Translations under genes and position numbers: made by a program
In this document: positions 1 to 64,000 of the stretch, piece by piece
Numbering within the stretch: the stretch's first letter is position 1
Layout: every line of letters starts with the position of its first letter
Notes under the pieces: model-generated
What the model was told of the DNA's origin: nothing
The model's input: only the letters and a program-made list of their open reading frames with translations
The model's database searches: none
Source of the DNA: Chitinophaga sp. LS1
GTDB lineage: Bacteria > Bacteroidota > Bacteroidia > Chitinophagales > Chitinophagaceae
Reading direction: 5' to 3'
Length of the DNA stretch: 64,000 bases
Assembly (NCBI RefSeq): GCF_034274695.1
Contig: NZ_CP128362.1
Span: 4,652,501-4,716,500, forward strand

Positions 1-3000
1 ACACTTTCAAATACACAATGACTATTCCACCATGAACCAATATGTGCCCGTAAATAAGTATTACTATCCAATACTGCAAACGGGATCATGAACGCATTGA
101 CCCCACCTGTTTTGCGTGCCTTCAGTGTTAATGTGTAACTATCGAAAGAGTGGTTTTTTAATACTGCCAGTTGCTGTGCGCCTTCCGCAGTTTGCGCAAT
201 AGAAGAGTCAGTTACTTTCCAGGCACCTCTTGGAAATGACCATTCTGAAAGATCAAATGCCTGACCATTTACTTTGATATCTTTGAATTCAGCTTCTGTA
301 TCCCATGTGCCTACACCAATACCTCCTGAATAAAGTGGGGCGTCATTATCAGAAGAAACAGTAACTGATGTAGGTAGATTGAAATCCGCTTTATTATCTG
401 CGAGTAATTTAATGGCATAATAAGAAATACGCGCATAACTATTCGCTGCATCAAAATGAATAAGATTAACCGGCCAGTCTACATCATGTTCATTTACTAA
501 AAGAGGAGCGTAAGAAGACATCTTTACTAAATCAGCATTCTTCTCCATGCTGAGTACATAAATTGCATCACTTACCGCCGCCTGCATATTACCTGTGCCT
601 ACGCCGGAATTGGTGGCGTATTCTCCTACATACATATCCCAGTCGCCACGTTTGTATTTATCAAAGTGATCGAAATTCCGCATGCTCCAATAAGCATCTT
701 TGTAAGCATGTTCATCTACCCGTTGTACATGTTGCATACTGTCTAAGGTATGCCTGTTTACATCACCGATGCCCATGCTGGCCAGGATGGTAATGTTTGG
801 ATACTTTGCATGTATGGCATCATAAAAGCGATTATATCGCTTTGCATAGACAGGGCCATGCTGTTCATTGCCTACCTCTACATATTTCAATGGAAAAGGT
901 GTGGGGTGCCCGTTGGAAGTCCTTAGAGCTCCCCATTTGGATGTAACCGGCCCTATGGCATATTCTATTGCATCCAGTGCATCCTGAATGTAGGGTTGTA
1001 ATAATGAATCTGGTACTGATGTGCCGCTACGGTATTCGCAGGATGTACCTGCGTTGAATACAAACAATGCATCTGCATGGATATCTTCACAGAATTGCAA
1101 ATATTCATGGTATCCAAATCCATCGCTGCTCCAATATCCCCACGGACTAAATGTACCTGGGCGATTTTCTAATTTACCAATCGTGTTTTTCCAGTTGGGC
1201 GCGCTTTCAATGGTAATGCCTTCTACGAAGCAGCCACCTGGCCATCTTACAAAGGATGGATGCAGACTGTCGATTAGGGTAGCAATATCATTGCGTAAGC
1301 CGTTAGGTCTGTTGTGAAAAGTTTTGATAGGAAATAGCGAAACGAAGTCTACATTTGCAGTGCCTTTCGAGCCAAAGTCTAAAAAGAATTTTGCTTTGTC
1401 AGCCGTACTATCTGGCACAAGTACACATTCGTATTTTTGCCAGTCATTATTAGTGGCAATATCAAATTGATGTGCAGCTATGATATGATCGTGAGATGTT
1501 AAACCTGCTGTGACAGTACCTTTATACCCTCTTAAATAGAAAGATAGTTGATAGCTTTCACCAGCTTTCACAGCGATACCCCAAAAGCCTTCATTGATTA
1601 AGGTGGCAGGGGCTTGTAGTTTTAATGAGTGTGGTGTAGCAGCCGATAAAGGGTGATCTATAGTCAGAAAAACATTGGGAGAAATTAATTTTGCATTAGT
1701 CCCGGATACAACCTTGTCGTCATTACTATCCCTTTTCACCGACCATGCCGGCCAGTCACTCTTATAAGGCCATTCCATTTTCCATTCTGTTGGCGGCGCC
1801 TCCAGCATACCATTTACCAGTTTAGTCCCCGCTGGTATCCGACTCTCTTCAAATCCCCTGTTCTGAATCATTTCAGCATATAATCCCCCTTCTCCTGCAT
1901 GACTGATTTCTTCAAAAAAGATGCCATGTAAGGTAGACGGGATTGTATCTTCAGAGCGTAAACTTTTAACCTCAATTGTACTTTGTATAACAGGAAAGGC
2001 TTTTAGCAATTTTACCCCATGCGGTGGTATTTTTGCACGAAAGCTATCTGTGCAAAATCGTTCATCACGCTGTCTCCATACATTATGTAATAATACTTTT
2101 GATGGCAGTCCTACCTCTTTAAATGATAAGGTGATATCACGATATACTGTATCTAAATTAAATATTCCAATTGCCTTGCTACCATCAGATAATTCCTTCA
2201 CCCAGATATTATCCTTCACCCGTACCGCCTGCTTCCCTAATGTATCCTGATCTATCGCAATCACCTCATCATTCGTCAATAAATTCAACGTAAAGCTATC
2301 CAGTTTGCTAATATCGCAACCAATCAACAACGGTGCTGATAACAAACTCCACAAACTTACATGCGTATATTGCTCATCAGGTGTCAATCTGGAAGGATGC
2401 AGACTTTCTCCCCAACCCACCTGACCTACGATCATCATATCCGGATCATTCCATTTACCTGGGCCTGCATACGGTGCCAGTGGCCCCTGACTAAACCCGA
2501 TATTATATAGGCTCTCCCATGTATCATCGATATCTTCTGTCGTACGCCAGCTTTGGGCATTGACAGATGGCCCCCATTCCCATACCCGCTTCATCCCATA
2601 CTGACAAAGATTGTATACAATATCCCTGTTTTGCGACGCCAATGCCTGCTGCATCACTTTGAACGGATAGATATAAGCAGCTAATGACGTATCTGTTTGC
2701 ACATAACTACACCAGTCATATTTTAGATAATCTACTCCCCATGCACTATAGACATTTGCATCGGCTGATTCATGTTGATATGAACCCAGAAAACCGCCAC
2801 AGGTCAGTGGGCCGGGGGAGGAGTAGATACCGAATTTTAAACCTTGATTGTGTAGCCAGTCACCGAGTCCTTTCATATCTCCAAATTTTTCATTGGGTGA
2901 AAGATTACCATCTGCATTGCGTGCTGCTGCCTGCCAACCGTCGTCAATGTTGATATAAGACCAGCCATGATCTGCGAGGCCTTTGTCAATCAACGCCTGT

Positions 3001-4298
3001 GCAGAGTTTTTTACTTTATCTTCGCTCACGCTCAGGCCCCAGCAGTTCCAGCTGTTCCACCCCATAGGAGGCGTGAGTTGTAAAAGAGAATCGACTTTTA
3101 TCAGGATGGTTTTTGAAGTAGTACCATGGGAATTGGACACCTGTATTTGAATAGGGTAGTGGCCAACAGCAGCAATGGATCCTTTTATGATAGCTCCTTC
3201 CTGCATAAGACCGGATGGCAATCCTGTTACTTTATAAGTTAAAGGTGTGGCGCCTGTAGCTGCGATACGGAATAATATAGGATGGCCGGGACGTGCACCT
3301 GATACCAACGCATTATTGATTCTTGGGAATACACCTGGCGCGGGTGTTTGAATGTAAGGGACTATTATCTGTCCTTGTGTGGTCAGACCAGTGCCCGTTT
3401 CTTTGAATGTGTATTTAAATACAATGCCATCTTTCTGAGGTGCATCAACTGGAAAGGTTTTCTCTTCAAGGGGAGCAAGACTTGTTGGAATAGAAGCATG
3501 TTTAATCTCCCGGCCTTCATCTAAAACTGAATAACTAAAGGTCCCTTCTATTCGCAGGCCAAAGTTATTCTTAATCTTACCCAAACTTACATTGATCCCA
3601 TCCACTTTCTCCAACATATCTACAAAAGGCTGTCCCATAAATATCCCTCCGGTGCCACCGCCATCATACACCCTCACCGCTATCACATTCTCCTTATCCC
3701 ATTTTATAGCCGGATGATCTGCCGCTAAGTGATACGACCGCACATTCGGCCATTTACTTACATACCCACCTTTATCCTCCGGCGTAGTACCTGTTTTACC
3801 AATTAATACACCATTCAAATAGGTAGCATCCACATCATTCACATGTGCGAGAAATATCCGTAAGCTATCTTGCCAATGCCCGCTCTTGTGTAACCGAACA
3901 TGAAACCGGTACCACGCATATCCATGGTAATCAGGATAGCCTTGTTCCTGCCAAACCTTACCCGGAACAATAGTCCCCCATGAATGATCATCAAACGATG
4001 AAGAAGCCCAAAGTGGAGCATCACCTGTTTTGAATTTTGCAGAAGAAAATACGACTGCTCCGGGATGCTGTGCAAAAGCAACAGAAGAAATCAGCGGGAA
4101 AAGGATGATCAGAACAGGTGTCAGATATCGTTGGATATTGCAATTTAAGAATGCCTGCTTAAAAAGAAATAGCGTTAAATCCCTGGTCAGATCCCTATTT
4201 GAGAATACCTGCTTAATAGAAAATAGCTTCAAATATCTGGTCATATTACCATGTAAGTATGCCTGCTTAGTGAGAAAATGCTTCAAATACCTGCTCAT
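1..4298 (-). CDS. Secreted bimodular glycoside hydrolase: GH27 (alpha-galactosidase type) fused to GH51 (alpha-L-arabinofuranosidase type), C-terminus off the window
   Basis: One frame stays open from the ATG at 4298 to the left edge, about 1430 codons without a stop. In order: a repeat-built extension (residues 1-54), a signal peptide ending near AFAQ (about 77), a jelly-roll sugar-binding domain (about 80-235), Ig-like modules (to about 395), GH27 (about 400-765) with TPPMGWNSW, YINIDDGWQ, nucleophile Asp528 in YLKYDWC and acid/base in RTTEDIDD, then GH51 (about 775 onward) with acid/base Glu1145 in VEVGNEQ and nucleophile Glu1226 in YVGEYA. Both active sites look intact. GH27 contains alpha-galactosidases and beta-L-arabinopyranosidases, and GH51 is mainly arabinofuranosidases, so arabinogalactan side chains are a reasonable inferred substrate. 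The start is uncertain because it lies in a tandem repeat; ATG 4244 is an in-frame alternative. A GGGGAGG lies just upstream of 4298. Confidence 0.9.
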   Translation of the reverse strand, partial: MSRYLKHFLTKQAYLHGNMTRYLKLFSIKQVFSNRDLTRDLTLFLFKQAFLNCNIQRYLTPVLIILFPLISSVAFAQHPGAVVFSSAKFKTGDAPLWASSSFDDHSWGTIVPGKVWQEQGYPDYHGYAWYRFHVRLHKSGHWQDSLRIFLAHVNDVDATYLNGVLIGKTGTTPEDKGGYVSKWPNVRSYHLAADHPAIKWDKENVIAVRVYDGGGTGGIFMGQPFVDMLEKVDGINVSLGKIKNNFGLRIEGTFSYSVLDEGREIKHASIPTSLAPLEEKTFPVDAPQKDGIVFKYTFKETGTGLTTQGQIIVPYIQTPAPGVFPRINNALVSGARPGHPILFRIAATGATPLTYKVTGLPSGLMQEGAIIKGSIAAVGHYPIQIQVSNSHGTTSKTILIKVDSLLQLTPPMGWNSWNCWGLSVSEDKVKNSAQALIDKGLADHGWSYINIDDGWQAAARNADGNLSPNEKFGDMKGLGDWLHNQGLKFGIYSSPGPLTCGGFLGSYQHESADANVYSAWGVDYLKYDWCSYVQTDTSLAAYIYPFKVMQQALASQNRDIVYNLCQYGMKRVWEWGPSVNAQSWRTTEDIDDTWESLYNIGFSQGPLAPYAGPGKWNDPDMMIVGQVGWGESLHPSRLTPDEQYTHVSLWSLLSAPLLIGCDISKLDSFTLNLLTNDEVIAIDQDTLGKQAVRVKDNIWVKELSDGSKAIGIFNLDTVYRDITLSFKEVGLPSKVLLHNVWRQRDERFCTDSFRAKIPPHGVKLLKAFPVIQSTIEVKSLRSEDTIPSTLHGIFFEEISHAGEGGLYAEMIQNRGFEESRIPAGTKLVNGMLEAPPTEWKMEWPYKSDWPAWSVKRDSNDDKVVSGTNAKLISPNVFLTIDHPLSAATPHSLKLQAPATLINEGFWGIAVKAGESYQLSFYLRGYKGTVTAGLTSHDHIIAAHQFDIATNNDWQKYECVLVPDSTADKAKFFLDFGSKGTANVDFVSLFPIKTFHNRPNGLRNDIATLIDSLHPSFVRWPGGCFVEGITIESAPNWKNTIGKLENRPGTFSPWGYWSSDGFGYHEYLQFCEDIHADALFVFNAGTSCEYRSGTSVPDSLLQPYIQDALDAIEYAIGPVTSKWGALRTSNGHPTPFPLKYVEVGNEQHGPVYAKRYNRFYDAIHAKYPNITILASMGIGDVNRHTLDSMQHVQRVDEHAYKDAYWSMRNFDHFDKYKRGDWDMYVGEYATNSGVGTGNMQAAVSDAIYVLSMEKNADLVKMSSYAPLLVNEHDVDWPVNLIHFDAANSYARISYYAIKLLADNKADFNLPTSVTVSSDNDAPLYSGGIGVGTWDTEAEFKDIKVNGQAFDLSEWSFPRGAWKVTDSSIAQTAEGAQQLAVLKNHSFDSYTLTLKARKTGGVNAFMIPFAVLDSNTYLRAHIGSWWNSHCVFES
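4137..4298 (-). repeat. 54-bp tandem repeat, three copies, spanning the start of the GH27/GH51 gene
   Basis: Read on the minus strand, units begin at 4298, 4244 and 4190 and each encodes 18 residues of the pattern (M/L)(S/T)R(Y/D)L..F...KQ..(L/S). A fourth, partial unit starts at 4136 and runs into the signal peptide (IQRYLTPVL). Copies diverge but keep frame because 54 is a multiple of three. Units 1 and 2 start with ATG, unit 3 with CTG and the fourth with ATC, so the original start-codon region appears to have been copied upstream of itself. Confidence 0.85.
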
Positions 4299-4321
4299 AT
4301 CGCAATATACCTCCCCGTACC

Positions 4322-4353
4322 TTTTGTCAGTTTACACATTTTGCCGTATCTTG
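4322..4353 (+). promoter_or_regulatory. Candidate Bacteroidota-type promoter for the exonuclease gene
   Basis: TTTTG at 4322-4326 is followed after 20 bases by TATCTTG at 4347-4353. This is close to the TTTG / TAnnTTTG pattern of the Bacteroidota primary sigma factor, though the second box is one base short. It lies about 30 bases before the ATG at 4385. Assignment is by pattern only. Confidence 0.35.
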
Positions 4354-4384
4354 CGCAGATTTTAGTAAATTAAATTATAACCCC

Positions 4385-4906
4385 ATGCCTTACATTATGG
4401 TAGACATCGAGAGCGATGGCCCTATACCCGGAGATTTTTCCATGATTTCATTTGGTGCCGTGCTCGTAAACGAAAAATTAGATCAGACCTTTTACGGTCA
4501 GTTAGCTCCTATTTCTGAAAAGTATATTCCTGAAGCACTCGCTGTATCTGGTTTTAGCAGAGAAGAAACAAAGACTTTTAAAGAACCCAAAATTGTGATG
4601 GCGGAATTCAAAACCTGGATTGAAACGGTTTGTGGAAAGGATCGTCCTATCCTGATCAGTGATAATAATGGTTTTGATAGTATGTTCATTGCATGGTATT
4701 TTCATCACTTTATTGGGACTAATCCATTTGGGCATAGTTCGCAGAATTTAGGAAGCCTTTTCAAAGGAATGGAAAAGGATATGTTTAAGAACTTTAAACA
4801 TCTGCGGGTAACAAAGCATACACATCATCCGGTAGATGATGCAAAAGGAAATGCAGAAGCACTGCTGACAATGAAGAAGGAATTAGGACTGAAGATCAGG
4901 TGGTGA
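4385..4906 (+). CDS. DEDDh-type 3'-5' exonuclease/exoribonuclease-like protein
   Basis: This 173-residue protein has the RNase H-like exonuclease signature: Asp7 and Glu9 in VDIESDGP (Exo I), an aspartate near 93-98 in LISDNNGFD (Exo II), and His147/Asp152 in HHPVDDA (Exo III). These metal-binding positions are those of DnaQ, RNase T and Rv2179c-like enzymes. There is no signal peptide or extra domain, so it is a free-standing cytoplasmic nuclease trimming single-stranded RNA or DNA ends. It is transcribed away from the glycosidase gene. Family assignment is firm; the natural substrate cannot be told from sequence. Confidence 0.8.
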   Translation: MPYIMVDIESDGPIPGDFSMISFGAVLVNEKLDQTFYGQLAPISEKYIPEALAVSGFSREETKTFKEPKIVMAEFKTWIETVCGKDRPILISDNNGFDSMFIAWYFHHFIGTNPFGHSSQNLGSLFKGMEKDMFKNFKHLRVTKHTHHPVDDAKGNAEALLTMKKELGLKIRW

Positions 4907-4912
4907 AAGCCT

Positions 4913-5131
4913 TCACGCTAAATTTCCGCAACTGAACCCACCACTGGCATTGGAAAATACCGACTTCTGTACATTCGTACCTTTTAATATAGTGATATAA
5001 GCATCTTTGAGCGTTTGCCGCGTTACTGTATCAGCGGGTTGACCATAGATTTTACCTGTCTTCTGGGCAATGGCAGGCATAGACACAAACAATAACAGGT
5101 ACAACAGAATATTATTCTTTAATGATGGCAT
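4913..5131 (-). pseudogene. Remnant of an outer membrane beta-barrel/carboxypeptidase-regulatory-like protein (5' end only)
   Basis: The reading frame from the ATG at 5131 gives a signal peptide ending MPAIAQ and then about 45 residues of the opening strand pattern of a CarboxypepD-regulatory-like domain (GKIYGQPADTVTRQTLKDA). It stops at 4913 in the middle of that domain. Full-length relatives are large outer membrane barrel proteins of several hundred residues; no barrel sequence follows. An in-frame start at 5176 exists but lies outside the signal peptide. I read this as the 5' stump of a deleted gene. Confidence 0.6.
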
Positions 5132-5189
5132 CCAGGTTAAATGGTTGGGCTTGAACGTAAAAGTACGGATTAACAACGGTTAACAAAAA

Positions 5190-5225
5190 GTTAATATACT
5201 CCCATCTCATTATAGAATAGCTTTG
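5190..5225 (+). promoter_or_regulatory. Candidate promoter of the ECF sigma gene
   Basis: TAGCTTTG at 5218-5225 fits the Bacteroidota -7 pattern TAnnTTTG exactly. The -33 partner is weak: a GTTAA at 5190-5194, about 23 bases upstream. The box lies 17 bases before the ATG at 5242, giving a very short leader. Confidence 0.4.
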
Positions 5226-5241
5226 CACCTACTCAAGTCGT

Positions 5242-5829
5242 ATGGCAGTGGGACAAAACGATGAAATACAACTTTGGGAACAGTTTTGCAGAGGGGATAA
5301 GCGGGCATTCGACAGTGTGTGGGCTTATTGGTTCCCTATACTATTCAAATACTGTAACAGGTTCACCGACGACAAGGGCCTGATCAAAGATGTATTACAG
5401 GATTTTTTTATTGAGCTATTTACCAGCCGTTCCCGGCGTAATAATGTACAGCATTTAAAGAGCTATCTCATGATCGCTGTACGTCGTAAACTGCTGCGTG
5501 TTATCAGCCAGCAGAAAGCCAGATCCACCGAGGATTTGGGCAACGATGAAAGCTATGGCTTTTACCTCGATCTCTCCGCCGATCATCCCATCATTCAACA
5601 ACAGGAATTGCATAATCGCAAACAGTTGGTACAGCACGTTATTAATGGACTGAGCAACCGTCAGCGTGAAGCAATTTATTTGTATTTCTTCGAAAATATC
5701 GGTTACGAAAGTATTGCTGAAATCATGTCTATGAAAGAAGTGAAATACGCCAGAACCCTCATCTATAGAGCGCTGGACGAAATGCGTGATACCATCACGA
5801 AAAATAAGCAACTCACTGAACTGCTGTAA
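5242..5829 (+). CDS. ECF (sigma-70 family) sigma factor of the SusC/SusD locus
   Basis: The 195-residue protein has the two-domain plan of ECF sigma factors. Region 2 is at about 10-85 (FCRGDKRAFDSVWAYWFPIL, then LIKDVLQDFFIELF), which binds core polymerase and the -10 element. Region 4 is at about 130-185 (LSNRQREAIYLYFFENIGYESIAEIM), a helix-turn-helix for the -35 element. There is no C-terminal extension. It is followed by a FecR gene and an STN-containing SusC, the usual Bacteroidota order for trans-envelope signalling, so it probably transcribes the locus 6213-17011 when the receptor is loaded. Confidence 0.9.
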   Translation: MAVGQNDEIQLWEQFCRGDKRAFDSVWAYWFPILFKYCNRFTDDKGLIKDVLQDFFIELFTSRSRRNNVQHLKSYLMIAVRRKLLRVISQQKARSTEDLGNDESYGFYLDLSADHPIIQQQELHNRKQLVQHVINGLSNRQREAIYLYFFENIGYESIAEIMSMKEVKYARTLIYRALDEMRDTITKNKQLTELL

Positions 5830-6212
5830 CCGAAAAAACATAAAATTTACTTAGGGTATTCAAATTACTTCCAGCCTCTTATTGATAGCAACTGGTCAGG
5901 AATGAGTAGCGATATGTGATCATGGGAAATAACAATTGTAACCGGAAAAAAGATAAAATTTTCTGAGGGTATTTGAATCACTTTCTCCCTCTTATAAATA
6001 GCAATCAGTCATGTATTAGAAGCGAGATGCTATCACAAAAAAATGATCATAATTTCTTAACGTATCCAAATCACTTTCTATCACTTATTAGTACTAGTCA
6101 GTCAGGAATAAGATATAAGATACCATCACAAGAAATAAAACAACTATCATCAAAAAAAAACTTAAAATTTCCTGAGGGTATTCTATTCACTTCCTCCCTC
6201 TTACTAATAACA
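5830..6212 (+). repeat. Imperfect tandem repeat of about 95-116 bp, three copies plus a partial one, in front of fecR
   Basis: Units start near 5830, 5942, 6036 and 6152. Each opens with an A-run, then a (T)AAAATTT..(C/T)TGAGGGTATTC-like stretch, then TCACTT(C/T)CTCCCTCTTA. The last unit runs straight into the fecR start: its CAATGGATCAAGAACAAT aligns with CAACTGGTCAGGAATGA in the first. The array therefore looks like repeated copies of the fecR translation-start region. A frame happens to be open through part of it from 5973, but that is probably accidental. Confidence 0.7.
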
Positions 6213-7151
6213 ATGGATCAAGAACAATATACAGTAGCGGATCTGATGACCAATCCCTCTTTCAGAGCATGGGCCGATCAGTCAGATGAAAAGGCCCGCG
6301 CACATTGGGAACAATGGCTCGCCGCCCACCCGGATCGTCATGATGATGTGAACACCGCTTTCACCTTACTTTCTTTGTTGAAAGAAAATGAAAACGGACC
6401 TTCTCCCGAAGATATGCTTGAAATGCAGGATAGATTCGATACCACACTTGGCCGCCAACGCCGTATGCTGCTATACCGCTGGACAGCCGCCGCTGCATCA
6501 CTGTTATTGCTTATTACTACAGGTATATTATTCAATAACCGTAGCACCACCATTCACACCGGTATCGCTATGACGAAAGAAGTAAACCTGCCGGATGGTT
6601 CCAAAGTATTACTAAATGCCAACACTACTTTAAAATACAAAGGGCACGAAGTATGGATCGAAGGGGAAGCTTACTTCAGCGGTGAACACCATGACCTGAA
6701 AGTACATACCGGTGGCATGGATGTAGCTGTTCTCGGTACCGCATTCAACATCTACAATCGTAAACAACAGATTGAAGTATTGCTGGAATCAGGCAAGGTA
6801 AATGTAACCGGTGCAGGATGGGCGAAAAACGCAGGTACCCTACACCTCACACCCGGTGAAATGATCCACCTCGATGCCACCAACAAAATGATGACCCGTA
6901 TCAATCCAGAGACCTTCACATCCTGGAAGAACGGCCGTCTGATCTTTAAAAATACACCACTATATAAAGTTGCCGCCATACTGGAAGAAAATTACGGTTT
7001 TCACGTCCGGTGGAAAAGCACCAAATTACAAATGGAACGCTTCTCCGGCTCATGTCCCTTAGACAATACAGACATTCTCCTGGCAGCTATTCGGTCAGTG
7101 TACAATGACCAGTTAATAGTCCAGGCTAATCATACTATTGTATTCGAATAA
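6213..7151 (+). CDS. FecR-family anti-sigma factor
   Basis: Starting at the ATG at 6213 gives 312 residues beginning MDQEQYTVAD, a normal FecR start. Residues 1-85 form the cytoplasmic anti-sigma part (helical, AHWEQWLAAHPD). One membrane segment lies at about 86-107 (WTAAAASLLLLITTGILF). The periplasmic FecR domain follows (VNLPDGSKVLLNANTTL, then GEAYFSG, then VAVLGTAFNIYN), with a C-terminal STN-like segment. It should hold the upstream sigma factor inactive until the N-terminal domain of the SusC receptor signals. A frame continues upstream to 5973, but those residues come from the repeat and match no FecR pattern. Confidence 0.9.
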   Translation: MDQEQYTVADLMTNPSFRAWADQSDEKARAHWEQWLAAHPDRHDDVNTAFTLLSLLKENENGPSPEDMLEMQDRFDTTLGRQRRMLLYRWTAAAASLLLLITTGILFNNRSTTIHTGIAMTKEVNLPDGSKVLLNANTTLKYKGHEVWIEGEAYFSGEHHDLKVHTGGMDVAVLGTAFNIYNRKQQIEVLLESGKVNVTGAGWAKNAGTLHLTPGEMIHLDATNKMMTRINPETFTSWKNGRLIFKNTPLYKVAAILEENYGFHVRWKSTKLQMERFSGSCPLDNTDILLAAIRSVYNDQLIVQANHTIVFE

Positions 7152-7192
7152 GCTATTATTACTTCGTAAACTAGAAAGCGCAATAATCTTTT

Positions 7193-10100
7193 ATGAAACG
7201 CAAATTGAACAGGTACGTTGTCCTGACTGTCCTCCTATTGCTGGAAGTCTGGCAGGTAAGGGCCCACACTGCTCCGATCGCCTATAACTATGTAAGTGAA
7301 AAGGTCTCGCTGATTACAGCACTCCAGAAAATGGAAGACATCTTTCACGTGAATTTTAATTACAACAGCGCGACCGTCGCTAACAAATTTGTATACCTTG
7401 AACAGTTCCCGCAACAGGGGGCTTTCAATGCCAGCAAGGTAGCACAAGCCCTCCAACCACTGGGCCTCACTATCGTTGAACTGGGTCATAAAGACTACGC
7501 GATCCAGCGTATGACCACCGCTAACGCGATCACCATCTCCGGCAATGATCACAATGCCAATAACGATGATCACAAAATCATCAACGGTACCATCACCAAC
7601 GATAAAGGTGAACCTGTACCCGGTGCTATCATCACCGATCAGGCCACCAACAAATCTGTGATCGCTGATGATCAGGGTCGCTATACCATCGAAGTAAATG
7701 GTGCGACCACTTTATTGGTGCACGCTGTCGGCTTTACCAAAAAGACTGTTAAAGCGGGTACTTCTGCTATGCTGAACATCCAGCTCATGCCGGATGTAAA
7801 GGACCTCTCTGCCGTGGTGGTGACTGCATTAGGTATCAAACGTGAAGAGAAAGCACTGGGTTATTCTATCGCTACTCTCGACGGTTCTAAAGTAAGCACT
7901 GTAAAAGATGTGAACATTGTAAACAGCCTCTCCGGCAAAGTTGCAGGTGTGGACATCCGCTCTGCCAGCTCTGATCCGGGTGGTTCTGTGCTGATCACCA
8001 TCCGTGGCGCCAGCTCTATCGCTAATAATAACCAGCCTTTGTTCGTTGTGGATGGGGTACCTGTCGCTTCGGCTAACAGAAGCCCAACCGTTCCTGTAGG
8101 CCAGGTGACTGTTGACTACGGTAGCCCTATCTCCGATGTAAGTCCGGACGATATCGCCACCGTTACCGTGCTCAAAGGCGCCAGTGCTGCGGCTTTGTAC
8201 GGTAGCCGTGCTGCTAACGGCGTGATCCTCATTACTACCAAAAGCGGTAATGGTAAAAACAAAAAAGGACTGAACGTAAGCGCAAACTTCAGCGCGATCT
8301 ATGACAAAGCCTGGCAGTTCCCTGACTTCCAGAGTGAATATGGTGCAGGTGATGCCACGGGTTCTGTAGATCCATCCAATACCTTGTCTACTGCTTCATG
8401 GGGTCCTAAACTCAACACCGGCGCCAAATATATTCAATGGAACAGCCCTACCGATGCCAACGGCGACAAGGTAGCGACCGACTGGATCGCTTATCCTAAC
8501 AGGGTGAAAGATTTCTATGAAACTGGTTCTACCTATACCAGCAACGTAGCCATCACTGGTAGCAACTTCCGCCTCTCTTATACAAATTTGCAAAATAAAG
8601 GTATCACGCCTAATACAGGTCTGCAGCGCAACAACATCAACCTCGCCGCAGGGTATGATCTGAATCCTAAAATTAAGGTGACTACCAATATTGCTTATAC
8701 AAATAATACCAGTAATAACCGTCCTACTTTCAACAGGGGTAGCTCCAGTTATATCCTGTATACCATGCCGGCGAACATCAACTCCAAACTGCTGAAAAAT
8801 TACTGGCAGAGTGGTGAAGAAGGCCTGCAACAATGGTCACAGGATCAGGGTAGTACAGATAACCCTTACTTCGTAGCTTATCAACTGACCAATGCCTACA
8901 ATCGTCATCACGTAACAGGCAATGTGCAGTTGACCATGGAACTGGCTAAGGGCTTAACATTAATGGGTCGTACAGGTCTCGACTGGTATACTGAAACCGA
9001 CGAAAGCAAGCGTGCAGTAAGTGCTGTGCAGAACCCTTATGGTGCCTATTATATCGGTGACCTCTTCGGTAGTGAGCAGAATACAGACTTCCTCCTGACC
9101 TATAAGAAAAGTCTTCAACACGATTTTGCATTTTTCGTAAGCGTAGGTGCTAACCGCATGGACCAGCATTCTAACACGCAGTCACAGGCTGCCAGTAAGC
9201 TGGTAATGCCGGGTGTATACAACATCTCCAATGCTGCTGCAGGTACTGTTACCAACTCTTCTTACAAGGCAACCAAACGCATCAACAGTTTGTATGCTAT
9301 GGGTGAACTGTCTTACAAGAGTTATGCATTCCTGGATCTGAGTGCCAGAAATGACTGGTCCAGCGCGCTGCCTACTAATCACAACTCCTACTTTTATCCC
9401 TCTGCCTCATTGAGCTTAGTGTTGTCTGATATGTTGAAGATCGAACACGGTGCGCTGTCTTATGCCAAATTGAGATTGAACTGGTCTAAGGTAGGTAAGG
9501 ATACTGATCCTTACAGCCTGTACAACAGCTTTACCTTCAGCTCTCCTGACTGGGGTGATGTGAAGATGGCGACCTTCAGCACTACACTGAAGAACAACAA
9601 CCTGAAACCTGAAATCGCTACCTCTTATGAGATTGGTACGGATCTGAAATTCTTCAACAACAGGTTAGCGGTAGAAGCTACGTGGTATACCACCGATAGC
9701 CGTAACCAGATCATTCAGATCCCGACTACCATGGCCAGCGGTTATAGCGCACGCATCATCAACGCCGGTGAAATCCGTAACAGAGGCTGGGAAGTAGCTG
9801 TACACGGTACGCCGATCTCTGGTAAATTCATCTGGGATATCGGTGCAAACTTTACCCGCAACAGGAACAAAGTGATCGCACTGGCTGATGGTATTACTTC
9901 TTACCTGCAAGGGTCTGCAGAAGGTATGCAGTACCAGGTACGTGAAGGTCAGTCACTCGGCAATATGTACGGCTTCACCTGGACAACCGTTCCTGATGGT
10001 CCTAACAAAGGCAAGGAACTGCTGGACGAAACCGGTCATAGCCAGTATGCAACTGGCCTCGTGAAGATCGGTAACTACAATCCTGATTTCTCACTGGGTA

Positions 10101-10666
10101 TCACCAACACCTTTACCTACGGTCACTTTACACTGAATACCCTGATCGATTACCGCCAGGGTGGCCAGTTCTTCTCTTATATGTTCATGAACCTGTTGTC
10201 TGACGGTCGTACTAAAAATACACTGAAAGGCCGTGATACAGAGCATGGTGGTCTGAGCTGGAACGATGGTACAACCGACCGTACAGATGGTATGATCGAA
10301 GACGGTTATATCTCAGATGGCAATGGTAACTATGTTAAGAATACCAACGTTACAGATCCTGAAAGTTTCTACGGTGACTACTATTGGAAGATGCACGCCC
10401 GCAATACCTTCAGCGCTACATATGTAAAGCTGCGTGAAGTGAGCCTGACATACCTGTTCAGCAAAGAGCAGACTGGCAGACTGCCGATCTCTAACCTGAG
10501 TGTATCACTGATAGCACGCAACCTGTTTAGCTGGACAGCCGCTGGTAGCGGATATGATCCTGAAACTGCGATGACGATCAAGAGCGGTAGCATCACCCCT
10601 GGTACATCCAGCTGGTCACTGCCATATACACGTTCTTATGGTGTGAAACTGGGTCTTAATTTTTAA
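7193..10666 (+). CDS. SusC/RagA-family TonB-dependent outer membrane transporter with STN signalling domain
   Basis: The 1157-residue protein has a signal peptide (about 1-25), an STN domain (about 28-110) that contacts FecR-type regulators, a carboxypeptidase-regulatory-like domain (about 130-200, INGTITNDKGEPVPGAIITD), a TonB plug (about 205-330, including ITIRGASSIANNNQPLFVVDG and VLKGASAAALYGSRAANGVI), and a long beta-barrel ending in an aromatic residue (YGVKLGLNF). Size and order are typical of SusC. It pairs with the SusD gene 18 bases downstream. The neighbouring hydrolases suggest a phosphate-containing cargo; that is inference, because SusC sequence does not reveal the substrate. 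Confidence 0.95.
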   Translation: MKRKLNRYVVLTVLLLLEVWQVRAHTAPIAYNYVSEKVSLITALQKMEDIFHVNFNYNSATVANKFVYLEQFPQQGAFNASKVAQALQPLGLTIVELGHKDYAIQRMTTANAITISGNDHNANNDDHKIINGTITNDKGEPVPGAIITDQATNKSVIADDQGRYTIEVNGATTLLVHAVGFTKKTVKAGTSAMLNIQLMPDVKDLSAVVVTALGIKREEKALGYSIATLDGSKVSTVKDVNIVNSLSGKVAGVDIRSASSDPGGSVLITIRGASSIANNNQPLFVVDGVPVASANRSPTVPVGQVTVDYGSPISDVSPDDIATVTVLKGASAAALYGSRAANGVILITTKSGNGKNKKGLNVSANFSAIYDKAWQFPDFQSEYGAGDATGSVDPSNTLSTASWGPKLNTGAKYIQWNSPTDANGDKVATDWIAYPNRVKDFYETGSTYTSNVAITGSNFRLSYTNLQNKGITPNTGLQRNNINLAAGYDLNPKIKVTTNIAYTNNTSNNRPTFNRGSSSYILYTMPANINSKLLKNYWQSGEEGLQQWSQDQGSTDNPYFVAYQLTNAYNRHHVTGNVQLTMELAKGLTLMGRTGLDWYTETDESKRAVSAVQNPYGAYYIGDLFGSEQNTDFLLTYKKSLQHDFAFFVSVGANRMDQHSNTQSQAASKLVMPGVYNISNAAAGTVTNSSYKATKRINSLYAMGELSYKSYAFLDLSARNDWSSALPTNHNSYFYPSASLSLVLSDMLKIEHGALSYAKLRLNWSKVGKDTDPYSLYNSFTFSSPDWGDVKMATFSTTLKNNNLKPEIATSYEIGTDLKFFNNRLAVEATWYTTDSRNQIIQIPTTMASGYSARIINAGEIRNRGWEVAVHGTPISGKFIWDIGANFTRNRNKVIALADGITSYLQGSAEGMQYQVREGQSLGNMYGFTWTTVPDGPNKGKELLDETGHSQYATGLVKIGNYNPDFSLGITNTFTYGHFTLNTLIDYRQGGQFFSYMFMNLLSDGRTKNTLKGRDTEHGGLSWNDGTTDRTDGMIEDGYISDGNGNYVKNTNVTDPESFYGDYYWKMHARNTFSATYVKLREVSLTYLFSKEQTGRLPISNLSVSLIARNLFSWTAAGSGYDPETAMTIKSGSITPGTSSWSLPYTRSYGVKLGLNF

Positions 10667-10684
10667 TATTCATACGACAACTAT

Positions 10685-12142
10685 ATGAAAAAGATATATG
10701 CCATTGGAGTGCTGTTCATGTTAAGTGCATGTACAAAGAACTTTGAGGAAATCAACACGGATCCAAATACGGCGACAACTGTGAATCCGCAATACCTGCT
10801 TTCAACGGCACTGGTAAAGACGGCATATCCCTATCAGAGCGAGGCATTTCTCGACCAGCCTGCAGAAGCAGGCCGTTACATCACCAAAGTACGTAACGAA
10901 GGTGATGACCTGTTTGGCTGGTCTGGCAATAGCTGGGACGGGTATTACGGTGCGCTGACATACAACAAAACCTTCCATGATCTGGCAGCCGGCAATGATA
11001 TGTTGCAATACACAGCCGTGTCAGACATCATCAGGGTTTTCAACTTCGCTTATATTACAGACCTATATGGAGACATACCTTATAGTGAGGCCTTACTATC
11101 TAAAGACAGTAGTATAGTACATCCCAAATACGATCAGCAGGAGGATATCTATCCTTCGCTGCTGGCCACACTTACCGCTGCAAATGATACGCTGGCGGCG
11201 ACAACGCTGAGCATCGATGCAGACTACGATATCCTGTATAGTGGTGTTGCACTGAACTGGCGCAAATTTGCCAATGCACTGCACCTGCGTTTACTGCTGC
11301 GTATATCGAACAAGTCAGCAAGTGCATATACTGAAATGCAGAATATAGTAGACAATCCTTCCAAATATCCTTTGTTCGACAGCAATAGCGACGATGCCGC
11401 ACTGAGATATTTAGGTGTCAATGCATCTGATGCATGGCCGGGTGGTAACCTGAACAGCAAGACGACTGAGATCGATAAATACAAACCTAGTAAGGAGATC
11501 GTAGATACACTGCTGCGTCTGAATGATCCAAGGCTACCGATCTGGGTAGCGCCTGTATCAAGTACAACAGGGTATACAGTAGATTCAAATCTGTATGTAG
11601 GTGTACCCAATGCGATTTCTTCTCCTTATGATTATAATGGTGGTGAGACGCATATTTCCAAGATGGCAGCTATCTTCTACGCTAACCAGGATGATTTGCT
11701 GAATGCAAGTATGATGACCTATGCAGAGCAATGTTTTATACTGGCGGAAGTAGTACAGAGTGGCAAAGTAACGGTGAGTGGTGAAACAGCTTCTTCTTTA
11801 TATAATAAAGGTATCAGCGCATCGCTGGATGCATACGGGGTATCTGCTACTGATAAGGCAACTTACCTGGCACAGGCCTCTGTACAATACAATGGTACAT
11901 TGGTACAGCTGATCACACAGAAGTGGATTGCGAATTTCCTGAAAGGACCAGAAGGTTGGTTCGATCATAGAAGAACAGGGTATCCTGTATTTGTGACCGG
12001 ACCGCTGGCTGCTATATCTGAGATCCCTTCCCGGTATAAGTATCCTACTACAGAGCAGTCTTATAACCTGGATCAGTATAATGCTGCGGTAGCAAGACAG
12101 GGTGCGGATGTACTGACAACGAAGATGTGGTATTTAAAATGA
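10685..12142 (+). CDS. SusD/RagB-family surface lipoprotein (SusD-like_2 type)
   Basis: This 485-residue lipoprotein has a lipobox LSAC with Cys16, followed by the diagnostic NTDPN motif (FEEINTDPNTA) of the SusD-like_2 group. The helical body carries the usual RVFNFAYITDLYGDIPYSEAL pattern of TPR-like SusD proteins, and the C-terminal part contains the WFDHRRTGYP segment common in this family. It acts as the lid and ligand-binding partner of the SusC barrel directly upstream. The 18-base gap and same strand indicate one operon. Confidence 0.93.
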   Translation: MKKIYAIGVLFMLSACTKNFEEINTDPNTATTVNPQYLLSTALVKTAYPYQSEAFLDQPAEAGRYITKVRNEGDDLFGWSGNSWDGYYGALTYNKTFHDLAAGNDMLQYTAVSDIIRVFNFAYITDLYGDIPYSEALLSKDSSIVHPKYDQQEDIYPSLLATLTAANDTLAATTLSIDADYDILYSGVALNWRKFANALHLRLLLRISNKSASAYTEMQNIVDNPSKYPLFDSNSDDAALRYLGVNASDAWPGGNLNSKTTEIDKYKPSKEIVDTLLRLNDPRLPIWVAPVSSTTGYTVDSNLYVGVPNAISSPYDYNGGETHISKMAAIFYANQDDLLNASMMTYAEQCFILAEVVQSGKVTVSGETASSLYNKGISASLDAYGVSATDKATYLAQASVQYNGTLVQLITQKWIANFLKGPEGWFDHRRTGYPVFVTGPLAAISEIPSRYKYPTTEQSYNLDQYNAAVARQGADVLTTKMWYLK

Positions 12143-12155
12143 TAAATAATTAGCT

Positions 12156-12839
12156 ATGCAATTTTTTTCAATACTATTGATTGCATTGCTGCCTGTCGTA
12201 AAGCATAAACATGTAGTGATCGCCCATAGAGGCGATCACACTGTTTTACCGGAGAACACACTGGCAGCATATACACGTGCAATAGAAGATGGAGTGGATT
12301 ATGTAGAGGTAGATTTGAGGACGTTCAAGGATGGGAGATTATATATTAGTCATGGGGAGCTGTCTGCGCTATCTGACAAAGTGCCTTCCTTTGAACAGGT
12401 ATTGAGTCTTTGTAAGAAAAAGGTAAACATCTACCTTGACTTTAAAGATGCCGATCCGGCTATAGTATATCCATTGATTAAGAAAGCGGGTATGCAAAAG
12501 CACATCGTTGTATTCTGCAATACATTTGAGCAATTGAAGGATTGGCACAAAGTGGCGCCAGATATGCCACTGATGACGAGTGTGCCTGATGAAGTGAAGG
12601 ATCTGAATGCGTTTTTTGACGAATACCCGGTGTCAGTGATCGATGGCAGCATTGGACAATATACCCCTGAAATGCTGGCAGTTTGCAAAAAACGGAATGT
12701 AGCCATATGGCTGGATGTGCAGGCAAAGGATGAAGATCCTCTTCGCTGGCAAAAGGCGTTGGATACACCTGTACAGGGTTTACAAACCGATCACCCGGGG
12801 GCATTGATCAATTACCTTAAACAAAATGGGGACAGATAA
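12156..12839 (+). CDS. Glycerophosphodiester phosphodiesterase family protein (short form)
   Basis: This 227-residue secreted protein has a short signal peptide and the GDPD TIM-barrel motifs: HRGD (about 22-25), PENT with the metal-binding Glu, VEVDLRTFKDG, and a histidine in ISHGELS. It ends QTDHPGALINYL, typical of the family. GDPDs hydrolyse glycerophosphodiesters to glycerol-3-phosphate and an alcohol. Compared with its neighbour it lacks the roughly 25-residue stretch around MHDxxxxxxTxGxG, jumping from ISHGEL almost directly to VPSFEQVL. This may narrow or alter activity. It follows SusD by 13 bases and overlaps the next gene by one base. Confidence 0.85.
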   Translation: MQFFSILLIALLPVVKHKHVVIAHRGDHTVLPENTLAAYTRAIEDGVDYVEVDLRTFKDGRLYISHGELSALSDKVPSFEQVLSLCKKKVNIYLDFKDADPAIVYPLIKKAGMQKHIVVFCNTFEQLKDWHKVAPDMPLMTSVPDEVKDLNAFFDEYPVSVIDGSIGQYTPEMLAVCKKRNVAIWLDVQAKDEDPLRWQKALDTPVQGLQTDHPGALINYLKQNGDR

Positions 12840-13651
12840 TGAATAAGCTATTATTTTTACTGCTGTTTATGGCGCCTGTAGATAATATTATAAAGGATTT
12901 CTATCACCACCATGAATATGTATTGGTCGCGGCCCATCGTGCCGATCATGAGGAGTATCCTGAAAATTCTCTGCCGGCTATCCAGCGAGCGATAGATAAA
13001 GGTATTGACATTATTGAATTAGATGTTCGGGAAACAAAGGATGGGGTACTTGTGTTAATGCACGATAAGAGTATTGAGAAAAAGACGGATGGACATGGAA
13101 ATGTAACCGATCTTACTTTTTCTGAATTACAGGGTGTACATTTAAAAAGAGAAGGCGTCATTACCTCAGAACGAATTCCTTCTTTTCAGAATGCGTTGGA
13201 AATGGCGAGAGGAAAGATCATGATCGATATCGATTTTAAAGCAGATACACGTAGTGCGATGGTATCGACCTGTAAACTGGTACGCGACATGGGAATGGAA
13301 AAACAGGTGTTGTTTTTTGTATATGATTATAAAGATGCGGATCTTGTAAGAGCAATAGATCCGAATATACCGGTGATGCCAAGGGTGCATAATGCGGAAG
13401 AGACTATGGCGGTGGTAAAACAGGGACGTTATGCTATCCTGCATGGAGATGATGATTTTTATACGGATAGTTTAATGCAGGTCGTGCGGAAAGCGAATAT
13501 GAGAGTGTGGATGAATGCACTGGGGGATTATGATGATTTAGGGGAGAAGGGGTTTGATTCGCTGTTGCAGAAGAAGCAGGTGAATGTGATTCAGACGGAT
13601 AGGCCGGAGGAGTTGCTGGGGTATTTACGGAGGAAGGGATTGCATAGATAA
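12839..13651 (+). CDS. Glycerophosphodiester phosphodiesterase family protein (full-length form)
   Basis: This 270-residue protein has a short N-terminal signal segment and the complete GDPD pattern: AHRADHEEYPENS, IIELDVRETKDG, LMHDKSIEKKTDGHG (catalytic His plus following loop), then IPSFQNALEMARGK and a C-terminal IQTDRPEELLGYL. The start ATG overlaps the preceding stop (TAATG), so translation is probably coupled. The first motif reads HRAD rather than the commoner HRG, a mild departure. Together with its neighbour it would release phosphomonoesters in the periplasm for the phosphatase encoded next. Confidence 0.9.
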   Translation: MNKLLFLLLFMAPVDNIIKDFYHHHEYVLVAAHRADHEEYPENSLPAIQRAIDKGIDIIELDVRETKDGVLVLMHDKSIEKKTDGHGNVTDLTFSELQGVHLKREGVITSERIPSFQNALEMARGKIMIDIDFKADTRSAMVSTCKLVRDMGMEKQVLFFVYDYKDADLVRAIDPNIPVMPRVHNAEETMAVVKQGRYAILHGDDDFYTDSLMQVVRKANMRVWMNALGDYDDLGEKGFDSLLQKKQVNVIQTDRPEELLGYLRRKGLHR

Positions 13652-13697
13652 AAATAACGTAAAGATCATATAGTAATTACTAGAATTAAACAGAATT

Positions 13698-15284
13698 ATG
13701 ATTACCTCGCAGAAAAAAATGCAAATGAAGGGATGGCTGTTGCTTTGTTTATTATTTGGTGCGTTTTTAAATGTGCGTGCCCAGATCAGTGATGGAGATG
13801 AAGACCCGATTACAGTGATCCGTGGCCCCTACTTACAGGTAGGATCCCCCACCGCTATGACGATCCGCTGGCGTACAAATGTAGCCACACGTAGCCGTGT
13901 GCGCTTTGGTACGACAGTGAACAAATGGGATCTCTTAAAAGACGATTCTACAATTACGACAGAACACATCGTGCGTATTTCAGGTTTACAACCTCATACC
14001 CGTTACTATTATACAGTAGGTACATTTGCCGATACATTGCAGGGCGATGCGAACAACTACTTCTACACCCTGCCGGCTGTGGGTAGCAAAGACCTGATCA
14101 GGATCGGTGCATTTGGAGATTGTGGCAATAACTCCGCCAACCAGCGTAATGTAAAACAATCCGTACTCAATTACCTGGGTAATAACTATATGGATGCGTG
14201 GATACTCTTAGGTGATAATGCATATGGCAGTGGTACCGACCAGGAGTTTCAGACAAAGTTTTTTAATGTATATAAAGATGATCTGTTAAAACAGCATCCC
14301 TTGTATCCTACACCGGGTAACCATGATTACAATGACCATGATTTTCCCGGTGCGGTAGAAGTAGCGATGCGTACGCACAAGACCGCGTATTATCAGAACT
14401 TCTCTATGCCGACAGAAGCAGAAGATGGTGGTGTACCTTCTCACACACAGGCGTTCTTCTCATTTGATATCGGAAATGTACACTTTATTTCATTGGATAG
14501 CTATGGTAAGGAAGCAGATCAATATCGTCTGTACGATACACTGGGTCCGCAGGTACAATGGGTAAAGCGTGACCTGGAAGCGAATAAGAATAGACAGTGG
14601 GTGATTGCTTACTGGCACCACCCTCCTTATACGATGGGATCTCACAACTCTGATGAAGCAGATGAGCTGATCAGTATCCGTGAAAACTTTATCCGTATAC
14701 TTGAGCGGAATGGTGTAGACCTCATCCTTTGCGGACATAGCCATGATTACGAGCGTTCCCGCCTCATGAAAGGACATTATGGAATGATGGATTCATTTGA
14801 TCCTGCGGTACATAACCTGAGTCATTCTTCAGGGCTGTATGATGGTAGTGAGAATAGCTGTCCTTATGTAAAAGATTCACTGAATGCAGGAACGGTGTAT
14901 GTGGTGAGTGGTTCAGCAGGTAAACTGGGTGGCAGACAAAAGACCTACCCACACAAGGCGATGCAGTATGCGAATGATACGAATGGTGGGGCATCCTTGT
15001 TAGAAATTGAAAACAATCGGCTGGATCTGAAATGGATTTGTGCAGACGGCGTGATCCGTGATCATTTCACGATGATGAAAGAAGTGAATAAGCACAATGA
15101 GATCAAAGCCAAAGCGGGACAGTCATTGACACTGACGGCTTCATTTGTGGGTAATTATAAGTGGAGTGAGAAGGGGCAGGAGACTAAGTCAATAACGATC
15201 AAGGTGGCAAAAGGAACGAACACTTATACTGTAGAAGATAAGGAAGGTTGTGTAAAAGATACCTTTACAATTACAGCGCGATGA
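13698..15284 (+). CDS. Secreted purple acid phosphatase-like metallophosphoesterase
   Basis: The 528-residue protein has a signal peptide (ending near VRAQ, about 29), a fibronectin-like purple acid phosphatase N-domain (about 40-125, RGPYLQVGSPTAMTIRWRT) and a metallophosphoesterase domain (about 130-430). All metal-site motifs are visible: GDCGNN, LGDNAYG, GNHDYN, WHHPPY and CGHSHDYERS. A C-terminal domain of about 80 residues (AKAGQSLTLTASF) resembles an Ig-like or secretion-associated module. It would free inorganic phosphate from monoesters. Later ATGs at 13719 and 13725 are possible starts. It lies 46 bases after the GDPD gene and overlaps the next gene by four bases. Confidence 0.9.
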   Translation: MITSQKKMQMKGWLLLCLLFGAFLNVRAQISDGDEDPITVIRGPYLQVGSPTAMTIRWRTNVATRSRVRFGTTVNKWDLLKDDSTITTEHIVRISGLQPHTRYYYTVGTFADTLQGDANNYFYTLPAVGSKDLIRIGAFGDCGNNSANQRNVKQSVLNYLGNNYMDAWILLGDNAYGSGTDQEFQTKFFNVYKDDLLKQHPLYPTPGNHDYNDHDFPGAVEVAMRTHKTAYYQNFSMPTEAEDGGVPSHTQAFFSFDIGNVHFISLDSYGKEADQYRLYDTLGPQVQWVKRDLEANKNRQWVIAYWHHPPYTMGSHNSDEADELISIRENFIRILERNGVDLILCGHSHDYERSRLMKGHYGMMDSFDPAVHNLSHSSGLYDGSENSCPYVKDSLNAGTVYVVSGSAGKLGGRQKTYPHKAMQYANDTNGGASLLEIENNRLDLKWICADGVIRDHFTMMKEVNKHNEIKAKAGQSLTLTASFVGNYKWSEKGQETKSITIKVAKGTNTYTVEDKEGCVKDTFTITAR

Positions 15285-17011
15285 AAAGAATAAGGGTGCT
15301 CACCGGTTTGTGTTTGTTGTTGTGTCTGGGGATAGTCGGTGAAACACCAAAAGGGTACCCGGAGCAGGCGATCCGGTATTTCAAAGAGCAGCAGGTCGTA
15401 TTTGCATCAAAAGCAAGCGCTTTGAAAGCTGCTATTGAAAAGTATGATGTGAAAGATCCGGTTACTGTGGAGCAGGCGAAAGAAGCATTGAAGGAATGCA
15501 GGATTGCTTATAAACGCATTTCATTTTTCCTTGAATACTTCTTTGTGAGCGAAGCGTATGTGTTCAATACGCCGGCGAAGTATGAGGTAGAAGAACCTTA
15601 TATAGAATATGAAGAGCCGGTAGGATTGCAACAAATAGAAGCGTTATTATATAGTCATGCATCGAAAGAAGAACTGATGCAGCAGGCAGACATCGTCGCA
15701 GAAACAGCGGCAGGTCTGCCTGCTTTGTTATATAACTTTAAGGCCACGGATGCGCAGGTGATGGAGAGTATCCAGTTAGAATTAATCCGGATACAGAGTT
15801 TGTATATAACGGGGTATGATGCGCCTTCCTTACAATGTGGGGTGCCGGAGGCCGCGGCGGCGATGGATGCATTGCGGAATGTGGTGGGAGTAGATAGTAT
15901 TCGCTCCGCGATGTCTGCCGCGTTTGATTATTTGCATGACCATCCTGATTTCAACAGTTTTGATCGCCTCACGTTTATTACTGATTATGCCATGCCGGTA
16001 CAACGTATGCTTTCAAACGTAGAAGCGACGCATACGGTAAGAGCGCTGAATACAACGGCGATTTATGGTGCGCGGGATGCATTTAAGAAAGAAACCTTTA
16101 CACAGGGGGCGGATATTACAGTAGATGGCAGGGGGGATGTAATACGTAACGCAGATAACAGTGTGCCAAAGATTGGGTATGATACAGCTTTAGGTCGTCG
16201 GTTGTTTTTCGAGAAAAAGCTATCTGGTAATAGGCAGCGTAGTTGTGCCACCTGTCATTTACCGGAAAAGCATTTTACAGATGGGATGCCCCAGAATGCG
16301 TCTTTGTCAGGAGGGTTTTTACCAAGGAATACGCCCTCATTATTATATGCAACCTATCAGTATGCACAGTTCTGGGATGGCCGGGCAAAGAGCCTGGAAG
16401 AGCAGATAGATATGGTATTGCATAGTCCGGCCGAGATGGGGGGAACGGATGATAGTATTGTGGCGCGTATGCAAATGCCGAAGGCGAAGGTCATCCGTGC
16501 GCTGGCGGCTTATATCCGTACATTGACCCCGTTTAATTCTCCTTTTGATCATTATACAGAGGGAGATAGAACGGCGATGACCAGTCAGCAGAAGCATGGG
16601 TTTAATATTTTTATGGGCAAGGCTCGTTGTGGGAGTTGTCATTTTGCACCGTTGTTCAATGGGTTGACGCCTCCGTTATTTAACAGAACGGAATTTGAAA
16701 TATTAGGAGTACCCCTATACAGTGATCTGCAACATCCGGTGGCAGATACGGACAGGGGTAGGATAGCGGTGTTTCCCATTACCTTTTATGAAGGCGCTTT
16801 TAAGACGCCTACAGTGAGGAATGCGGCTGCTACGGCGCCTTTTATGCATCATGGGAATTTTAGTACCATGCAGCAGGTGATTGACTTTTACAATCAGGGA
16901 GGCGTGACACCGGTGATGCATCAGACGTTGTCTTCTGATACATTAGGGCTGGATAAGGGGGAGCAGCAGGCGCTTATTTCTTTTTTAGAGGCATTGGTAG
17001 ATGGCGTGTAA
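15281..17011 (+). CDS. Di-haem cytochrome c peroxidase (CCP/MauG family) with a helical N-terminal domain
   Basis: From the ATG at 15281 (ATGA overlap with the phosphatase stop) the product is 576 residues with a signal peptide. Residues about 30-270 form an alpha-helical, Glu/Ala-rich domain reminiscent of imelysin-like proteins. The CCP part carries two haem motifs, CATCH (about 321-325) and CGSCH (about 450-454), with FFEKKLSGNRQRSCATCH and a histidine-rich C-terminus (TAPFMHHGNFSTMQQVIDFYNQGG). Such proteins reduce peroxide or oxidise a partner in the periplasm. It is the last gene of the SusCD locus; its link to phosphodiester use is not obvious. Confidence 0.87.
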   Translation: MKRIRVLTGLCLLLCLGIVGETPKGYPEQAIRYFKEQQVVFASKASALKAAIEKYDVKDPVTVEQAKEALKECRIAYKRISFFLEYFFVSEAYVFNTPAKYEVEEPYIEYEEPVGLQQIEALLYSHASKEELMQQADIVAETAAGLPALLYNFKATDAQVMESIQLELIRIQSLYITGYDAPSLQCGVPEAAAAMDALRNVVGVDSIRSAMSAAFDYLHDHPDFNSFDRLTFITDYAMPVQRMLSNVEATHTVRALNTTAIYGARDAFKKETFTQGADITVDGRGDVIRNADNSVPKIGYDTALGRRLFFEKKLSGNRQRSCATCHLPEKHFTDGMPQNASLSGGFLPRNTPSLLYATYQYAQFWDGRAKSLEEQIDMVLHSPAEMGGTDDSIVARMQMPKAKVIRALAAYIRTLTPFNSPFDHYTEGDRTAMTSQQKHGFNIFMGKARCGSCHFAPLFNGLTPPLFNRTEFEILGVPLYSDLQHPVADTDRGRIAVFPITFYEGAFKTPTVRNAAATAPFMHHGNFSTMQQVIDFYNQGGVTPVMHQTLSSDTLGLDKGEQQALISFLEALVDGV

Positions 17012-17091
17012 ACTCTTTAGCTAAGCTTATTTTCTAAGGTGCAGGCTGGTTTTCTTCTATTCACGGTAGGTGCTTATTCCTTTTTTGGGCC

Positions 17092-17340
17092 TTACATTGG
17101 TTTGAGTTTAAGTGGGAACCACGTATCCGAAGTATCTGCTGACCATACGTCTCTGTACACCCATTTTCCATTGTGTTTTTCAAGGTAGCCGGGGATGTCG
17201 GTGAATGGTTTGGGAATTGTTCCCGAATCTGTAAAGAATGCAGATTCCCTGATCCGAACGTGAGGTTGCTCGTACTTGGGTATTTGTTTTTTTTGCGTGC
17301 ACCCCCAAATTAAAAATAGGAAAATAAGGTACCGGGTCAT
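17092..17340 (-). CDS. Small predicted lipoprotein, function unknown
   Basis: An 82-residue frame starts MTRYLIFLFLIWGC, a signal peptide with a cysteine at 14 fitting a lipobox (IWGC). The rest is short, hydrophilic and without a recognised domain. Its start overlaps the end of the upstream acyltransferase gene by four bases, which supports it as a translated member of that operon. Confidence 0.6.
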   Translation of the reverse strand: MTRYLIFLFLIWGCTQKKQIPKYEQPHVRIRESAFFTDSGTIPKPFTDIPGYLEKHNGKWVYRDVWSADTSDTWFPLKLKPM

Positions 17341-18410
17341 TTTGCAAGAATTTTATCTCTCCATCTCAAAAATGGTTTTTCAACCAGGAACCTGAGCAGC
17401 CATGCAGCCGTGAGGCAGGTGATCGTACAAATTACAAACATCATTGTACTCTTCTTATCTATGCCCCATTGCGAGACGATCTTCTGGGTCACATGAATGA
17501 CTATCTTATGGCTCAGGTACAGCGCATAACTCAGCGCTGCCAGCGAGCGGGTGATCCAACTACCCTGTCTATATAAGAAGCATTCAGGGCTGGCGGCAGC
17601 AGCTACAACACAACCATAGCCAATGGCAATCAGGGGGAACCCATAAATGGATTCATTAAACAGGTCTTCGTTGTCACACAGGATGTAGGCGCCTGCCAGT
17701 ATGAGTAGTCCTGCTATCAGGAGCGGGGTACTATATTTATATAGCTTTTCTTTTATGGCGGCGAGACTAATACCTACAAGCAAGCCATCCAGCCGGCAGA
17801 AGGTAGGGTAGTATATCCATTTGTACCACACCATCCAGTTATCGGTGGTAGCGGGTAAATAGAAATGGTTCCAGCAGTAATAGCGAACGCCAAAACCAGC
17901 GAGGAATAGGGAGGCGATGAACCAGGGTGTGATTTGCGTCAATCGGTAGGTTCTGAAAAAGATGATCAATATAGGTAAGAGAAGGTAGAATTGCTCTTCG
18001 ATACAGAGGGACCAGGCATGTGAGAAGGCGCCGGTGTTTTTCAGGTCGAGGCCAATGTTTTGGGTGAAGGTGAGGAATTTCCATAATGGAGGGAGGGTAT
18101 CACGCTCCCGTAGGTACGGAAAAAGGAAGTACAGTGCTACAATGAGGAAGTAGGCGGGGAAGATGCGGAAGACCCTTTTGGTATAGAAGGTCTTTAAAGA
18201 GATCGGATCTTCACTGAATAGTTGGCCGGCGATGAGGAAGCCACTAAGTACGAAGAAGAGGTCTACGCCTGTCCAGCCGAAGCTACCGACTGTATAAATC
18301 CAGTTTGGGTGGCCAAATAGGTTGTAATGGAAAAGGTATACGAAAGTGATGGCAAATGCGCGAAGATGGTCAAGCCCGTTAAGCTTACGGGTGATCGGTT
18401 GATGTAGCAT
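17337..18410 (-). CDS. Acyltransferase 3 (OafA/YrhL-like) membrane protein
   Basis: From the ATG at 18410 the protein has 357 residues and about ten membrane segments. It starts LNGLDHLRAFAITFVYLFHY, the acyltransferase-3 signature with catalytic His, followed by WTGVDLFFVLSGFLIAGQL and RRVFRIFPAY-like motifs (KRVFRIFPAYFLI). Such enzymes move acyl (often acetyl) groups onto surface polysaccharides, lipids or peptidoglycan. The frame extends upstream to 18461, but those 17 residues do not look like the family start. No sugar-biosynthesis genes lie nearby, so the acceptor is unknown. Confidence 0.88.
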   Translation of the reverse strand: MLHQPITRKLNGLDHLRAFAITFVYLFHYNLFGHPNWIYTVGSFGWTGVDLFFVLSGFLIAGQLFSEDPISLKTFYTKRVFRIFPAYFLIVALYFLFPYLRERDTLPPLWKFLTFTQNIGLDLKNTGAFSHAWSLCIEEQFYLLLPILIIFFRTYRLTQITPWFIASLFLAGFGVRYYCWNHFYLPATTDNWMVWYKWIYYPTFCRLDGLLVGISLAAIKEKLYKYSTPLLIAGLLILAGAYILCDNEDLFNESIYGFPLIAIGYGCVVAAAASPECFLYRQGSWITRSLAALSYALYLSHKIVIHVTQKIVSQWGIDKKSTMMFVICTITCLTAAWLLRFLVEKPFLRWRDKILAK

Positions 18411-18606
18411 AGTAAGTAATGGGAAAGGATTGCAAAATAGTATTTTTTGAATAGTGTACAACGAAGAGATGTATTTTTATTTATAGCGATTAGTGAAGAA
18501 GATATTATTCATTTGGTTTGATACTTGCATAAATTACACCGGGTGTATATCTGTTATTGGTCGCCTTCCTTTTGGTGACGGCGATTTTTTATTTACATTC
18601 ATAGTT

Positions 18607-19209
18607 ATGAAAAAACTGACTGCGGAATTTTACAACCGGCCTGAGGTATTGACGATAGCAAAGGAGCTACTGGGAAAGATCATAGTAACCCGGTTTGATG
18701 GGGTCCTGACGACCGCGCGGATTGTGGAGACGGAGGCATATAGGGGAGTGGTAGACAAGGCGAGTCATGCTTATGGTGGGCGTCGTACCCAACGTACAGA
18801 GGTAATGTTTGGGGCGGCGGGCAAGGCGTATGTATATCTGTGTTATGGGATCCACTTCTTATTTAATATAGTGACGAATGAGGCGGAGATTCCGGAGGCG
18901 GTGTTGATCAGAGGGGCGGAGCCGCTGGAGGGCATCCCGGAAATGTTGAAACGAACAGGGAAGGCGAAGGCCGATTTTACACTGACAAGGGGGCCCGGGA
19001 ATGTGAGTAAGGCTTTGGGGATTGATAAAATACATACGGGATATAATTTGTTCTCGAAGGATTTTTATCTGGCGGAGGATGGGTATGTGCCTGAGAAGGT
19101 GGTAGCGACGCCCCGCATAGGAGTGGATTATGCGGGGGCGGATGCGTTGCTGCCGTATAGGTTTATAGTGGAGGGGAATAGGTATGTGAGTGGGAAAAGG
19201 ATTGTCTGA
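18607..19209 (+). CDS. mpg: DNA-3-methyladenine glycosylase (AAG/MPG family)
   Basis: The ATG at 18607 gives 200 residues starting MKKLTAEFYNRPEVLTIAKELLGK, the normal start for this family; a frame extending to 18493 adds an unrelated hydrophobic stretch. Visible motifs are RIVETEAYRG (base-flipping pocket with the catalytic Glu), SHAYGGRRTQRTEVMFG, AYVYLCYGIHFLFNIV and the C-terminal RIGVDYAG. The enzyme excises alkylated purines in base excision repair. It is intact and monocistronic, and divergent from the acyltransferase. Confidence 0.92.
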   Translation: MKKLTAEFYNRPEVLTIAKELLGKIIVTRFDGVLTTARIVETEAYRGVVDKASHAYGGRRTQRTEVMFGAAGKAYVYLCYGIHFLFNIVTNEAEIPEAVLIRGAEPLEGIPEMLKRTGKAKADFTLTRGPGNVSKALGIDKIHTGYNLFSKDFYLAEDGYVPEKVVATPRIGVDYAGADALLPYRFIVEGNRYVSGKRIV

Positions 19210-19303
19210 GATTCATTGATTTTAAGTATTGAAGAGGGAGGCCGGTAGCCTTTAGGTAAAAGCCCTGCACTTATTCGGTATTGAAAGTAAATCCTGTTGA
19301 TGC

Positions 19304-19545
19304 CTAATAGCCCTTTTCATTGAGCAATTTTTCAATAAATGCACTATACTCATCCCGCATTGGCAGTATATCATTCACGACCAATGTCCTTCTCTGCACA
19401 GTCATCTGTTGTCCTGTCAGATAAAGGAATGCTGCAAAATAACAACCTTCACACCAATACATAAGATACCGTTTTGCAGACGTGCCAAATAGCAGATTGC
19501 TATGGCTTTACCTTCTACGATAGTATGATCACTACTGAGGCTTTG
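19304..19545 (-). pseudogene. Decayed gene fragment, family unknown
   Basis: On the minus strand a frame ending at the TAG at 19304 reads plausibly as a C-terminus (KRYLMYWCEGCYFAAFLYL, then LLNEKGY). Just upstream a second frame reads DHTIVEGKAIAICYLARL. Neither has a start, and joining them needs a frameshift near 19500. I do not recognise the family. It borders the A+T-rich toxin-like island, so a broken accessory gene is likely. The remaining intergenic sequence to 19739 shows nothing else. Confidence 0.35.
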
Positions 19546-19739
19546 GAAAGCAACTATAATCTGCTTTATTCAGAAGAATTAAATTATACGGACGGGTTAT
19601 TGATGGAAAATTAACGGTAAAAATCCCTTTAAATAGATAAACCATTACTAATTTACAATTGCAAAATTTATTTATTATAGATATTGGTAAATTTAGTATT
19701 TTTAAGTGATTTTCACATACCCATTGATTTAAGACGCCC

Positions 19740-21094
19740 ATGAAACTACTAGTTGGAATAAGACACATACTCATCTTCTCTGCTTTTTTGATAAAATCAC
19801 TATTTTGCTTTTCTCAAATTTCTACCCCTAAATTTCAATCTTTCGAGCCGATTGTTACAAACAAATCTACATCTAATAAACTATCTGAAAGCACAAATAA
19901 TCTGATCCAAAATAAAGAGGAGGAAGAAAGGAAAATAGAAAGTAAATATGCCTTATCGCCAAAGATTAATCAAGTAAACGAAGAAAATGTGAAGGCGATG
20001 TATGGTGCGAATTCCGTTGATCCAGACAATAGATCGGATGCGTTAAGTTATTTAATAAAAGCTTTCAACAATTTTTGCAAATAAATCCCGATAGCTTTTC
20101 TATTACCAAGGCAGTATATCTTTCTGAAATGCCATATTACAGTCAATCCTATAGTTATTCTGAATTTGAAAAAGTGATTGAACAAAAAGCACAATTGGTA
20201 AAGTTTATATTAAAGCAGGAAGGATTGAATGAGAAAAGCAACTTAGCGCTCCATTATGCTATACAAAAGTTATTTGGCCAATTGAATAATATTAAGGATC
20301 CTTTGCATAACAAGTATTATACTTTAGATAAAATCAGGTATGACTTTGAAGACCCAATGGGAGAAAATGATTGGACAAAAATGTTTGTCACCAAATTACT
20401 ATTAACTAACAAGGGGCAATGTCATTCTTTACCATTATTATATTTATGCATTTCAGAACATTTAGGAGCGAAGGCATATCTCTCGCTATCTCCTAATCAT
20501 TCCTTTATACAATTCTTTGATGAATCTGGCAAACGATATAATTATGAAACAACTAATGCCCATCTTGTTTCAACCTCTTGGCTAATGCAATCAACATATG
20601 TGAACTCTACTGCTTATAAAAACAAAACCTATCTTGATACACTCTCAAGTAGAAAATTATATGCGCAATGTTTAGCTGATTTGCTTTTATGTTACCAGGA
20701 GAAATTGAAGGTAAATTACGATAGCTTCTCTCAACTGCTGATAAATAAGATTTTGAAAGAGGATTCGGTAAATCTAACAGCACTAATGGTACGTGCTAAT
20801 TATTATATTACCACATTTGAAAAATTAGCTTGCTCAAAAGGATACCCTTCAATTAAGGACTTTTATAAGTTTCCTGACTTACAATTAGCTTATAATAATG
20901 CCAAAGTAACGCAACAGGCAATTACAGTAACAGGGTTTCAGGAAATGCCTCCTGAAGCCTACAATAAGTGGCAGGAATCTTTAAAAGATGAAAAAACAAA
21001 GGAACATGAGAAATATGAACAAGAAAAAATGAATATAGAAATTAAAAAACTTCAGATGGTTCAGAATAGTTTAACCAACAAGCCTCAAAAATAA
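19740..21094 (+). pseudogene. Transglutaminase-like secreted protein, frameshifted at a T-run (paralogue of 22808-23797)
   Basis: Frame 1 starts at the ATG at 19740 with a signal peptide (LFCFSQ) and ends at a TAA after YLIKAFNNFCK near 20084. Frame 2 continues from about 20075 (LQINPDSFSITKA) to 21094 for 339 residues without its own ATG. One extra T in the TTTTT run near 20070 would join them as ...FNNFLQINPDSF. The second part holds GQCHSLPLLY and LSLSPNHSFIQFF with RYNYETTNAH, a Cys-His-(Asp/Asn) layout as in transglutaminase/cysteine-protease folds, shared with the 22808 protein. It ends in a charged coiled-coil-like tail. It could be a true pseudogene, a phase-variable gene or an assembly error. 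Confidence 0.65.
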
Positions 21095-21118
21095 ATTTTC
21101 ACTTTTCAATAAATAAAG

Positions 21119-22285
21119 ATGCATAACCTAAGGCCTTTGAATTTAATTTTCATTCTCCTACTTTTATTTTCTATATCATCAATTGCTCAAAATAAAAATC
21201 CATATAAAAAGATTGGTAAGAAAGCAAGTATTGTAACCTTGACAAGTGGTAAGTATAAGGAATTATTTGATGAAGACAGTATCCAAAAGATCGGTACCGC
21301 ATTAATAAATATCAATACAATGCAGGTCGTCCATTTAATGGATGAAAATACCGAGATCCGAAGGAGACCGGATAATTCTACTAGCAGTAGGTTTTTAAGT
21401 ACAGATCCTCTTACAGGGAGTTTTTCAATGTTAAGCCCGTATCAATATGCAAGTAATAGACCCATTGATGGTATTGATCTTGATGGTATGGAATATGTAA
21501 CCTATACCTATGTTTTCAACTTAGATAAAAGAAACTATAACCCTGAATTAGGAAACCTTGCGAGCGCCAGCTATGTATGGTATAATGCCAATCAACATAA
21601 TGCCCATGGCAGTTTAGGGCAAGGTGTTCAATATATTATGAAATATCAGGTTGAAGGCAAAGAAGTTGGGCAGAATGCATATTTTGTTGCGAGGAATGCA
21701 AGTGCATTAGGAATAAGTACTGAATATGGCAACTATATGGGTGCTACCGCTCTTTTTAATCCAAATACTGATGGATTGGGCAGTAGTAGTATATATAATT
21801 ATGATTTGCCAGCAGTCGATCAGGTAGATTTTTTGGCGCAGCAACATGATCTGGGATATGATAGAATAGGTGCTGTTGGACAAAGTTCCTTATTTGGTGA
21901 TTGGGGGACAACTCCTATAGATGAAGCAGCGTTAAATGGGTGGAATGATTTCAGAGATAAATATAAAACCGGAAGTAGTGATCCTTATAATGGTCAGGCT
22001 GTTACTACTAGTGAAAGAAAAGCGGCATGGAGAGGTGCAACACTGTTCAGCGATGTAGTAGCTAATAAAAAGGTGAACATATCCTACTGGATGTTGAAAA
22101 ATTATTCAAGTGAAGCCCGTACTACAAAAAATGGATCTTTTTTAAAACCTGATACTCAATACAACTACAACCTATTTTTAAAGAAATATATGGAAAAAGA
22201 TAAAGATGGAAATTGGACCAGGAAAGCCGGAATGTGGAACGAAGATAAAGATCATAACTTTACACCTAAAGCACCATCTGAATAA
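21119..22285 (+). CDS. Minimal RHS-core secreted protein with phospholipase A2-like C-terminal domain (putative effector/toxin)
   Basis: The 388-residue protein has a signal peptide ending SSIAQ (about 24), a short linker region (LTSGKYKELFDED..., about 41-88), then the RHS repeat-associated core end motif at about 90-124 (RFLSTDPLTGSFSMLSPYQY, then SNRPIDGIDLDG). There are no YD repeats before it. After the core, where RHS proteins carry their variable toxic tip, there is VDFLAQQHDLGYDRIG (His243-Asp244, Tyr247, Asp248) and later PIDEAALNGW (Asp268), the HDxxYD + D layout of PLA2-like enzymes. I infer a phospholipase-type effector. The lipoprotein 9 bases downstream is the candidate immunity protein. 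Codons are A/T-rich compared with flanking genes. Confidence 0.65.
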   Translation: MHNLRPLNLIFILLLLFSISSIAQNKNPYKKIGKKASIVTLTSGKYKELFDEDSIQKIGTALININTMQVVHLMDENTEIRRRPDNSTSSRFLSTDPLTGSFSMLSPYQYASNRPIDGIDLDGMEYVTYTYVFNLDKRNYNPELGNLASASYVWYNANQHNAHGSLGQGVQYIMKYQVEGKEVGQNAYFVARNASALGISTEYGNYMGATALFNPNTDGLGSSSIYNYDLPAVDQVDFLAQQHDLGYDRIGAVGQSSLFGDWGTTPIDEAALNGWNDFRDKYKTGSSDPYNGQAVTTSERKAAWRGATLFSDVVANKKVNISYWMLKNYSSEARTTKNGSFLKPDTQYNYNLFLKKYMEKDKDGNWTRKAGMWNEDKDHNFTPKAPSE

Positions 22286-22293
22286 ATAATAGC

Positions 22294-22818
22294 ATGAAAG
22301 CAATTTACGGAACGGGCATACCAATTGTTATATTGGTAATATTTTTTTTCGCTTGCAATAATTTATACAAGGCGGGTAGTAGGGTTCCTCTTATGGATTT
22401 AAAAATCACTACTAATGTAAATGATAGATTAATCTATAGCTATCTGGATAGTATCAATAGCAAAATTGATACATCTAAAGGGTATCCCTTTGTAGTTAAT
22501 GGAGGTGATTTGCAATACTTCCCAGACATAAATAAAATAGCTTACTTTGTTGATAGTCCATTTGAAGCATACCACCTTTCTTCGAACGGGCTGTTTAAGC
22601 TTGCTGAGGTGTATAATCCAAATAAATCCATGAATTGGATAACAAAAGGAGAAAATTTAACCAAAGAAGATTATAATAGAATCGAAAGAAGGATTAATTC
22701 TTTGCTTAAAGGAGTAGTTAAAAATGCCAAAGATAAAAATGTTCCAGATACAGTTGTTTTTTGGGAAAAGCCCTATGACACGGTGATTTGTAAATTAGAA
22801 ACGCCTTATGATCAGTAA
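22294..22818 (+). CDS. Lipoprotein, unknown family (candidate immunity partner)
   Basis: A 174-residue protein with a hydrophobic N-terminus and a lipobox-like FFFAC at about residue 21. The mature part is lysine- and asparagine-rich without a recognised domain. It lies 9 bases after the RHS-core gene and overlaps the start of the following transglutaminase-like gene by 11 bases, so the three are probably co-transcribed. A periplasmic lipoprotein next to a secreted phospholipase-like protein fits an immunity role, but only position supports this. Confidence 0.6.
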   Translation: MKAIYGTGIPIVILVIFFFACNNLYKAGSRVPLMDLKITTNVNDRLIYSYLDSINSKIDTSKGYPFVVNGGDLQYFPDINKIAYFVDSPFEAYHLSSNGLFKLAEVYNPNKSMNWITKGENLTKEDYNRIERRINSLLKGVVKNAKDKNVPDTVVFWEKPYDTVICKLETPYDQ

Positions 22819-23797
22819 GAAACAACTCATTTTAATTTTATATACCTCAGTATTTAATACTTTTTTTTGTGCTTATGCTCAAACGAATAATAATACATCA
22901 ATCCGAAAAAACTATGAACAATCATATGACCTGCTAGATTCTTGCCTTAAGAATAATTCTTCTTTTAAGGATGCTGTATTTATTGCAGAAAATTGCTACA
23001 AAGCCAATAGGTATAGCAAACAGATATTTCAGGGTTTTATTACTGAATACGCGGTACTTTGCAAACTGAATATAGATAATATTACTGATGAAAATAATAA
23101 AGTCGATTCGTTCAATTTTATTGGGAATTATGCAATTTTCAAGTTATTATGTGACACCTCTATATTCATCAATAAATCTGATTCTATTTCTACATTACAT
23201 CTCCCATTCAAATATGATGAGGATGACCCTTCTGCTAAGCATGCATGGAGCAATATGTTTGTGTTCAAACTCTTATTAACTCATACAGGGAATTGCCACA
23301 GTCTTGTCTATCTATATAAGATTCTAGCTGATGAATTGCATGTCAAATGTTGGCTTTCCTTAGCTCCTAATCATATTTATATTCGTAATTACAGCGAAAA
23401 AAGTGGTTGGTACAATACCGAATTAACAAGTGGTACTTTCCCTACTGATGCCTGGATAATGACTACAACAAATACGCCATCAGAAGCTGTTCGTAATGGT
23501 CTTTATATGGATACTCTCAGTAATCAACAGTCCATTGCATTATGTGTTCTAGACCTAGCCAAAGGCTATGAATTTCAAACACACAATTATACTGACGGAT
23601 TCATATTAAAATGTTGCGATCTAGTACTCAAATACCATTCTATTAATCCAATGGCACTATTACTTAAAGCAGAATCACTAAAGAAATTATACCTCAAACA
23701 GCATAAATTACAACTACAAGAAGCAGCTATTACTTATTCAAAGATGTCGAATACTTACATAACATTAGCAAAAATGGGATATCGTGAAATCTTTTAA
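22808..23797 (+). CDS. Transglutaminase-like secreted protein (intact paralogue)
   Basis: This 329-residue protein starts with a signal peptide (FFCAYAQ, about 25). Residues 145-205 hold the part shared with the 19740-21094 gene: W..MFV.KLLLT..G.CHSL..LY, then LSLAPNHIYIR, then WYNTELTSG. Candidate catalytic residues are Cys163 and His189, with Asn203 or Glu205 as third member; this order fits a transglutaminase-like cysteine fold, though the similarity is too low to be certain. The C-terminal third is helical (TPR-like spacing). Having two paralogues around one RHS-core gene suggests they act on, or protect against, the same partner. Confidence 0.6.
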   Translation: MISKKQLILILYTSVFNTFFCAYAQTNNNTSIRKNYEQSYDLLDSCLKNNSSFKDAVFIAENCYKANRYSKQIFQGFITEYAVLCKLNIDNITDENNKVDSFNFIGNYAIFKLLCDTSIFINKSDSISTLHLPFKYDEDDPSAKHAWSNMFVFKLLLTHTGNCHSLVYLYKILADELHVKCWLSLAPNHIYIRNYSEKSGWYNTELTSGTFPTDAWIMTTTNTPSEAVRNGLYMDTLSNQQSIALCVLDLAKGYEFQTHNYTDGFILKCCDLVLKYHSINPMALLLKAESLKKLYLKQHKLQLQEAAITYSKMSNTYITLAKMGYREIF

Positions 23798-24073
23798 TTG
23801 CGCATTATACGTTTTTAGACGACGAGGAAAGTGATACATTTGAGTGGCATACCCAAGAGGAGAATGATGTTGAAATGAGAGCTTAGGCCATACTAATGTA
23901 GTGCAGAATGAAGTTAAATTACTGACTAGAACTTATTTCATAAATAGGATGTATGATCAGTCGGGCCAGGTACTCGTTTCCCAGTCATTTTCTTGGTAAA
24001 GATTATTTTCATCCGGAACTGATGAATGGGTGTCCAAACGCTGGATGATAGTTGTATTCATTGCTTACTTTAA
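23798..24073 (+). other. Intergenic stretch with coding remnants
   Basis: About 275 bases without an intact gene. A short open stretch near 23813-23885 reads HYTFLDDEESDTFEWHTQEE and stops; it has no start and no recognised family. The rest is broken in all frames. It looks like eroded coding sequence at the right side of the toxin-like island. No promoter or hairpin stood out. Confidence 0.3.
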
Positions 24074-24550
24074 TTATACGGCATGGGTGTCAGCCTTGAT
24101 TAATTTATTTTTAAAATATTCATATACCTGCAGCATCGAAATTATTTTTTGACCAGTTACTAATGTTTTTTTCCAGGGATTATTTACATCATTATGAAAA
24201 GCCTTAATGATAATATTATCTCCGATATGCCCATAAGTATTCCATACCCGGTCAAGTAAGTGCTGGTCTTCTTTGGAAATAGCCTGATTACCCTGTGGAT
24301 TAGGCAGTTTTTTGTAATAAGATCTTCTTCTGGAGACAATCATATTTTCCCATAATGAAGCAAATGTAGCGCAGCTGATATGGCAAATCAACGGTTCTTT
24401 GATTAAGGTTGATCTACCTTCTGAAAAAGCAAGATACCAGCCATATGAGAAATAGGTAAGACCAACAAGTTGGTTGACATTAATAGGTACATATTCTGAT
24501 GCATACGTGGTAATAAAATAATTGGCAATTGTAGTTGGATTATAGGCCAT
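24074..24550 (-). CDS. Panacea-domain (DUF4065/SocA-like) protein
   Basis: The 158-residue protein starts MAYNPTTIANYFITTYASEY and shows the Panacea pattern: NVNQLVGLTYFSYGWYLAF near the N-terminus, a middle basic patch (SRRRSYYKKLPNPQG), DRVWNTYGHIGDNIIIKAFH and a closing PW in NNPWKKT. Panacea proteins are antitoxins for many unrelated toxins and also occur as phage-linked regulators (GepA, SocA). No partner toxin gene is visible on either side: upstream is a minisatellite and downstream are eroded remnants. The array of 47-bp repeats runs to one base before its ATG, so its leader is made of repeats. Confidence 0.75.
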   Translation of the reverse strand: MAYNPTTIANYFITTYASEYVPINVNQLVGLTYFSYGWYLAFSEGRSTLIKEPLICHISCATFASLWENMIVSRRRSYYKKLPNPQGNQAISKEDQHLLDRVWNTYGHIGDNIIIKAFHNDVNNPWKKTLVTGQKIISMLQVYEYFKNKLIKADTHAV

Positions 24551-25015
24551 GGTCTTTTAATAATTTAGTCTTTTAATAAAATGGTCTTTAATGAAATATT
24601 CTTTTACCTACTGGTCTTTCAATTATTCAATCTTTTAATGAAACAGTCTTTCCCCTCCCGGTCTTTCAATTATCTAGTCCTTTAATGAAACAGTCCTTTC
24701 CCTCCCGGTCTTTCAATTATCTAGTCCTTTAATGAAACAGTCCTTTCCCTCCCGGTCTTTCAATTATCTAGTCCTTTAATGAAACAGTCCTTTCCCTCCC
24801 GGTCTTTCAATTATCTAGTCCTTTAATGAAACAGTCTTTCCCCTCCCGGTCTTTCAATTATCTAGTCCTTTAATGAAACAGTCCTTTCCCTCCCGGTCTT
24901 TCAATTATCTAGTCCTTTAATGAAACAGTCCTTTCCCCTCCCGGTCTTTCAATTATCTAGTCCTTTAATGAAACAGTCCTTTCCCCTCCCGGTCTTTTAT
25001 TCCCCCTTCCAATGA
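24551..25015 (-). repeat. 47-bp minisatellite, about nine copies, abutting the Panacea start codon
   Basis: Units of 47 bp (48 in the last copies) start at 24614, 24661, 24708, 24755, 24802, 24849, 24896 and 24944, with a degenerate one near 24992 and an expanded one at 24551-24613. Each reads GTCTTTCAATTATCTAGTCC, then TTTAATGAAACAGTCC, then TTTCCCTCCCG. Central copies are almost identical, so expansion is recent. The copy nearest the Panacea gene contains an inner ATTAAAAGAC duplication and stops one base before its ATG. It also fills most of the 613-base gap before the M2 peptidase; the last 150 bases of that gap are pyrimidine-rich. Confidence 0.9.
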
Positions 25016-25163
25016 AATAATCCCTTCCCCCTCTCTTAATCCCAAATCTACACCCTTCTTCTCTGTTCATTTTGTTCATTCCTCCATTCCCCCCACCTCC
25101 CCCTCGCCATTTCTCTGAACAAAATAAAATTCCCTAAATTCACTCCGCAAAATCTACCCTTTT

Positions 25164-26987
25164 ATGAATCGTATCACCCTTGTCGCCACCGGCGCCCTGC
25201 TCTCTTTCGCAGCCTGCCAGTCCACCGACAAAAACAACCACCAGCTTGTCCAGCTACAAGCCCAGACCTACCTGGATGGTTACAACAAACAATTCCAGGA
25301 CCTCATCTACAAAGACAACCTGGCCCAATGGACGCTGAATACCCGTATCGTAAAAGGAGACACCGTAAGCCAGCAGCTGGCAGATGCTGCCGATAAGGTG
25401 CTGGCTGAATATACCGGTAGCAAAGCAAACATTGACTCTGCGCAGAAATACCTGCAATTAAAAGAACAACTCACTCCCTTACAAATAAGGCAGTTCGAAG
25501 TCATCCTCTTCAACGCAGGCAATAACCCCGCTACCGCCGGCGATATCGTAACCCGCCGTATCAGCGCCACCAACAAACAATTATCTGCTCTCTATGGATT
25601 CAAGTTTACCCTCGATGGCAAACCCGTTACTACCGGACGTATCGATGAAATACTGGAATCTTCCAACAACCTGCAGGAGAGAAGAAAAGCATGGACCGCC
25701 AGCAAAGAAGTCGGCAAGACTCTAAAAAACGGACTGGATTCACTGCAGTTCCTGCGAAATGCTTCTGTTACACCATTGGGTTACAAAGACTTCTTCGACT
25801 ATAACGCCCGCGAATATGGCATGAGCGAAGATGAAATGATCAAACTGACCCGCCAGTTTGTAACAGAAATATGGCCGTTGTATAGAGAACTCCATACCTG
25901 GGCACGTTATACCCTCGCTGAGAAATATAAACAACCCGTACCTGATTATATTCCTGCCGACTGGTTGCCCAACCGCTGGGGACAAGACTGGTCTTCTCTG
26001 GTGGATGTAAAAGGGCTGAGTATCGATTCTATCCTCAAAGTACATGGCGCTGAATGGATGGCACATCAGAGTGAAGACTTTTACAAGAGCCTCGGTTTCG
26101 ATGCACTGCCACCTGTATTCTGGGAAAAGAGTAGCCTGTACCCGGTACCTGCAGATAGCCCGTTCACCAAGAATAACCACGCTTCTGCTTGGCATATGGA
26201 CCTGGATAAGGATGTGCGTTCTTTAGAAAGCATTACCCCTACCACCGATTATTGGAGTACAGTATTACATGAATTCGGACATATCTATTATTATATGTCT
26301 TACAGCCGTCCGGAGATCCCCGTAATTTTGCGCGGTGGTGCGAATAGAGGCTTTCATGAGGCTTTCGGAACCATGATGGGATTAGCTTCTTTACAAAAGC
26401 CTTTCCTTGAAAATCTGAATTTGATTCCTAAGAATACGACGACCAATGATACACTGAAATTGTTAAAAGAAGCATTGAGTTATGTAGTGAGCCTGCCATG
26501 GAGCAGTGGGGTGATGACAGAGTTTGAATATAATCTGTATGCAAAGAAACTCCCGAAAGATCAGTATAATCAGGCATGGTGGAAACTGGTAAAACAATTC
26601 CAGGGGATCGTACCGCCTACGGAGAGAGGAGAGGAGTATTGTGATGCGGCGACCAAAACGCATATCAATGATGATCCCGCTCAGTATTACGATTACTCTA
26701 TTGCGAGTGTACTGGTATTCCAGTTTCATGCTTACATTGCTGATAATATTCTGCACCAGGATCCACATGCCACTAACTACTGGGGAAATAAAGCCGTAGG
26801 TGATTTCCTGAAAAAGGTAATGAGCCCGGGAGCCAGTATTGATTGGAGACAACAGCTGAAAGATGACCTGCATACTGATATGAGTGCGAAGCCAATGGTC
26901 GCTTATTTCAGTGTATTGATGGATTATCTGAAGAAAGCAAATACCGGTAAAAAATATACATTGCCGGCACAACCTGTGTTTGAATAA
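25164..26987 (+). CDS. M2-family peptidyl-dipeptidase (ACE-like) lipoprotein
   Basis: This 607-residue lipoprotein (lipobox FAAC, about residue 19) has the gluzincin zinc site HEFGH at 369-373 and third ligand Glu399 in NRGFHEAFGTMMG. The flanks HEFGHIYYYM and GANRGFHEAFG follow angiotensin-converting enzyme (M2) rather than M3, and the length agrees with a single ACE domain. It would remove dipeptides from the C-termini of oligopeptides in the periplasm. It stands alone, with a strong bidirectional terminator 5 bases downstream. Confidence 0.9.
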   Translation: MNRITLVATGALLSFAACQSTDKNNHQLVQLQAQTYLDGYNKQFQDLIYKDNLAQWTLNTRIVKGDTVSQQLADAADKVLAEYTGSKANIDSAQKYLQLKEQLTPLQIRQFEVILFNAGNNPATAGDIVTRRISATNKQLSALYGFKFTLDGKPVTTGRIDEILESSNNLQERRKAWTASKEVGKTLKNGLDSLQFLRNASVTPLGYKDFFDYNAREYGMSEDEMIKLTRQFVTEIWPLYRELHTWARYTLAEKYKQPVPDYIPADWLPNRWGQDWSSLVDVKGLSIDSILKVHGAEWMAHQSEDFYKSLGFDALPPVFWEKSSLYPVPADSPFTKNNHASAWHMDLDKDVRSLESITPTTDYWSTVLHEFGHIYYYMSYSRPEIPVILRGGANRGFHEAFGTMMGLASLQKPFLENLNLIPKNTTTNDTLKLLKEALSYVVSLPWSSGVMTEFEYNLYAKKLPKDQYNQAWWKLVKQFQGIVPPTERGEEYCDAATKTHINDDPAQYYDYSIASVLVFQFHAYIADNILHQDPHATNYWGNKAVGDFLKKVMSPGASIDWRQQLKDDLHTDMSAKPMVAYFSVLMDYLKKANTGKKYTLPAQPVFE

Positions 26988-26991
26988 ACAC

Positions 26992-27030
26992 TTAAATAAC
27001 GCGCAGGAAACACACCTGCGCGTTATTTAA
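26992..27030. terminator. Bidirectional terminator between the M2 peptidase and the YeiH-like gene
   Basis: A perfect 16-bp stem (26992-27007 with 27015-27030, core ACGCGCAGG/CCTGCGCGT) with a 7-base loop. The outer A/T pairs give T-tracts in both directions. It sits between two convergent genes and overlaps the last codon of the minus-strand one. Confidence 0.85.
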
Positions 27031-27977
27031 ACAAAACTAACAATAGACCACAACGCCGCCCCTGCAATCAACACCCACAACACAACCCCCTGCACAAACG
27101 GCCTGATCCCCACTGCCCTCAACACATTCGCATTCAACCCACACCCAATCAAAAACAACGTCAGCGTCAACCCTGCCTTAGCAATATCTACCACATAATG
27201 ACCATATTCCTGCACAATAGGTATATACGTATTCAACACCATCGCCACTATAAAGAATCCTATAAACAAAGGTATCTTCACCTTCTTCTTATCAACAGAA
27301 CTCAACAAAGAAAGCGGGATGATCCATAACGCCCTCGCCAACTTTACCGTAGTTGCCACCTGCAGGGCGGTTGTTCCATACTTACTGGCAGCCCCTACTA
27401 CAGAACTGGTATCATGTATCGCAATCGCACTCCACAGTCCAAACTGTGTCTGCGTAAGATTTAACAAATGTCCAACAAAAGGAAAAAGAAAAAGCGCGAA
27501 AGAGTTTAAGATAAAGATCGTTCCCAGTGCCACGGATATCTGTTTTTCTTCAGCTTTGATAACAGGAGAAATCGCTGCTATCGCACTCCCTCCACAAATC
27601 GCCGTTCCCGCAGATATCAGGTAAGATATCTTTTTATCTATTTTTAACAATTTTCCAAGCAGCGTTCCGAATACTAATGTACCTGCAATAGACGCTATGG
27701 TAAACCACAACCCCTGACTCCCCGCATGCATGGCACTCGTTACATTCATCCCAAATCCCAATCCTACTACTGAGATCTGCAATAACAAATGGGTCGCCTT
27801 ATGATTTAAATGTAAATATGGATGCCCGACAAACTGGGCAATGACGAACCCCATCAATAACGCTACTGGCGGCGTGATGAGCGGTGTAAGACAGAATACG
27901 AATGCCAGCAGAAAAATGACTTCCCTTGTCGTAAGACTAACTGTCCGGTCTAAAAATGTTTTGTTCCCTGTTTCCAT
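27027..27977 (-). CDS. YeiH/UPF0324-family integral membrane protein (putative sulfate exporter family)
   Basis: The 316-residue protein has about ten hydrophobic segments. Family landmarks are ISAGTAICGGSAIAAISPVI (centre, signature of this family), SVALGTIFILNSFALFLFP, WSAIAIHDTSSVVGAAS and a C-terminal LIGCGLNANVLR. Members are often annotated as sulfate exporters, but evidence for the substrate is thin. It is monocistronic, with no linked LysR regulator. The start MET GNKTFLDRT at 27977 is the only good one. Confidence 0.88.
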   Translation of the reverse strand: METGNKTFLDRTVSLTTREVIFLLAFVFCLTPLITPPVALLMGFVIAQFVGHPYLHLNHKATHLLLQISVVGLGFGMNVTSAMHAGSQGLWFTIASIAGTLVFGTLLGKLLKIDKKISYLISAGTAICGGSAIAAISPVIKAEEKQISVALGTIFILNSFALFLFPFVGHLLNLTQTQFGLWSAIAIHDTSSVVGAASKYGTTALQVATTVKLARALWIIPLSLLSSVDKKKVKIPLFIGFFIVAMVLNTYIPIVQEYGHYVVDIAKAGLTLTLFLIGCGLNANVLRAVGIRPFVQGVVLWVLIAGAALWSIVSFV

Positions 27978-28053
27978 TTGCCCACAAATGTCCGGCGAAG
28001 TAATGGCAAATGAAAATCGAAAATGGTAATGGGTTATAACTTTATGTTATGCA

Positions 28054-28090
28054 AAAGGGGCGATAAAAAGACTCTTTTTATCACCCCTTT
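28054..28090. terminator. Terminator hairpin downstream of the hibernation factor gene
   Basis: AAAGGGGCGATAAAAAGA (28054-28071) pairs with TCTTTTTATCACCCCTTT (28073-28090) with one G-T pair. The stem is rich in A/T at the tip and G/C at the base. It serves the minus-strand gene ending at 28106 and could work both ways. Confidence 0.75.
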
Positions 28091-28105
28091 CTACTTAAAA
28101 AAACA

Positions 28106-28492
28106 CTATTTCACGACATCTTCCAATTCTACATCTTCATTGTTATCACTGTCCTCCTGCAGCAGCACATCCTGGATATTTGACTTATCCTGGTGCCTGT
28201 TGCCATCCTCTTTTCTACCCCTGACCTTCGCTATCTGTGCTTGCAGCACATCTACACACTCATTCACAGCAGGTTCAAAGTGAGGACTCACTTTCTTTAC
28301 AAAATGATCCTGACCGGGTACTTCCAGCCTGATCTCACAATAATTATTTTCAGGCGTACTATCCGGCCCTTTATATAATGTAACGTTTGCTCTTACGATT
28401 TTGTCTGTTTTTAACGTGTTCAGCTTTTCACGGATATATGACTCAAGTGCATTACTGGCTTTAAATCCGAGGGATTGAATAATAATATCCAT
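28106..28492 (-). CDS. hpf: Ribosome hibernation-promoting factor, short form (HPF/RaiA/YfiA family)
   Basis: At 128 residues this is the short HPF type. It opens MDIIIQSLGFKASNALESYIREKL, the beta-strand/helix start of the S30AE fold, continues with VTLYKGPD and EIRLEVPGQDHFVKK, and has the second helix VNECVDVLQAQIAKVRGR followed by an acidic tail (EEDSDNNEDVELEDV). It binds the 30S decoding region in stationary phase to store inactive ribosomes. The acidic tail is variable in the family. Confidence 0.9.
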   Translation of the reverse strand: MDIIIQSLGFKASNALESYIREKLNTLKTDKIVRANVTLYKGPDSTPENNYCEIRLEVPGQDHFVKKVSPHFEPAVNECVDVLQAQIAKVRGRKEDGNRHQDKSNIQDVLLQEDSDNNEDVELEDVVK

Positions 28493-28696
28493 AGTTCAAT
28501 ATTTTTAATGAAGTAACTACAGGAATTGTGCCAGATGAAATCAGGCAAGCAACTGATGCCGGTTAGAGCACTATCATAATCCGGTCCGCCGGTGAATGAC
28601 AATCTCAAAATGCAGGAGATGCAGTTCATCAATTATTTCATGTCATTCATGTAACGGCGGCGGGAAATAACCCGCGTTTTGCGTAACTTCAGATAG

Positions 28697-29794
28697 ATGC
28701 GTAACTGGTTCTACAAATACAAACTTTACCACATCCCCTTCTGGATGCTCTACCAGTTTATATGGTGGACAGTGGCTGTGGGCAACCCCATCAAAGCAGC
28801 GACCATCATCTTTACCACCACCATGTTTCCAAAGTATTTTACCTATGTATTCTGGGAAACATTGGCTGTGTATTTCAATTTATATTTTCTATTGCCTAAG
28901 TATTTTGAAAAGGGAAAATATACGACCTATGTCATTCTGCTGGTAGTGACGACGTTGTTAACAGCAGGATGTATCGTACCAGGGTATTACCTTACCGCTT
29001 CGCTGGCAGGTACGACTGTGAAGGAACTCTTTCATACAGATAGTTTCCTGAGCATTTTATTCGCCAATTCCCTGCCCAGCGCTATTGCTGCCATGACCCT
29101 GGCTATGAGCATCAAACTGGGTAGAAGCTGGCTGCAGACCAGGCGAAGAGAACAACTACTGGAAAAGGAGAAACTGGAAACCGAACTGAATTACCTCAAG
29201 TACCAGTTTAATCCCCATTTCCTCTTCAATACCATTAATTCCATCTTCTTCCTGATCCATAAGAACCCGGACATGGCCTCTGCCTCCCTGGCCAAATTCT
29301 CTGACCTGCTCAGGCACCAGTTGTACGAATGTAACGATAAGCAGATCCTGCTGAATAAAGAAATTGCTTACCTTGAAAATGGAATAGAACTGGAAAGACT
29401 GCGGCAGAACGCCAATGTAGAGGTCGATATCCAGTTGCCGGCCCTGTACGATGCCAGGCTGGGCATTGCCCCGTTTATATTGATGACCTTTGTAGAGAAT
29501 GCTTTTAAGCATGTATCAAAGCATGCTGATCAGCAAAACTGGGTGCAGATTGAGCTGCAGATAAACGGTCAGGAACTGCAATTGGCCGTGGCAAACAGCG
29601 TATCCGGTGCTGAAAGTGAAGAAGTCGTGCATTACGGAGGTATCGGATTGAAAAATGTACGGCGCCGGCTGGACCTGATGTATCCCGGTCAGTATAACCT
29701 GACAGTAAATAGCAATAGCACCACTTTTACCATATTACTTACTTTACAATTGTCCATATTGCAAAGTATGCCGATCATGCATAAAATAGCCTGA
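28697..29794 (+). CDS. LytS-type membrane sensor histidine kinase (His_kinase family)
   Basis: The 365-residue protein has four membrane segments in residues 10-140, a coiled coil (about 148-165), and the His_kinase domain with the phosphorylated His174 in QFNPHFLFNTINSIF, then FSDLLRHQLYE and an ATPase region (PFILMTFVENAFKH, GGIGLKNVRRRLDLMY). It lacks a recognisable sensory domain, so the membrane part is the likely sensor. The response regulator gene begins 5 bases downstream, making a classic Bacteroidota LytS/LytR pair. Confidence 0.92.
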   Translation: MRNWFYKYKLYHIPFWMLYQFIWWTVAVGNPIKAATIIFTTTMFPKYFTYVFWETLAVYFNLYFLLPKYFEKGKYTTYVILLVVTTLLTAGCIVPGYYLTASLAGTTVKELFHTDSFLSILFANSLPSAIAAMTLAMSIKLGRSWLQTRRREQLLEKEKLETELNYLKYQFNPHFLFNTINSIFFLIHKNPDMASASLAKFSDLLRHQLYECNDKQILLNKEIAYLENGIELERLRQNANVEVDIQLPALYDARLGIAPFILMTFVENAFKHVSKHADQQNWVQIELQINGQELQLAVANSVSGAESEEVVHYGGIGLKNVRRRLDLMYPGQYNLTVNSNSTTFTILLTLQLSILQSMPIMHKIA

Positions 29795-29799
29795 AAACG

Positions 29800-30531
29800 A
29801 TGATAAACTGTGTAATCATAGATGATGAACCCCTGGCCCGCGAAGGGATGGCGGACTATGTGAAAGAAATCGATTTTCTGCACCTGATCGATACCTGCGA
29901 AAACCCGGTAGCGCTCATGAAACTGATGGATCAGCATCCCGTAGACCTGATTTTCCTGGATATCCAGATGCCAAAGATGAACGGCATCGATTTTCTGAAG
30001 ATCATCCAGAAGCCACCTATGGTGATTATCACAACGGCCTATCCTAGCTATGCGCTGGAAGGATTTCAGCTGAATGTAATGGACTACCTGCTAAAACCTA
30101 TCACTTTTGACCGTTTTTTTAAGGCCGTAAGCAAAGCGAGGGAATACCACCAGCTCGTAAACAGACCTACGGTACAGAAGGCCGAGGTTGCTACTGATTA
30201 TTGCTTTATCAAGTGCGGCAGCAAGTATGAAAAGATCCATTTTGAGGATATTTTGTATGTAGAAGGCATGCAAAACTATATCACCATTTATACCGTGAAA
30301 GGGAAGTATGTAACGTTACTCTACCTGAAAAACCTGGAACAAAATCTCGATAGCAATGCATTTATCCGGGTGCACAAATCTTACATTGTGGCCATTGATA
30401 AAATTGAGGCGATAGAAGGGAATGAGATCTTTATTCAGCAACACAGGATCCCTATCAGCAGAAATTACAGGGAACAGGTGATTGAACAGGTGGTGTCAAA
30501 TAAATTGTGGGATAAGATCCGTTTTTCGTAA
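29800..30531 (+). CDS. LytTR-family response regulator
   Basis: The 243-residue protein has a receiver domain (1-120) with the acidic pocket IIDDEP, phospho-acceptor Asp54 in FLDIQMPKMNG and Lys in LLKPI. A LytTR DNA-binding domain follows (about 140-240, FIKCGSKYEKIHFEDILYVE, then FIRVHKSYIV). LytTR proteins bind paired direct repeats upstream of targets; I could not identify such sites with confidence here. It is partner to the kinase just upstream. Confidence 0.93.
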   Translation: MINCVIIDDEPLAREGMADYVKEIDFLHLIDTCENPVALMKLMDQHPVDLIFLDIQMPKMNGIDFLKIIQKPPMVIITTAYPSYALEGFQLNVMDYLLKPITFDRFFKAVSKAREYHQLVNRPTVQKAEVATDYCFIKCGSKYEKIHFEDILYVEGMQNYITIYTVKGKYVTLLYLKNLEQNLDSNAFIRVHKSYIVAIDKIEAIEGNEIFIQQHRIPISRNYREQVIEQVVSNKLWDKIRFS

Positions 30532-30571
30532 AATGTTAGTGCAATTACTCCATACGAATCAGGAACTACTA

Positions 30572-30972
30572 TGGATCGCAAAGGTGTAAACCTGACTCCA
30601 TCACTGCAAAGATGTAAACCTGACTTCATGACCGCAAAGGTGCAAACCTGACTCCATCACTGCAAAGATGTAAACCTGACTTCATGACCGCAAAGGTGCA
30701 AACCTGACTCCATGACTGCAAAGGTGTAAACCTGACTCCATCACTGCAAAGGTGCAAACCTGACTCCATCACTGCAAAGGTGCAAACCTGACTCCATGAC
30801 TGCAAAGGTGTAAACCAGACTTCATCACTGCAAAGATGTAAACCTGACTTCATGACCGCAAAGATGCAAACCAGACTCCATGACTGCAAAGATGTAAACC
30901 TGACTCCATGACCGCAAAGGTGCAAACCAGACTCCATCACTGCAAAGATGTAAACCTGACTTCATGATCGCC
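30572..30972. repeat. 30-bp minisatellite, about 13 copies
   Basis: A 30-bp unit (TGCAAAG[AG]TG[TC]AAACC, then [TA]GACT[TC]CAT[CG]AC) repeats head to tail. Variation is limited to a few positions, and two-unit blocks recur, suggesting expansion by larger duplications. Because 30 is a multiple of three, a 104-codon frame stays open on the minus strand, but it has no gene character. The array lies 40 bases after the response regulator stop. The 212 bases from 30973 to the next start are unique, with no clear feature. Confidence 0.9.
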
Positions 30973-31184
30973 GGGAATAACCCATTCTAAAAACCTGGTC
31001 AATAGGACAAATCTTTATGACAGGCATTCATTTCTGCGCATTCCGGAACCTGCTATACCCTTACTGGCAGAGCTTGTGCCAGATATTCCAGTTTCTACTA
31101 ATGAATCATAAAATGTGATACATCCAAACTGAACATTGCATCAGGCATATTGTTTGGTAATAATAAGCGACTTAACTTAGTTGA

Positions 31185-32342
31185 ATGCCTGAAAGAATTG
31201 AAAGTTTTGCAAGAGACATTGAGAAAGTACAACAGATTGCTATCGTACCATCCCTGTTGGAAGTGATTTGCCGTACAACCGGTATGGGGTTTTCTGCAAT
31301 TGCCCGTGTTACAAAGGATAGGTGGATTGCCTGTGGGGTAAGAGATGAAATTAATTTCGGTCTGGTACCCGGTGGTGAACTGGAAGTGGGCACTACCATC
31401 TGTGACGAAATCAGGGATAGCGGAAAGGCCGTGGTAATAGACCATGTAGCAGAAGATCCCTTGTATCGCAATCACCATACCCCTAGAATGTATGGCATAC
31501 AGAGTTATATCTCAGTACCTATCATCCTGAAAAATGGTGAGTTTTTCGGTACCCTCTGTGCCATCGATCCCCGCCCGGCAAAATTAATAGAACCTAAAAT
31601 AGTCAATATGTTCCAGCTCTATGCTGAGCTGCTGGCATTTCATTTGCAAAGCCAGGAAACCATACTTGAAATGAGCAAACAACTCAAGGAAAGTATCGAA
31701 GAGAACAAACAATACCAGTTTATTTCCCATCATAATTTACAGGAACCTTTGCGCAAGCTCCGTTTATTCAGTGATATCCTGATTGATGCGGTGGATAAGA
31801 ATATGGTAGATAAAGCAAAGGAATATGCTGTGCGGATTAATAACAATGCACAGCGGGTATCCATGATGATCCGTGACCTGTCAGAATATTCCGGTTTGAA
31901 TGATAGCAAGATCCTGTATGAATCCGTGGATCTGGATAAGGTGGTGCGTGATGTTTGTATACAACTATCCGTTCAGGGGGCTGTGACAATCGGGCCGCTC
32001 CCTGTAATTTCAGGGATTAATTCCCAGATTGAACAGCTATTTTACCACCTGATCCACAACGCAGTGAAGTTTGTTGCCCGTGAGCGGCCTTTGCAAATTG
32101 ACATCAGCGGAGAGGAAGTAGTACTGAAAAAACGCTATATAGCTATCAGGGTGGCAGATAATGGAACGGGGATTGAAAAACAGGACATGGAAAAGGTCTT
32201 CGACATCTTTTCACATATGCAATCCGGCGTAGGACTGGCTTATTGCAGGAAGATCGTCCGCAATCACGGTGGTGACATCCAGATAGATTCCACACCGGGA
32301 GTAGGAACGACCTTCACACTATTATTACCTTTGGAGAATTAG
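31185..32342 (+). CDS. GAF-domain sensor histidine kinase
   Basis: This 385-residue soluble kinase has a GAF domain (about 20-165; RWIACGVRDEINFGLVPGGE, then GIQSYISVPIILKNGEFFGTLCAI), a short coiled coil, a dimerisation/phosphoacceptor helix pair with FISHHNLQEPLRKLRLF (about 185), and a HATPase domain (HLIHNAVKFV, VADNGTGIEKQDMEKVFDIF, GVGLAYCRKIVRNHGG). The GAF resembles those before phytochrome-type kinases, but I see no PAS or PHY part and no firm chromophore cysteine. No adjacent response regulator is present, so the partner is elsewhere. It meets the next gene tail to tail with a four-base overlap. Confidence 0.88.
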   Translation: MPERIESFARDIEKVQQIAIVPSLLEVICRTTGMGFSAIARVTKDRWIACGVRDEINFGLVPGGELEVGTTICDEIRDSGKAVVIDHVAEDPLYRNHHTPRMYGIQSYISVPIILKNGEFFGTLCAIDPRPAKLIEPKIVNMFQLYAELLAFHLQSQETILEMSKQLKESIEENKQYQFISHHNLQEPLRKLRLFSDILIDAVDKNMVDKAKEYAVRINNNAQRVSMMIRDLSEYSGLNDSKILYESVDLDKVVRDVCIQLSVQGAVTIGPLPVISGINSQIEQLFYHLIHNAVKFVARERPLQIDISGEEVVLKKRYIAIRVADNGTGIEKQDMEKVFDIFSHMQSGVGLAYCRKIVRNHGGDIQIDSTPGVGTTFTLLLPLEN

Positions 32343-32941
32343 AAATTAAAGAGGACGTGGTAGCTGATGATGTTATGATCTTCACCCGTTATACCCAACA
32401 GATAACCTGCACCTAGTTCTATGTTTTTCCTTCTGTATGTCCTGCCTACAGCCAATCTGATACCTGCACTGAACGCGGCGCCCGTAGAGAAGGGTGAGCT
32501 GGTACCAATACTTTTGGTTTCGTTGAACTGGTAAACTTCATGATAATAACGCAGCTGTACACCATAGCCTGCACCCACAAAAAAACCGAACCGGGCAGGT
32601 GCCTTCTGGGATGAACCCGCACCATAGGCAAAGTTGAATAGTACTGGCAGTTGTACGATCACGCTTTGCCAATCGTCTATAACGATTGTATCATTTGAAT
32701 TCTGAGAGAAATAAGTAGACGCATAACCCACCCGGAAAGGTGCCGTAATGGATAAAGCATATTTCCTGGTTTCCAGGAATGTCACTCCCGGTGTATAGGC
32801 AATTCCAATGTAAGGATTGTTGCCAGAATAATTAGTTTCGTCATGTAATATGCTTATCCCCAATCCATTGGTAAAATGTTGGGAATGGCAGGTTAAAAAT
32901 GCGGTTACGCAGAAAAGGGATATAAGAAGACTTTTTTTCAT
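32339..32941 (-). CDS. Small outer membrane beta-barrel protein
   Basis: The 200-residue protein has a signal peptide (SLFCVTAFLTCHSQ) and alternating hydrophobic/polar strands (IGIAYTPGVTFLETRKYALSI, FGFFVGAGYGVQLRYYHEVY, IELGAGYLLGI) ending in an aromatic residue (VLFNF). This is the pattern of eight-stranded OmpA/OmpW-size barrels. No ligand or enzyme motif is visible. Confidence 0.75.
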   Translation of the reverse strand: MKKSLLISLFCVTAFLTCHSQHFTNGLGISILHDETNYSGNNPYIGIAYTPGVTFLETRKYALSITAPFRVGYASTYFSQNSNDTIVIDDWQSVIVQLPVLFNFAYGAGSSQKAPARFGFFVGAGYGVQLRYYHEVYQFNETKSIGTSSPFSTGAAFSAGIRLAVGRTYRRKNIELGAGYLLGITGEDHNIISYHVLFNF

Positions 32942-33036
32942 AGGATCTATTGATTTACAAATGTATAAAATAAATATCTATTGGTTTTGTCCAATTCAGA
33001 AACCCCCGTTTGTTATAAGGGCAAAATCTCAAAATC

Positions 33037-33513
33037 ATGAAAAATAGACTGAACTATTTTAAGGGAGCCAACAATCCCCTGCAAGCTTTAAGTGGTTTTG
33101 CCCCCTATCTGGCAAAATCTCCACTTGACAAATCCTTATTAGAATTGATTTATTTTCGGGTATCGCAAATTAACAGTTGCGCCTTCTGTCTGGATATGCA
33201 TACAAAAGAACTGCGTGCTATGGGTGAAGAAGAACATCGTCTGTATGTAATGGATGCATGGAGAGAAGCCCCTTTTTATTCAGACAGAGAGCGGGCGGCC
33301 CTGGCTTTTGCAGAAGCCCTCACCAAAGTGAGCACAGGTAATGTATCTGATGAAGTATATAACGCCGCTGCTGCACAGTTTTCAGAAGGAGAACTGGTAG
33401 ACCTGGCCATTGCTATTGTGGCGATTAATGGTTACAACCGTTTGAACATCGCATTTGGTTCACCCATGCCGGTAGGCACTTATAAAGTCGGCCAGTTCGC
33501 CGAAAAAAATTAA
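33037..33513 (+). CDS. Carboxymuconolactone decarboxylase/AhpD-like alkylhydroperoxidase
   Basis: The 158-residue protein carries the AhpD active-site pattern: LLELIYFRVSQINSCAFCLDMHTKEL with the CxxC pair (Cys-Ala-Phe-Cys) and nearby His, and DLAIAIVAINGYNRLNIAFG at the C-terminus. The redox-active cysteines support peroxide reduction or general thiol redox chemistry. It leads the 33037-35088 operon, four bases before the YCII gene. Confidence 0.88.
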   Translation: MKNRLNYFKGANNPLQALSGFAPYLAKSPLDKSLLELIYFRVSQINSCAFCLDMHTKELRAMGEEEHRLYVMDAWREAPFYSDRERAALAFAEALTKVSTGNVSDEVYNAAAAQFSEGELVDLAIAIVAINGYNRLNIAFGSPMPVGTYKVGQFAEKN

Positions 33514-33517
33514 TGTT

Positions 33518-33868
33518 ATGAATGAGTTCTTATTGATCTTCAGAAAAGACAATTCTAAAGAAGCACAACCTTCTCCCTCAGCATTACAGGCGAGTATCAA
33601 GCCCTGGCAGGAATGGCTGGGTAAACTGGATGCCGAAGGCGCCCTGGTAAGTCATGGCAACCGCCTCAGACCCGAAGGTGCTGTGATCAAAGCGGGTAAG
33701 ATCGTTACAGACGGACCATATCCGGATATCAAGGAATCCATTGGTGGATTTGTGATCATCAAGGCCATAGATCTGGCGGCTGCCACTGAGATCGGGAAAG
33801 ACTGCCCGGTTTTAGATGCCCCCTGGAACGGATTTGTGGAAGTACGTATGCTCTCCAAAGAAGTGTGA
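33518..33868 (+). CDS. YCII-related (DGPF-domain) protein
   Basis: The 116-residue protein is a ferredoxin-like YCII domain: EFLLIFRKDN at the start, WQEWLGKLDAEGALVSHGNRL, then VTDGPYPDIKESIGGFVIIKA, where DGPY(P/F) is the family signature. DGPF proteins are small proteins of unclear biochemical role that go with ECF42 sigma factors. Its stop overlaps the ATG of the downstream sigma gene by one base. Confidence 0.9.
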   Translation: MNEFLLIFRKDNSKEAQPSPSALQASIKPWQEWLGKLDAEGALVSHGNRLRPEGAVIKAGKIVTDGPYPDIKESIGGFVIIKAIDLAAATEIGKDCPVLDAPWNGFVEVRMLSKEV

Positions 33869-35088
33869 TGGAAGATCAGGAGCTGCTCCCATATTTATTC
33901 AGGACAGAGTACAGGAAGATCATTGCTGTACTCTGTCAGCTATTTGGTATTGCACACATTGAAACGGCTGAAGACATTGTGAGTGATACTTTCCTCTCTG
34001 CCACGGAATTGTGGAGTGAGCAGGGGCTTCCCCCAAACCCTGTGGCATGGCTGTATACCGTGGCCAGGCGCAAAACGCTGAACCATATAAAAAGAGATGC
34101 GTTATTTGCAAAGAAGATAAGTCCGGAGATCAGGAATGCAAGTCAGGATATAACAGAGATGGATATTGATCTGTCAGATCAAAGTATTCATGATAGTCAG
34201 CTGGCAATGATTTTCACAGTTTGTAACCCGGGTATTCCCGAGGAATCGCAGGTAGCGCTGGCATTGAACCTGTTGTGTGGCTTTGGCGCACAGGAGATAG
34301 CGGATGCGTTTCTCACCAATAAAGATGTCATTTACAAAAGACTGCAAAGGGCTAAGGACAAGCTGAAAGCAGATCATATTGCTATCACCGCTCCTTCCGC
34401 CGAAGCAGTGCATCACCGTTTGGATACGGTGTTGACTACATTATACCTGTTATTCAGCGAAGGGTATTATTCTACCTCGCAGAATACCACCTTACGGAAA
34501 GACCTTTGTCTGGAGGCGATGCGGCTCACTTATTTACTGGCTTCGCATGTGCCCACAGCTGTGCCTGCGGTGTATGCATTGTTGTCACTAATGTGTTTTC
34601 ATGCATCGCGGTTCGAAGCAAGAGCGGATCAGCAGGGAGAGATGATCTTATATGAAGATCAGGATACGAACTTGTGGGACCACGAGCTGATTGCGAGAGG
34701 AACGTATTATTTGAACCAGGGTGCAACGGGCAATGTATTGACCAAATATCATTTAGAAGCAGGCATTGCTTACTGGCATACGCACAAGGCAGATAGCAGG
34801 GAGAAATGGGAACAGATATTACATTTATACGATCAGCTGGTATTGATGGAACCTTCTCCTATTGCTGCGCTGAACAGGATCTTCGCATTGGCGAAGGTAA
34901 TGGGCAATGCAACAGCGATAGAAGCTGCTGCATTGTTACCATTGAAGGATAATCATTTTTATTATGCCTTGTTAGGACATTTATATACACCACTGGATCG
35001 TACACAGGCCATGGTGCATTTCCGGAAAGCCTTGTCACTGGCCATCACTGCGGCTGACAAGGAGGCTATCAGAAAGCAGATGCTGTAG
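33868..35088 (+). CDS. ECF42-type RNA polymerase sigma factor with long C-terminal domain
   Basis: The ATG at 33868 gives 406 residues. Residues 1-170 are the sigma core (HIETAEDIVSDTFLSATELW, PVAWLYTVARRKTLNHIKRD, then a region 4 with GAQEIADAFLTNKDVIYKRLQRAKDKL). The C-terminal 230 residues form the helical, TPR-like extension of ECF42 factors (TTLYLLFSEGYYSTSQ, RADQQGEMILYEDQDTNLWD). ECF42 factors lack a classic anti-sigma factor and lie beside DGPF genes, as here. Its end overlaps the convergent phosphatase gene by 54 bases. Confidence 0.9.
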   Translation: MEDQELLPYLFRTEYRKIIAVLCQLFGIAHIETAEDIVSDTFLSATELWSEQGLPPNPVAWLYTVARRKTLNHIKRDALFAKKISPEIRNASQDITEMDIDLSDQSIHDSQLAMIFTVCNPGIPEESQVALALNLLCGFGAQEIADAFLTNKDVIYKRLQRAKDKLKADHIAITAPSAEAVHHRLDTVLTTLYLLFSEGYYSTSQNTTLRKDLCLEAMRLTYLLASHVPTAVPAVYALLSLMCFHASRFEARADQQGEMILYEDQDTNLWDHELIARGTYYLNQGATGNVLTKYHLEAGIAYWHTHKADSREKWEQILHLYDQLVLMEPSPIAALNRIFALAKVMGNATAIEAAALLPLKDNHFYYALLGHLYTPLDRTQAMVHFRKALSLAITAADKEAIRKQML

Positions 35089-36210
35089 CTGTTTTATTTT
35101 AGCTGGTGTGTGCAGTGACTTTCTCAGGTCTGTTACGCTCAAATTACCGGACCTGCTTTTGTACAGGAAGGTTTTAAAAGGGTATTCATGCAGGCGTTCG
35201 CTGTGTGCACTTGCGAAAAGGTCAAGTTGCGCTTTGATTGTGGGCAGCGAAGCATCGAGGTCTGTTAAATAAGAGCGTTTATTATTCAGATAATCCTTTA
35301 TAGCAGGCGATTCTTTGTACGCCAATCTATCCAGTTCTTTTTGAATAGCACTTATTTCCATGTTATCCCAGTCTTTACTTTCCAGAACCGGTATTTGCCA
35401 TTGTGCCTGTTGTTCTTTCCAGTGATCTTTTTCAACTTTTACCTGGTGGATGATAAAACCGGGAAGCTCGATGGCGGTGAGGTAACCACCATGACAGGCG
35501 CCGGTATCGATGCCGTAGGTATTGTTGACGATGCGGGGGAGATGGCCGGTGACAGAGTGTCCATAGATGACGGGTTTGGTACCGGTATAATGATCTGTCC
35601 AGTATGCGGAGGTGGTAACGCCGGTATGGCGACCTGTCTGGCCGGCTGTATCTTTTGTCGTCTTATGTTCCGTCTCTGTTGTTGTCTGGCCGGCTGTATC
35701 TGTTGTCGTATCTGTTGTCGTCTTACATTCCGTCTCTGTTGTTGTCTGGCACAGCTTATCTTTTGTCACTCCCTGACCAGCATATTTCTTCTCCAGGTAT
35801 CTCTCACCGGCAGTCGTGCCACTCAGTACATCCTGTCTTTGCACATGCAGTGGCAGGTCATGTTCCATAGCCGCATGTACGATGATCGCATCGTCTGTTT
35901 CAAAATAATAAGGCAGTGTCATAGCCCAGGCCAGGAAATGAGGGTATTGCTCACCCATCTGTATTTTCACAATTTCCTGTGCGTAATTATGAATGCCTTG
36001 CAGGTGTTTTCGTTCATGGTTACCCATGAGTGTAATGGTATTAGGGCGATCCATAAAGTACTGCCATACTTCTTTGGATGTATTGCCACGGTCTACGAGG
36101 TCGCCCACTGAGATCAGGAGATCTTCGTCCCGGAGGCCGGTTTTTTCCAGTAGGGTCAACAGCTCATGGTAGCAGCCGTGGATATCCCCCACAACTATTG
36201 TTCTTTTCAT
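35035..36210 (-). CDS. PPP-type serine/threonine phosphatase-like metallophosphoesterase with a Thr-rich repeat insert
   Basis: The 391-residue protein has the PPP metal motifs GDIHGCYHEL, GDLVDRG, GNHE and, after the insert, IYGHSVTGHLPRIVNN and IDTGACHGGYLTAIEL. Between the third and fourth motifs (about residues 155-200) lies a Thr/Asp/Glu/Lys repeat (TTTETECKTTTDT..., TTTETEHKTTKDTAGQ) not found in relatives. The insert grows out of VTKDKLCQ, which resembles a unit. After residue 290 there is a helical C-terminal extension (about 100 residues) of unknown role. The catalytic residues are intact, so the enzyme may tolerate the insert as a surface loop. Confidence 0.88.
   Translation of the reverse strand: MKRTIVVGDIHGCYHELLTLLEKTGLRDEDLLISVGDLVDRGNTSKEVWQYFMDRPNTITLMGNHERKHLQGIHNYAQEIVKIQMGEQYPHFLAWAMTLPYYFETDDAIIVHAAMEHDLPLHVQRQDVLSGTTAGERYLEKKYAGQGVTKDKLCQTTTETECKTTTDTTTDTAGQTTTETEHKTTKDTAGQTGRHTGVTTSAYWTDHYTGTKPVIYGHSVTGHLPRIVNNTYGIDTGACHGGYLTAIELPGFIIHQVKVEKDHWKEQQAQWQIPVLESKDWDNMEISAIQKELDRLAYKESPAIKDYLNNKRSYLTDLDASLPTIKAQLDLFASAHSERLHEYPFKTFLYKSRSGNLSVTDLRKSLHTPAKIKQLQHLLSDSLLVSRSDGQ
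35633..35770 (-). repeat. In-frame 48/60-bp repeat inside the phosphatase gene
   Basis: On the plus strand the block GTCTGGCCGGCTGTATCT to CGTCTCTGTTGTT occurs twice, about 48 and 60 bases long; the longer copy has an additional 12 bases (GTCGTATCTGTT), and a third partial copy begins with GTCTGGCACAGCTTATC. All lengths are multiples of three, so the frame is kept. It encodes units of 16 and 20 residues rich in Thr. Confidence 0.8.
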
Positions 36211-36283
36211 GTCACAATATTATTTGCGAATAGCGTAGTCTTTCTGCGTATTTCTTATTTTGCAGTATAACTTTTTACAGGGA

Positions 36284-37210
36284 ATGAGATTTGTAACTTT
36301 ACTATTGTTATACTGTACATTGGGTGCAAAGGCCCAAACCATTGTATCCCATGCATTTGGTGATGCGCACAACCCCGCTGTTATTTTTATGCATGGTGGC
36401 CCGGGCAGTAATGCTATTAATTTTGAATCTACCACCGCCGCAAAACTCGCAGCACAGGGATTTTATGTGATCACTTACGACCGGAGGGGAGAAGGTCGTT
36501 CTGTGGATGCGAAGGCGGCGTATACCTTTCAGCAATCTTATGATGACCTGAATAACCTGTATAAACAATACAATGTGAAAAGAGCGACCCTGATCGGGTT
36601 TAGTTTTGGAGGGATCGTAGCTACGGGTTATACGGCAAAATATCCTGCACAGGTGCGGGCATTGGTGCTGGTGAGTGCGCTGGTGGATTTGCAGGAGACA
36701 TATAAAACAATCATTGCCTCCTGTAAAAAGATATATACTTCCAATAATAATACAGCAGGTTTAAAAGACCTGACCGCATTAGCAAAACTGGATAGTAGTT
36801 CCATTGAATTCAGGAGAGGATGTTTTAAACAGGCTTCTAAAAACGGTTTCTTTGCTACACCGAACAGAACGCCTGCTGCACAGGCGATTTATAAACAACT
36901 GGATGCGGACACCTTGTACCAGCATTATGCAAACCTGAACAATGATACCCCCGGCAATGAGTTTTGGAAACATGAAAAGTATTCTACCATCAATAACCTG
37001 CCTGTTCTCGAAAAAATAGTGAAACAGGGAGTGCCTGTGTTTGCCATGTATGGTATGGATGATGGATTGTATTCACCTGGGCAGATAGATGCACTAAAGG
37101 CAGTGATAGGCGTTAATCATGTGCTGTATTTCCGGGATGCGGCGCATTATTTATACAATGATCAGCAGGTGCATTTCCTGGGTGGTATGCTGGTGTTTTT
37201 ATCATATTAG
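36284..37210 (+). CDS. Secreted alpha/beta hydrolase (proline iminopeptidase-like fold)
   Basis: The ATG at 36284 gives 308 residues with a signal peptide (FVTLLLLYCTLGAKAQ). An alpha/beta hydrolase follows: oxyanion motif HGGPGSN, YDRRGEGRS, nucleophile elbow GFSFGG with Ser, an acid around GMDDGLYSP, and the catalytic His in FRDAAHYLY. HGGPG is typical of proline iminopeptidase-type members, but substrate cannot be fixed. A TTG-started frame from 36260 adds eight residues before the signal peptide and is less likely. It is divergent from the phosphatase. Confidence 0.85.
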   Translation: MRFVTLLLLYCTLGAKAQTIVSHAFGDAHNPAVIFMHGGPGSNAINFESTTAAKLAAQGFYVITYDRRGEGRSVDAKAAYTFQQSYDDLNNLYKQYNVKRATLIGFSFGGIVATGYTAKYPAQVRALVLVSALVDLQETYKTIIASCKKIYTSNNNTAGLKDLTALAKLDSSSIEFRRGCFKQASKNGFFATPNRTPAAQAIYKQLDADTLYQHYANLNNDTPGNEFWKHEKYSTINNLPVLEKIVKQGVPVFAMYGMDDGLYSPGQIDALKAVIGVNHVLYFRDAAHYLYNDQQVHFLGGMLVFLSY

Positions 37211-37224
37211 TTACCTTTGGCGAT

Positions 37225-37722
37225 ATGGAGATTACGCAGCGTCAACGGACTTTATTACTCTACATCCTGGAATGTGTAGCAGGCACGGCGATTGGATTTT
37301 ACCTGTACCGCGTTTATCCTACCATCGGTGCCTGGGCCCTGATCTCTATTATTCTGGTATTGGCGCCAGACAGGAAAGATGCGATGACACTGGCTAAGAC
37401 CCGTATCAAGGCGAACCTGGTAGGGGCTACCATTGGATTGACGATCTTCTTTATCCACCCGGTAAATCTGTTGATGATGTGTATAGGAGTCACCCTTTCC
37501 ATCATCGCCTGTGAATTACTGAAATTACAGCCTGCTACCCGATCGGCGGCAATTGCCGTATTGATCATCACCATGCATGAACCGGGTAAATACTTCTGGG
37601 ATGTGGCATTGGAGCGGGGAGGCGGGGTATTGGCAGGTTGTGTGATCGGGATGCTCATTACCTGGATCTTTCATACAGTCATTATCCGTTCTAAAAAAGT
37701 GATACGAAAAATAGGAAAATGA
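37225..37722 (+). CDS. FUSC-like membrane protein (aromatic acid exporter-like N-domain)
   Basis: The 165-residue protein has about six membrane segments in FUSC order: LYILECVAGTAIGFYLYRVYP, ALISIILVLAPDRKDAM, ANLVGATIGLTIFFIHP, IGVTLSIIACELLKLQP with ATRSAAIAVLIITMHE, and VLAGCVIGMLITWIFH. It lacks the large cytoplasmic half of full-length FUSC exporters. Short Bacteroidota forms like this exist, so it is not necessarily truncated. The gene overlaps xth by four bases (ATGA). Confidence 0.8.
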   Translation: MEITQRQRTLLLYILECVAGTAIGFYLYRVYPTIGAWALISIILVLAPDRKDAMTLAKTRIKANLVGATIGLTIFFIHPVNLLMMCIGVTLSIIACELLKLQPATRSAAIAVLIITMHEPGKYFWDVALERGGGVLAGCVIGMLITWIFHTVIIRSKKVIRKIGK

Positions 37723-38492
37723 AAATAGCTACTTATAATGTGAATGGGGTGAATGGCCACCTGGCAGTATTACTCCGCTGGTTGACAGAAACAACGCCGG
37801 ATGTGGTGTGCTTGCAGGAGCTGAAAGCGCCACAGGAAAAGTTTCCGGAAGCCGCGATCCTCGAAGCAGGATATACCGCCATCTGGCACGGACAAAAGAG
37901 CTGGAATGGGGTGGCAATCCTGTCTCGCATCGGCAAACCTGAAGAAGTAAGAAGAGTGTTGCCCGGTGATCCTGAAGATCTGCATAGCCGGTATATAGAA
38001 GCTGTTGTAAATGGTATCACCATTGCATGTTTGTATCTGCCAAATGGAAACCCGGCTCCGGGACCAAAGTATGATTATAAGTTAGGATGGTTCAAGCGGC
38101 TGCATGCACATGCACAGGAATTGATGGACAGTGGTAAACCTGTGATTATACTCGGTGATTACAATGTGATCCCTACGGAGAAAGATGTATATAAACCTGC
38201 CAGCTGGGTCACTGATGCGCTCTTTTTGCCACAAACCCGTGAAGCGTTTGAGCTACTGAAGTCGCAGGGGTGGACAGATGCATTACGGAAATTATACCCG
38301 GAAGAAACCATCTATACCTTTTACGATTATTTCCGTAATGCGTATGGTAGAAATGCGGGTTTAAGAATAGATCATTTTTTGGTGAGTCCGGATGTAGAAA
38401 AACGATTGATATCCGGCGGCGTGGATAAGGAAGTGAGGGGATGGGAGAAGACAAGCGACCACTGTCCGGTATGGATTACAATAACAGACTAA
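37719..38492 (+). CDS. xth: Exodeoxyribonuclease III (AP endonuclease, EEP family)
   Basis: The 257-residue enzyme has the exonuclease III motifs in order: MKIATYNVNGV (metal-binding Asn), CLQELKAP (catalytic Glu), a tyrosine region KSWNGVAILSR, GDYNVIPTEKD (Asp/Asn), RIDHFLVS and the terminal SDHCPV with catalytic Asp/His. It cuts at abasic sites and degrades 3' ends of duplex DNA. Length matches the family. It is translationally coupled to the FUSC gene and followed after one base by a membrane protein gene. Confidence 0.95.
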   Translation: MKIATYNVNGVNGHLAVLLRWLTETTPDVVCLQELKAPQEKFPEAAILEAGYTAIWHGQKSWNGVAILSRIGKPEEVRRVLPGDPEDLHSRYIEAVVNGITIACLYLPNGNPAPGPKYDYKLGWFKRLHAHAQELMDSGKPVIILGDYNVIPTEKDVYKPASWVTDALFLPQTREAFELLKSQGWTDALRKLYPEETIYTFYDYFRNAYGRNAGLRIDHFLVSPDVEKRLISGGVDKEVRGWEKTSDHCPVWITITD

Positions 38493-38493
38493 T

Positions 38494-39024
38494 ATGAATA
38501 TTAAATCCTTATTACCGTACGATCGTTATACCCTGACTACCAGATTGAATGAGGGGGAAGTGAGGCGGAGACTGGAAGCCAATGTGGCTCCCCCAAAGAA
38601 ACCTTTTAGCTTGTTGGTACAGCGTTATGGGCTAAAAAAGAATACGACGGACAAGCCTTATGTAGGTGTGGTAGTAGGCCCTCATTTTGAAATAGTGAGA
38701 GTGATTAACTACAAGAATTCTTTTCTGCCGGTTACCAAAGGGGAGATGAGTAATTTTCTTGGGCAGACGGAGATAAAGGTGAAAAGTAGTCCTCATCTGG
38801 CCGTCATGATATTTTCAGGCGTCTGGTTGTTCATGGTATTGGTAGGTTGTGTGGCGGTATTGGGAGCATCTATCAATGATGGGTTTGAGCCTGTGATGTT
38901 AATACCTTTTGGGATGTTTGTATTTGGCTGTTTACTATTTACAATTCCTTATAAGTTGGAGGCGAAGAAGACGAAGCGATTTCTGGCGGAGTTGCTGGAA
39001 GCTGAGGAAGTTAAAGAAGGTTAA
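38494..39024 (+). CDS. Membrane protein of unknown function with two transmembrane helices
   Basis: The 176-residue protein has a soluble basic N-terminal half (about 1-105, ending KVKSSPHLAV), two membrane segments (about 108-128, VMIFSGVWLFMVLVGCVAVL; and 137-157, VMLIPFGMFVFGCLLFTI) and a short charged tail. I do not recognise the family. It starts one base after xth ends and is probably co-transcribed. Confidence 0.7.
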   Translation: MNIKSLLPYDRYTLTTRLNEGEVRRRLEANVAPPKKPFSLLVQRYGLKKNTTDKPYVGVVVGPHFEIVRVINYKNSFLPVTKGEMSNFLGQTEIKVKSSPHLAVMIFSGVWLFMVLVGCVAVLGASINDGFEPVMLIPFGMFVFGCLLFTIPYKLEAKKTKRFLAELLEAEEVKEG

Positions 39025-39170
39025 AATGCTATTTGGGAAGTGTATCATTATAAATTTAGTCAAGCCGGCCCCAGGACCCTGCTTTACCTTTTGATTCGTT
39101 GCACTTTTAGTGATATATAGTTAGCCGAAGATATTTGAATACCTTACCGGAAGAATAATTTAAATTATAC

Positions 39171-39491
39171 ATGATAGCCCGTACACCCACACCACCCTAC
39201 TACGCAGTTATATTTACATCACTCAGAACGGAGGTAGAAGAAGGTTACAAAGACACCGCTACCCTGATGGTAGAACTGGCGCAGGCACAGCCAGGATATT
39301 TGGGCGTGGAGTCTGCACGCGATGGAGTGGGCATTACCGTTTCTTATTGGGAGAGCCTGGAAGCGATCCGTAACTGGAAGCAACAGGCGGATCACCTGAT
39401 TGCGCAGCAGCTGGGGCGGGAGAAATGGTATGCGCAGTATAAGACGAGGATTTGCCTGGTAGAAAGAGATTATGGTTTTGATAAAGAATAA
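39171..39491 (+). CDS. Antibiotic biosynthesis monooxygenase (ABM)-domain protein
   Basis: The 106-residue protein is a single ferredoxin-like ABM domain: YYAVIFTSLRT, MVELAQAQPGYLGVESARD, then ITVSYWESLEAIRNWKQQADHL. Such small dimeric proteins include haem-degrading and quinol monooxygenases and many uncharacterised stress proteins. Key residues are too variable in the family to assign a reaction. The gap from 39025 holds no clear element. Confidence 0.85.
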   Translation: MIARTPTPPYYAVIFTSLRTEVEEGYKDTATLMVELAQAQPGYLGVESARDGVGITVSYWESLEAIRNWKQQADHLIAQQLGREKWYAQYKTRICLVERDYGFDKE

Positions 39492-39592
39492 TATATTTTA
39501 TGAACGTTGATGGCTAGTCGTATAGCAGTATGAGTGGTCTGAAAGGCTTGAATTAAGTTCCGACATTTGACTTTATAAATATTTACTATACT

Positions 39593-40570
39593 ATGAGGGT
39601 CTTATTGCTGCTTTCTTATCTAACGGTAAGTTCGTTATTTTGTGCTGCGCAGGTGCCTTTGCCTGCAAAAAATCTAAGTATTTTCGGAAGGGGGATGTAT
39701 CCGGGGGATGATTCTACCTATGCATTATTGCAGGAGGCGGGTTTTAATACCGTGTTGTTATCCAGCTTTTATATTCATGGAGATGGAGATCTGTATTCCG
39801 GGGATGATAATCAGCATCCCGTGATCCATGATGGAAAGTGGGTAGGGGATACGGCTTACCTGAGAAGGGTCGCAGCGTTAAAGAAGGGGGCGAGGATTGA
39901 GATCCTGCTGGAAGGAAGATGGTACAATCAGCCACCGAATACGTTTGATTTTATGAGAGATTGGGTAGATTCAACTAAACAGGTACCGGGTGTGGTGACA
40001 GGAGTGGGTGATAACAGTACATTGTTTACCATTTGTAAAGTGTTGAAAGAAGTGGTGGGTGCCGATGCATTTTGTATAGATGATGAATCCGTGTATGATA
40101 GTCATTCTATCATAGAGATGGGTAAGATAGCGGCGCGGTTAAAAATGCATATGACGTTGTGTCCGTTTAGGGTGAATGAGTTTTGGAGTACTGTGTTGAA
40201 GAATACAGATCCGAAGGTAGTGGACGCGATTTATTTGCAATGTTATGATGGAGGAAGGAATGCAAATCCCGGCTTGTGGAAGAATGCAATGAAGCCAGTA
40301 CAGCCGGTGTATCCGATATTTATGTGCAGGGGAGCGTTTAGTACTTGTGGCACATCGCATAATAGTAAGACGGTGGAGGAGATAAAAGGAGAGATGACCA
40401 GGTTTAAAAAAGACTATCCTGAGATGAGTGGTGCAAGTATCTGGCAGATGGCGGATGTAAAGAATTTTGTAAAGAATAATTGTGCGGTGGTGGACCCATC
40501 ATCCGGTACAGCAAGATCAGTAAAAGAGTTTTTGGCGCAGATAAAAGGGGCTTTATCAACAGGCCTTTAA
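39593..40570 (+). CDS. Secreted TIM-barrel-like protein, possibly GH18-related
   Basis: The 325-residue protein has a signal peptide (LFCAAQ, about 20). The rest alternates strands and helices like a TIM barrel: LLQEAGFNTVLLSSFYI, AALKKGARIEILLEGRWY, DAFCIDDESVYDS (acidic strand end, about 162-170, placed like the DxxDxE strand of GH18), HMTLCPFRVNEFW, VVDAIYLQCYDGG and GASIWQMADV. No exact GH18 motif is present, so catalytic activity is unproven. Its last codons (about 40550-40570) are the first unit of a downstream tandem repeat, which is unusual. Confidence 0.6.
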   Translation: MRVLLLLSYLTVSSLFCAAQVPLPAKNLSIFGRGMYPGDDSTYALLQEAGFNTVLLSSFYIHGDGDLYSGDDNQHPVIHDGKWVGDTAYLRRVAALKKGARIEILLEGRWYNQPPNTFDFMRDWVDSTKQVPGVVTGVGDNSTLFTICKVLKEVVGADAFCIDDESVYDSHSIIEMGKIAARLKMHMTLCPFRVNEFWSTVLKNTDPKVVDAIYLQCYDGGRNANPGLWKNAMKPVQPVYPIFMCRGAFSTCGTSHNSKTVEEIKGEMTRFKKDYPEMSGASIWQMADVKNFVKNNCAVVDPSSGTARSVKEFLAQIKGALSTGL

Positions 40571-40675
40571 GCTGGCAACACGGTTTTAAACTGGCAACAC
40601 GGTTTTAAGCTGTCAACAGGCCTTTAAGTTGTCTACACACGGTCTGTAAGCTGTCTACACGGCTTTAAATAAACT
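40550..40675 (+). repeat. About 20-bp tandem repeat that begins with the 3' end of the 39593 gene
   Basis: Six to seven units of 19-22 bp, each ending TTTAA or TGTAA: GCTTTATCAACAGGCCTTTAA (this is the gene's own end including stop), GCTGGCAACACGGTTTTAA, ACTGGCAACACGGTTTTAA, GCTGTCAACAGGCCTTTAA, two longer ones with GTCTACAC, and ATAAACTACAGGCTTTTTAA, which also forms the left arm of the next hairpin. So the unit looks like a copy of the gene's stop-codon region. Confidence 0.75.
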
Positions 40676-40723
40676 ACAGGCTTTTTAAATGGCCTGCTGC
40701 TACAGGCCATTTAAAAAGCCTGT
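40676..40723. terminator. Perfect 21-bp hairpin (first of two)
   Basis: ACAGGCTTTTTAAATGGCCTG (40676-40696) pairs perfectly with 40703-40723 around a six-base loop CTGCTA. The stem is exceptionally long and perfect, but no T-run follows, so it is not a classic intrinsic terminator. It directly follows the tandem repeat and is two bases from the second hairpin. Confidence 0.7.
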
Positions 40724-40725
40724 GC

Positions 40726-40770
40726 CTAAATACAAAGGCCGATTGCGTAGCAATCGGCCTTTGTATTTAG
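40726..40770. terminator. Perfect 21-bp hairpin (second of two)
   Basis: The 21 bases 40726-40746 (CTAAATACAAAGGCCGATTGC) pair perfectly with 40750-40770 around a three-base loop GTA, followed by TTTATT. Two adjacent perfect stems could give a strong double terminator or act at the DNA level. From 40771 to 41100 I see only the 40981 hairpin and A/T-rich unique sequence. Confidence 0.7.
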
Positions 40771-40980
40771 TTTATTAAATCACAGAAAATACTCTTCAAT
40801 GCTATATTGTTTCCTCTACAGAAGAGACAAATTTCCAGATTATGGAAAGAATGCTACCTATGCCAGAATAAAATTTATTGAAAATCAATTAGTTGTGATG
40901 TTTTTGCCCATTGGCATCCATTTCGCACTATACTATACAGAGAATGAGAAATAATCAAACCTTTTTCCAATTGGAACACA

Positions 40981-41002
40981 CCGGGGTTCTTTAGAACCCC
41001 GG
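40981..41002. terminator. Short GC-rich hairpin
   Basis: CCGGGGTTC (40981-40989) pairs with GAACCCCGG (40994-41002) around TTTA. No long T-run follows on either side. There is no gene close by, so its role is unclear. Confidence 0.5.
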
Positions 41003-41108
41003 GGATTGTTCCTCAGATGACAAACGACGAAGCTAAAGCCTTACATAATTAATGCTGACTGTTTGGGGGAATGCTAAAGAGGAGGGAGCGAAAGCTTCCT
41101 CCATCTTT

Positions 41109-41240
41109 TTTTAAGCCCTTTTAGAAAGTCTTTATTCAGAAAACACTTTTTTGAAAATCTCTTTTCAGAAAGCCCATTTCAGAAAATCTTTTATTCAGAA
41201 AACCTCTTTTCAGAAAGCCTTCATTCAGAAACTCACCACC
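41109..41240 (-). repeat. About 15-bp tandem repeat that starts at the stop codon of the MDR gene
   Basis: Read on the minus strand, the gene ends GTGAGTTTCTGA and the following sequence repeats TTTCTGA-(A/T)..... about seven times with 14-17 base spacing (TTTCTGAATGAAGGC, TTTCTGAAAAGAGGT, TTTCTGAATAAAAGA, and so on, one copy reading TTTCAAA and the last TTTCTAA). The first copy contains the gene's own final codon and stop. Confidence 0.7.
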
Positions 41241-42229
41241 AGTTTACCAAAATGTCCACCGCTTTCCAATTCCCTGAAAGCCCTTTCCACCTCCTCAACA
41301 GCAAACACCTTATCAATCACTGGCCTGATCCCCGCTTTCAACAACCCCTTAAAACTCTCCCTGCTACCTACCGCAAATCCTGCAATCCGCTTAAAATTCA
41401 GGTTCAGATCTCCATACACATCCAGCGTAATCGTAGACCCTGTCAGACCACCGGCAGTACATACCAGTCCATTCACCTTCACTGCCTGCAATGATTGACG
41501 AATAGTATCCTTACCGCCTACATCCAGGGTCACATCTGCCCCGAGTCCTCCAGTAAGTCTTAACACCTCGTCCTGCCACTGCGGATGGGTGTTGTAATTG
41601 ATCACGGCATCCGCACCTAATTCTTTTAACCGAACAGCCTTCGCATCAGAACTGGTCGTTGCTATGACCCTGGCCCCTGCCTGACGGGCTATCTGCAAGG
41701 CAAACATCGATACCCCACCAGTGCCCTGTACCAACACCGTTTGGCCCAATTGTATTTTGGCAATATTGATCAGCCCTTCCCATGCTGTCACCCCTGCTAC
41801 CGGCATGGTCGCCGCCTCCTCAAAGGAGAGGGAATCGGGGAGTTTTACCAGGCCATAATCAGGCACTGTTACATAATCCGCCATCAAACCCTGTGTCTGC
41901 CAGCCAATACGTACCGCATCTTTTAATGGAATTCCATCCCCTGAAAGAAAATTCTGTACATAGGTCAGCGCTACCCTGTCACCCACCTCCCATTCACTCA
42001 CCTTTTCACCCACTGCTGTTACTATTCCCGCGCCATCGCAACCAGGTGTATATGGGAAAGGAAGTCCGGTCGGGAAGTCACCCTTCACGATCATGAGGTC
42101 CAGAAAATTCAGCGATACTGCTTTAATATTCACCACCACTTCATGTGCAGCCGGTTGGGGGATGCTTGTAGTGCCTACCTTGAGTGCTTCAATTCCTGTT
42201 TTGTCTAACTGTACGATTCTGTTTTGCAT
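41225..42229 (-). CDS. NAD(P)H:quinone oxidoreductase-like MDR alcohol dehydrogenase
   Basis: From the ATG at 42229 the protein has 334 residues in the zinc-less medium-chain reductase pattern: VVNIKAVSLNFLDLMIVKG, PYTPGCDGAGIVTAVGEKV, the nucleotide-binding VLVQGTGGVSMFALQIARQAGARVIATT, LGADAVINY and VEEVERAFRELESGGHFGKLVV. The catalytic-zinc ligands of true alcohol dehydrogenases are not in place. It likely reduces quinones or enals. An HxlR regulator is encoded divergently 105 bases away, a common pairing for electrophile or redox response. Confidence 0.9.
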   Translation of the reverse strand: MQNRIVQLDKTGIEALKVGTTSIPQPAAHEVVVNIKAVSLNFLDLMIVKGDFPTGLPFPYTPGCDGAGIVTAVGEKVSEWEVGDRVALTYVQNFLSGDGIPLKDAVRIGWQTQGLMADYVTVPDYGLVKLPDSLSFEEAATMPVAGVTAWEGLINIAKIQLGQTVLVQGTGGVSMFALQIARQAGARVIATTSSDAKAVRLKELGADAVINYNTHPQWQDEVLRLTGGLGADVTLDVGGKDTIRQSLQAVKVNGLVCTAGGLTGSTITLDVYGDLNLNFKRIAGFAVGSRESFKGLLKAGIRPVIDKVFAVEEVERAFRELESGGHFGKLVVSF

Positions 42230-42333
42230 ATCCTTATTTTTGTATTGCAAAGTTGAAACCGTACGGAACGAAAGTCAAGTACCGGGAATTTAATCACCAG
42301 GTGATAATTTAATCACCTTTTAAGGTCTGAAAC

Positions 42334-42681
42334 ATGTATACAAGGAAAATCCCCCGTTTATATAATTGTTCGCTGGAAGTGACGATGGAAGTAATGGGCG
42401 GAAAATGGAAGCCGTTTATCATCTGTTACCTGCAGCAGGGTCCAAAACGCCCCAGTGAACTGCTCAAAATGATCAATGGCGCCAGCAAACGGGTGATCAG
42501 TCAGCAGCTGAAAGAGCTGGAAGACCATGAAATTGTCGCTAAGAACGTGTATGCCGAAGTGCCGCTGCGTACGGAATACTACCTGACCGACTTCGGAAAG
42601 GAGCTGTTACCCGTCGTATTGATGATGGAGCAATGGGGTAGAAAGTATCAGCCGCACCTGGAAAATAAGCGGACTGCCTGA
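42334..42681 (+). CDS. HxlR-family winged-helix transcriptional regulator
   Basis: The 115-residue protein is a single HxlR domain: CSLEVTMEVMGGKWKPFIICYL with the typical early cysteine and GGKWK motif, RPSELLKMINGASKRVISQQLKELEDHEIV (recognition helix) and the wing YYLTDFGKELLPVV. Many HxlR proteins sense aldehydes, quinones or oxidants through the N-terminal cysteine. It probably controls the divergent MDR gene. Confidence 0.9.
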   Translation: MYTRKIPRLYNCSLEVTMEVMGGKWKPFIICYLQQGPKRPSELLKMINGASKRVISQQLKELEDHEIVAKNVYAEVPLRTEYYLTDFGKELLPVVLMMEQWGRKYQPHLENKRTA

Positions 42682-42817
42682 TTCAAATTTTCACAAAATT
42701 TTTACATTTAAATGTTGTGAGTTTACTAAATTGGCAGCCGTTTCATTTTAATAGGTAAGTAAATAACAATTATTTCAACCAGTATATAATTTATTATTTA
42801 TTAATCTCGAATTGGCA

Positions 42818-43657
42818 ATGTCAGCTACTACAACAAAGCATCAGCGCCGGATGACGCGCAGTCTGTATTTATTCGTATTATTATTCAGCAACCAGGTCTG
42901 GGCACAAGCAGTCAACAAATCTTCTCCACCGTTCACTGCCAGATTGATGAACATCGAGGCCGCGGCCAACACCACGTTTAACTACAATACCAAACTAAAA
43001 AACGTTGCGCCCGTATCCAGGGTATTCCAGCTCTTCGCAGGATTGCCTCCCGGATGGAACGCGAATTTTAAGGTGGAAGGAATGTCGGTGACTTCTGTAA
43101 ACATTGATTCTAACAGAACCGCAGATGTTTCCATCGAAATCGTTCCTACACTGGATACCAAACCAGGTAAGTACGAAATCCCTATAACCGCACTGGTCGG
43201 CTCAGATTCCCTGAAACTAAACCTGGAAGCGGTGATCAAAGGTACCTATGGCGTTACCCTGACCACCCCCAGCGGCAAACTGAGTGAAGATGTAACGGAA
43301 GGCAGTACGAAAGAACTGCAACTGGTCATTAAAAACACAGGCACCATCGCACTGGACAACCTGGATCTCTCTGCACAGAATCCGTCTCAATGGCAACTCA
43401 CCTTTGCGCCTGCTAAGATCCTCCACCTGGAAGCCGGTGCCGACACCACTATCGTAGCGACCCTGCAGGTGCCAGACAAAACACTGGCCGGCGACTACAT
43501 GACCAACGTTACCGTAAGGAATAACAATGCCAATGCGAAAGCAGATTTTCGTATCACCGTCAAAACTTCTGTATTGACAGGCTGGCTGGGTCTGGTCATT
43601 ATCCTGATCGCCCTGGGCGCTGTTTATTTCCTTATCCGTAAATATGGCAGGCGATAG
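42818..43657 (+). CDS. NEW3-domain secreted/membrane-anchored protein of an ABC operon
   Basis: The ATG at 42818 gives 279 residues: signal peptide (SLYLFVLLFSNQVWAQ), two Ig-like NEW3 repeats (about 30-140 and 145-250; e.g. LPPGWNANFKVEGMSV with ADVSIEIVPTLDTKPGKYEI, and LVIKNTGTIALDNLDLSAQN with TLQVPDKTLAGDYMTNVTV) and a C-terminal membrane helix (WLGLVIILIALGAVYFLI) with basic tail. It lies six bases before the ABC ATPase gene. NEW3 proteins of this layout are often found with ABC-2 transporters; they probably form the periplasmic part. Confidence 0.85.
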   Translation: MSATTTKHQRRMTRSLYLFVLLFSNQVWAQAVNKSSPPFTARLMNIEAAANTTFNYNTKLKNVAPVSRVFQLFAGLPPGWNANFKVEGMSVTSVNIDSNRTADVSIEIVPTLDTKPGKYEIPITALVGSDSLKLNLEAVIKGTYGVTLTTPSGKLSEDVTEGSTKELQLVIKNTGTIALDNLDLSAQNPSQWQLTFAPAKILHLEAGADTTIVATLQVPDKTLAGDYMTNVTVRNNNANAKADFRITVKTSVLTGWLGLVIILIALGAVYFLIRKYGRR

Positions 43658-43663
43658 TACATT

Positions 43664-44677
43664 ATGGAACAACCAATCATAGAGATACATGGGTTATCCA
43701 AAACCTATGGGTCTTTGAAAGCCGTTGATAATCTCAACCTCACCATTCAGCAGGGAGAGATCTTCGGACTGCTGGGACCTAATGGCGCCGGAAAATCTAC
43801 CACTATATTAATGCTGCTGGGGCTCACAGAGCCTACAGCTGGTACCGCACATATCTGCGGATTGAATGCTTCCCGCAATCCAATTCCCGTAAAGCGAAAG
43901 GTGGGTTACATGCCGGACAACGTTGGGTTTTACAACGAACTCTCTGCTCTGGAAAACCTGAAATACATCGGCCGGTTGAATGGCATTCCCGAAGATGAAG
44001 TGGAAACTGCTGCCCGGGAAATGCTCATTTCCGTGGGCCTGGAAGCCGCCATTCACAAGAAAGCCGGCACCTTTTCCCGGGGTATGAAACAGCGACTGGG
44101 ACTGGCAGATGTATTGATCAAACGCCCGGAAGTGATCATTCTCGATGAACCTACTTTGGGAATTGATCCCGCAGGTGTAAAAGATTTTCTGGAACTGATC
44201 AGAAGGCTGAACCAGGAGCAGGGCATCACCATCCTCTTATCTTCTCATCACCTGCACCAGGTACAACAGGTATGCAGCAGAGTAGGCATTTTCGTAGGAG
44301 GACACCTGTTAGCCGACGGAAGTGTGGAAACACTGGCCGCTAACCTGTTCAAAGCAGATCCGCATGTAGTACAGGTCACGCTGCAAACCGCAGCAGGAGT
44401 TTCGGAACAGGACCTGCTGCAATTGCCGGGTGTAACAAAAGTAAACATCGTGGATGCCGCTGTGGAAATTTCCGGGCAGGCAGACATTACCCCCGACATT
44501 GTACGATACTTTGTACATAAAGGGTATGATGTAACCGGCGTGCAAAAACGGACGTATGGTCTGGATGAGATTTATCAACGTTATTTTGAAAATAATTTAA
44601 AGGAAAACGAGGTACAAAATGAAAAGTCTACTGGCTTATTCCAAAGGTCATTCCTTGGCAGGTTCAAAAAGCGTTAG
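43664..44677 (+). CDS. ABC transporter ATP-binding protein
   Basis: The 337-residue ATPase has Walker A GPNGAGKST (about 38-46), a Q-loop region, signature SRGMKQRLGLA (about 140), Walker B EVIILDEPTLGIDP (about 160) and the switch histidine in LSSHHLHQVQQVC. A C-terminal domain of about 110 residues is typical of ABC-2 type export ATPases (CcmA/NodI-like). Its end overlaps the permease gene by 58 bases in another frame, implying translational coupling. Confidence 0.93.
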   Translation: MEQPIIEIHGLSKTYGSLKAVDNLNLTIQQGEIFGLLGPNGAGKSTTILMLLGLTEPTAGTAHICGLNASRNPIPVKRKVGYMPDNVGFYNELSALENLKYIGRLNGIPEDEVETAAREMLISVGLEAAIHKKAGTFSRGMKQRLGLADVLIKRPEVIILDEPTLGIDPAGVKDFLELIRRLNQEQGITILLSSHHLHQVQQVCSRVGIFVGGHLLADGSVETLAANLFKADPHVVQVTLQTAAGVSEQDLLQLPGVTKVNIVDAAVEISGQADITPDIVRYFVHKGYDVTGVQKRTYGLDEIYQRYFENNLKENEVQNEKSTGLFQRSFLGRFKKR

Positions 44678-45620
44678 TCCTTTTTGGGTCATGGTAAAAA
44701 AGGAGGTGGCTGACCAGGTGCATAGCTGGCGGTTCATCATTATGGCCCTGTTGATCCTGCTCACCTGGATAGGATCGATGTATGTTTCGTTGTCCAATAT
44801 CAGGGCGGCGATGGAGAATGTACGGGAGCATGATACCGTGTATTTTTACCTGAAATTACTGACTACAACAGACCGGTCATTACCACCATTTCATGTATTC
44901 ATCGGTTTCTTAGGACCTTTGCTGGGCATTGCATTAGGCTTTGATGCGATCAATGCTGAGCAGAGCAATGGTACGCTGATCCGGTTGATGGCGCAACCTG
45001 TTTACAGAGATTCGTTGTTGAATGCAAAATTCACCGCTTCACTGATCGTAGTGAGTATCCTGTTCTTTTCGCTGAACATGCTGATGGTAGGCGGGGGCAT
45101 GCTGATCACCGGCGTACACATAGAAGGCGCTGAGTTTGTACGCATACTTTGCTTTGTAGTATTGAGTGTAATTTATGTGGCGTTCTGGCTGAACCTCTCC
45201 ATTCTATTATCAGTGAAGTTTAGGCAATCGGCTACTTCGGCATTGACAGCGATTGCCATCTGGTTGTTCTTTACGGTGTTTTATCCTATCCTGGTACAGA
45301 TTATCCTAAAAGGCATTTTGCCTGATCCGAATAGTCTGAGTCCGGAGCAAATGGTGATCTACAACCAGATCAGGCACAACTTCCTGCTTGTGGTACCAGG
45401 TCAGATGTATGCAGATGGAACGACAACGTTGTTAATGCCGGTGGTAAGGAGTATGGGACCTTTGTCGATGGAACAGATGGCGATGGCGGTGCCGTCACCC
45501 TTGCCATTGAGAGAGAGTCTGTTGATCACATGGCCGCAGGTAAGTGGGCTGATAGCGGCTACCGTGGCTTGCTTTGCCGTGTCTTACTGGTTGTTTATGA
45601 GAAGAGAAATCAGAACTTAA
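44619..45620 (+). CDS. ABC-2 type transporter permease
   Basis: The 333-residue protein has about six membrane segments (FIIMALLILLTWIGSMYV, VFIGFLGPLLGIALGF, ASLIVVSILFFSLNMLMVGGG, ILCFVVLSVIYVAFWLNLSILL, IAIWLFFTVFYPILVQIIL, GLIAATVACFAVSYWLFM) and the cytoplasmic FDAINAEQSNGTLIRLMAQPVYRDSLL, characteristic of GldF/NosY-like permeases. A large periplasmic loop follows the second segment. The start in the ATPase gene could be later (MVKKEVAD), which would remove the overlap. Substrate unknown. Confidence 0.88.
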   Translation: MKSLLAYSKGHSLAGSKSVSPFWVMVKKEVADQVHSWRFIIMALLILLTWIGSMYVSLSNIRAAMENVREHDTVYFYLKLLTTTDRSLPPFHVFIGFLGPLLGIALGFDAINAEQSNGTLIRLMAQPVYRDSLLNAKFTASLIVVSILFFSLNMLMVGGGMLITGVHIEGAEFVRILCFVVLSVIYVAFWLNLSILLSVKFRQSATSALTAIAIWLFFTVFYPILVQIILKGILPDPNSLSPEQMVIYNQIRHNFLLVVPGQMYADGTTTLLMPVVRSMGPLSMEQMAMAVPSPLPLRESLLITWPQVSGLIAATVACFAVSYWLFMRREIRT

Positions 45621-45659
45621 TGGTTGTCATTGTTTTGCATCAACCTTCTATAAGCTTCC

Positions 45660-45725
45660 TTCGACTGTTGTTCGATTGTTGTTCGACCGTTGTTCGACGC
45701 TTCTTCGACGCTTCTTCGACTGTTC
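45660..45725. repeat. 11-bp tandem repeat, six copies
   Basis: Six head-to-tail units of 11 bp: TTCGACTGTTG, TTCGATTGTTG, TTCGACCGTTG, TTCGACGCTTC twice, TTCGACTGTTC. It lies 40 bases after the permease stop. Confidence 0.8.
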
Positions 45726-45770
45726 TATAACCTACTACTGATTTCCAAACTGTTATAATAAAAAAAAGAG

Positions 45771-45930
45771 AATGTATCATAAGTAACAGGGAGGCCATGA
45801 GAATGGCATGTATGAGAATTCTCTCCATCTGGTACCCGAAAAAAAGGGGCCGTATCTTATTTTGAGGCGGCCCCTTTTCTCTGAAAATGGTTTTCATCCC
45901 CCGTTGGTGAATTCCCTCTTTCATGACTTT
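45771..45930 (+). repeat. Dispersed intergenic repeat, copy A, ending in a terminator hairpin
   Basis: The core (ATGTATCATAAGTAACAGGG, then ATGAGAAT, GAGAATTCTCTCCATC, GGTACCCGA) matches copies at 47525 and 58960 and more weakly 57091. It ends with a hairpin AAAAGGGGCCG (45842-45852) / CGGCCCCTTTT (45868-45878). The stretch after that, 45879-45927, matches copy D at 63706 in inverted orientation. Confidence 0.75.
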
Positions 45931-45988
45931 TTTATTGTATATTTCATTTGAATACCTAATATTCATTTATCTCTCAAAATTAACCGGC

Positions 45989-47503
45989 ATGAAAAGAACC
46001 CTTCTGCTACTTGGCCTATCCGTGCTCACACTCCTGCACGGCTGTACAAAGCCAGAATCTGAGCAAAGACTATCAGGTTCCTCCACGTTTAAAGCTGTCA
46101 CCGCCGCCAGCACTTCGGTCATCTTTACAAATCCTTTACCATCACTCGACAACGGTAGTTACTACGATCCATGGGTGATTAACATCGGCGGGTATTTTTA
46201 TTATTGTGGTTCCGACGGCGGGCGTTTATGGATTACAAAGTCGGCTACACTCGAAAACCTTTTACAGCAGACAAAGACTTACATTTTCACACCACCATCC
46301 GGCACGGGATATAGCGGGGAGCTCTGGGCGCCTGAGCTGCATTACCTGAATGGCAAATGGTATGTATACTTTGCTGCAGATGATGGTACAAATGCCAACC
46401 ACCGTATGTATGTACTGGAAGGTGGTACGGATGCCAGCAATCCATTGAACGGCACCTACAGCTACAAGACGAAGCTGAATGCCACTACTGATCGTTGGGC
46501 AATAGACGGCCATCCGTTTGTATACAACAGTCAGTTGTATTTTGTATGGTCAGGATGGGAAGGTACGACGAACGTATCCCAGTACCTCTACATCGCGAAG
46601 ATGAGTAACCCTTATACCATCGATGGGGAGAGGGTGGAAATATCCCGACCAGATTATTCATGGGAGCAGGTAGGCACACCTACGGTGAATGAAGGGCCTA
46701 CTTCCCTGATCAGCGGCAGCACGGTGAACATTATTTATTCTGCAAGTGGCAGCTGGACGAATGATTATTGTTTGGGACGGATCACCTGTACAAACGGGAA
46801 CCTGTTGTCCAAAGCTTCCTGGACAAAAAATTCAACGGCTGTATTTTCTAAGTTCGGGAATGTGTATGGTCCGGGTCATGCTTCTTTTGTGAAGTCACCG
46901 GATAATATCCAGAACTGGATCGTGTACCATGCGGCAAACAGTGATGGCAGTGGATGGGATAGAAGAGTGATGGCGCAGCAGTTTAGCTGGATAGGAGATG
47001 TACCTTTCTTTGGGTATCCGATAGAAAAAGGGATACCGGTACCTGCGCCTTCAATCGGACCTGCTTATGCAATGCCCATTGCGAATGGCACTTACCGGAT
47101 CAAATCAAAAGTGACTTCACAGTGTGTGGATGTACCGAATGCCGCTTCTACAGCTGGTTTACAGATCCAGGAGTATACGGATAACGGAACGAATGCACAG
47201 AAGTGGGTGTTTACCTCATTGGGCAATGGGTATTATACTATTACAAGTGTGGCGTCAGGGTTGAACCTGGATAATGCAGGTGCGTCTACAGCTGCGGGGA
47301 ATATTCTGATACAGTGGACGGACAATGGGAATGAGGCGCAGCATTGGAGAGTACAGGATATGGGTGGTGGATATTATAAACTCATCAATCAAAGGAGTTT
47401 GCTGGCGCTAAATGTACCGTATAGTAACCAGACCCCGGGTACGAAATTGGAGCAGTGGTATGAGAATCAGTATGACGCGGAGTTGTGGCAGATCATACCA
47501 TAA
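45989..47503 (+). CDS. GH43-family glycoside hydrolase lipoprotein with C-terminal ricin-type (CBM13) lectin domain
   Basis: The ATG at 45989 gives 504 residues with a lipobox LHGC (Cys19). Residues about 45-355 form a five-bladed GH43 propeller: catalytic base Asp60 in SYYDPWVINIGG, a pKa-modulating Asp in WAIDGHPFVY and the acid Glu in VNEGPTSLIS. Residues about 360-504 are a ricin-B-like trefoil with QxW repeats (NAQKWVF, EAQHWRV, DAELWQI). GH43 enzymes mostly release arabinose or xylose. A frame extension to 45923 is upstream of the signal peptide and unlikely. Confidence 0.9.
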   Translation: MKRTLLLLGLSVLTLLHGCTKPESEQRLSGSSTFKAVTAASTSVIFTNPLPSLDNGSYYDPWVINIGGYFYYCGSDGGRLWITKSATLENLLQQTKTYIFTPPSGTGYSGELWAPELHYLNGKWYVYFAADDGTNANHRMYVLEGGTDASNPLNGTYSYKTKLNATTDRWAIDGHPFVYNSQLYFVWSGWEGTTNVSQYLYIAKMSNPYTIDGERVEISRPDYSWEQVGTPTVNEGPTSLISGSTVNIIYSASGSWTNDYCLGRITCTNGNLLSKASWTKNSTAVFSKFGNVYGPGHASFVKSPDNIQNWIVYHAANSDGSGWDRRVMAQQFSWIGDVPFFGYPIEKGIPVPAPSIGPAYAMPIANGTYRIKSKVTSQCVDVPNAASTAGLQIQEYTDNGTNAQKWVFTSLGNGYYTITSVASGLNLDNAGASTAAGNILIQWTDNGNEAQHWRVQDMGGGYYKLINQRSLLALNVPYSNQTPGTKLEQWYENQYDAELWQIIP

Positions 47504-47524
47504 AGTGATTTATGTAGGGAAAGG

Positions 47525-47640
47525 GATGTATCATTAGTACCAGGAAGACAATGAGAATTACATGTACGAAAATTCTCTCCTTCAGGTGTACCCAAATAAA
47601 AAGGGGGCGTCTCGAAGTTTTGAGACGCCCCTTCCTTTTT
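47525..47640 (+). repeat. Dispersed intergenic repeat, copy B, ending in a terminator hairpin
   Basis: ATGTATCATTAGTACCAGGA, then ACAATGAGAAT, AAAATTCTCTCCTTCAGGTG, TACCCAAATAAAAA aligns with copy A. The hairpin is GGGGCGTCTC (47604-47613) / GAGACGCCCC (47622-47631) followed by TTCCTTTTT, a good terminator for the GH43 gene. Confidence 0.8.
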
Positions 47641-47802
47641 GTAAAAAAGATCGTCCCATAATAACTAATGTCTTTTTAATTGAATAGTAGTTACTTATAA
47701 ATCCTGTAGTCGTTTTGTAGTCGCGCTTGTAGTCCTACTGTGACCATGGTTATTTGGAAAGATACCCTTGCTCCCGGACATTTGTGCCTACAAATTCTTT
47801 AT

Positions 47803-50268
47803 ATGAAATACCGATTACTAGCCAGCTGTTTGTTACTCCTTACCGGAAGCATTAGGGCACAGCAAAAATACGAAGGCGGCTCCCTCTTTGTGCAGGGGTT
47901 TGCCAGAGTAATAGACCATGGACAATCTATTTATATCGACAGCACTGGCAAAATAGCTTTTGACACCATTTATAATGATAGAAGTCTCTCAGATGGTTGG
48001 GTAGACATCGACACCGTATACCTGCCACAAGACATTCTGCAGGTAGGCTTAAAAGGTAAACAGGGGGTGATGACAGTGTTGGGCAAATGGATATTGCCTC
48101 CCGAATATGATACCATTGACACGCAATCCGCTGAACAATGGACTGTAAAAAAAGATAATAAAGTAAGTCTGTATACCGCTAAAGGCTTTATACTCCCCTT
48201 CCGTTTTGAAGACAGTAATCAACTGGACAGCGCCTGGTTTGCCGTAAAGGAAAACGGGAAATGGGGCGTATACTATAAGGAAAAGGATCAATTGACCGTC
48301 CCTTATACTTACGAGGACATAGATTACTGTTATGGTTGCAACACCAAAGGCAATTACGTATTTGCCCAAAAAGATGGCAAATGGGGGGTGGTGAGTTTCA
48401 AAAACGAGATATTAGTGCCCTTTGAATATGATCACGAGCATATCAATATGCGGAGTGATGAATGGATAGAATCCCTCTATAAGGATTCCCGGAAGTACAG
48501 CATCAATCTCAAAACAAAGAAAGCAGAGGTAGATACCTGCGAATGTCTGCCAACAGAAGATCAGTCAAGTCTGGATACAGAGCTGGGCACCTACACCGGA
48601 CAGCGTAGAAATGGCAAATGGGGGTTGGTGAATGCACAGGGCAAATTGATCCTCGACCATGTATATGACGACATTAACAATTTCGGTGACAGCAGCGGGG
48701 TAGTGGGTATCGTCCGTAATGAAAAATATGGGGTGGCAGATAGTACCGGTAAGATCATTATTCCACTGGCGTATGATTATTGGGTGGAACCTCAATGTAA
48801 TGGAGCTGTATTTTTAGGAGAAAAAAACGGGAAAGGCATTGCATTTGACAAAACCGGGAAACAGATCTTAACCCAATACAGCCATTTTAATACAATGACC
48901 CTGGAAGATGGGACTAAGTTGCTTGGGATTGTGCAGGGTAAGTTAATGGGCTTTTATAACCCCGCCAGCGGCAAACTGATAGCTCCTAAGTACACCACCC
49001 TCAGTTATTATGGTGATGCACATTACCTCACAATCGGGATAGGTGACAAATATGGATATATCGACAAAGAAGGTAAAACTATCGTACCACCTATCTACGA
49101 TTACACAGATCTTCATTTCACAACAGGGAATGACCTGCTGGTAAAAGTGAACCTGAAAGATAAAATGGGCGTGTTTGATATCAAACAACAGAAAGTGATC
49201 ATCCCGCTCGTGTACGATTACATTGCCAACTATACAGACAGCACAATCCTGCAGGTGACCAAAAACGGGTTACATGGATTGTATGATATTTCAGGCAAGC
49301 TGCTTTGTCCGGTGAAATATAAAGACATCATTGCTTTTGATACCGTGTATTCCTATTTAAAGGCGAAGGATACATCAAAAGTAGAACTATTTAACAAGCG
49401 TACACATGAGCTGACAAAACTGCCATGGGATACCGCGTTTGTAGCATATGAAGGCCATTTGATGCTGGTATGGGAGCATGGAAAGAGTTTCATCTATGAT
49501 ATAGAGAAAAAGCAGCGGGTAGAAGGCGCTTATTCAAAAGGAGGTTACCCTGAATACCTGGGGTATTTTGCAAATCACCGTGCGAATATCCTGAAGAACA
49601 AAAAGTTTGGTTATATCGATCCGAAAGGAGATTTCGTGATCCAGCCTAAGTATGATTATATTTCTAATTTCCACAAAGGGGTAGCAGCGGTGTATGAATG
49701 TCTGGATACGGCAAATCGCATTTACAAATACGGCTATGTAGATTCAACAGGCCGGGAAATCGTACCGCTTATTTATGATGTACCGCAGGAGATCGTGCAG
49801 CGATTTACAGAAGAAGCTTTCTTTGGCGAGGAAGATGCAGAAACGCTGGTGCTGATGAAAAACGATGGCCGGAGAGGTCTGGCAGGGTTAAATGGCAGGA
49901 TTATATTGCCGGTGAACTACGATAACATCTCTCCTGAAAAACATGGCAAAGGTTACCTGGTTCAACAGGGAGATAAATTTGGTATCCTGGATACGAATGG
50001 CAACGAAATATTGAAAACCCAATATGTAAATATCATGCTCAATGAACTGGCAGGGTATGATGGCAGGGTATCATTTAGTTTTCCGGTAATGGCGAGAGAA
50101 GGTAATGATGATAACTGGATGTATATAAACGAGCATGGCAAATCGATTGGTGTGGATGTAGCAGCTTATGTAGATCTGAGATCATTGGATTGGGGAGAGT
50201 TACCGATGATAGACCCTCCGGTCGTGCCGGCGCCACCCGTGACAGGCGAAGATAAAGAGCCACAATAA
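47803..50268 (+). CDS. Secreted WG-repeat protein
   Basis: The ATG at 47803 gives 821 residues: a signal peptide (LLASCLLLLTGSIRAQQ) followed by about a dozen or more WG beta repeats. These recur as NGKWG(V/L)xxxxGxx(I/V)xPxYDxI, for example ENGKWGVYYKEKDQ, RNGKWGLVNAQGKLILDHVYD, GDKYGYIDKEGKTIVPPIYD and NDGRRGLAGLNGRIILPVNYD. WG-repeat proteins form extended beta structures and are thought to mediate binding; no enzyme motif is present. It sits between two GH43 genes on the same strand but has its own terminator. A GTG-started frame from 47740 is unlikely. Confidence 0.9.
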   Translation: MKYRLLASCLLLLTGSIRAQQKYEGGSLFVQGFARVIDHGQSIYIDSTGKIAFDTIYNDRSLSDGWVDIDTVYLPQDILQVGLKGKQGVMTVLGKWILPPEYDTIDTQSAEQWTVKKDNKVSLYTAKGFILPFRFEDSNQLDSAWFAVKENGKWGVYYKEKDQLTVPYTYEDIDYCYGCNTKGNYVFAQKDGKWGVVSFKNEILVPFEYDHEHINMRSDEWIESLYKDSRKYSINLKTKKAEVDTCECLPTEDQSSLDTELGTYTGQRRNGKWGLVNAQGKLILDHVYDDINNFGDSSGVVGIVRNEKYGVADSTGKIIIPLAYDYWVEPQCNGAVFLGEKNGKGIAFDKTGKQILTQYSHFNTMTLEDGTKLLGIVQGKLMGFYNPASGKLIAPKYTTLSYYGDAHYLTIGIGDKYGYIDKEGKTIVPPIYDYTDLHFTTGNDLLVKVNLKDKMGVFDIKQQKVIIPLVYDYIANYTDSTILQVTKNGLHGLYDISGKLLCPVKYKDIIAFDTVYSYLKAKDTSKVELFNKRTHELTKLPWDTAFVAYEGHLMLVWEHGKSFIYDIEKKQRVEGAYSKGGYPEYLGYFANHRANILKNKKFGYIDPKGDFVIQPKYDYISNFHKGVAAVYECLDTANRIYKYGYVDSTGREIVPLIYDVPQEIVQRFTEEAFFGEEDAETLVLMKNDGRRGLAGLNGRIILPVNYDNISPEKHGKGYLVQQGDKFGILDTNGNEILKTQYVNIMLNELAGYDGRVSFSFPVMAREGNDDNWMYINEHGKSIGVDVAAYVDLRSLDWGELPMIDPPVVPAPPVTGEDKEPQ

Positions 50269-50314
50269 AAAAATAGCACCTGGGAAGTGCTTAAATGACA
50301 ACTGTGACCCGAAT

Positions 50315-50352
50315 AAAAGGGAGTGTATCAAAAGTATGATACACTCCCTTTT
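50315..50352 (+). terminator. Intrinsic terminator after the WG-repeat gene
   Basis: A perfect 16-bp stem (AAAAGGGAGTGTATCA at 50315-50330 with 50337-50352) around AAAGTA, followed by ATTTTT. The sequence just before it, GTGACCCGAATAAAAGGG, and the GTGTATC core resemble the end of the dispersed repeat at 57091, so it may be a shortened member of that family. Confidence 0.85.
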
Positions 50353-50372
50353 ATTTTTACCTTTGATCCGTT

Positions 50373-52085
50373 ATGAAAAAGATACTCCTTTTCATCTGCT
50401 TATCCATCAGTATGGTGAGCCATGCACAGCAGGCCACTTACTGCAATCCTATCAATATTGACTATGGATATACACCTATTCCCGACTTTACGGAGTGGGG
50501 GAAACATAGGGCCACAGCAGACCCTGTCATTGTGAATTACAAAGGAACCTATTATTTGTTTTCGACAAATCAATGGGGCTATTGGTACAGCGCCGATATG
50601 GTGAACTGGACCTTTGTATCCAGGAAATTTCTGCGGCCCTGGAATAAAGGATACGATGAATTGTGTGCACCGGCAGTAGGTGTAGTGGGAGATACGATGA
50701 TTGTATTCGGGTCTACTTATACAAGGAACTTTACTTTATGGATGAGCACTTCGCCGAAGGAGAATGTCTGGAAACCATTGGTGGATTCATTTGAAATAGG
50801 CGGTTGGGATCCTGCATTCTTTACTGATGATGATGGTCGCTTGTATATGTATAATGGGAGTAGTAACAGGTATCCTTTGTATGGCGTAGAACTGGATCGT
50901 ACAAGTTTTAAACCGATCGGAACACGGCAGGAAATGTATTTGTTGGAGCCCTGGAGATATGGTTGGCAGCGGTTTGGAGAGCATATGGATAATACCTTCC
51001 TGGATCCGTTTATTGAAGGTGCCTGGATGACGAAACATCATGGTAAATATTATCTGCAATATGGCGCACCGGGTACAGAAATGAGCGGGTATGCAGATGG
51101 GGTGATTGCAGGCCCTGCACCACTGGGAAATATCTTCACACCCCAATCAGATCCATTGTCATTCAAAGCAGGTGGCTTTGCAAGAGGTGCAGGGCATGGT
51201 GCTACATTTACAGATAACAAAGGTGCATACTGGCATGTGAGCACAATGGGCATCAGTGTGAAAAATAATTTTGAACGCAGGATCGGGATCTGGCCTGCGG
51301 GATTTGATCAGGATGATGTGATGTATTGTAATACAGCCTTTGGCGATTACCCGCATTATACAAATGGTGATTTTACCGGGTGGATGTTGTTGAATTATAA
51401 CAAGCCGGTAACGGTATCTTCTACATTAGGGCGTTATACTGCCAACAATGCGGTAGATGAGGATATTAAAACCTATTGGAGTGCTGCCAGTGGCGATGCC
51501 GGAGAGTGGATACAAACTGATTTGGGCGCTGTGGCTATGGTCAATGCAGTGCAGATAAACTATGCGGACCAGGATGCCACTTTTTTAGGGAAGCAGACGG
51601 ATATTTATCATCAGTATAAATTGATGTATTCATTAGATGGAAAGAAATGGGTGTCATTAATCGATAAAAGTAAAAATAAAACGGATGTGCCGCATGATTA
51701 TGTCGCATTCGTCACGCCCCTAAAAGCCAGGTATATCAGGCTGGAAAATGTACATATGCCAACCGGCAAGTTTGCCATCAGTGGTTTGCGGGTATTTGGA
51801 AATGCTTTAGGACGCAAACCCGCTCAACCGGAAAACCTTATCGTGCTGCGTACAGAAAAAGATAAACGGAGTGCATGGGTAAAATGGAAGCCAGCTACGG
51901 ATGCTTATGCCTATAATATATACTATGGTACATCACCTGGTAAGTTGTATACAAATATCATGGTATACAATGCAAATGAATACTGGTTAAAAACGCTGGA
52001 TACGGAAAAGATTTATTATTTTACAATAGAAGCCATTAATGAAAATGGGGTATCGGACAAGACCAATGTGCTGAAGGTCGAATAA
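50373..52085 (+). CDS. Secreted GH43-family hydrolase with F5/8 type C and fibronectin III domains
   Basis: The 570-residue protein has a signal peptide (SISMVSHAQ), a GH43 propeller (about 22-330; ATADPVIVNYKGTYYLFS with the base Asp, EIGGWDPAFFTDDDGRLYMY, and DPFIEGAWMTKHHGKYYLQY with the acid Glu), a discoidin/F5-8C module (about 345-475, AVDEDIKTYWSAASGDAGEW, then RYIRLENVHMP) and an FN3 domain to the end. The order suggests an arabinan- or xylan-type exo-enzyme held on substrate by the lectin-like module. It is followed by about 200 bases without a clear feature. Confidence 0.88.
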   Translation: MKKILLFICLSISMVSHAQQATYCNPINIDYGYTPIPDFTEWGKHRATADPVIVNYKGTYYLFSTNQWGYWYSADMVNWTFVSRKFLRPWNKGYDELCAPAVGVVGDTMIVFGSTYTRNFTLWMSTSPKENVWKPLVDSFEIGGWDPAFFTDDDGRLYMYNGSSNRYPLYGVELDRTSFKPIGTRQEMYLLEPWRYGWQRFGEHMDNTFLDPFIEGAWMTKHHGKYYLQYGAPGTEMSGYADGVIAGPAPLGNIFTPQSDPLSFKAGGFARGAGHGATFTDNKGAYWHVSTMGISVKNNFERRIGIWPAGFDQDDVMYCNTAFGDYPHYTNGDFTGWMLLNYNKPVTVSSTLGRYTANNAVDEDIKTYWSAASGDAGEWIQTDLGAVAMVNAVQINYADQDATFLGKQTDIYHQYKLMYSLDGKKWVSLIDKSKNKTDVPHDYVAFVTPLKARYIRLENVHMPTGKFAISGLRVFGNALGRKPAQPENLIVLRTEKDKRSAWVKWKPATDAYAYNIYYGTSPGKLYTNIMVYNANEYWLKTLDTEKIYYFTIEAINENGVSDKTNVLKVE

Positions 52086-52290
52086 TCACCACAGGATGAG
52101 ATGCTGAAGAACGCTCTTAAGTATATAAATACCCATTAAGAATGATACATCTCAGCTCCCTGCCAACCTTACATCATACATAATAGGTTGCTAACGATTT
52201 TGGACCGATTATCCTATTAATACGCCGTTTATTACAAGCTGAAAAACCATTTGAATTTCATCTTTGCATTGTTAAACAACACAATTGAAG

Positions 52291-53673
52291 ATGAAACGAG
52301 CCTTCTTGTGTATCCTCGCGTTTTTTCCACTACTCATCTATGCGCAGGATACCATCAAAAAACGGCCTGCTCCGAAATTCTTACCACTGAATTACGAAGA
52401 AGATTACCACTATCTCTCCAATAAGGAGCTAAGAACCGGACTATGGGCAAAACTGAAATACATTCCTCTATGGAAGAACGGATACATTACTATCGGTGGT
52501 GAAATCCGTCCCAGGGTGGAATACAGAGAACATTTAAAATATGGTAAAGGCAATGAAGACCAGGGCTTCGACTGGCAACAACGCTCCCGCTTATGGGCCG
52601 ATATCCATATCTTACCTAACCTCCGCGTATTTGGTGAAGTACAATCCGGTACTACCTACGAACTGGATTATAATCCCTCTCTGACGGACTATAACCCCGG
52701 CGAACTCCACCAGGCATTTGCTGAATATACGGTGAACTTAGGCGTTGCCAGTAAAGTCTATTTCAGAGCTGGTAGGCAGGAGATCCTATTTAACAAAGCA
52801 CGTTTGTTTGATGTAAGACAGCCACCCAATAACCGTCACTCCTTTGATGCAGGCAGGATCGGTGTGAAATCAGGCGCGTGGAATTTCGGTGTGATCGGTG
52901 GTGAGGAAGTGCAGGACAAAGCTGGTTACTTCAACGACCCTTCTAACAAGAACCTGAAATTTGGTGCTGCACATGTATCCCGTAAATTAGGTGGTGTACT
53001 GCCAAATTCTACCGCAGAACTGCTGTATATCTATACGGATAAAAAAGGTGCTGCCAATGCCATGTACAACGGCACAAGAAATACCTTGTCCGCCCGCATC
53101 GGTGGTGTAGAAGGGGGCTGGAACTACGATGTAGAACTGGTAGGACAGACTGGTAAAAGCAATGCAGGAAAACAGATCCATGCATGGTATGTGGCGACAG
53201 AAAGTTCCTATACCTTCAAGGCAAAATGGAAACCATTCGTCGGTACCCGTATCGATATCGCTTCAGGTGATAAAGACTCTACCGACAACAAGAGTAACAG
53301 CTATGACTATCTCTGGTCAAAAGGTATGAGCTGGGTGCCGGATCTGGGGTATACCAACATCGCAGCAGTAGGTCCGATCTTCGGTTGTAAGCCAACAGCA
53401 AAACTGAGCATTGACTTTACCGTGCAGGAACTGTGGCGTACTTCCAAAGAAGATGGTATCTATGCTATGTCAGGTATACAAATCAGAAGTGCCAGTGCTG
53501 GTACCTCCAGTGTAATTGGTACACGCTGTGTAGCAAAAGCAGAATACCAGCTGAATCCGTTCCTGCTGTTTGGTGCATATGTGAACGAAACCTTCAAAGG
53601 AGAATACTTAAAACAGGCAGGTAGTAGCCAGAACATGGTGTACGCTCACCTGTATAGTGTATTCAGATTCTAA
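52291..53673 (+). CDS. Alginate export-family outer membrane porin
   Basis: The ATG at 52291 gives 460 residues with a signal peptide (FFPLLIYAQ). The start of the barrel, NGYITIGGEIRPRVEYREHL and FDWQQRSRLWADIHILPNLRVFGEVQSG, is the Alginate_exp (AlgE-like) pattern, and strands continue to a C-terminal Phe (LYSVFRF). Despite the name, members transport various anionic or aromatic compounds. Its position at the head of the UbiD/UbiX cluster suggests uptake of the aromatic acid; that is inference. A TTG start at 52285 adds two residues. Confidence 0.85.
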   Translation: MKRAFLCILAFFPLLIYAQDTIKKRPAPKFLPLNYEEDYHYLSNKELRTGLWAKLKYIPLWKNGYITIGGEIRPRVEYREHLKYGKGNEDQGFDWQQRSRLWADIHILPNLRVFGEVQSGTTYELDYNPSLTDYNPGELHQAFAEYTVNLGVASKVYFRAGRQEILFNKARLFDVRQPPNNRHSFDAGRIGVKSGAWNFGVIGGEEVQDKAGYFNDPSNKNLKFGAAHVSRKLGGVLPNSTAELLYIYTDKKGAANAMYNGTRNTLSARIGGVEGGWNYDVELVGQTGKSNAGKQIHAWYVATESSYTFKAKWKPFVGTRIDIASGDKDSTDNKSNSYDYLWSKGMSWVPDLGYTNIAAVGPIFGCKPTAKLSIDFTVQELWRTSKEDGIYAMSGIQIRSASAGTSSVIGTRCVAKAEYQLNPFLLFGAYVNETFKGEYLKQAGSSQNMVYAHLYSVFRF

Positions 53674-53686
53674 TTTAACCATTACC

Positions 53687-53729
53687 TAAAAGCCGCTGCT
53701 TATCCTGCAGGGAAAAGCAGCGGCTTTTA
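53687..53729. terminator. Bidirectional terminator between porin and AraC genes
   Basis: A perfect 15-bp stem TAAAAGCCGCTGCTT (53687-53701) / 53715-53729 with a 13-base loop. A and T tracts flank both sides. It separates the convergent genes ending at 53673 and 53738. Confidence 0.88.
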
Positions 53730-53737
53730 AAATGATT

Positions 53738-54637
53738 TCAATCCTGTTCTATTTTAGCCAGCGGAATTTGTTTGCGATACTCATTAGGTGTTAGCCCGGT
53801 ATGTTTTTTAAAGAGCCTGGTAAAATAAGAAGGATCATCAAAACCCAATTCATAAGCAATCTCAGAAATATTGGAATTGAAATGATACAAATGTGCCTTT
53901 GCTTTTAGTATCAGTTCCACCTGTACCACCTGTAGTGCCGACATTTGTTTGAGTGAGCGGCAGATTCGGTTCAGGTGTTTGGCGGTAATGTGCAGGTGAT
54001 CTGCATACACCTGTAAACTCATGAACGGACTCCTGGAAACCTTAATGAGGTGCTGAAATTTCTTGAAATAATACAAGTTATTATTGTGCCCGGATTTGAG
54101 CGAAGGCTGTTCGTTGGAGTAACGATAGAATTGCAATACTAATAAGTAGAGCATGTGTTCCAGGATAATCTCTTTCCCTACTTTAGACTCATTGAATTCA
54201 TTATGAATTTTATTGAATGCCTCCCTGAATGGAGGCAATGCATCTCCTTTCAATACAAAGATGGTTTCCAGTGCATGCAGAATATTCGGATACCTTTCAT
54301 GCAGTGTCTCTGTATAAAAATCAGAGAAGGTGAGAATACGGCCATCTATATGTGCCCCGAAATGAAAACCGTGAATACTCAGTGGAGGAATGAAACACAT
54401 AAAAGGTGCTTCTAAACAGATTTGCTCATCGGCAGTATAAAAAGTAGCGTATCCACTTTCGACAAAAAATACCTGGTACAATGAACTGTGAAAATGTGCA
54501 TCTACTTCCCAGTTGAAATCCTTACTTCTGTTTTCAATTGTTTCACAAAAAATATAATTCTCTTTGTGCGTGTTCTTTTCCCTGTATAGCCCGGAGTAAT
54601 TGATGAACTCATGGTGTTGAATGCTGTTCGCGTGCAT
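53738..54637 (-). CDS. AraC-family transcriptional regulator (PobR-like layout)
   Basis: The 299-residue protein has an N-terminal cupin-type sensor (about 30-150; HFHSSLYQVFFVESGYATFY, then EAPFMCFIPPLSIHGFHFG) and a C-terminal pair of helix-turn-helix motifs (about 200-290; VYADHLHITAKHLNRICRSL and ISEIAYELGFDDPSYFTRLFKKHTGLTP, the AraC signature). It is divergent from the UbiD operon with a 168-base gap, so control of 54806-58892 in response to an aromatic acid is likely. The inducer is unknown. Confidence 0.9.
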   Translation of the reverse strand: MHANSIQHHEFINYSGLYREKNTHKENYIFCETIENRSKDFNWEVDAHFHSSLYQVFFVESGYATFYTADEQICLEAPFMCFIPPLSIHGFHFGAHIDGRILTFSDFYTETLHERYPNILHALETIFVLKGDALPPFREAFNKIHNEFNESKVGKEIILEHMLYLLVLQFYRYSNEQPSLKSGHNNNLYYFKKFQHLIKVSRSPFMSLQVYADHLHITAKHLNRICRSLKQMSALQVVQVELILKAKAHLYHFNSNISEIAYELGFDDPSYFTRLFKKHTGLTPNEYRKQIPLAKIEQD

Positions 54638-54805
54638 AGCATACGTTTGAAATTCAAAATTAAGTGCCTCATGCGCCTTCCATCCTGACCACGGACAGTC
54701 AATGGACTGATTTTAATCCGGTTCGAATTGTCCTATTTAATAAGTCAATAGTGCAAGCATGGCGATTTTTGATGGCTGACCTTTGTTTTATAAAACAATA
54801 ACACA

Positions 54806-56296
54806 ATGAGTCAGGAAAACAAACCAATAGCAATTGACGACTTGCGGAGTGCATTGGAATTACTGAAAACAATTCCACAGCAATATCATGAAACAGATGT
54901 ACTGATCGATCCAAATGCCGATATGGCAGGTGTATACAAACAAATAGGTGCAGGTGGTACCGTACAGCGTCCTACCCGCCTTGGCCCTGCCATGATGTTC
55001 ACGAATGTAAAGGGTTATCCTGGTGCGAAAGTACTGGTGGGTCTGCTGGCTAGCAGAGACAGAGTAGCGGCTATGCTGGGTGCGCCAAGCGTAGAACTCG
55101 GTAAATACATGGGTCAGGCAGTCAAGAATTACATCGCCCCGGTAGTGGTAACCAATGCAGGTGCTCCCTGCCAGGAAGTAGTGTACAAAGCTACCGACAA
55201 GGATTTTGACCTGAGAAAGATCCTGCCTGCTCCAACCAATACACCTGAAGATGCGGGTCCTTATTTCTGCGAAGGACTGGTATTAGGCTCAGATCCTGAA
55301 ACAGGCCACAGTGATGTAACTATTCACCGCCTCTGCGTACAGGGCAAAGATTCCATCTCCATCTATTTTGCACCAGGCAGACACATTGATGCCTTCCGTG
55401 AAAAAGCAGAGAAAGCTGGCAAACCACTGCCTATTACCATCAACATGGGACTTGATCCTGCTATCATGATCGGCTCCTGTTTTGAAGCACCTACCACACC
55501 ATTTGGCTTTGACGAACTGTCCATCGCCGGTGGTCTGCGCAAGAAACCAGTAGAACTGGTAAAATCCCTTACCATCAACCAACATTCTATCGCGAAGGCC
55601 GAAATCGTAATCGAAGGTGAAATTCTGCCAAACGTAAGAGTCGTAGAAGACCAGAACACCAACACGGGTCACGCTATGCCTGAATTCCCAGGTTATAACG
55701 GTCCTGCGAACCAATCACTGCCACTGATCAGGGTAACAGCGATCACCACCCGCAAAAACCCGATTATGCAAACGTTGATCGGTCCTGGTGAAGAACATAC
55801 CAGCCTGGCAGGCATTCCAACAGAAGCCAGCATTTACAACGCTGTAGAAGCTGCATTGCCTGGTCTGCTGAAAAACGTGTATGCACATACCTCCGGTGGT
55901 GGTAAATTTATGAGCATATTGCAAATTCAGAAAACCAAACCAACAGACCAGGGCCGTGAAAGACAAGCTGCGCTGGTAGCCTTTGCTGCTTATTATGAAT
56001 TGAAACAGGTGATCCTGGTGGATGACGATGTAGACATCTTTGACAGCAACGACGTATTTTGGGCAATGACTACCCGTTACCAGGGCGATATCAGCACCAT
56101 CTTTATTCCAGGTGTTCGTTGTCACCCACTGGATCCTTCACAGGACCCTTCATTCGATCCTAAGATTCTTGGTAAGGGTATTTCAACCAAGACTATCTTT
56201 GACTGTACCGTTCCATGGAATTTGAAAGACAGATTCAAACGTGCGCAGTTCAAAGAAGTAGATGCAACGCCTTATTTACCTGAGTGGTTTAAATAA
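54806..56296 (+). CDS. UbiD-family prenylated-FMN-dependent decarboxylase
   Basis: The 496-residue protein matches UbiD throughout: LRSALELLKTIPQQ at the start, GYPGAKVLVGLLASRDRVA, PEDAGPYFCEGLVLGSDPETG, a prFMN-site region VTIHRLCVQGKDSISIYFAP, and RVTAITTRKNPIMQTLIGPG with the acidic residues of the E-R-E catalytic set in EEHTSLAGIPTE. These enzymes remove (or add) CO2 on aromatic or alpha,beta-unsaturated acids. Chromosomal context has no ubiquinone genes, so a catabolic aromatic-acid decarboxylase is favoured over a ubiquinone role. Confidence 0.92.
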   Translation: MSQENKPIAIDDLRSALELLKTIPQQYHETDVLIDPNADMAGVYKQIGAGGTVQRPTRLGPAMMFTNVKGYPGAKVLVGLLASRDRVAAMLGAPSVELGKYMGQAVKNYIAPVVVTNAGAPCQEVVYKATDKDFDLRKILPAPTNTPEDAGPYFCEGLVLGSDPETGHSDVTIHRLCVQGKDSISIYFAPGRHIDAFREKAEKAGKPLPITINMGLDPAIMIGSCFEAPTTPFGFDELSIAGGLRKKPVELVKSLTINQHSIAKAEIVIEGEILPNVRVVEDQNTNTGHAMPEFPGYNGPANQSLPLIRVTAITTRKNPIMQTLIGPGEEHTSLAGIPTEASIYNAVEAALPGLLKNVYAHTSGGGKFMSILQIQKTKPTDQGRERQAALVAFAAYYELKQVILVDDDVDIFDSNDVFWAMTTRYQGDISTIFIPGVRCHPLDPSQDPSFDPKILGKGISTKTIFDCTVPWNLKDRFKRAQFKEVDATPYLPEWFK

Positions 56297-56359
56297 ACGG
56301 ATGAAAAAAACCGGGCTGGCTGAAGGTGATCCTTTGGCCAGCTCACTAAAAAAAATTAT

Positions 56360-57079
56360 ATGCTAACCGGACCAATTATAAATTCCGTCGCAACATTAAC
56401 CGGCTCCATCATCGGGGCTACCATGGGAAACAAAATTCCTGAACGTCTCCGTCTTGCACTTCCTATGACATTTGGTGCTGCTTCTATGGCATTGGGTATT
56501 AATTCAGTGGTCAAGGTGAGCATGCTGCCACCAGTGATCCTGGCGCTGCTGGTAGGTAGTGCGATCGGTGAACTGCTGAAAATTGAAAAGGGGATTGAAT
56601 GGGCGGCTATCCGTGTCAACGGACCAATTCAGAAGATCTTCCCAAGACAAAAAACAGATGAAGATCCGCAGGCTTTCCTGCAGAACTTTGTGGCTGTACT
56701 GGTACTCTTCAGTGCAAGTGGTACAGGTATATTTGGGGCATTGAATGAAGGTATTACACATGATCCAACCGTATTGATATCCAAAGCGATGCTGGACTTC
56801 TTCACATCCGCCATATTTGCTACTTCTCTGGGCTTTATAGTGACCACCACTGTCATTCCGCAATTCATCATTCTCTGCGGACTTTACCTGCTGGCTGGTG
56901 TGATCCTGCCTTTGACCACTCCACAGCTGATTGCTGACTTCTCTGCCTGCGGCGGCATTATCATGTTCGTAACAGGTTTCAGGATCTGCGGTATTAAGAA
57001 ATTCCCTATAGCTAATATGTTGCCCGCGTTATTGCTGGTAATGATATTCTCACATTACTGGAGGTTACTCTTCCATTAA
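56360..57079 (+). CDS. DUF554-family membrane protein
   Basis: The 239-residue protein has about seven hydrophobic segments and the DUF554 landmarks GPIINSVATLTGSIIGATMG at the start, ERLRLALPMTFGAASMALGI, ALLVGSAIGELLKIEKGIE and CGGIIMFVTGFRICGIKKFP near the end. Members (YdfK, YqgA) have no established function. It is 63 bases after ubiD and before ubiX on the same strand, so a transport role linked to the substrate or product is a fair guess. Confidence 0.88.
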   Translation: MLTGPIINSVATLTGSIIGATMGNKIPERLRLALPMTFGAASMALGINSVVKVSMLPPVILALLVGSAIGELLKIEKGIEWAAIRVNGPIQKIFPRQKTDEDPQAFLQNFVAVLVLFSASGTGIFGALNEGITHDPTVLISKAMLDFFTSAIFATSLGFIVTTTVIPQFIILCGLYLLAGVILPLTTPQLIADFSACGGIIMFVTGFRICGIKKFPIANMLPALLLVMIFSHYWRLLFH

Positions 57080-57090
57080 TTTTATTTATG

Positions 57091-57201
57091 AGGGTGTATC
57101 ATACATAAATGAAACTCCTGAGAAACGCATAAAATAGAATCTGGCTCCATATCAGGTATCCGAATTAAAGAAGGGTGTATCTCACTTCTGATACACCCTC
57201 T
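57091..57201 (+). repeat. Dispersed intergenic repeat, copy E, with terminator-like hairpin
   Basis: GGTGTATCAT, CCTGAGAA, AGAATCTGGCTCC, then ATCAGGTATCCGAATTAAAG aligns with copies A, B and C, though less well. The end forms a hairpin GGGTGTATC (57173-57181) / GATACACCC (57190-57198). It lies between DUF554 and ubiX, so it could reduce readthrough into ubiX. Confidence 0.6.
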
Positions 57202-57217
57202 TAAAAAAGAAAGCATA

Positions 57218-57796
57218 ATGAAAAAGAGAATCATAATAGGTATCAGTGGCGCTACCGGTCTGCAATACGGTATCCGTGCACTGGAACTGCTCAAAGAACA
57301 GGATGTGGAAACACACCTGGTGGTAAGCAAAGCGTCGGAACTGGTAAGAACCTACGAAACCGATATGAAGCATGAAGAACTCATGTCTATGGCCGATGTA
57401 ATTTATCCTACAGCCGATGTGGGAGCCGCTATTGCCAGTGGCTCTTTCAAAACCCTGGGAATGCTCATAGCCCCCTGTTCTGTAAAAACGATGTCAGAAA
57501 TTGCCAGCGGTATTACCAGCTCCCTCTTATCCAGAGCGGCCGATGTGGTACTGAAAGAAAGAAGAAGACTGGTATTGTTATTCAGAGAAACTCCTTTACA
57601 CCTCGGCCACCTGAGGAGCATGACCCAGGTAACAGAGATGGGAGGAATTATTATGCCTCCTGTGCCGGCCTTTTATCTGCGACCACAATCGGTCGATGAA
57701 ATTGTAACCCATACAGTCGCAAGAGCACTGGATCTTTTTGGATTTGATATTGATGTGCCAAGATGGAATCATGATCATAAGGCACAACTTCATTAA
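57218..57796 (+). CDS. ubiX: UbiX-family flavin prenyltransferase
   Basis: The 192-residue enzyme has the UbiX pattern: IIIGISGATGLQYGIRALELL (flavin site), MLIAPCSVKTMSEIASGITSSLLSRAADV, and ERRRLVLLFRETPLHLGHLRSM (dimethylallyl phosphate site). It attaches a dimethylallyl unit to FMN to make the prFMN cofactor that UbiD needs. Having it two genes from ubiD provides the cofactor with the enzyme. A repeat with a hairpin separates it from DUF554, so it may also have its own promoter. Confidence 0.93.
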   Translation: MKKRIIIGISGATGLQYGIRALELLKEQDVETHLVVSKASELVRTYETDMKHEELMSMADVIYPTADVGAAIASGSFKTLGMLIAPCSVKTMSEIASGITSSLLSRAADVVLKERRRLVLLFRETPLHLGHLRSMTQVTEMGGIIMPPVPAFYLRPQSVDEIVTHTVARALDLFGFDIDVPRWNHDHKAQLH

Positions 57797-57824
57797 ATTT
57801 GCTGCATCAATAAATGCAGAACAT

Positions 57825-58892
57825 ATGTCGAAATTGAATTTTCTGTTGCTGGGAATGTTCCTGGCAGCGTGCAACAGTGGACAAACGAATAAAAATACCA
57901 CCGATACAATTGCTACTTCATCCGCACTGCCACAATTGGAAGAAGTATTCGCTGACTCCGCTTACCAGCTTACTGGCGTAGCGGTGGCCAAAGATGGCCG
58001 GTTATTTACCAATTATCCTTACTGGACCGAACAACACGCTTATTCCGTGGTAGAAGTGGTGAATGGTAAGCTCGTACCTTATCCTGATACCACCTGGAAT
58101 AGTTTTAAGAAAGGAGAGGATGGGCAGAACAAATTTGTCTGTGTACAGTCCGTCGTAACAGATGATCAGGGGTTTTTGTGGGTCGTAGATGCCGCAGGTA
58201 TCAATTTAGGACCTGTCTATCAGGGAGCCAATAAAGTGTTGAAAATAAACCTGGCTACAAATAAGATAGATAGGATCTATCATTTCCCCGAATCAGTGGC
58301 TGGTAAGGATAGTTACCTGAATGATATCAGGATTGACAATGTGAATGGTTATGCATATATGACTACATCTACCAATGGTGGAATTGTAGTGCTGAATACG
58401 AAAACAGGAGATTCCAGGCTGGTATTGCATGATCATTATTCTGTGCTGGCAGAAAAAGGGTATCACTTTGAAATGAATGGTAGAACGATGGTTGTGAATT
58501 CAGATGGTATCGCCCTTACCGCAGATCAGCAATGGTTATACTACAAACCATTGACGGATGATAAACTGTACCGTATTAATACCAGTCTGCTGCGGAACTT
58601 TAAGACATCTATGAAGACCTTGCAGGACAGTGTAAAGGACCTGGGTAAGTTTGTAACCACAGATGGAATGATCTTAGACAAAGCCGGCAATCTCTACATG
58701 GGTGACCTGGAAAAGAGCGCCATCGTGAAAATCACACCAGATCTGCAGATGCATTATATCGCACAGGACAAAAAGCAGTTATTATGGCCGGATAGTTATA
58801 GTATCTCTGATGATGGTTATTTATATATTTCCTGTTCTCAGATCACTTATCCTCCCACATTACCATATAAAATATTTCGGTTGAAATTATAA
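57825..58892 (+). CDS. MRJP/yellow-like (L-dopachrome tautomerase-related) lipoprotein
   Basis: The ATG at 57825 gives 355 residues with a lipobox LAAC (about Cys16). The rest is the major-royal-jelly-protein beta-propeller: LTGVAVAKDGRLFTNYPYW, FVCVQSVVTDDQGFLWVVDAA, SYLNDIRIDNVNGYAYMTTS, NSDGIALTADQQWLYYKPL and LDKAGNLYMGDLEKSAIVKI. The family includes insect yellow proteins; bacterial roles are not settled. It starts 28 bases after ubiX and is probably the last gene of that operon. A longer frame begins inside ubiX at 57738 but lacks a signal peptide at its start. Confidence 0.85.
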   Translation: MSKLNFLLLGMFLAACNSGQTNKNTTDTIATSSALPQLEEVFADSAYQLTGVAVAKDGRLFTNYPYWTEQHAYSVVEVVNGKLVPYPDTTWNSFKKGEDGQNKFVCVQSVVTDDQGFLWVVDAAGINLGPVYQGANKVLKINLATNKIDRIYHFPESVAGKDSYLNDIRIDNVNGYAYMTTSTNGGIVVLNTKTGDSRLVLHDHYSVLAEKGYHFEMNGRTMVVNSDGIALTADQQWLYYKPLTDDKLYRINTSLLRNFKTSMKTLQDSVKDLGKFVTTDGMILDKAGNLYMGDLEKSAIVKITPDLQMHYIAQDKKQLLWPDSYSISDDGYLYISCSQITYPPTLPYKIFRLKL

Positions 58893-58915
58893 AGAGATTT
58901 TCCCACTCTTAGCCA

Positions 58916-58948
58916 GATAGCTTATGCCGCTTGTAGGTGTAAGCTATC
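58916..58948 (+). terminator. Terminator-like hairpin after the MRJP gene
   Basis: GATAGCTTA (58916-58924) pairs with TAAGCTATC (58940-58948) across a 15-base loop, followed by ATAAAAAAG rather than a T-run. It is 24 bases after the stop. Moderate support only. Confidence 0.5.
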
Positions 58949-58959
58949 ATAAAAAAGAG

Positions 58960-59042
58960 GCCGTATCATAAGTGACCCGATGGCGCTGAGAATTTCTTAT
59001 ACAAAAATTTTCTCCATCAGGTACCCGGGTAAATTGGGGTGA
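58960..59042 (+). repeat. Dispersed intergenic repeat, copy C (no hairpin end)
   Basis: GTATCATAAGTGACCC, then GCTGAGAATT, AAAATTTTCTCCATCAGGTA, CCCGGGTAAATTGGGG aligns with copies A and B but stops before the terminator part. The remaining gap to 59222 contains an inverted repeat AAACATGGCT (59076-59085) / AGCCATGTTT (59122-59131) and nothing else clear. Confidence 0.7.
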
Positions 59043-59222
59043 AAGTTATTTATGAGTGGTTATGTTTGAAAAAGGAAACATGGCTTCGGGATGAAATGTA
59101 ACTTTAACTACAAAATCTCTGAGCCATGTTTACAGCCTCCTTTTTATTCGGAAACCTGATGGAGATAGTCAATCCCTGCAGTAATTCTGAGGAGGTTTAT
59201 TTATTTTTTATACAACTACTTT

Positions 59223-60113
59223 TTATGATAGCTTTGCTTTGAAAAAATCTATCGTTCGCTTCCACGCCAACTCTGCCGCAGCCTTGTCATACCTCGGCGT
59301 CGTATCATTATGGAACCCATGATTCACCCCCGGATATACATAAGCCGTATACTCTTTCTTTTCCTCTTTCAGTGCTGCCTCATAAGCCGGCCATCCTTCA
59401 TTCACATGAGTATCTAACTCACCAAAATGCAATAAAAGCGGCGCCTTGATCTGCGCTACCTGATCGCGTGAGGGCTGTGCACCATAAAAAGGTACAGCAG
59501 CTGCCAGGTCGGGTACCTTCACCGCCATCATATTCGCAATCCATCCCCCAAAACAGAACCCTACCACACCCACTTTGCCATTACAATCTTTATCGCTCTT
59601 CAAATACGCAAAGGCAGCAATAAAGTCTTCCAGCATTTCATTCTTATCTCTCTTCGCCTGCAGTTCACGTCCTTTATCATCAGCGCCCGGATATCCGCCT
59701 AATGGCGTCAATGCATCCGGTGCAATAGTAATAAACCCTGCCAATGCGGCACGCCTCGCAACATCTTCAATGTAAGGATTCAATCCCCTGTTCTCATGCA
59801 CGATAACTATACCACCCAATGGCTTTTTTGCATCTGCTGGTCTGGACAAAAGAGCTTTGATACTACCGCCTCCCTTAGGAGAGTTGTAAGTAATATACTC
59901 CGTCTTTAGTCGCGGATCATCTGGTTTTACCTGTATATTATCCTGGTAGTTAGGCATCAGAAAGCTCATCAGTGCAGGCACTGTGATGCTCCCTACTGCA
60001 AATACAGAAAGCTTGTCGATAAAGTCCCGTCTGCTCAGGCGATTATGGGCATAGTCGTCATACAGATCAAAGACTTCCTGTTGAATATCCTCTTTCTTGA
60101 TGTTATTGCTCAT
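59223..60113 (-). CDS. Dienelactone hydrolase-family protein with Tat-like signal
   Basis: The 296-residue protein starts with a twin-arginine-like stretch (LSRRDFIDKLSVFAVGSI, about 26-43). The alpha/beta hydrolase core has the DLH catalytic set: Cys in GVVGFCFGGW, Asp in HFGELDTHVN and His in YPGVNHGFHND, with IVIVHENRGLNPYIEDVARR near the start of the fold. DLH enzymes open dienelactones in aromatic degradation, but many secreted relatives have other substrates. It lies beside the UbiD cluster though on the opposite strand. Confidence 0.88.
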   Translation of the reverse strand: MSNNIKKEDIQQEVFDLYDDYAHNRLSRRDFIDKLSVFAVGSITVPALMSFLMPNYQDNIQVKPDDPRLKTEYITYNSPKGGGSIKALLSRPADAKKPLGGIVIVHENRGLNPYIEDVARRAALAGFITIAPDALTPLGGYPGADDKGRELQAKRDKNEMLEDFIAAFAYLKSDKDCNGKVGVVGFCFGGWIANMMAVKVPDLAAAVPFYGAQPSRDQVAQIKAPLLLHFGELDTHVNEGWPAYEAALKEEKKEYTAYVYPGVNHGFHNDTTPRYDKAAAELAWKRTIDFFKAKLS

Positions 60114-60146
60114 ATGGATGAAGGTTTATCCTTTAAATTTAAGATA

Positions 60147-62483
60147 TTATCTGAACTTAAAGGCGACCGTCGTACTGAATCTGCGTGGCATCATCTGACT
60201 TACATAGCTACCCCAGTATACTTCATTGGTGAGGTTGTCCATTTTCAGGCTGATACGGTAAGCAGAACGCTCATAACTTAATACGGCATTTAGTACAGTA
60301 TAAGCAGGAAGATAGAACTCACCGGAAGAACGGGACTGCGTTATATACGCCTTACCGTTATAGTTACCGCCGATCCCTAATCCAAGGCCGCGTATTGCTG
60401 TGTTTAAAAAATGATAGCTTACCCACAGATTCGCCATCTGAGCAGGACCAGTCCATTGATGAAGGCCATCTACATCAGCATTTGTATTGATGGTATAGAT
60501 ATCATTGTACGCATACCCGGCAATGATGTTCAGTCCTTTGACCGGATTGGCAATCACTTCCGCTTCGTATCCCTTACTCAGTTGACCACCATCCTGTACA
60601 GAATAGCTATCAGCATTCGTACGGATCACGTCATCCACCTTGATGTGGTAGTAGCTGAAGGTGCCATTCAGTTTGCCATTAAAGAACTCCATTTTTACAC
60701 CGGTTTCCCATTGGTTTGCATGACTTGGTTTGAAAGAACTGAATTTACCATCAGGTTGTTGAGTGGGTGCATTATTGCTGAAGCCGTTCATATAATTACC
60801 AAATACTGACAGGTGTTTAGGCACCAGCTGATATACCAGCCCTAACTTGGGAGAGAGTGCAGTCTGGTTATATTTGCCGGTAGTGGTATCGTTATTGGCA
60901 TCGTAGGTACCATTGTTTACAAAGTGGTCTACGCGCAGACTGGCCATTACCAGCAGTGCATCAGTAATGTTCAGTACATCGGATGCGTACGCGCTGTAGA
61001 TGCTTTGTTCACTCCTGCTTTTAGAGCTCGGAACGGTTGCCAGTGCCGCCTGTAACGCAGGTACGGTCAGCTCATTATACCTTGGATCATGACCTGCAAT
61101 TGTCACCTGGTCAAAACCATATACGCTGGCAGAAGTAGCGTTCGTGACACCATTCAGGAAGTCCAGCCCTATTACGAGGCGGTTGCGGAGTTTACCTATT
61201 TTAAAATCACCATTAAAGTTTTGCTGTACTTCGGTATAATTATATTGGCTGTGCTCATAACCTGGATTGCGGGAAACGGCGGTATCACCTAAAATACTGT
61301 TCCAGCTCCAATAGCCCTCTACTTCAGAATTGGTATGAGAGAAGTTCGTCTGTGAGGTCCACTGATCATTGATCTTGTAGTTTACCCCACCATTTAAACT
61401 TACAGAAGGCGTTTTCCCATAGATGTCGTTGCTGCTGTAAGATCTTTTCCAGTTTACACTCAGCAGTCGTGGATTGGTTTTGGTAAAGGAGGCCTGCGGA
61501 AACAAACGGTTGAAGTCGTTTGCTTTCTGGTTATATATTTCTGCATCCAGTGTTACAGTAAGTCTGTCACTGGCTTTATATACAAGGGATGGCGCAATGA
61601 ACAGGCGCTTTGTAAAGCCTGCATCCTGAAAACTACCTTCATCGTGGTAAGCGATATTGGTGCGGAGTAGCAGGTCTTTTTCCTTGTTCAGTGGCGTGTT
61701 GAAATCGGCTGTTACCCTGCTCAGACCAAAGCCGCCGAGGGTATAAGTGATTTCCCCATTAAAGGTCTCATACGGCTTCTTTGTCACCCTGTTCAGCAGA
61801 CCGCCAAAAGAAGTAAGGGAACTACCAAACAAAGTAGCGGAAGGACCTTTCAGTACTTCGATACGTTCGATGTTGGCAATTTCAATACTGTTAGCTTTGT
61901 AATCCTGCAAGCCGTTGCGCAGGTAACTGGTGGTAAAGAACCCTCTCAGGTTAAAGGAGTTGGAACCATTGACCAATGCCTGGCTCACGCCGGTTACATT
62001 TTTCAACACATCATTGTAGCTCACGATCACCTGGTCCTGTAGTAATTCCTTTGGTACTACATTGTACACCTGCGGATTCTCCAGGTTCTTCAGGGGCATA
62101 CGGGCGATGTTTTCAGTTTCCTTCTTTGCAAATTTATTATAGCCTGAAGAGACGGTGACTTCCTGCAGTGTGTGATTATCTTCTGAAAGAGAGAAGTTGA
62201 TCGTCACGGTTTGATCATTGGCTACTTCTACCTGTTGGAATTGTGCTTTCAGTCCTGTAAAACTGGCCACTATTGTATACTTACCGGTTTTGATATTATT
62301 CAGCTGATAATGTCCCTGCCGGTCAGCAGAGGTGCCGGTATTACCGGGTTGGAGGGTGATGTCGACGAAAGGGGCGGGCTTACCGTCGGCAGTTTTTACT
62401 TCACCTGTGATGGTGCCATGTTGGGCCATGACAGTGAGACTGCAGACAGAAAGTACTGCCACAATAATTGTGCTTTTAAGCAT
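60147..62483 (-). CDS. TonB-dependent receptor, ferric-siderophore type
   Basis: From the ATG at 62483 the protein has 778 residues: signal peptide (VAVLSVCSLTVMAQ), carboxypeptidase-regulatory-like domain (about 20-105, GTITGEVKTADGKPAPFVDI), plug domain (about 115-245; PKELLQDQVIVSYNDVLKNV, RIEVLKGPSATLFGSSLTSFGGLLNRVTKK) and a 22-strand type barrel ending AFKFR. The plug resembles FhuA/FoxA-type siderophore receptors rather than SusC. No SusD or STN domain is present. The upstream frame to 62567 precedes the signal peptide. Iron complex uptake is likely; ligand unknown. Confidence 0.9.
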   Translation of the reverse strand: MLKSTIIVAVLSVCSLTVMAQHGTITGEVKTADGKPAPFVDITLQPGNTGTSADRQGHYQLNNIKTGKYTIVASFTGLKAQFQQVEVANDQTVTINFSLSEDNHTLQEVTVSSGYNKFAKKETENIARMPLKNLENPQVYNVVPKELLQDQVIVSYNDVLKNVTGVSQALVNGSNSFNLRGFFTTSYLRNGLQDYKANSIEIANIERIEVLKGPSATLFGSSLTSFGGLLNRVTKKPYETFNGEITYTLGGFGLSRVTADFNTPLNKEKDLLLRTNIAYHDEGSFQDAGFTKRLFIAPSLVYKASDRLTVTLDAEIYNQKANDFNRLFPQASFTKTNPRLLSVNWKRSYSSNDIYGKTPSVSLNGGVNYKINDQWTSQTNFSHTNSEVEGYWSWNSILGDTAVSRNPGYEHSQYNYTEVQQNFNGDFKIGKLRNRLVIGLDFLNGVTNATSASVYGFDQVTIAGHDPRYNELTVPALQAALATVPSSKSRSEQSIYSAYASDVLNITDALLVMASLRVDHFVNNGTYDANNDTTTGKYNQTALSPKLGLVYQLVPKHLSVFGNYMNGFSNNAPTQQPDGKFSSFKPSHANQWETGVKMEFFNGKLNGTFSYYHIKVDDVIRTNADSYSVQDGGQLSKGYEAEVIANPVKGLNIIAGYAYNDIYTINTNADVDGLHQWTGPAQMANLWVSYHFLNTAIRGLGLGIGGNYNGKAYITQSRSSGEFYLPAYTVLNAVLSYERSAYRISLKMDNLTNEVYWGSYVSQMMPRRFSTTVAFKFR

Positions 62484-62661
62484 GGATGTAGTATTATAGA
62501 TAATGGTATATAATGCGCTCAAAATTAGGTTGGTCAGAATAGTTGCATACAAATCTGGCGGTGCCAAAATTAGGCAATAGGGTGTCTGCCGGTTTACGCA
62601 TTCCGGAAAAATTAAGGAGAAGAATAAATCGCTTTTGAGCGAAGAAATTTGTAGAAATTGA

Positions 62662-63240
62662 TTAATGCTCTTTTAATTTATTTTCTATTCTCCTGTCAGG
62701 GATGAACCAGATAACGGCTATGAGCACATAAAAGAAGATACTGATAATGGGGTAGAACCAGGCTACAGTGATACCAGAAATATACAGCGCAATAGAGAGA
62801 TAGGTTTTGTAATCGCTTTTATAGGCATCTTTGAGCCGGGAATCAGGTCCTTCATGTTTGATAATAATAATTGTCAGCAACTTCCACGAGGCGCCACACA
62901 TCAAGAGAATAAATCCATAGAATGCTACAGGTAGCGAGGCAAAATGGTTCTCATCTATCCATCCGGTAGCAAAAGGTAGCAGGGAGATCCAGAAGAGCAG
63001 ATGTAGATTACCCCAAAGGATAGCACCATTTACTTCTTTAACAATGTGGAAGAGATGGTGGTGGTTATTCCAATAGATGCCTACATAAATAAAACTGAAT
63101 AAGTAAGAGAGCGCGATGGGGAGGAGGGGAATAATGGCGGCGAGGTTGGTGCCGTGGGGGATCTTGATTTCCAGTACCATGATGGTGATGATGATGGCGA
63201 GGACACCGTCACTGAATGCTTCAAGCCTGCTTTTATTCAT
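62662..63240 (-). CDS. TMEM175/DUF1211-family potassium channel-like protein
   Basis: The 192-residue protein has six membrane segments. It begins NKSRLEAFSDGVLAIIITIM, where the FSD motif in the first helix is the signature of TMEM175 channels (pore-lining residues), followed by IVLEIKIPHG-like sequence (MVLEIKIPHG). Bacterial members have one such repeat and assemble as tetramers conducting K+. The C-terminus is short and basic. Monocistronic. Confidence 0.88.
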   Translation of the reverse strand: MNKSRLEAFSDGVLAIIITIMVLEIKIPHGTNLAAIIPLLPIALSYLFSFIYVGIYWNNHHHLFHIVKEVNGAILWGNLHLLFWISLLPFATGWIDENHFASLPVAFYGFILLMCGASWKLLTIIIIKHEGPDSRLKDAYKSDYKTYLSIALYISGITVAWFYPIISIFFYVLIAVIWFIPDRRIENKLKEH

Positions 63241-63283
63241 TGTGGTTTCTTACTAAATTACAGATATTTATCCTAATACCGGT

Positions 63284-63630
63284 TTACCGGGCAGATACAA
63301 TATGCTTACCAGCCAAATAATCCTGTTGTATCATATACGCACCCAGATTAAACCATGCCGTACATTCATTCAATACAAATGCATCGGCACTACATGCCCA
63401 CACCTTGTTGTCAATCAGGCATTGATCGGGATGTTGATGCAGTATAATCTCCCAGTGAAATTCATGTTGTGCCGCCAGCTCATAACAATACGTTTTTAAT
63501 TTTCCACTATTGGATACGGGTGAGTCAAAAACCCACACTACCTTTCTTCACGAGTTCATACCGGTTGCCTACCAATGCAACAGCTGCCTTGGCAGGGTAA
63601 TATCTTGCAAAAGAGCCAGGTGGCTGCGGA
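63284..63630 (-). pseudogene. Broken DUF434/DUF5616-type gene
   Basis: Two pieces of one family lie in different frames. The C-terminal piece (63538 to 63284, 84 residues) reads WVFDSPVSNSGKLKTYCYEL and HWEIILHQHPDQCLIDNKVW, a DUF5616-like end. Just upstream, about 63612-63541 in another frame, FARYYPAKAAVALVGNRYEL is the DUF434 N-terminal pattern. The part between them in intact relatives is missing and the junction is out of frame, so the gene has lost an internal segment. No start is visible. Confidence 0.6.
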
Positions 63631-63705
63631 TGCGATGATGGAATTATTATTAAAAAGTTGTAGTATCAAAAATAAATAAACCTTCTTAGAATTACTTCAA
63701 GGATT

Positions 63706-63828
63706 AACTATCTCCATCATGTAGCCGAATAAAACATTCATGAAAGAGGAAATTTACCAACGGGGAATGAAAACCATTTTCGGATACAAAGAGGTCGTAT
63801 CATCTACTTATGATACGATCTTTTTTTA
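63706..63828 (+). repeat. Dispersed intergenic repeat, copy D, with terminator hairpin
   Basis: CTCCATCATGTAGCCGAATAAAA resembles the tail of copies A-C. The next 50 bases (CATGAAAGAGG, ACCAACGGGGAATGAAAACC, ATTTTC) match the inverted flank of copy A (45879-45927). It ends AGGTCGTATCAT (63792-63803) / ATGATACGATCT (63810-63821) plus eight T residues, a strong terminator with no gene just upstream on the plus strand. Confidence 0.7.
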
Positions 63829-63920
63829 TTGCGGCAGATCTTTTGTATATTCTATGAAGGGGGTAAAAAAGGGTTTGCAGAATATCCAACTATGGATAAA
63901 AACTGTATCTTTTCAGAGTA

Positions 63921-64000
63921 ATGAAATTTTTAAACAGCATATTACGTCTTCCATTCTTCACAGCGTATTATTATTATTATTATATTCCTCTTCGGGAGAG
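63921..64000 (+). CDS. Possible start of a gene cut off by the right edge
   Basis: An ATG at 63921 opens a frame (MKFLNSILRLPFFTAYYYYY...) that runs off the window. Only 26 codons are visible and the run of Tyr codons comes from a TAT repeat, so there is no family evidence. A terminator about 100 bases upstream is compatible with a new transcription unit. Confidence 0.25.
   Translation, partial: MKFLNSILRLPFFTAYYYYYYIPLRE

Follow-up and report, generated by a model that had tools for sequence, protein, structure and literature searches.

Four adjacent forward-strand genes, encoding protein A, protein R, a lipoprotein and protein B, in a 64,000-nucleotide stretch of contig NZ_CP128362.1 from Chitinophaga sp. 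LS1 (the window) probably represent a single copy of an antibacterial polymorphic toxin system, in which the transglutaminase-like proteins A and B take over from the cocoon of RHS toxins. The A/R/B arrangement recurs well beyond chance; its antibacterial use, the job of A and B and the way out of the cell we infer. In known RHS toxins the tip is held in a large cocoon and freed by autoproteolysis. How much of this machine is needed, and what can replace the shell? The cassette, a Bacteroidota-wide form that retains only the C-terminal half of the RHS core together with two exported transglutaminase-like partners, makes both questions testable, and it supplies dozens of toxin tips with adjacent candidate antidotes.

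The block coincides with a GC trough of 33-35% in five 2-kb bins (starts 19001-23001), against 40-49% in the remaining bins of the window. An earlier sequence-only reading had described an A+T-rich block of four close genes in this order, and all four lie where it placed them. Its first transglutaminase-like gene keeps its position and family but is not intact: A is split by a frameshift into two overlapping ORFs in different frames, an N-terminal piece with signal peptide and linker (19740..20084, + strand, 114 aa) and a main piece (20075..21094, +, 339 aa) that carries C116-H142-E158 (numbering of this ORF) and a helical C-terminal part, assigned from a weak PF13369 match, invariant columns and the model of an intact relative, P0118. 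This 451-aa protein spans both ORFs with 99% identity over the query, the N-terminal piece corresponding to its first part. Because A is frameshifted in this genome, the window's cassette copy may be impaired. Two other copies in the same genome are broken, and transposase-like ORFs, recognised by eye, lie behind one of them. A SocA-like neighbour at 24074-24550 falls below its Pfam cut-off and was left out of the cassette.

What remains of the RHS architecture in R (21119..22285, +, 388 aa), which we read as an exported short RHS-core toxin? Its signal peptide (residues 1-23, 21119..21187; boundary set by eye, with a helix at residues 7-20 in the model) is followed by a constant module of about 60 residues (about 24-85, 21188..21373), delineated in alignments A1, A4 and A5 and matching no Pfam or NCBIfam family, and by the end of the RHS core (86-127, 21374..21499). 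The NCBIfam model Rhs_assc_core aligns residues 86-124 with its positions 39-76 of 76, the last half only, at E 3.6e-5 and 24.2 bits, under the cut-off of 32.5; no Pfam family, PLA2 profiles included, matches the window's R at E<=1. At E<=0.01 the same model recognises 82 of the 85 R proteins, and 15 aligned relatives, 87-29% identical, share the short build. D96 is kept in all 85 proteins and D120 in 83, with a spacing of 24 in 82, and the two residues would constitute the aspartyl autoprotease pair of the RHS core. R proteins measure 205-402 aa, and the 15 Pfam families found in the 85 (E<=0.01) include no RHS/YD repeat family. A signal peptide and RHS core end without a YD-repeat shell, as recognised from the single sequence, is therefore a fair description of R.

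Behind this constant N-terminal part the C-terminal toxin is exchangeable, as in polymorphic toxins generally defined. The tips are hypervariable: 84 of them fall into 52 clusters (BLAST E<=1e-4, a threshold that may separate distant relatives; of 91 N-module ORFs, 7 that do not themselves run into a core end were not counted among the tips), and in 32 of the 37 pairs whose constant regions are at least 80% identical the tips belong to different clusters. Every tip family that was recognised is one of toxins or hydrolases, with Peptidase_M91 in 8 of the 85 R proteins, Toxin-JAB1 in 6, and TseH, Tox-GHH, Ntox17, Ntox21, Tox-REase-7 and Hydrolase_2 (cell wall) in one each.

Do A, B and R belong together? 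Loci were found by scanning genomes with an A alignment (28 A rows plus the window's B), never with R, and the best 80 of 165 loci, spread across Bacteroidota, were analysed. Of these 80, 78 have R and 76 have B; all 66 loci whose sequence extends 3.5 kb or more past A have A, B and R together, and the 6 incomplete loci are each cut by a contig end no more than 1.4 kb from A. Spacing is tight: the median gap to R is 8 bases for B or 28 for A (72 loci, leaving out two in which a B was the best-scoring ORF). A sample of 296 Bacteroidota genomes has A/B in 7 and the R module in at least 6, with A/B adjacent in all 6 among the matches listed, which reach about E 2e-10 with up to 15 candidates scored per genome, and weak modules may be missing; the association has a Fisher p of 8e-12, kinship ignored. 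No fourth conserved gene was found in the 80 loci, the next commonest family being present in just 8. The transglutaminase-like neighbours of R that the sequence-only reading pointed out do co-occur with it in other genomes. That reading knew of no described system with this gene set, and among the titles and abstract openings found in the open-access literature, which leaves subscription papers and preprints outside, no paper describing the set was recognised.

The tip of the window's R (residues 128-388, 21500..22282) looks like a phospholipase A2, its fold being a prediction. G204, Y206, G208, D234, D237, H243, D244, Y247, D261 and D268 are invariant in a 27-row alignment, which bears out the HDxxYD-plus-Asp layout noticed earlier. 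Drawing on general knowledge of PLA2 enzymes, we take Y206-x-G208 to be the Ca-loop Tyr-x-Gly, H243-D244 the HD pair, and Y247 and D268 the tyrosine and second aspartate, so that the tip would carry these elements of a calcium-dependent phospholipase A2. The assignment draws on the invariant columns of alignment A1, on rice PLA2, which scored best in a structural second look, and on weak matches to PF08398 (Phospholip_A2_4), found in 7 of the 27 members of that alignment at E<=1 (best E 0.0028); the two matches viewed singly reach 17.1 and 15.4 bits, both under the cut-off of 23.9. The top rows of Foldseek's own ranking for the tip are unrelated proteins without significance. An assignment to PLA2 by sequence alone was rejected: the window's R by itself matched just a DARPin in the PDB (E 0.075), and the sole match of the alignment profile was PLA2 chain 1ae7, which aligned at the HD motif with E 0.79.

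The gene directly downstream (22294..22818, +) encodes a lipoprotein whose N-terminus is lipobox-like by eye, and its two nearest relatives pass a crude signal-peptide/lipobox rule. By this home-made rule, which over-calls (background 131/298), the gene following R scores as exported in 65 of 84 cases against 79 of 292 controls, and behind none of the 4 nuclease-type tips. Export-looking next genes, except behind nuclease-type tips, are the pattern of immunity proteins. P0028, an ordinary RHS protein with the same tip, is likewise followed by a homologue of the lipoprotein (28% identity, 152 aligned positions, E 1e-14). Position, export pattern and the linkage of tip and lipoprotein all fit, and the lipoprotein is probably the immunity protein for the PLA2-like tip. 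The proposal of a shell-less secreted lipid-attacking effector with a lipoprotein immunity partner and two accessory cysteine-type proteins is supported in this form, PLA2 fold and immunity both being predicted.

What are A and B? B (22808..23797, +, 329 aa), which has an intact C-H-E triad and a signal peptide recognised by eye, aligns with the A family and is 30% identical to A. Both have the Cys-His-acid triad and fold of the transglutaminase-like superfamily (PF13369, Transglut_core2): the profile matches 27 of 29 members of alignment A2 at E<=1 (best 3.8e-7), the window's A scores 15.2 bits, under the cut-off of 23.5, and the window's B has no Pfam match at E<=1. In the fetched loci every A ORF (81/81) and every B ORF (75/75) that reaches 300 aa has the C-H-E motif; 7 of the 163 ORFs fall below this length and were not counted. 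One A relative, P0130, carries a source-given name after the SirB1 N-terminal domain. Among ORFs long enough to judge, 89/91 R, 60/77 A and 67/75 B proteins look exported by the crude rule and its background given above. For the predicted fold of A (the P0118 model) the best 39 of 50 structure rows are menin, and the best non-menin rows include transglutaminase and PNGase structures; the Foldseek TM-score to menin is low (0.30 for 3re2). Menin is a human leukaemia drug target, and A is a bacterial protein of similar predicted shape. A was not filed as menin, because the menin profile PF05053 has no match at E<=10 in its own genome and, in nine relatives, two weak matches (E 0.015 and 0.067) with none over the cut-off.

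But how would R leave the cell? Among 29 system genomes, comprising the 7 A/B-positive sample genomes and 22 hand-picked behind fetched loci rather than drawn at random, the T6SS sheath marker VipB is found in 2, although the search may overlook sheaths of strongly divergent sequence, and T6SS as a general route is not supported. SprA of the T9SS is present in all 29 and also in 229 of the 296 genomes of the phylum sample, so common that 29/29 says little about the T9SS, which may still be a route. The 4 NCBIfam families found for the 85 R proteins (E<=0.01) include no T9SS C-terminal sorting domain, and the window's own A and B show none either. As to mobile carriage, no phage record matched, and plasmids were set aside with just 5 plasmid records, all rhizobial and partial (at most 31% of the query).

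It seems reasonable to suppose that R would be exported by Sec, with its constant part made of the 60-residue module and the autoprotease half of the RHS core, and the exchangeable tip as the toxin. The PLA2-like tip would cut phospholipids of a rival's envelope while the lipoprotein shields the producer's own. Exported A and B, with intact Cys-His-Glu triads, would take the place of the cocoon missing from R, most likely by binding its constant part and holding, processing or covalently attaching R before release. Could the block be no weapon at all but the decayed remnant of an RHS protein beside unrelated genes, maintained or disseminated by mobile DNA? The frameshift in A, the two broken copies with transposase-like ORFs behind one, and a family, recombinase-like by eye, in 8/80 loci would suit this, but in 66/66 flank-complete loci all three genes persist, the catalytic motif is invariant and the spacing is tight (medians of 8 or 28 bases), and this conservation makes such decay highly improbable.

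The other alternatives concern what A and B do. They may be thiol proteases that cut off the constant part of R and free the tip, an external counterpart of the internal RHS aspartyl autoprotease; the intact C-H-E motifs, the usually export-looking A, B and R, and the papain-like releasing peptidases reported for polymorphic toxins in PMC3482391 make this a possibility worth taking seriously, if short of probable. Two different proteins are always retained, however, no cleavage site is defined, and a second protease is less needed because R keeps both autoprotease-type aspartates. If A and B were instead transglutaminases that link R by a covalent bond to some surface or carrier protein, the toxin would be displayed on the cell with no cocoon. 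Many members of the transglutaminase-like superfamily are not transglutaminases, and there is no known substrate or conserved acceptor, so we consider this rather unlikely despite the Transglut_core2 matches in 27/29 and a triad that is intact, unlike that of the inactive domains fused to RHS toxins in PMC3482391. Equally doubtful is a non-enzymatic role as menin-like clamps that bind a short peptide where mature R begins, serving as chaperone or export adaptor: a pure scaffold has no need of an invariant catalytic motif, the Pfam menin profile does not match, and TM-scores to menin are low. A bolder version makes A and B a catalytic, menin-shaped clamp replacing the cocoon, whose transglutaminase-like domain and helical-repeat palm would close on the beginning of mature R so that it is processed or attached for delivery, with the eukaryotic menin fold descending from such a bacterial toxin partner. 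Teneurins, reported as derived from bacterial toxins (PMC13018210), would be a parallel, but we hold this version to be improbable.

Returning to the cassette as a toxin system with A and B in place of the cocoon, how does it compare with what has been described? A shares with SirB1/Transglut_core2 proteins (PF13369) a family-level profile match (27/29 at E<=1), but A and B are exported, paired and tied to R, and the window's A lies under the PF13369 cut-off. The predicted fold of A is nearest menin (PF05053), which fills the best 39 of 50 rows; A differs in having no sequence-profile match over the cut-off and in keeping the triad cysteine that, according to PMC10318531, human menin lacks, a family listed there as solely eukaryotic. 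TANFOR toxins of Bacteroidetes, as portrayed in PMC7073777, resemble the cassette in mostly having a signal peptide, variable tips and downstream immunity genes in Bacteroidota; they are, however, large proteins that have a TANFOR domain and T9SS-substrate neighbours, and the word transglutaminase is absent from the main text of that paper. The window tip has the HD, Tyr, Asp and Tyr-x-Gly layout of Tox-PLA2 (PMC3482391) and PF08398, but here the carrier is free of a cocoon and the individually seen PF08398 matches stay under the cut-off. PMC3482391 also describes RHS toxins with a fused N-terminal inactive transglutaminase domain, thought there perhaps to anchor the toxin, which likewise bring signal peptide, transglutaminase-type domain and RHS part into one system. 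In those fusions the domain sits in the toxin itself, before the RHS repeat array, and its catalytic residues are lost, whereas the cassette lacks a repeat array, and its A and B are proteins of their own whose motifs are intact. RHS toxins such as RhsA of Pseudomonas protegens (PMC8765631) also have a core end with PxxxxD, a variable C-terminal toxin and a downstream immunity-type gene, the aspartates being 22 apart (D1324/D1346) as against 24 in R. Unlike them, R has no YD/RHS repeats or cocoon in its 205-402 aa, and it comes with its own signal peptide and N-module, with VipB in 2/29 genomes, and with A and B as partners.

The four close genes that the sequence-only reading had described were all recovered on the forward strand in a low-GC stretch (33–35% GC vs 40–49% in the rest of the window): the transglutaminase-like A (19740–21094), the short exported RHS-core protein R (21119–22285), a lipoprotein (22294–22818) and a second transglutaminase-like protein, B (22808–23797). 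Gene A runs over two ORFs of different frames (19740–20084 and 20075–21094). In a natural relative, P0118, A is one uninterrupted protein of 451 aa, 99% identical over the query, and the split in the window would be either a true frameshift or an assembly error. Further on, an ORF on the reverse strand (24074–24550) matches the SocA/Panacea antitoxin family PF13274 at 22 bits, below the cut-off of 25.7, and a tandem array of a 47-base unit (24586–24997; 8.7 copies, 95% matches) separates the cassette from the next gene.

Are A, B and R found together elsewhere? A scan of bacterial genomes with an alignment of 28 A rows plus the window's B, and no R, gave 165 relatives, of which the best 80 loci were fetched. 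Among these, 66 loci extend 3.5 kb or more beyond A, and in all 66 both B and R lie downstream of A on the same strand, in agreement with the earlier proposal that these neighbours belong together. Over all 80, R is present in 78 and B in 76, and each of the six incomplete loci ends at a contig edge no more than 1.4 kb from A. The 74 complete loci are ordered A-B-R (46) or A-R-B (28), with median gaps of 8 bases between B and R and 28 bases between A and R (72 loci measured). Hosts of the fetched loci include Chitinophaga, Flavobacterium, Aquimarina, Cytophagales and Bacteroidales. Any further gene family is shared by at most 8 of the 80 loci. Seven loci (L039, L057, L059, L060, L061, L069 and L072) carry a second R gene after the first, resembling a spare cassette, and in Dysgonomonas (L090, 4414–12137) a 575-aa transglutaminase-like ORF adjoins a 1772-aa RHS-core ORF, besides an ordinary A and short R.

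The window's R has 388 aa, comprising a signal peptide, a module of ~60 residues without a family match in the domain search, the second half of the RHS core (NCBIfam Rhs_assc_core, model positions 39–76 of 76) and a tip. Its AlphaFold2 model is poor over most of residues 18–123 and mostly confident in the tip, 10-residue blocks from 151 onward scoring 72–98, mostly >80. The PLA2-like tip recurs in 15 aligned relatives that share this short architecture, and also on ordinary RHS proteins. Across 84 complete R proteins the tips span 83–280 aa and form 52 BLAST clusters, and 32 of the 37 pairs whose constant regions are ≥80% identical have tips in different clusters. Pfam recognises Peptidase_M91 (8 of 85 R proteins), Toxin-JAB1 (6), and TseH, Tox-GHH, Ntox17, Ntox21, Tox-REase-7 and Hydrolase_2 (cell wall) once each; the recognised families are all toxin or hydrolase types, and the majority of tips have no known family. 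By tip exchange and tip families, R would be a polymorphic toxin.

Which gene would protect the producer? By a crude rule (lipobox or signal/TM stretch at the start), the gene after R looks exported in 65 of 84 cases and unexported in 15, with four not found, vs 79 of 292 for control genes that follow other ORFs of these loci (p = 1e-16); counting only cases with an ORF found, the figures are 65/80 vs 79/190 (p = 1e-9). The same rule calls unexported all four genes behind nuclease-type tips, a class in which Tox-GHH and Tox-REase-7 were placed from Pfam descriptions and to which we take Ntox17 and Ntox21 to belong. Behind 11 individually identified JAB1/M91 tips the next gene is exported in nine, unexported in one (L062, whose ORF start appears truncated) and without an ORF in one (L088, close to a contig end). 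Leaving out three further M91 tips, this gives 0/4 vs 9/10 exported (p = 0.005). The presumed antidote thus tends to be located at the toxin's expected site of action. For the window's lipoprotein, a probable immunity protein, a search returned four proteins only, itself included; in Chitinophaga sp. Hz27 (P0028) an ordinary RHS ORF carries the same PLA2-like tip, with a homologue of the lipoprotein after it. There the RHS part with the PLA2 tip and the lipoprotein form a single 572-aa protein record.

Do A and B accompany RHS proteins generally, or short R? In 296 genomes spread over the phylum, with up to 15 candidates scored per genome, a profile of N-module plus core matched in 80; the core end alone accounts for nearly all of the matches listed. 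A/B occur in seven genomes and the R N-module in at least six; among the matches listed, A/B adjoins R in all six of the latter, and in the one remaining A/B genome RHS-core matches flank A/B on either side. The association has a Fisher p of 8e-12, uncorrected for kinship. In this sample A and B thus accompany short R rather than RHS proteins at large.

How would such a toxin work? In RhsA the two autoprotease aspartates are required for tip release (PMC8765631). R proteins keep two aspartates at the corresponding autoprotease site (D96 in 85 of 85, D120 in 83 of 85). Lacking the cocoon, the shell of YD/RHS repeats, R would be held or guided by something else, and the loci offer A and B as the sole constant candidates for this role; they might cut R, attach it or merely hold it. 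As for the exit route, a T6SS sheath is rare, found in two of 29 genomes carrying the cassette, and the T9SS component SprA in 29 of 29, but also in 229 of the 296 sampled genomes.

Chitinophaga sp. LS1 has three cassette loci. Besides the window with its split A, the locus at 7.68 Mb (L094, 7674500–7684000) is a degraded copy in which an in-frame stop interrupts R; the second piece looks JAB/DUF4329-like by eye, and a lipoprotein and a 100-aa fragment of a B-like gene come next. The locus at 6.52 Mb (L095, 6519500–6528000) is degraded as well, its transglutaminase-like gene being present as a C-terminal piece; then come a short R and ORFs that by eye resemble transposase. The cassette may be decaying in this genome; intact copies are present in others.

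Polymorphic toxins, Tox-PLA2 and fused inactive transglutaminase domains (PMC3482391) and RHS autoproteases (PMC8765631) are already known. In the open-access literature searched we recognised no description of an RHS toxin that lacks the cocoon and has two constant transglutaminase-like partners, catalytically intact by motif. In the RHS toxins that PMC3482391 describes with a transglutaminase domain, this domain is fused and inactive, whereas here A and B are separate proteins with intact triads.
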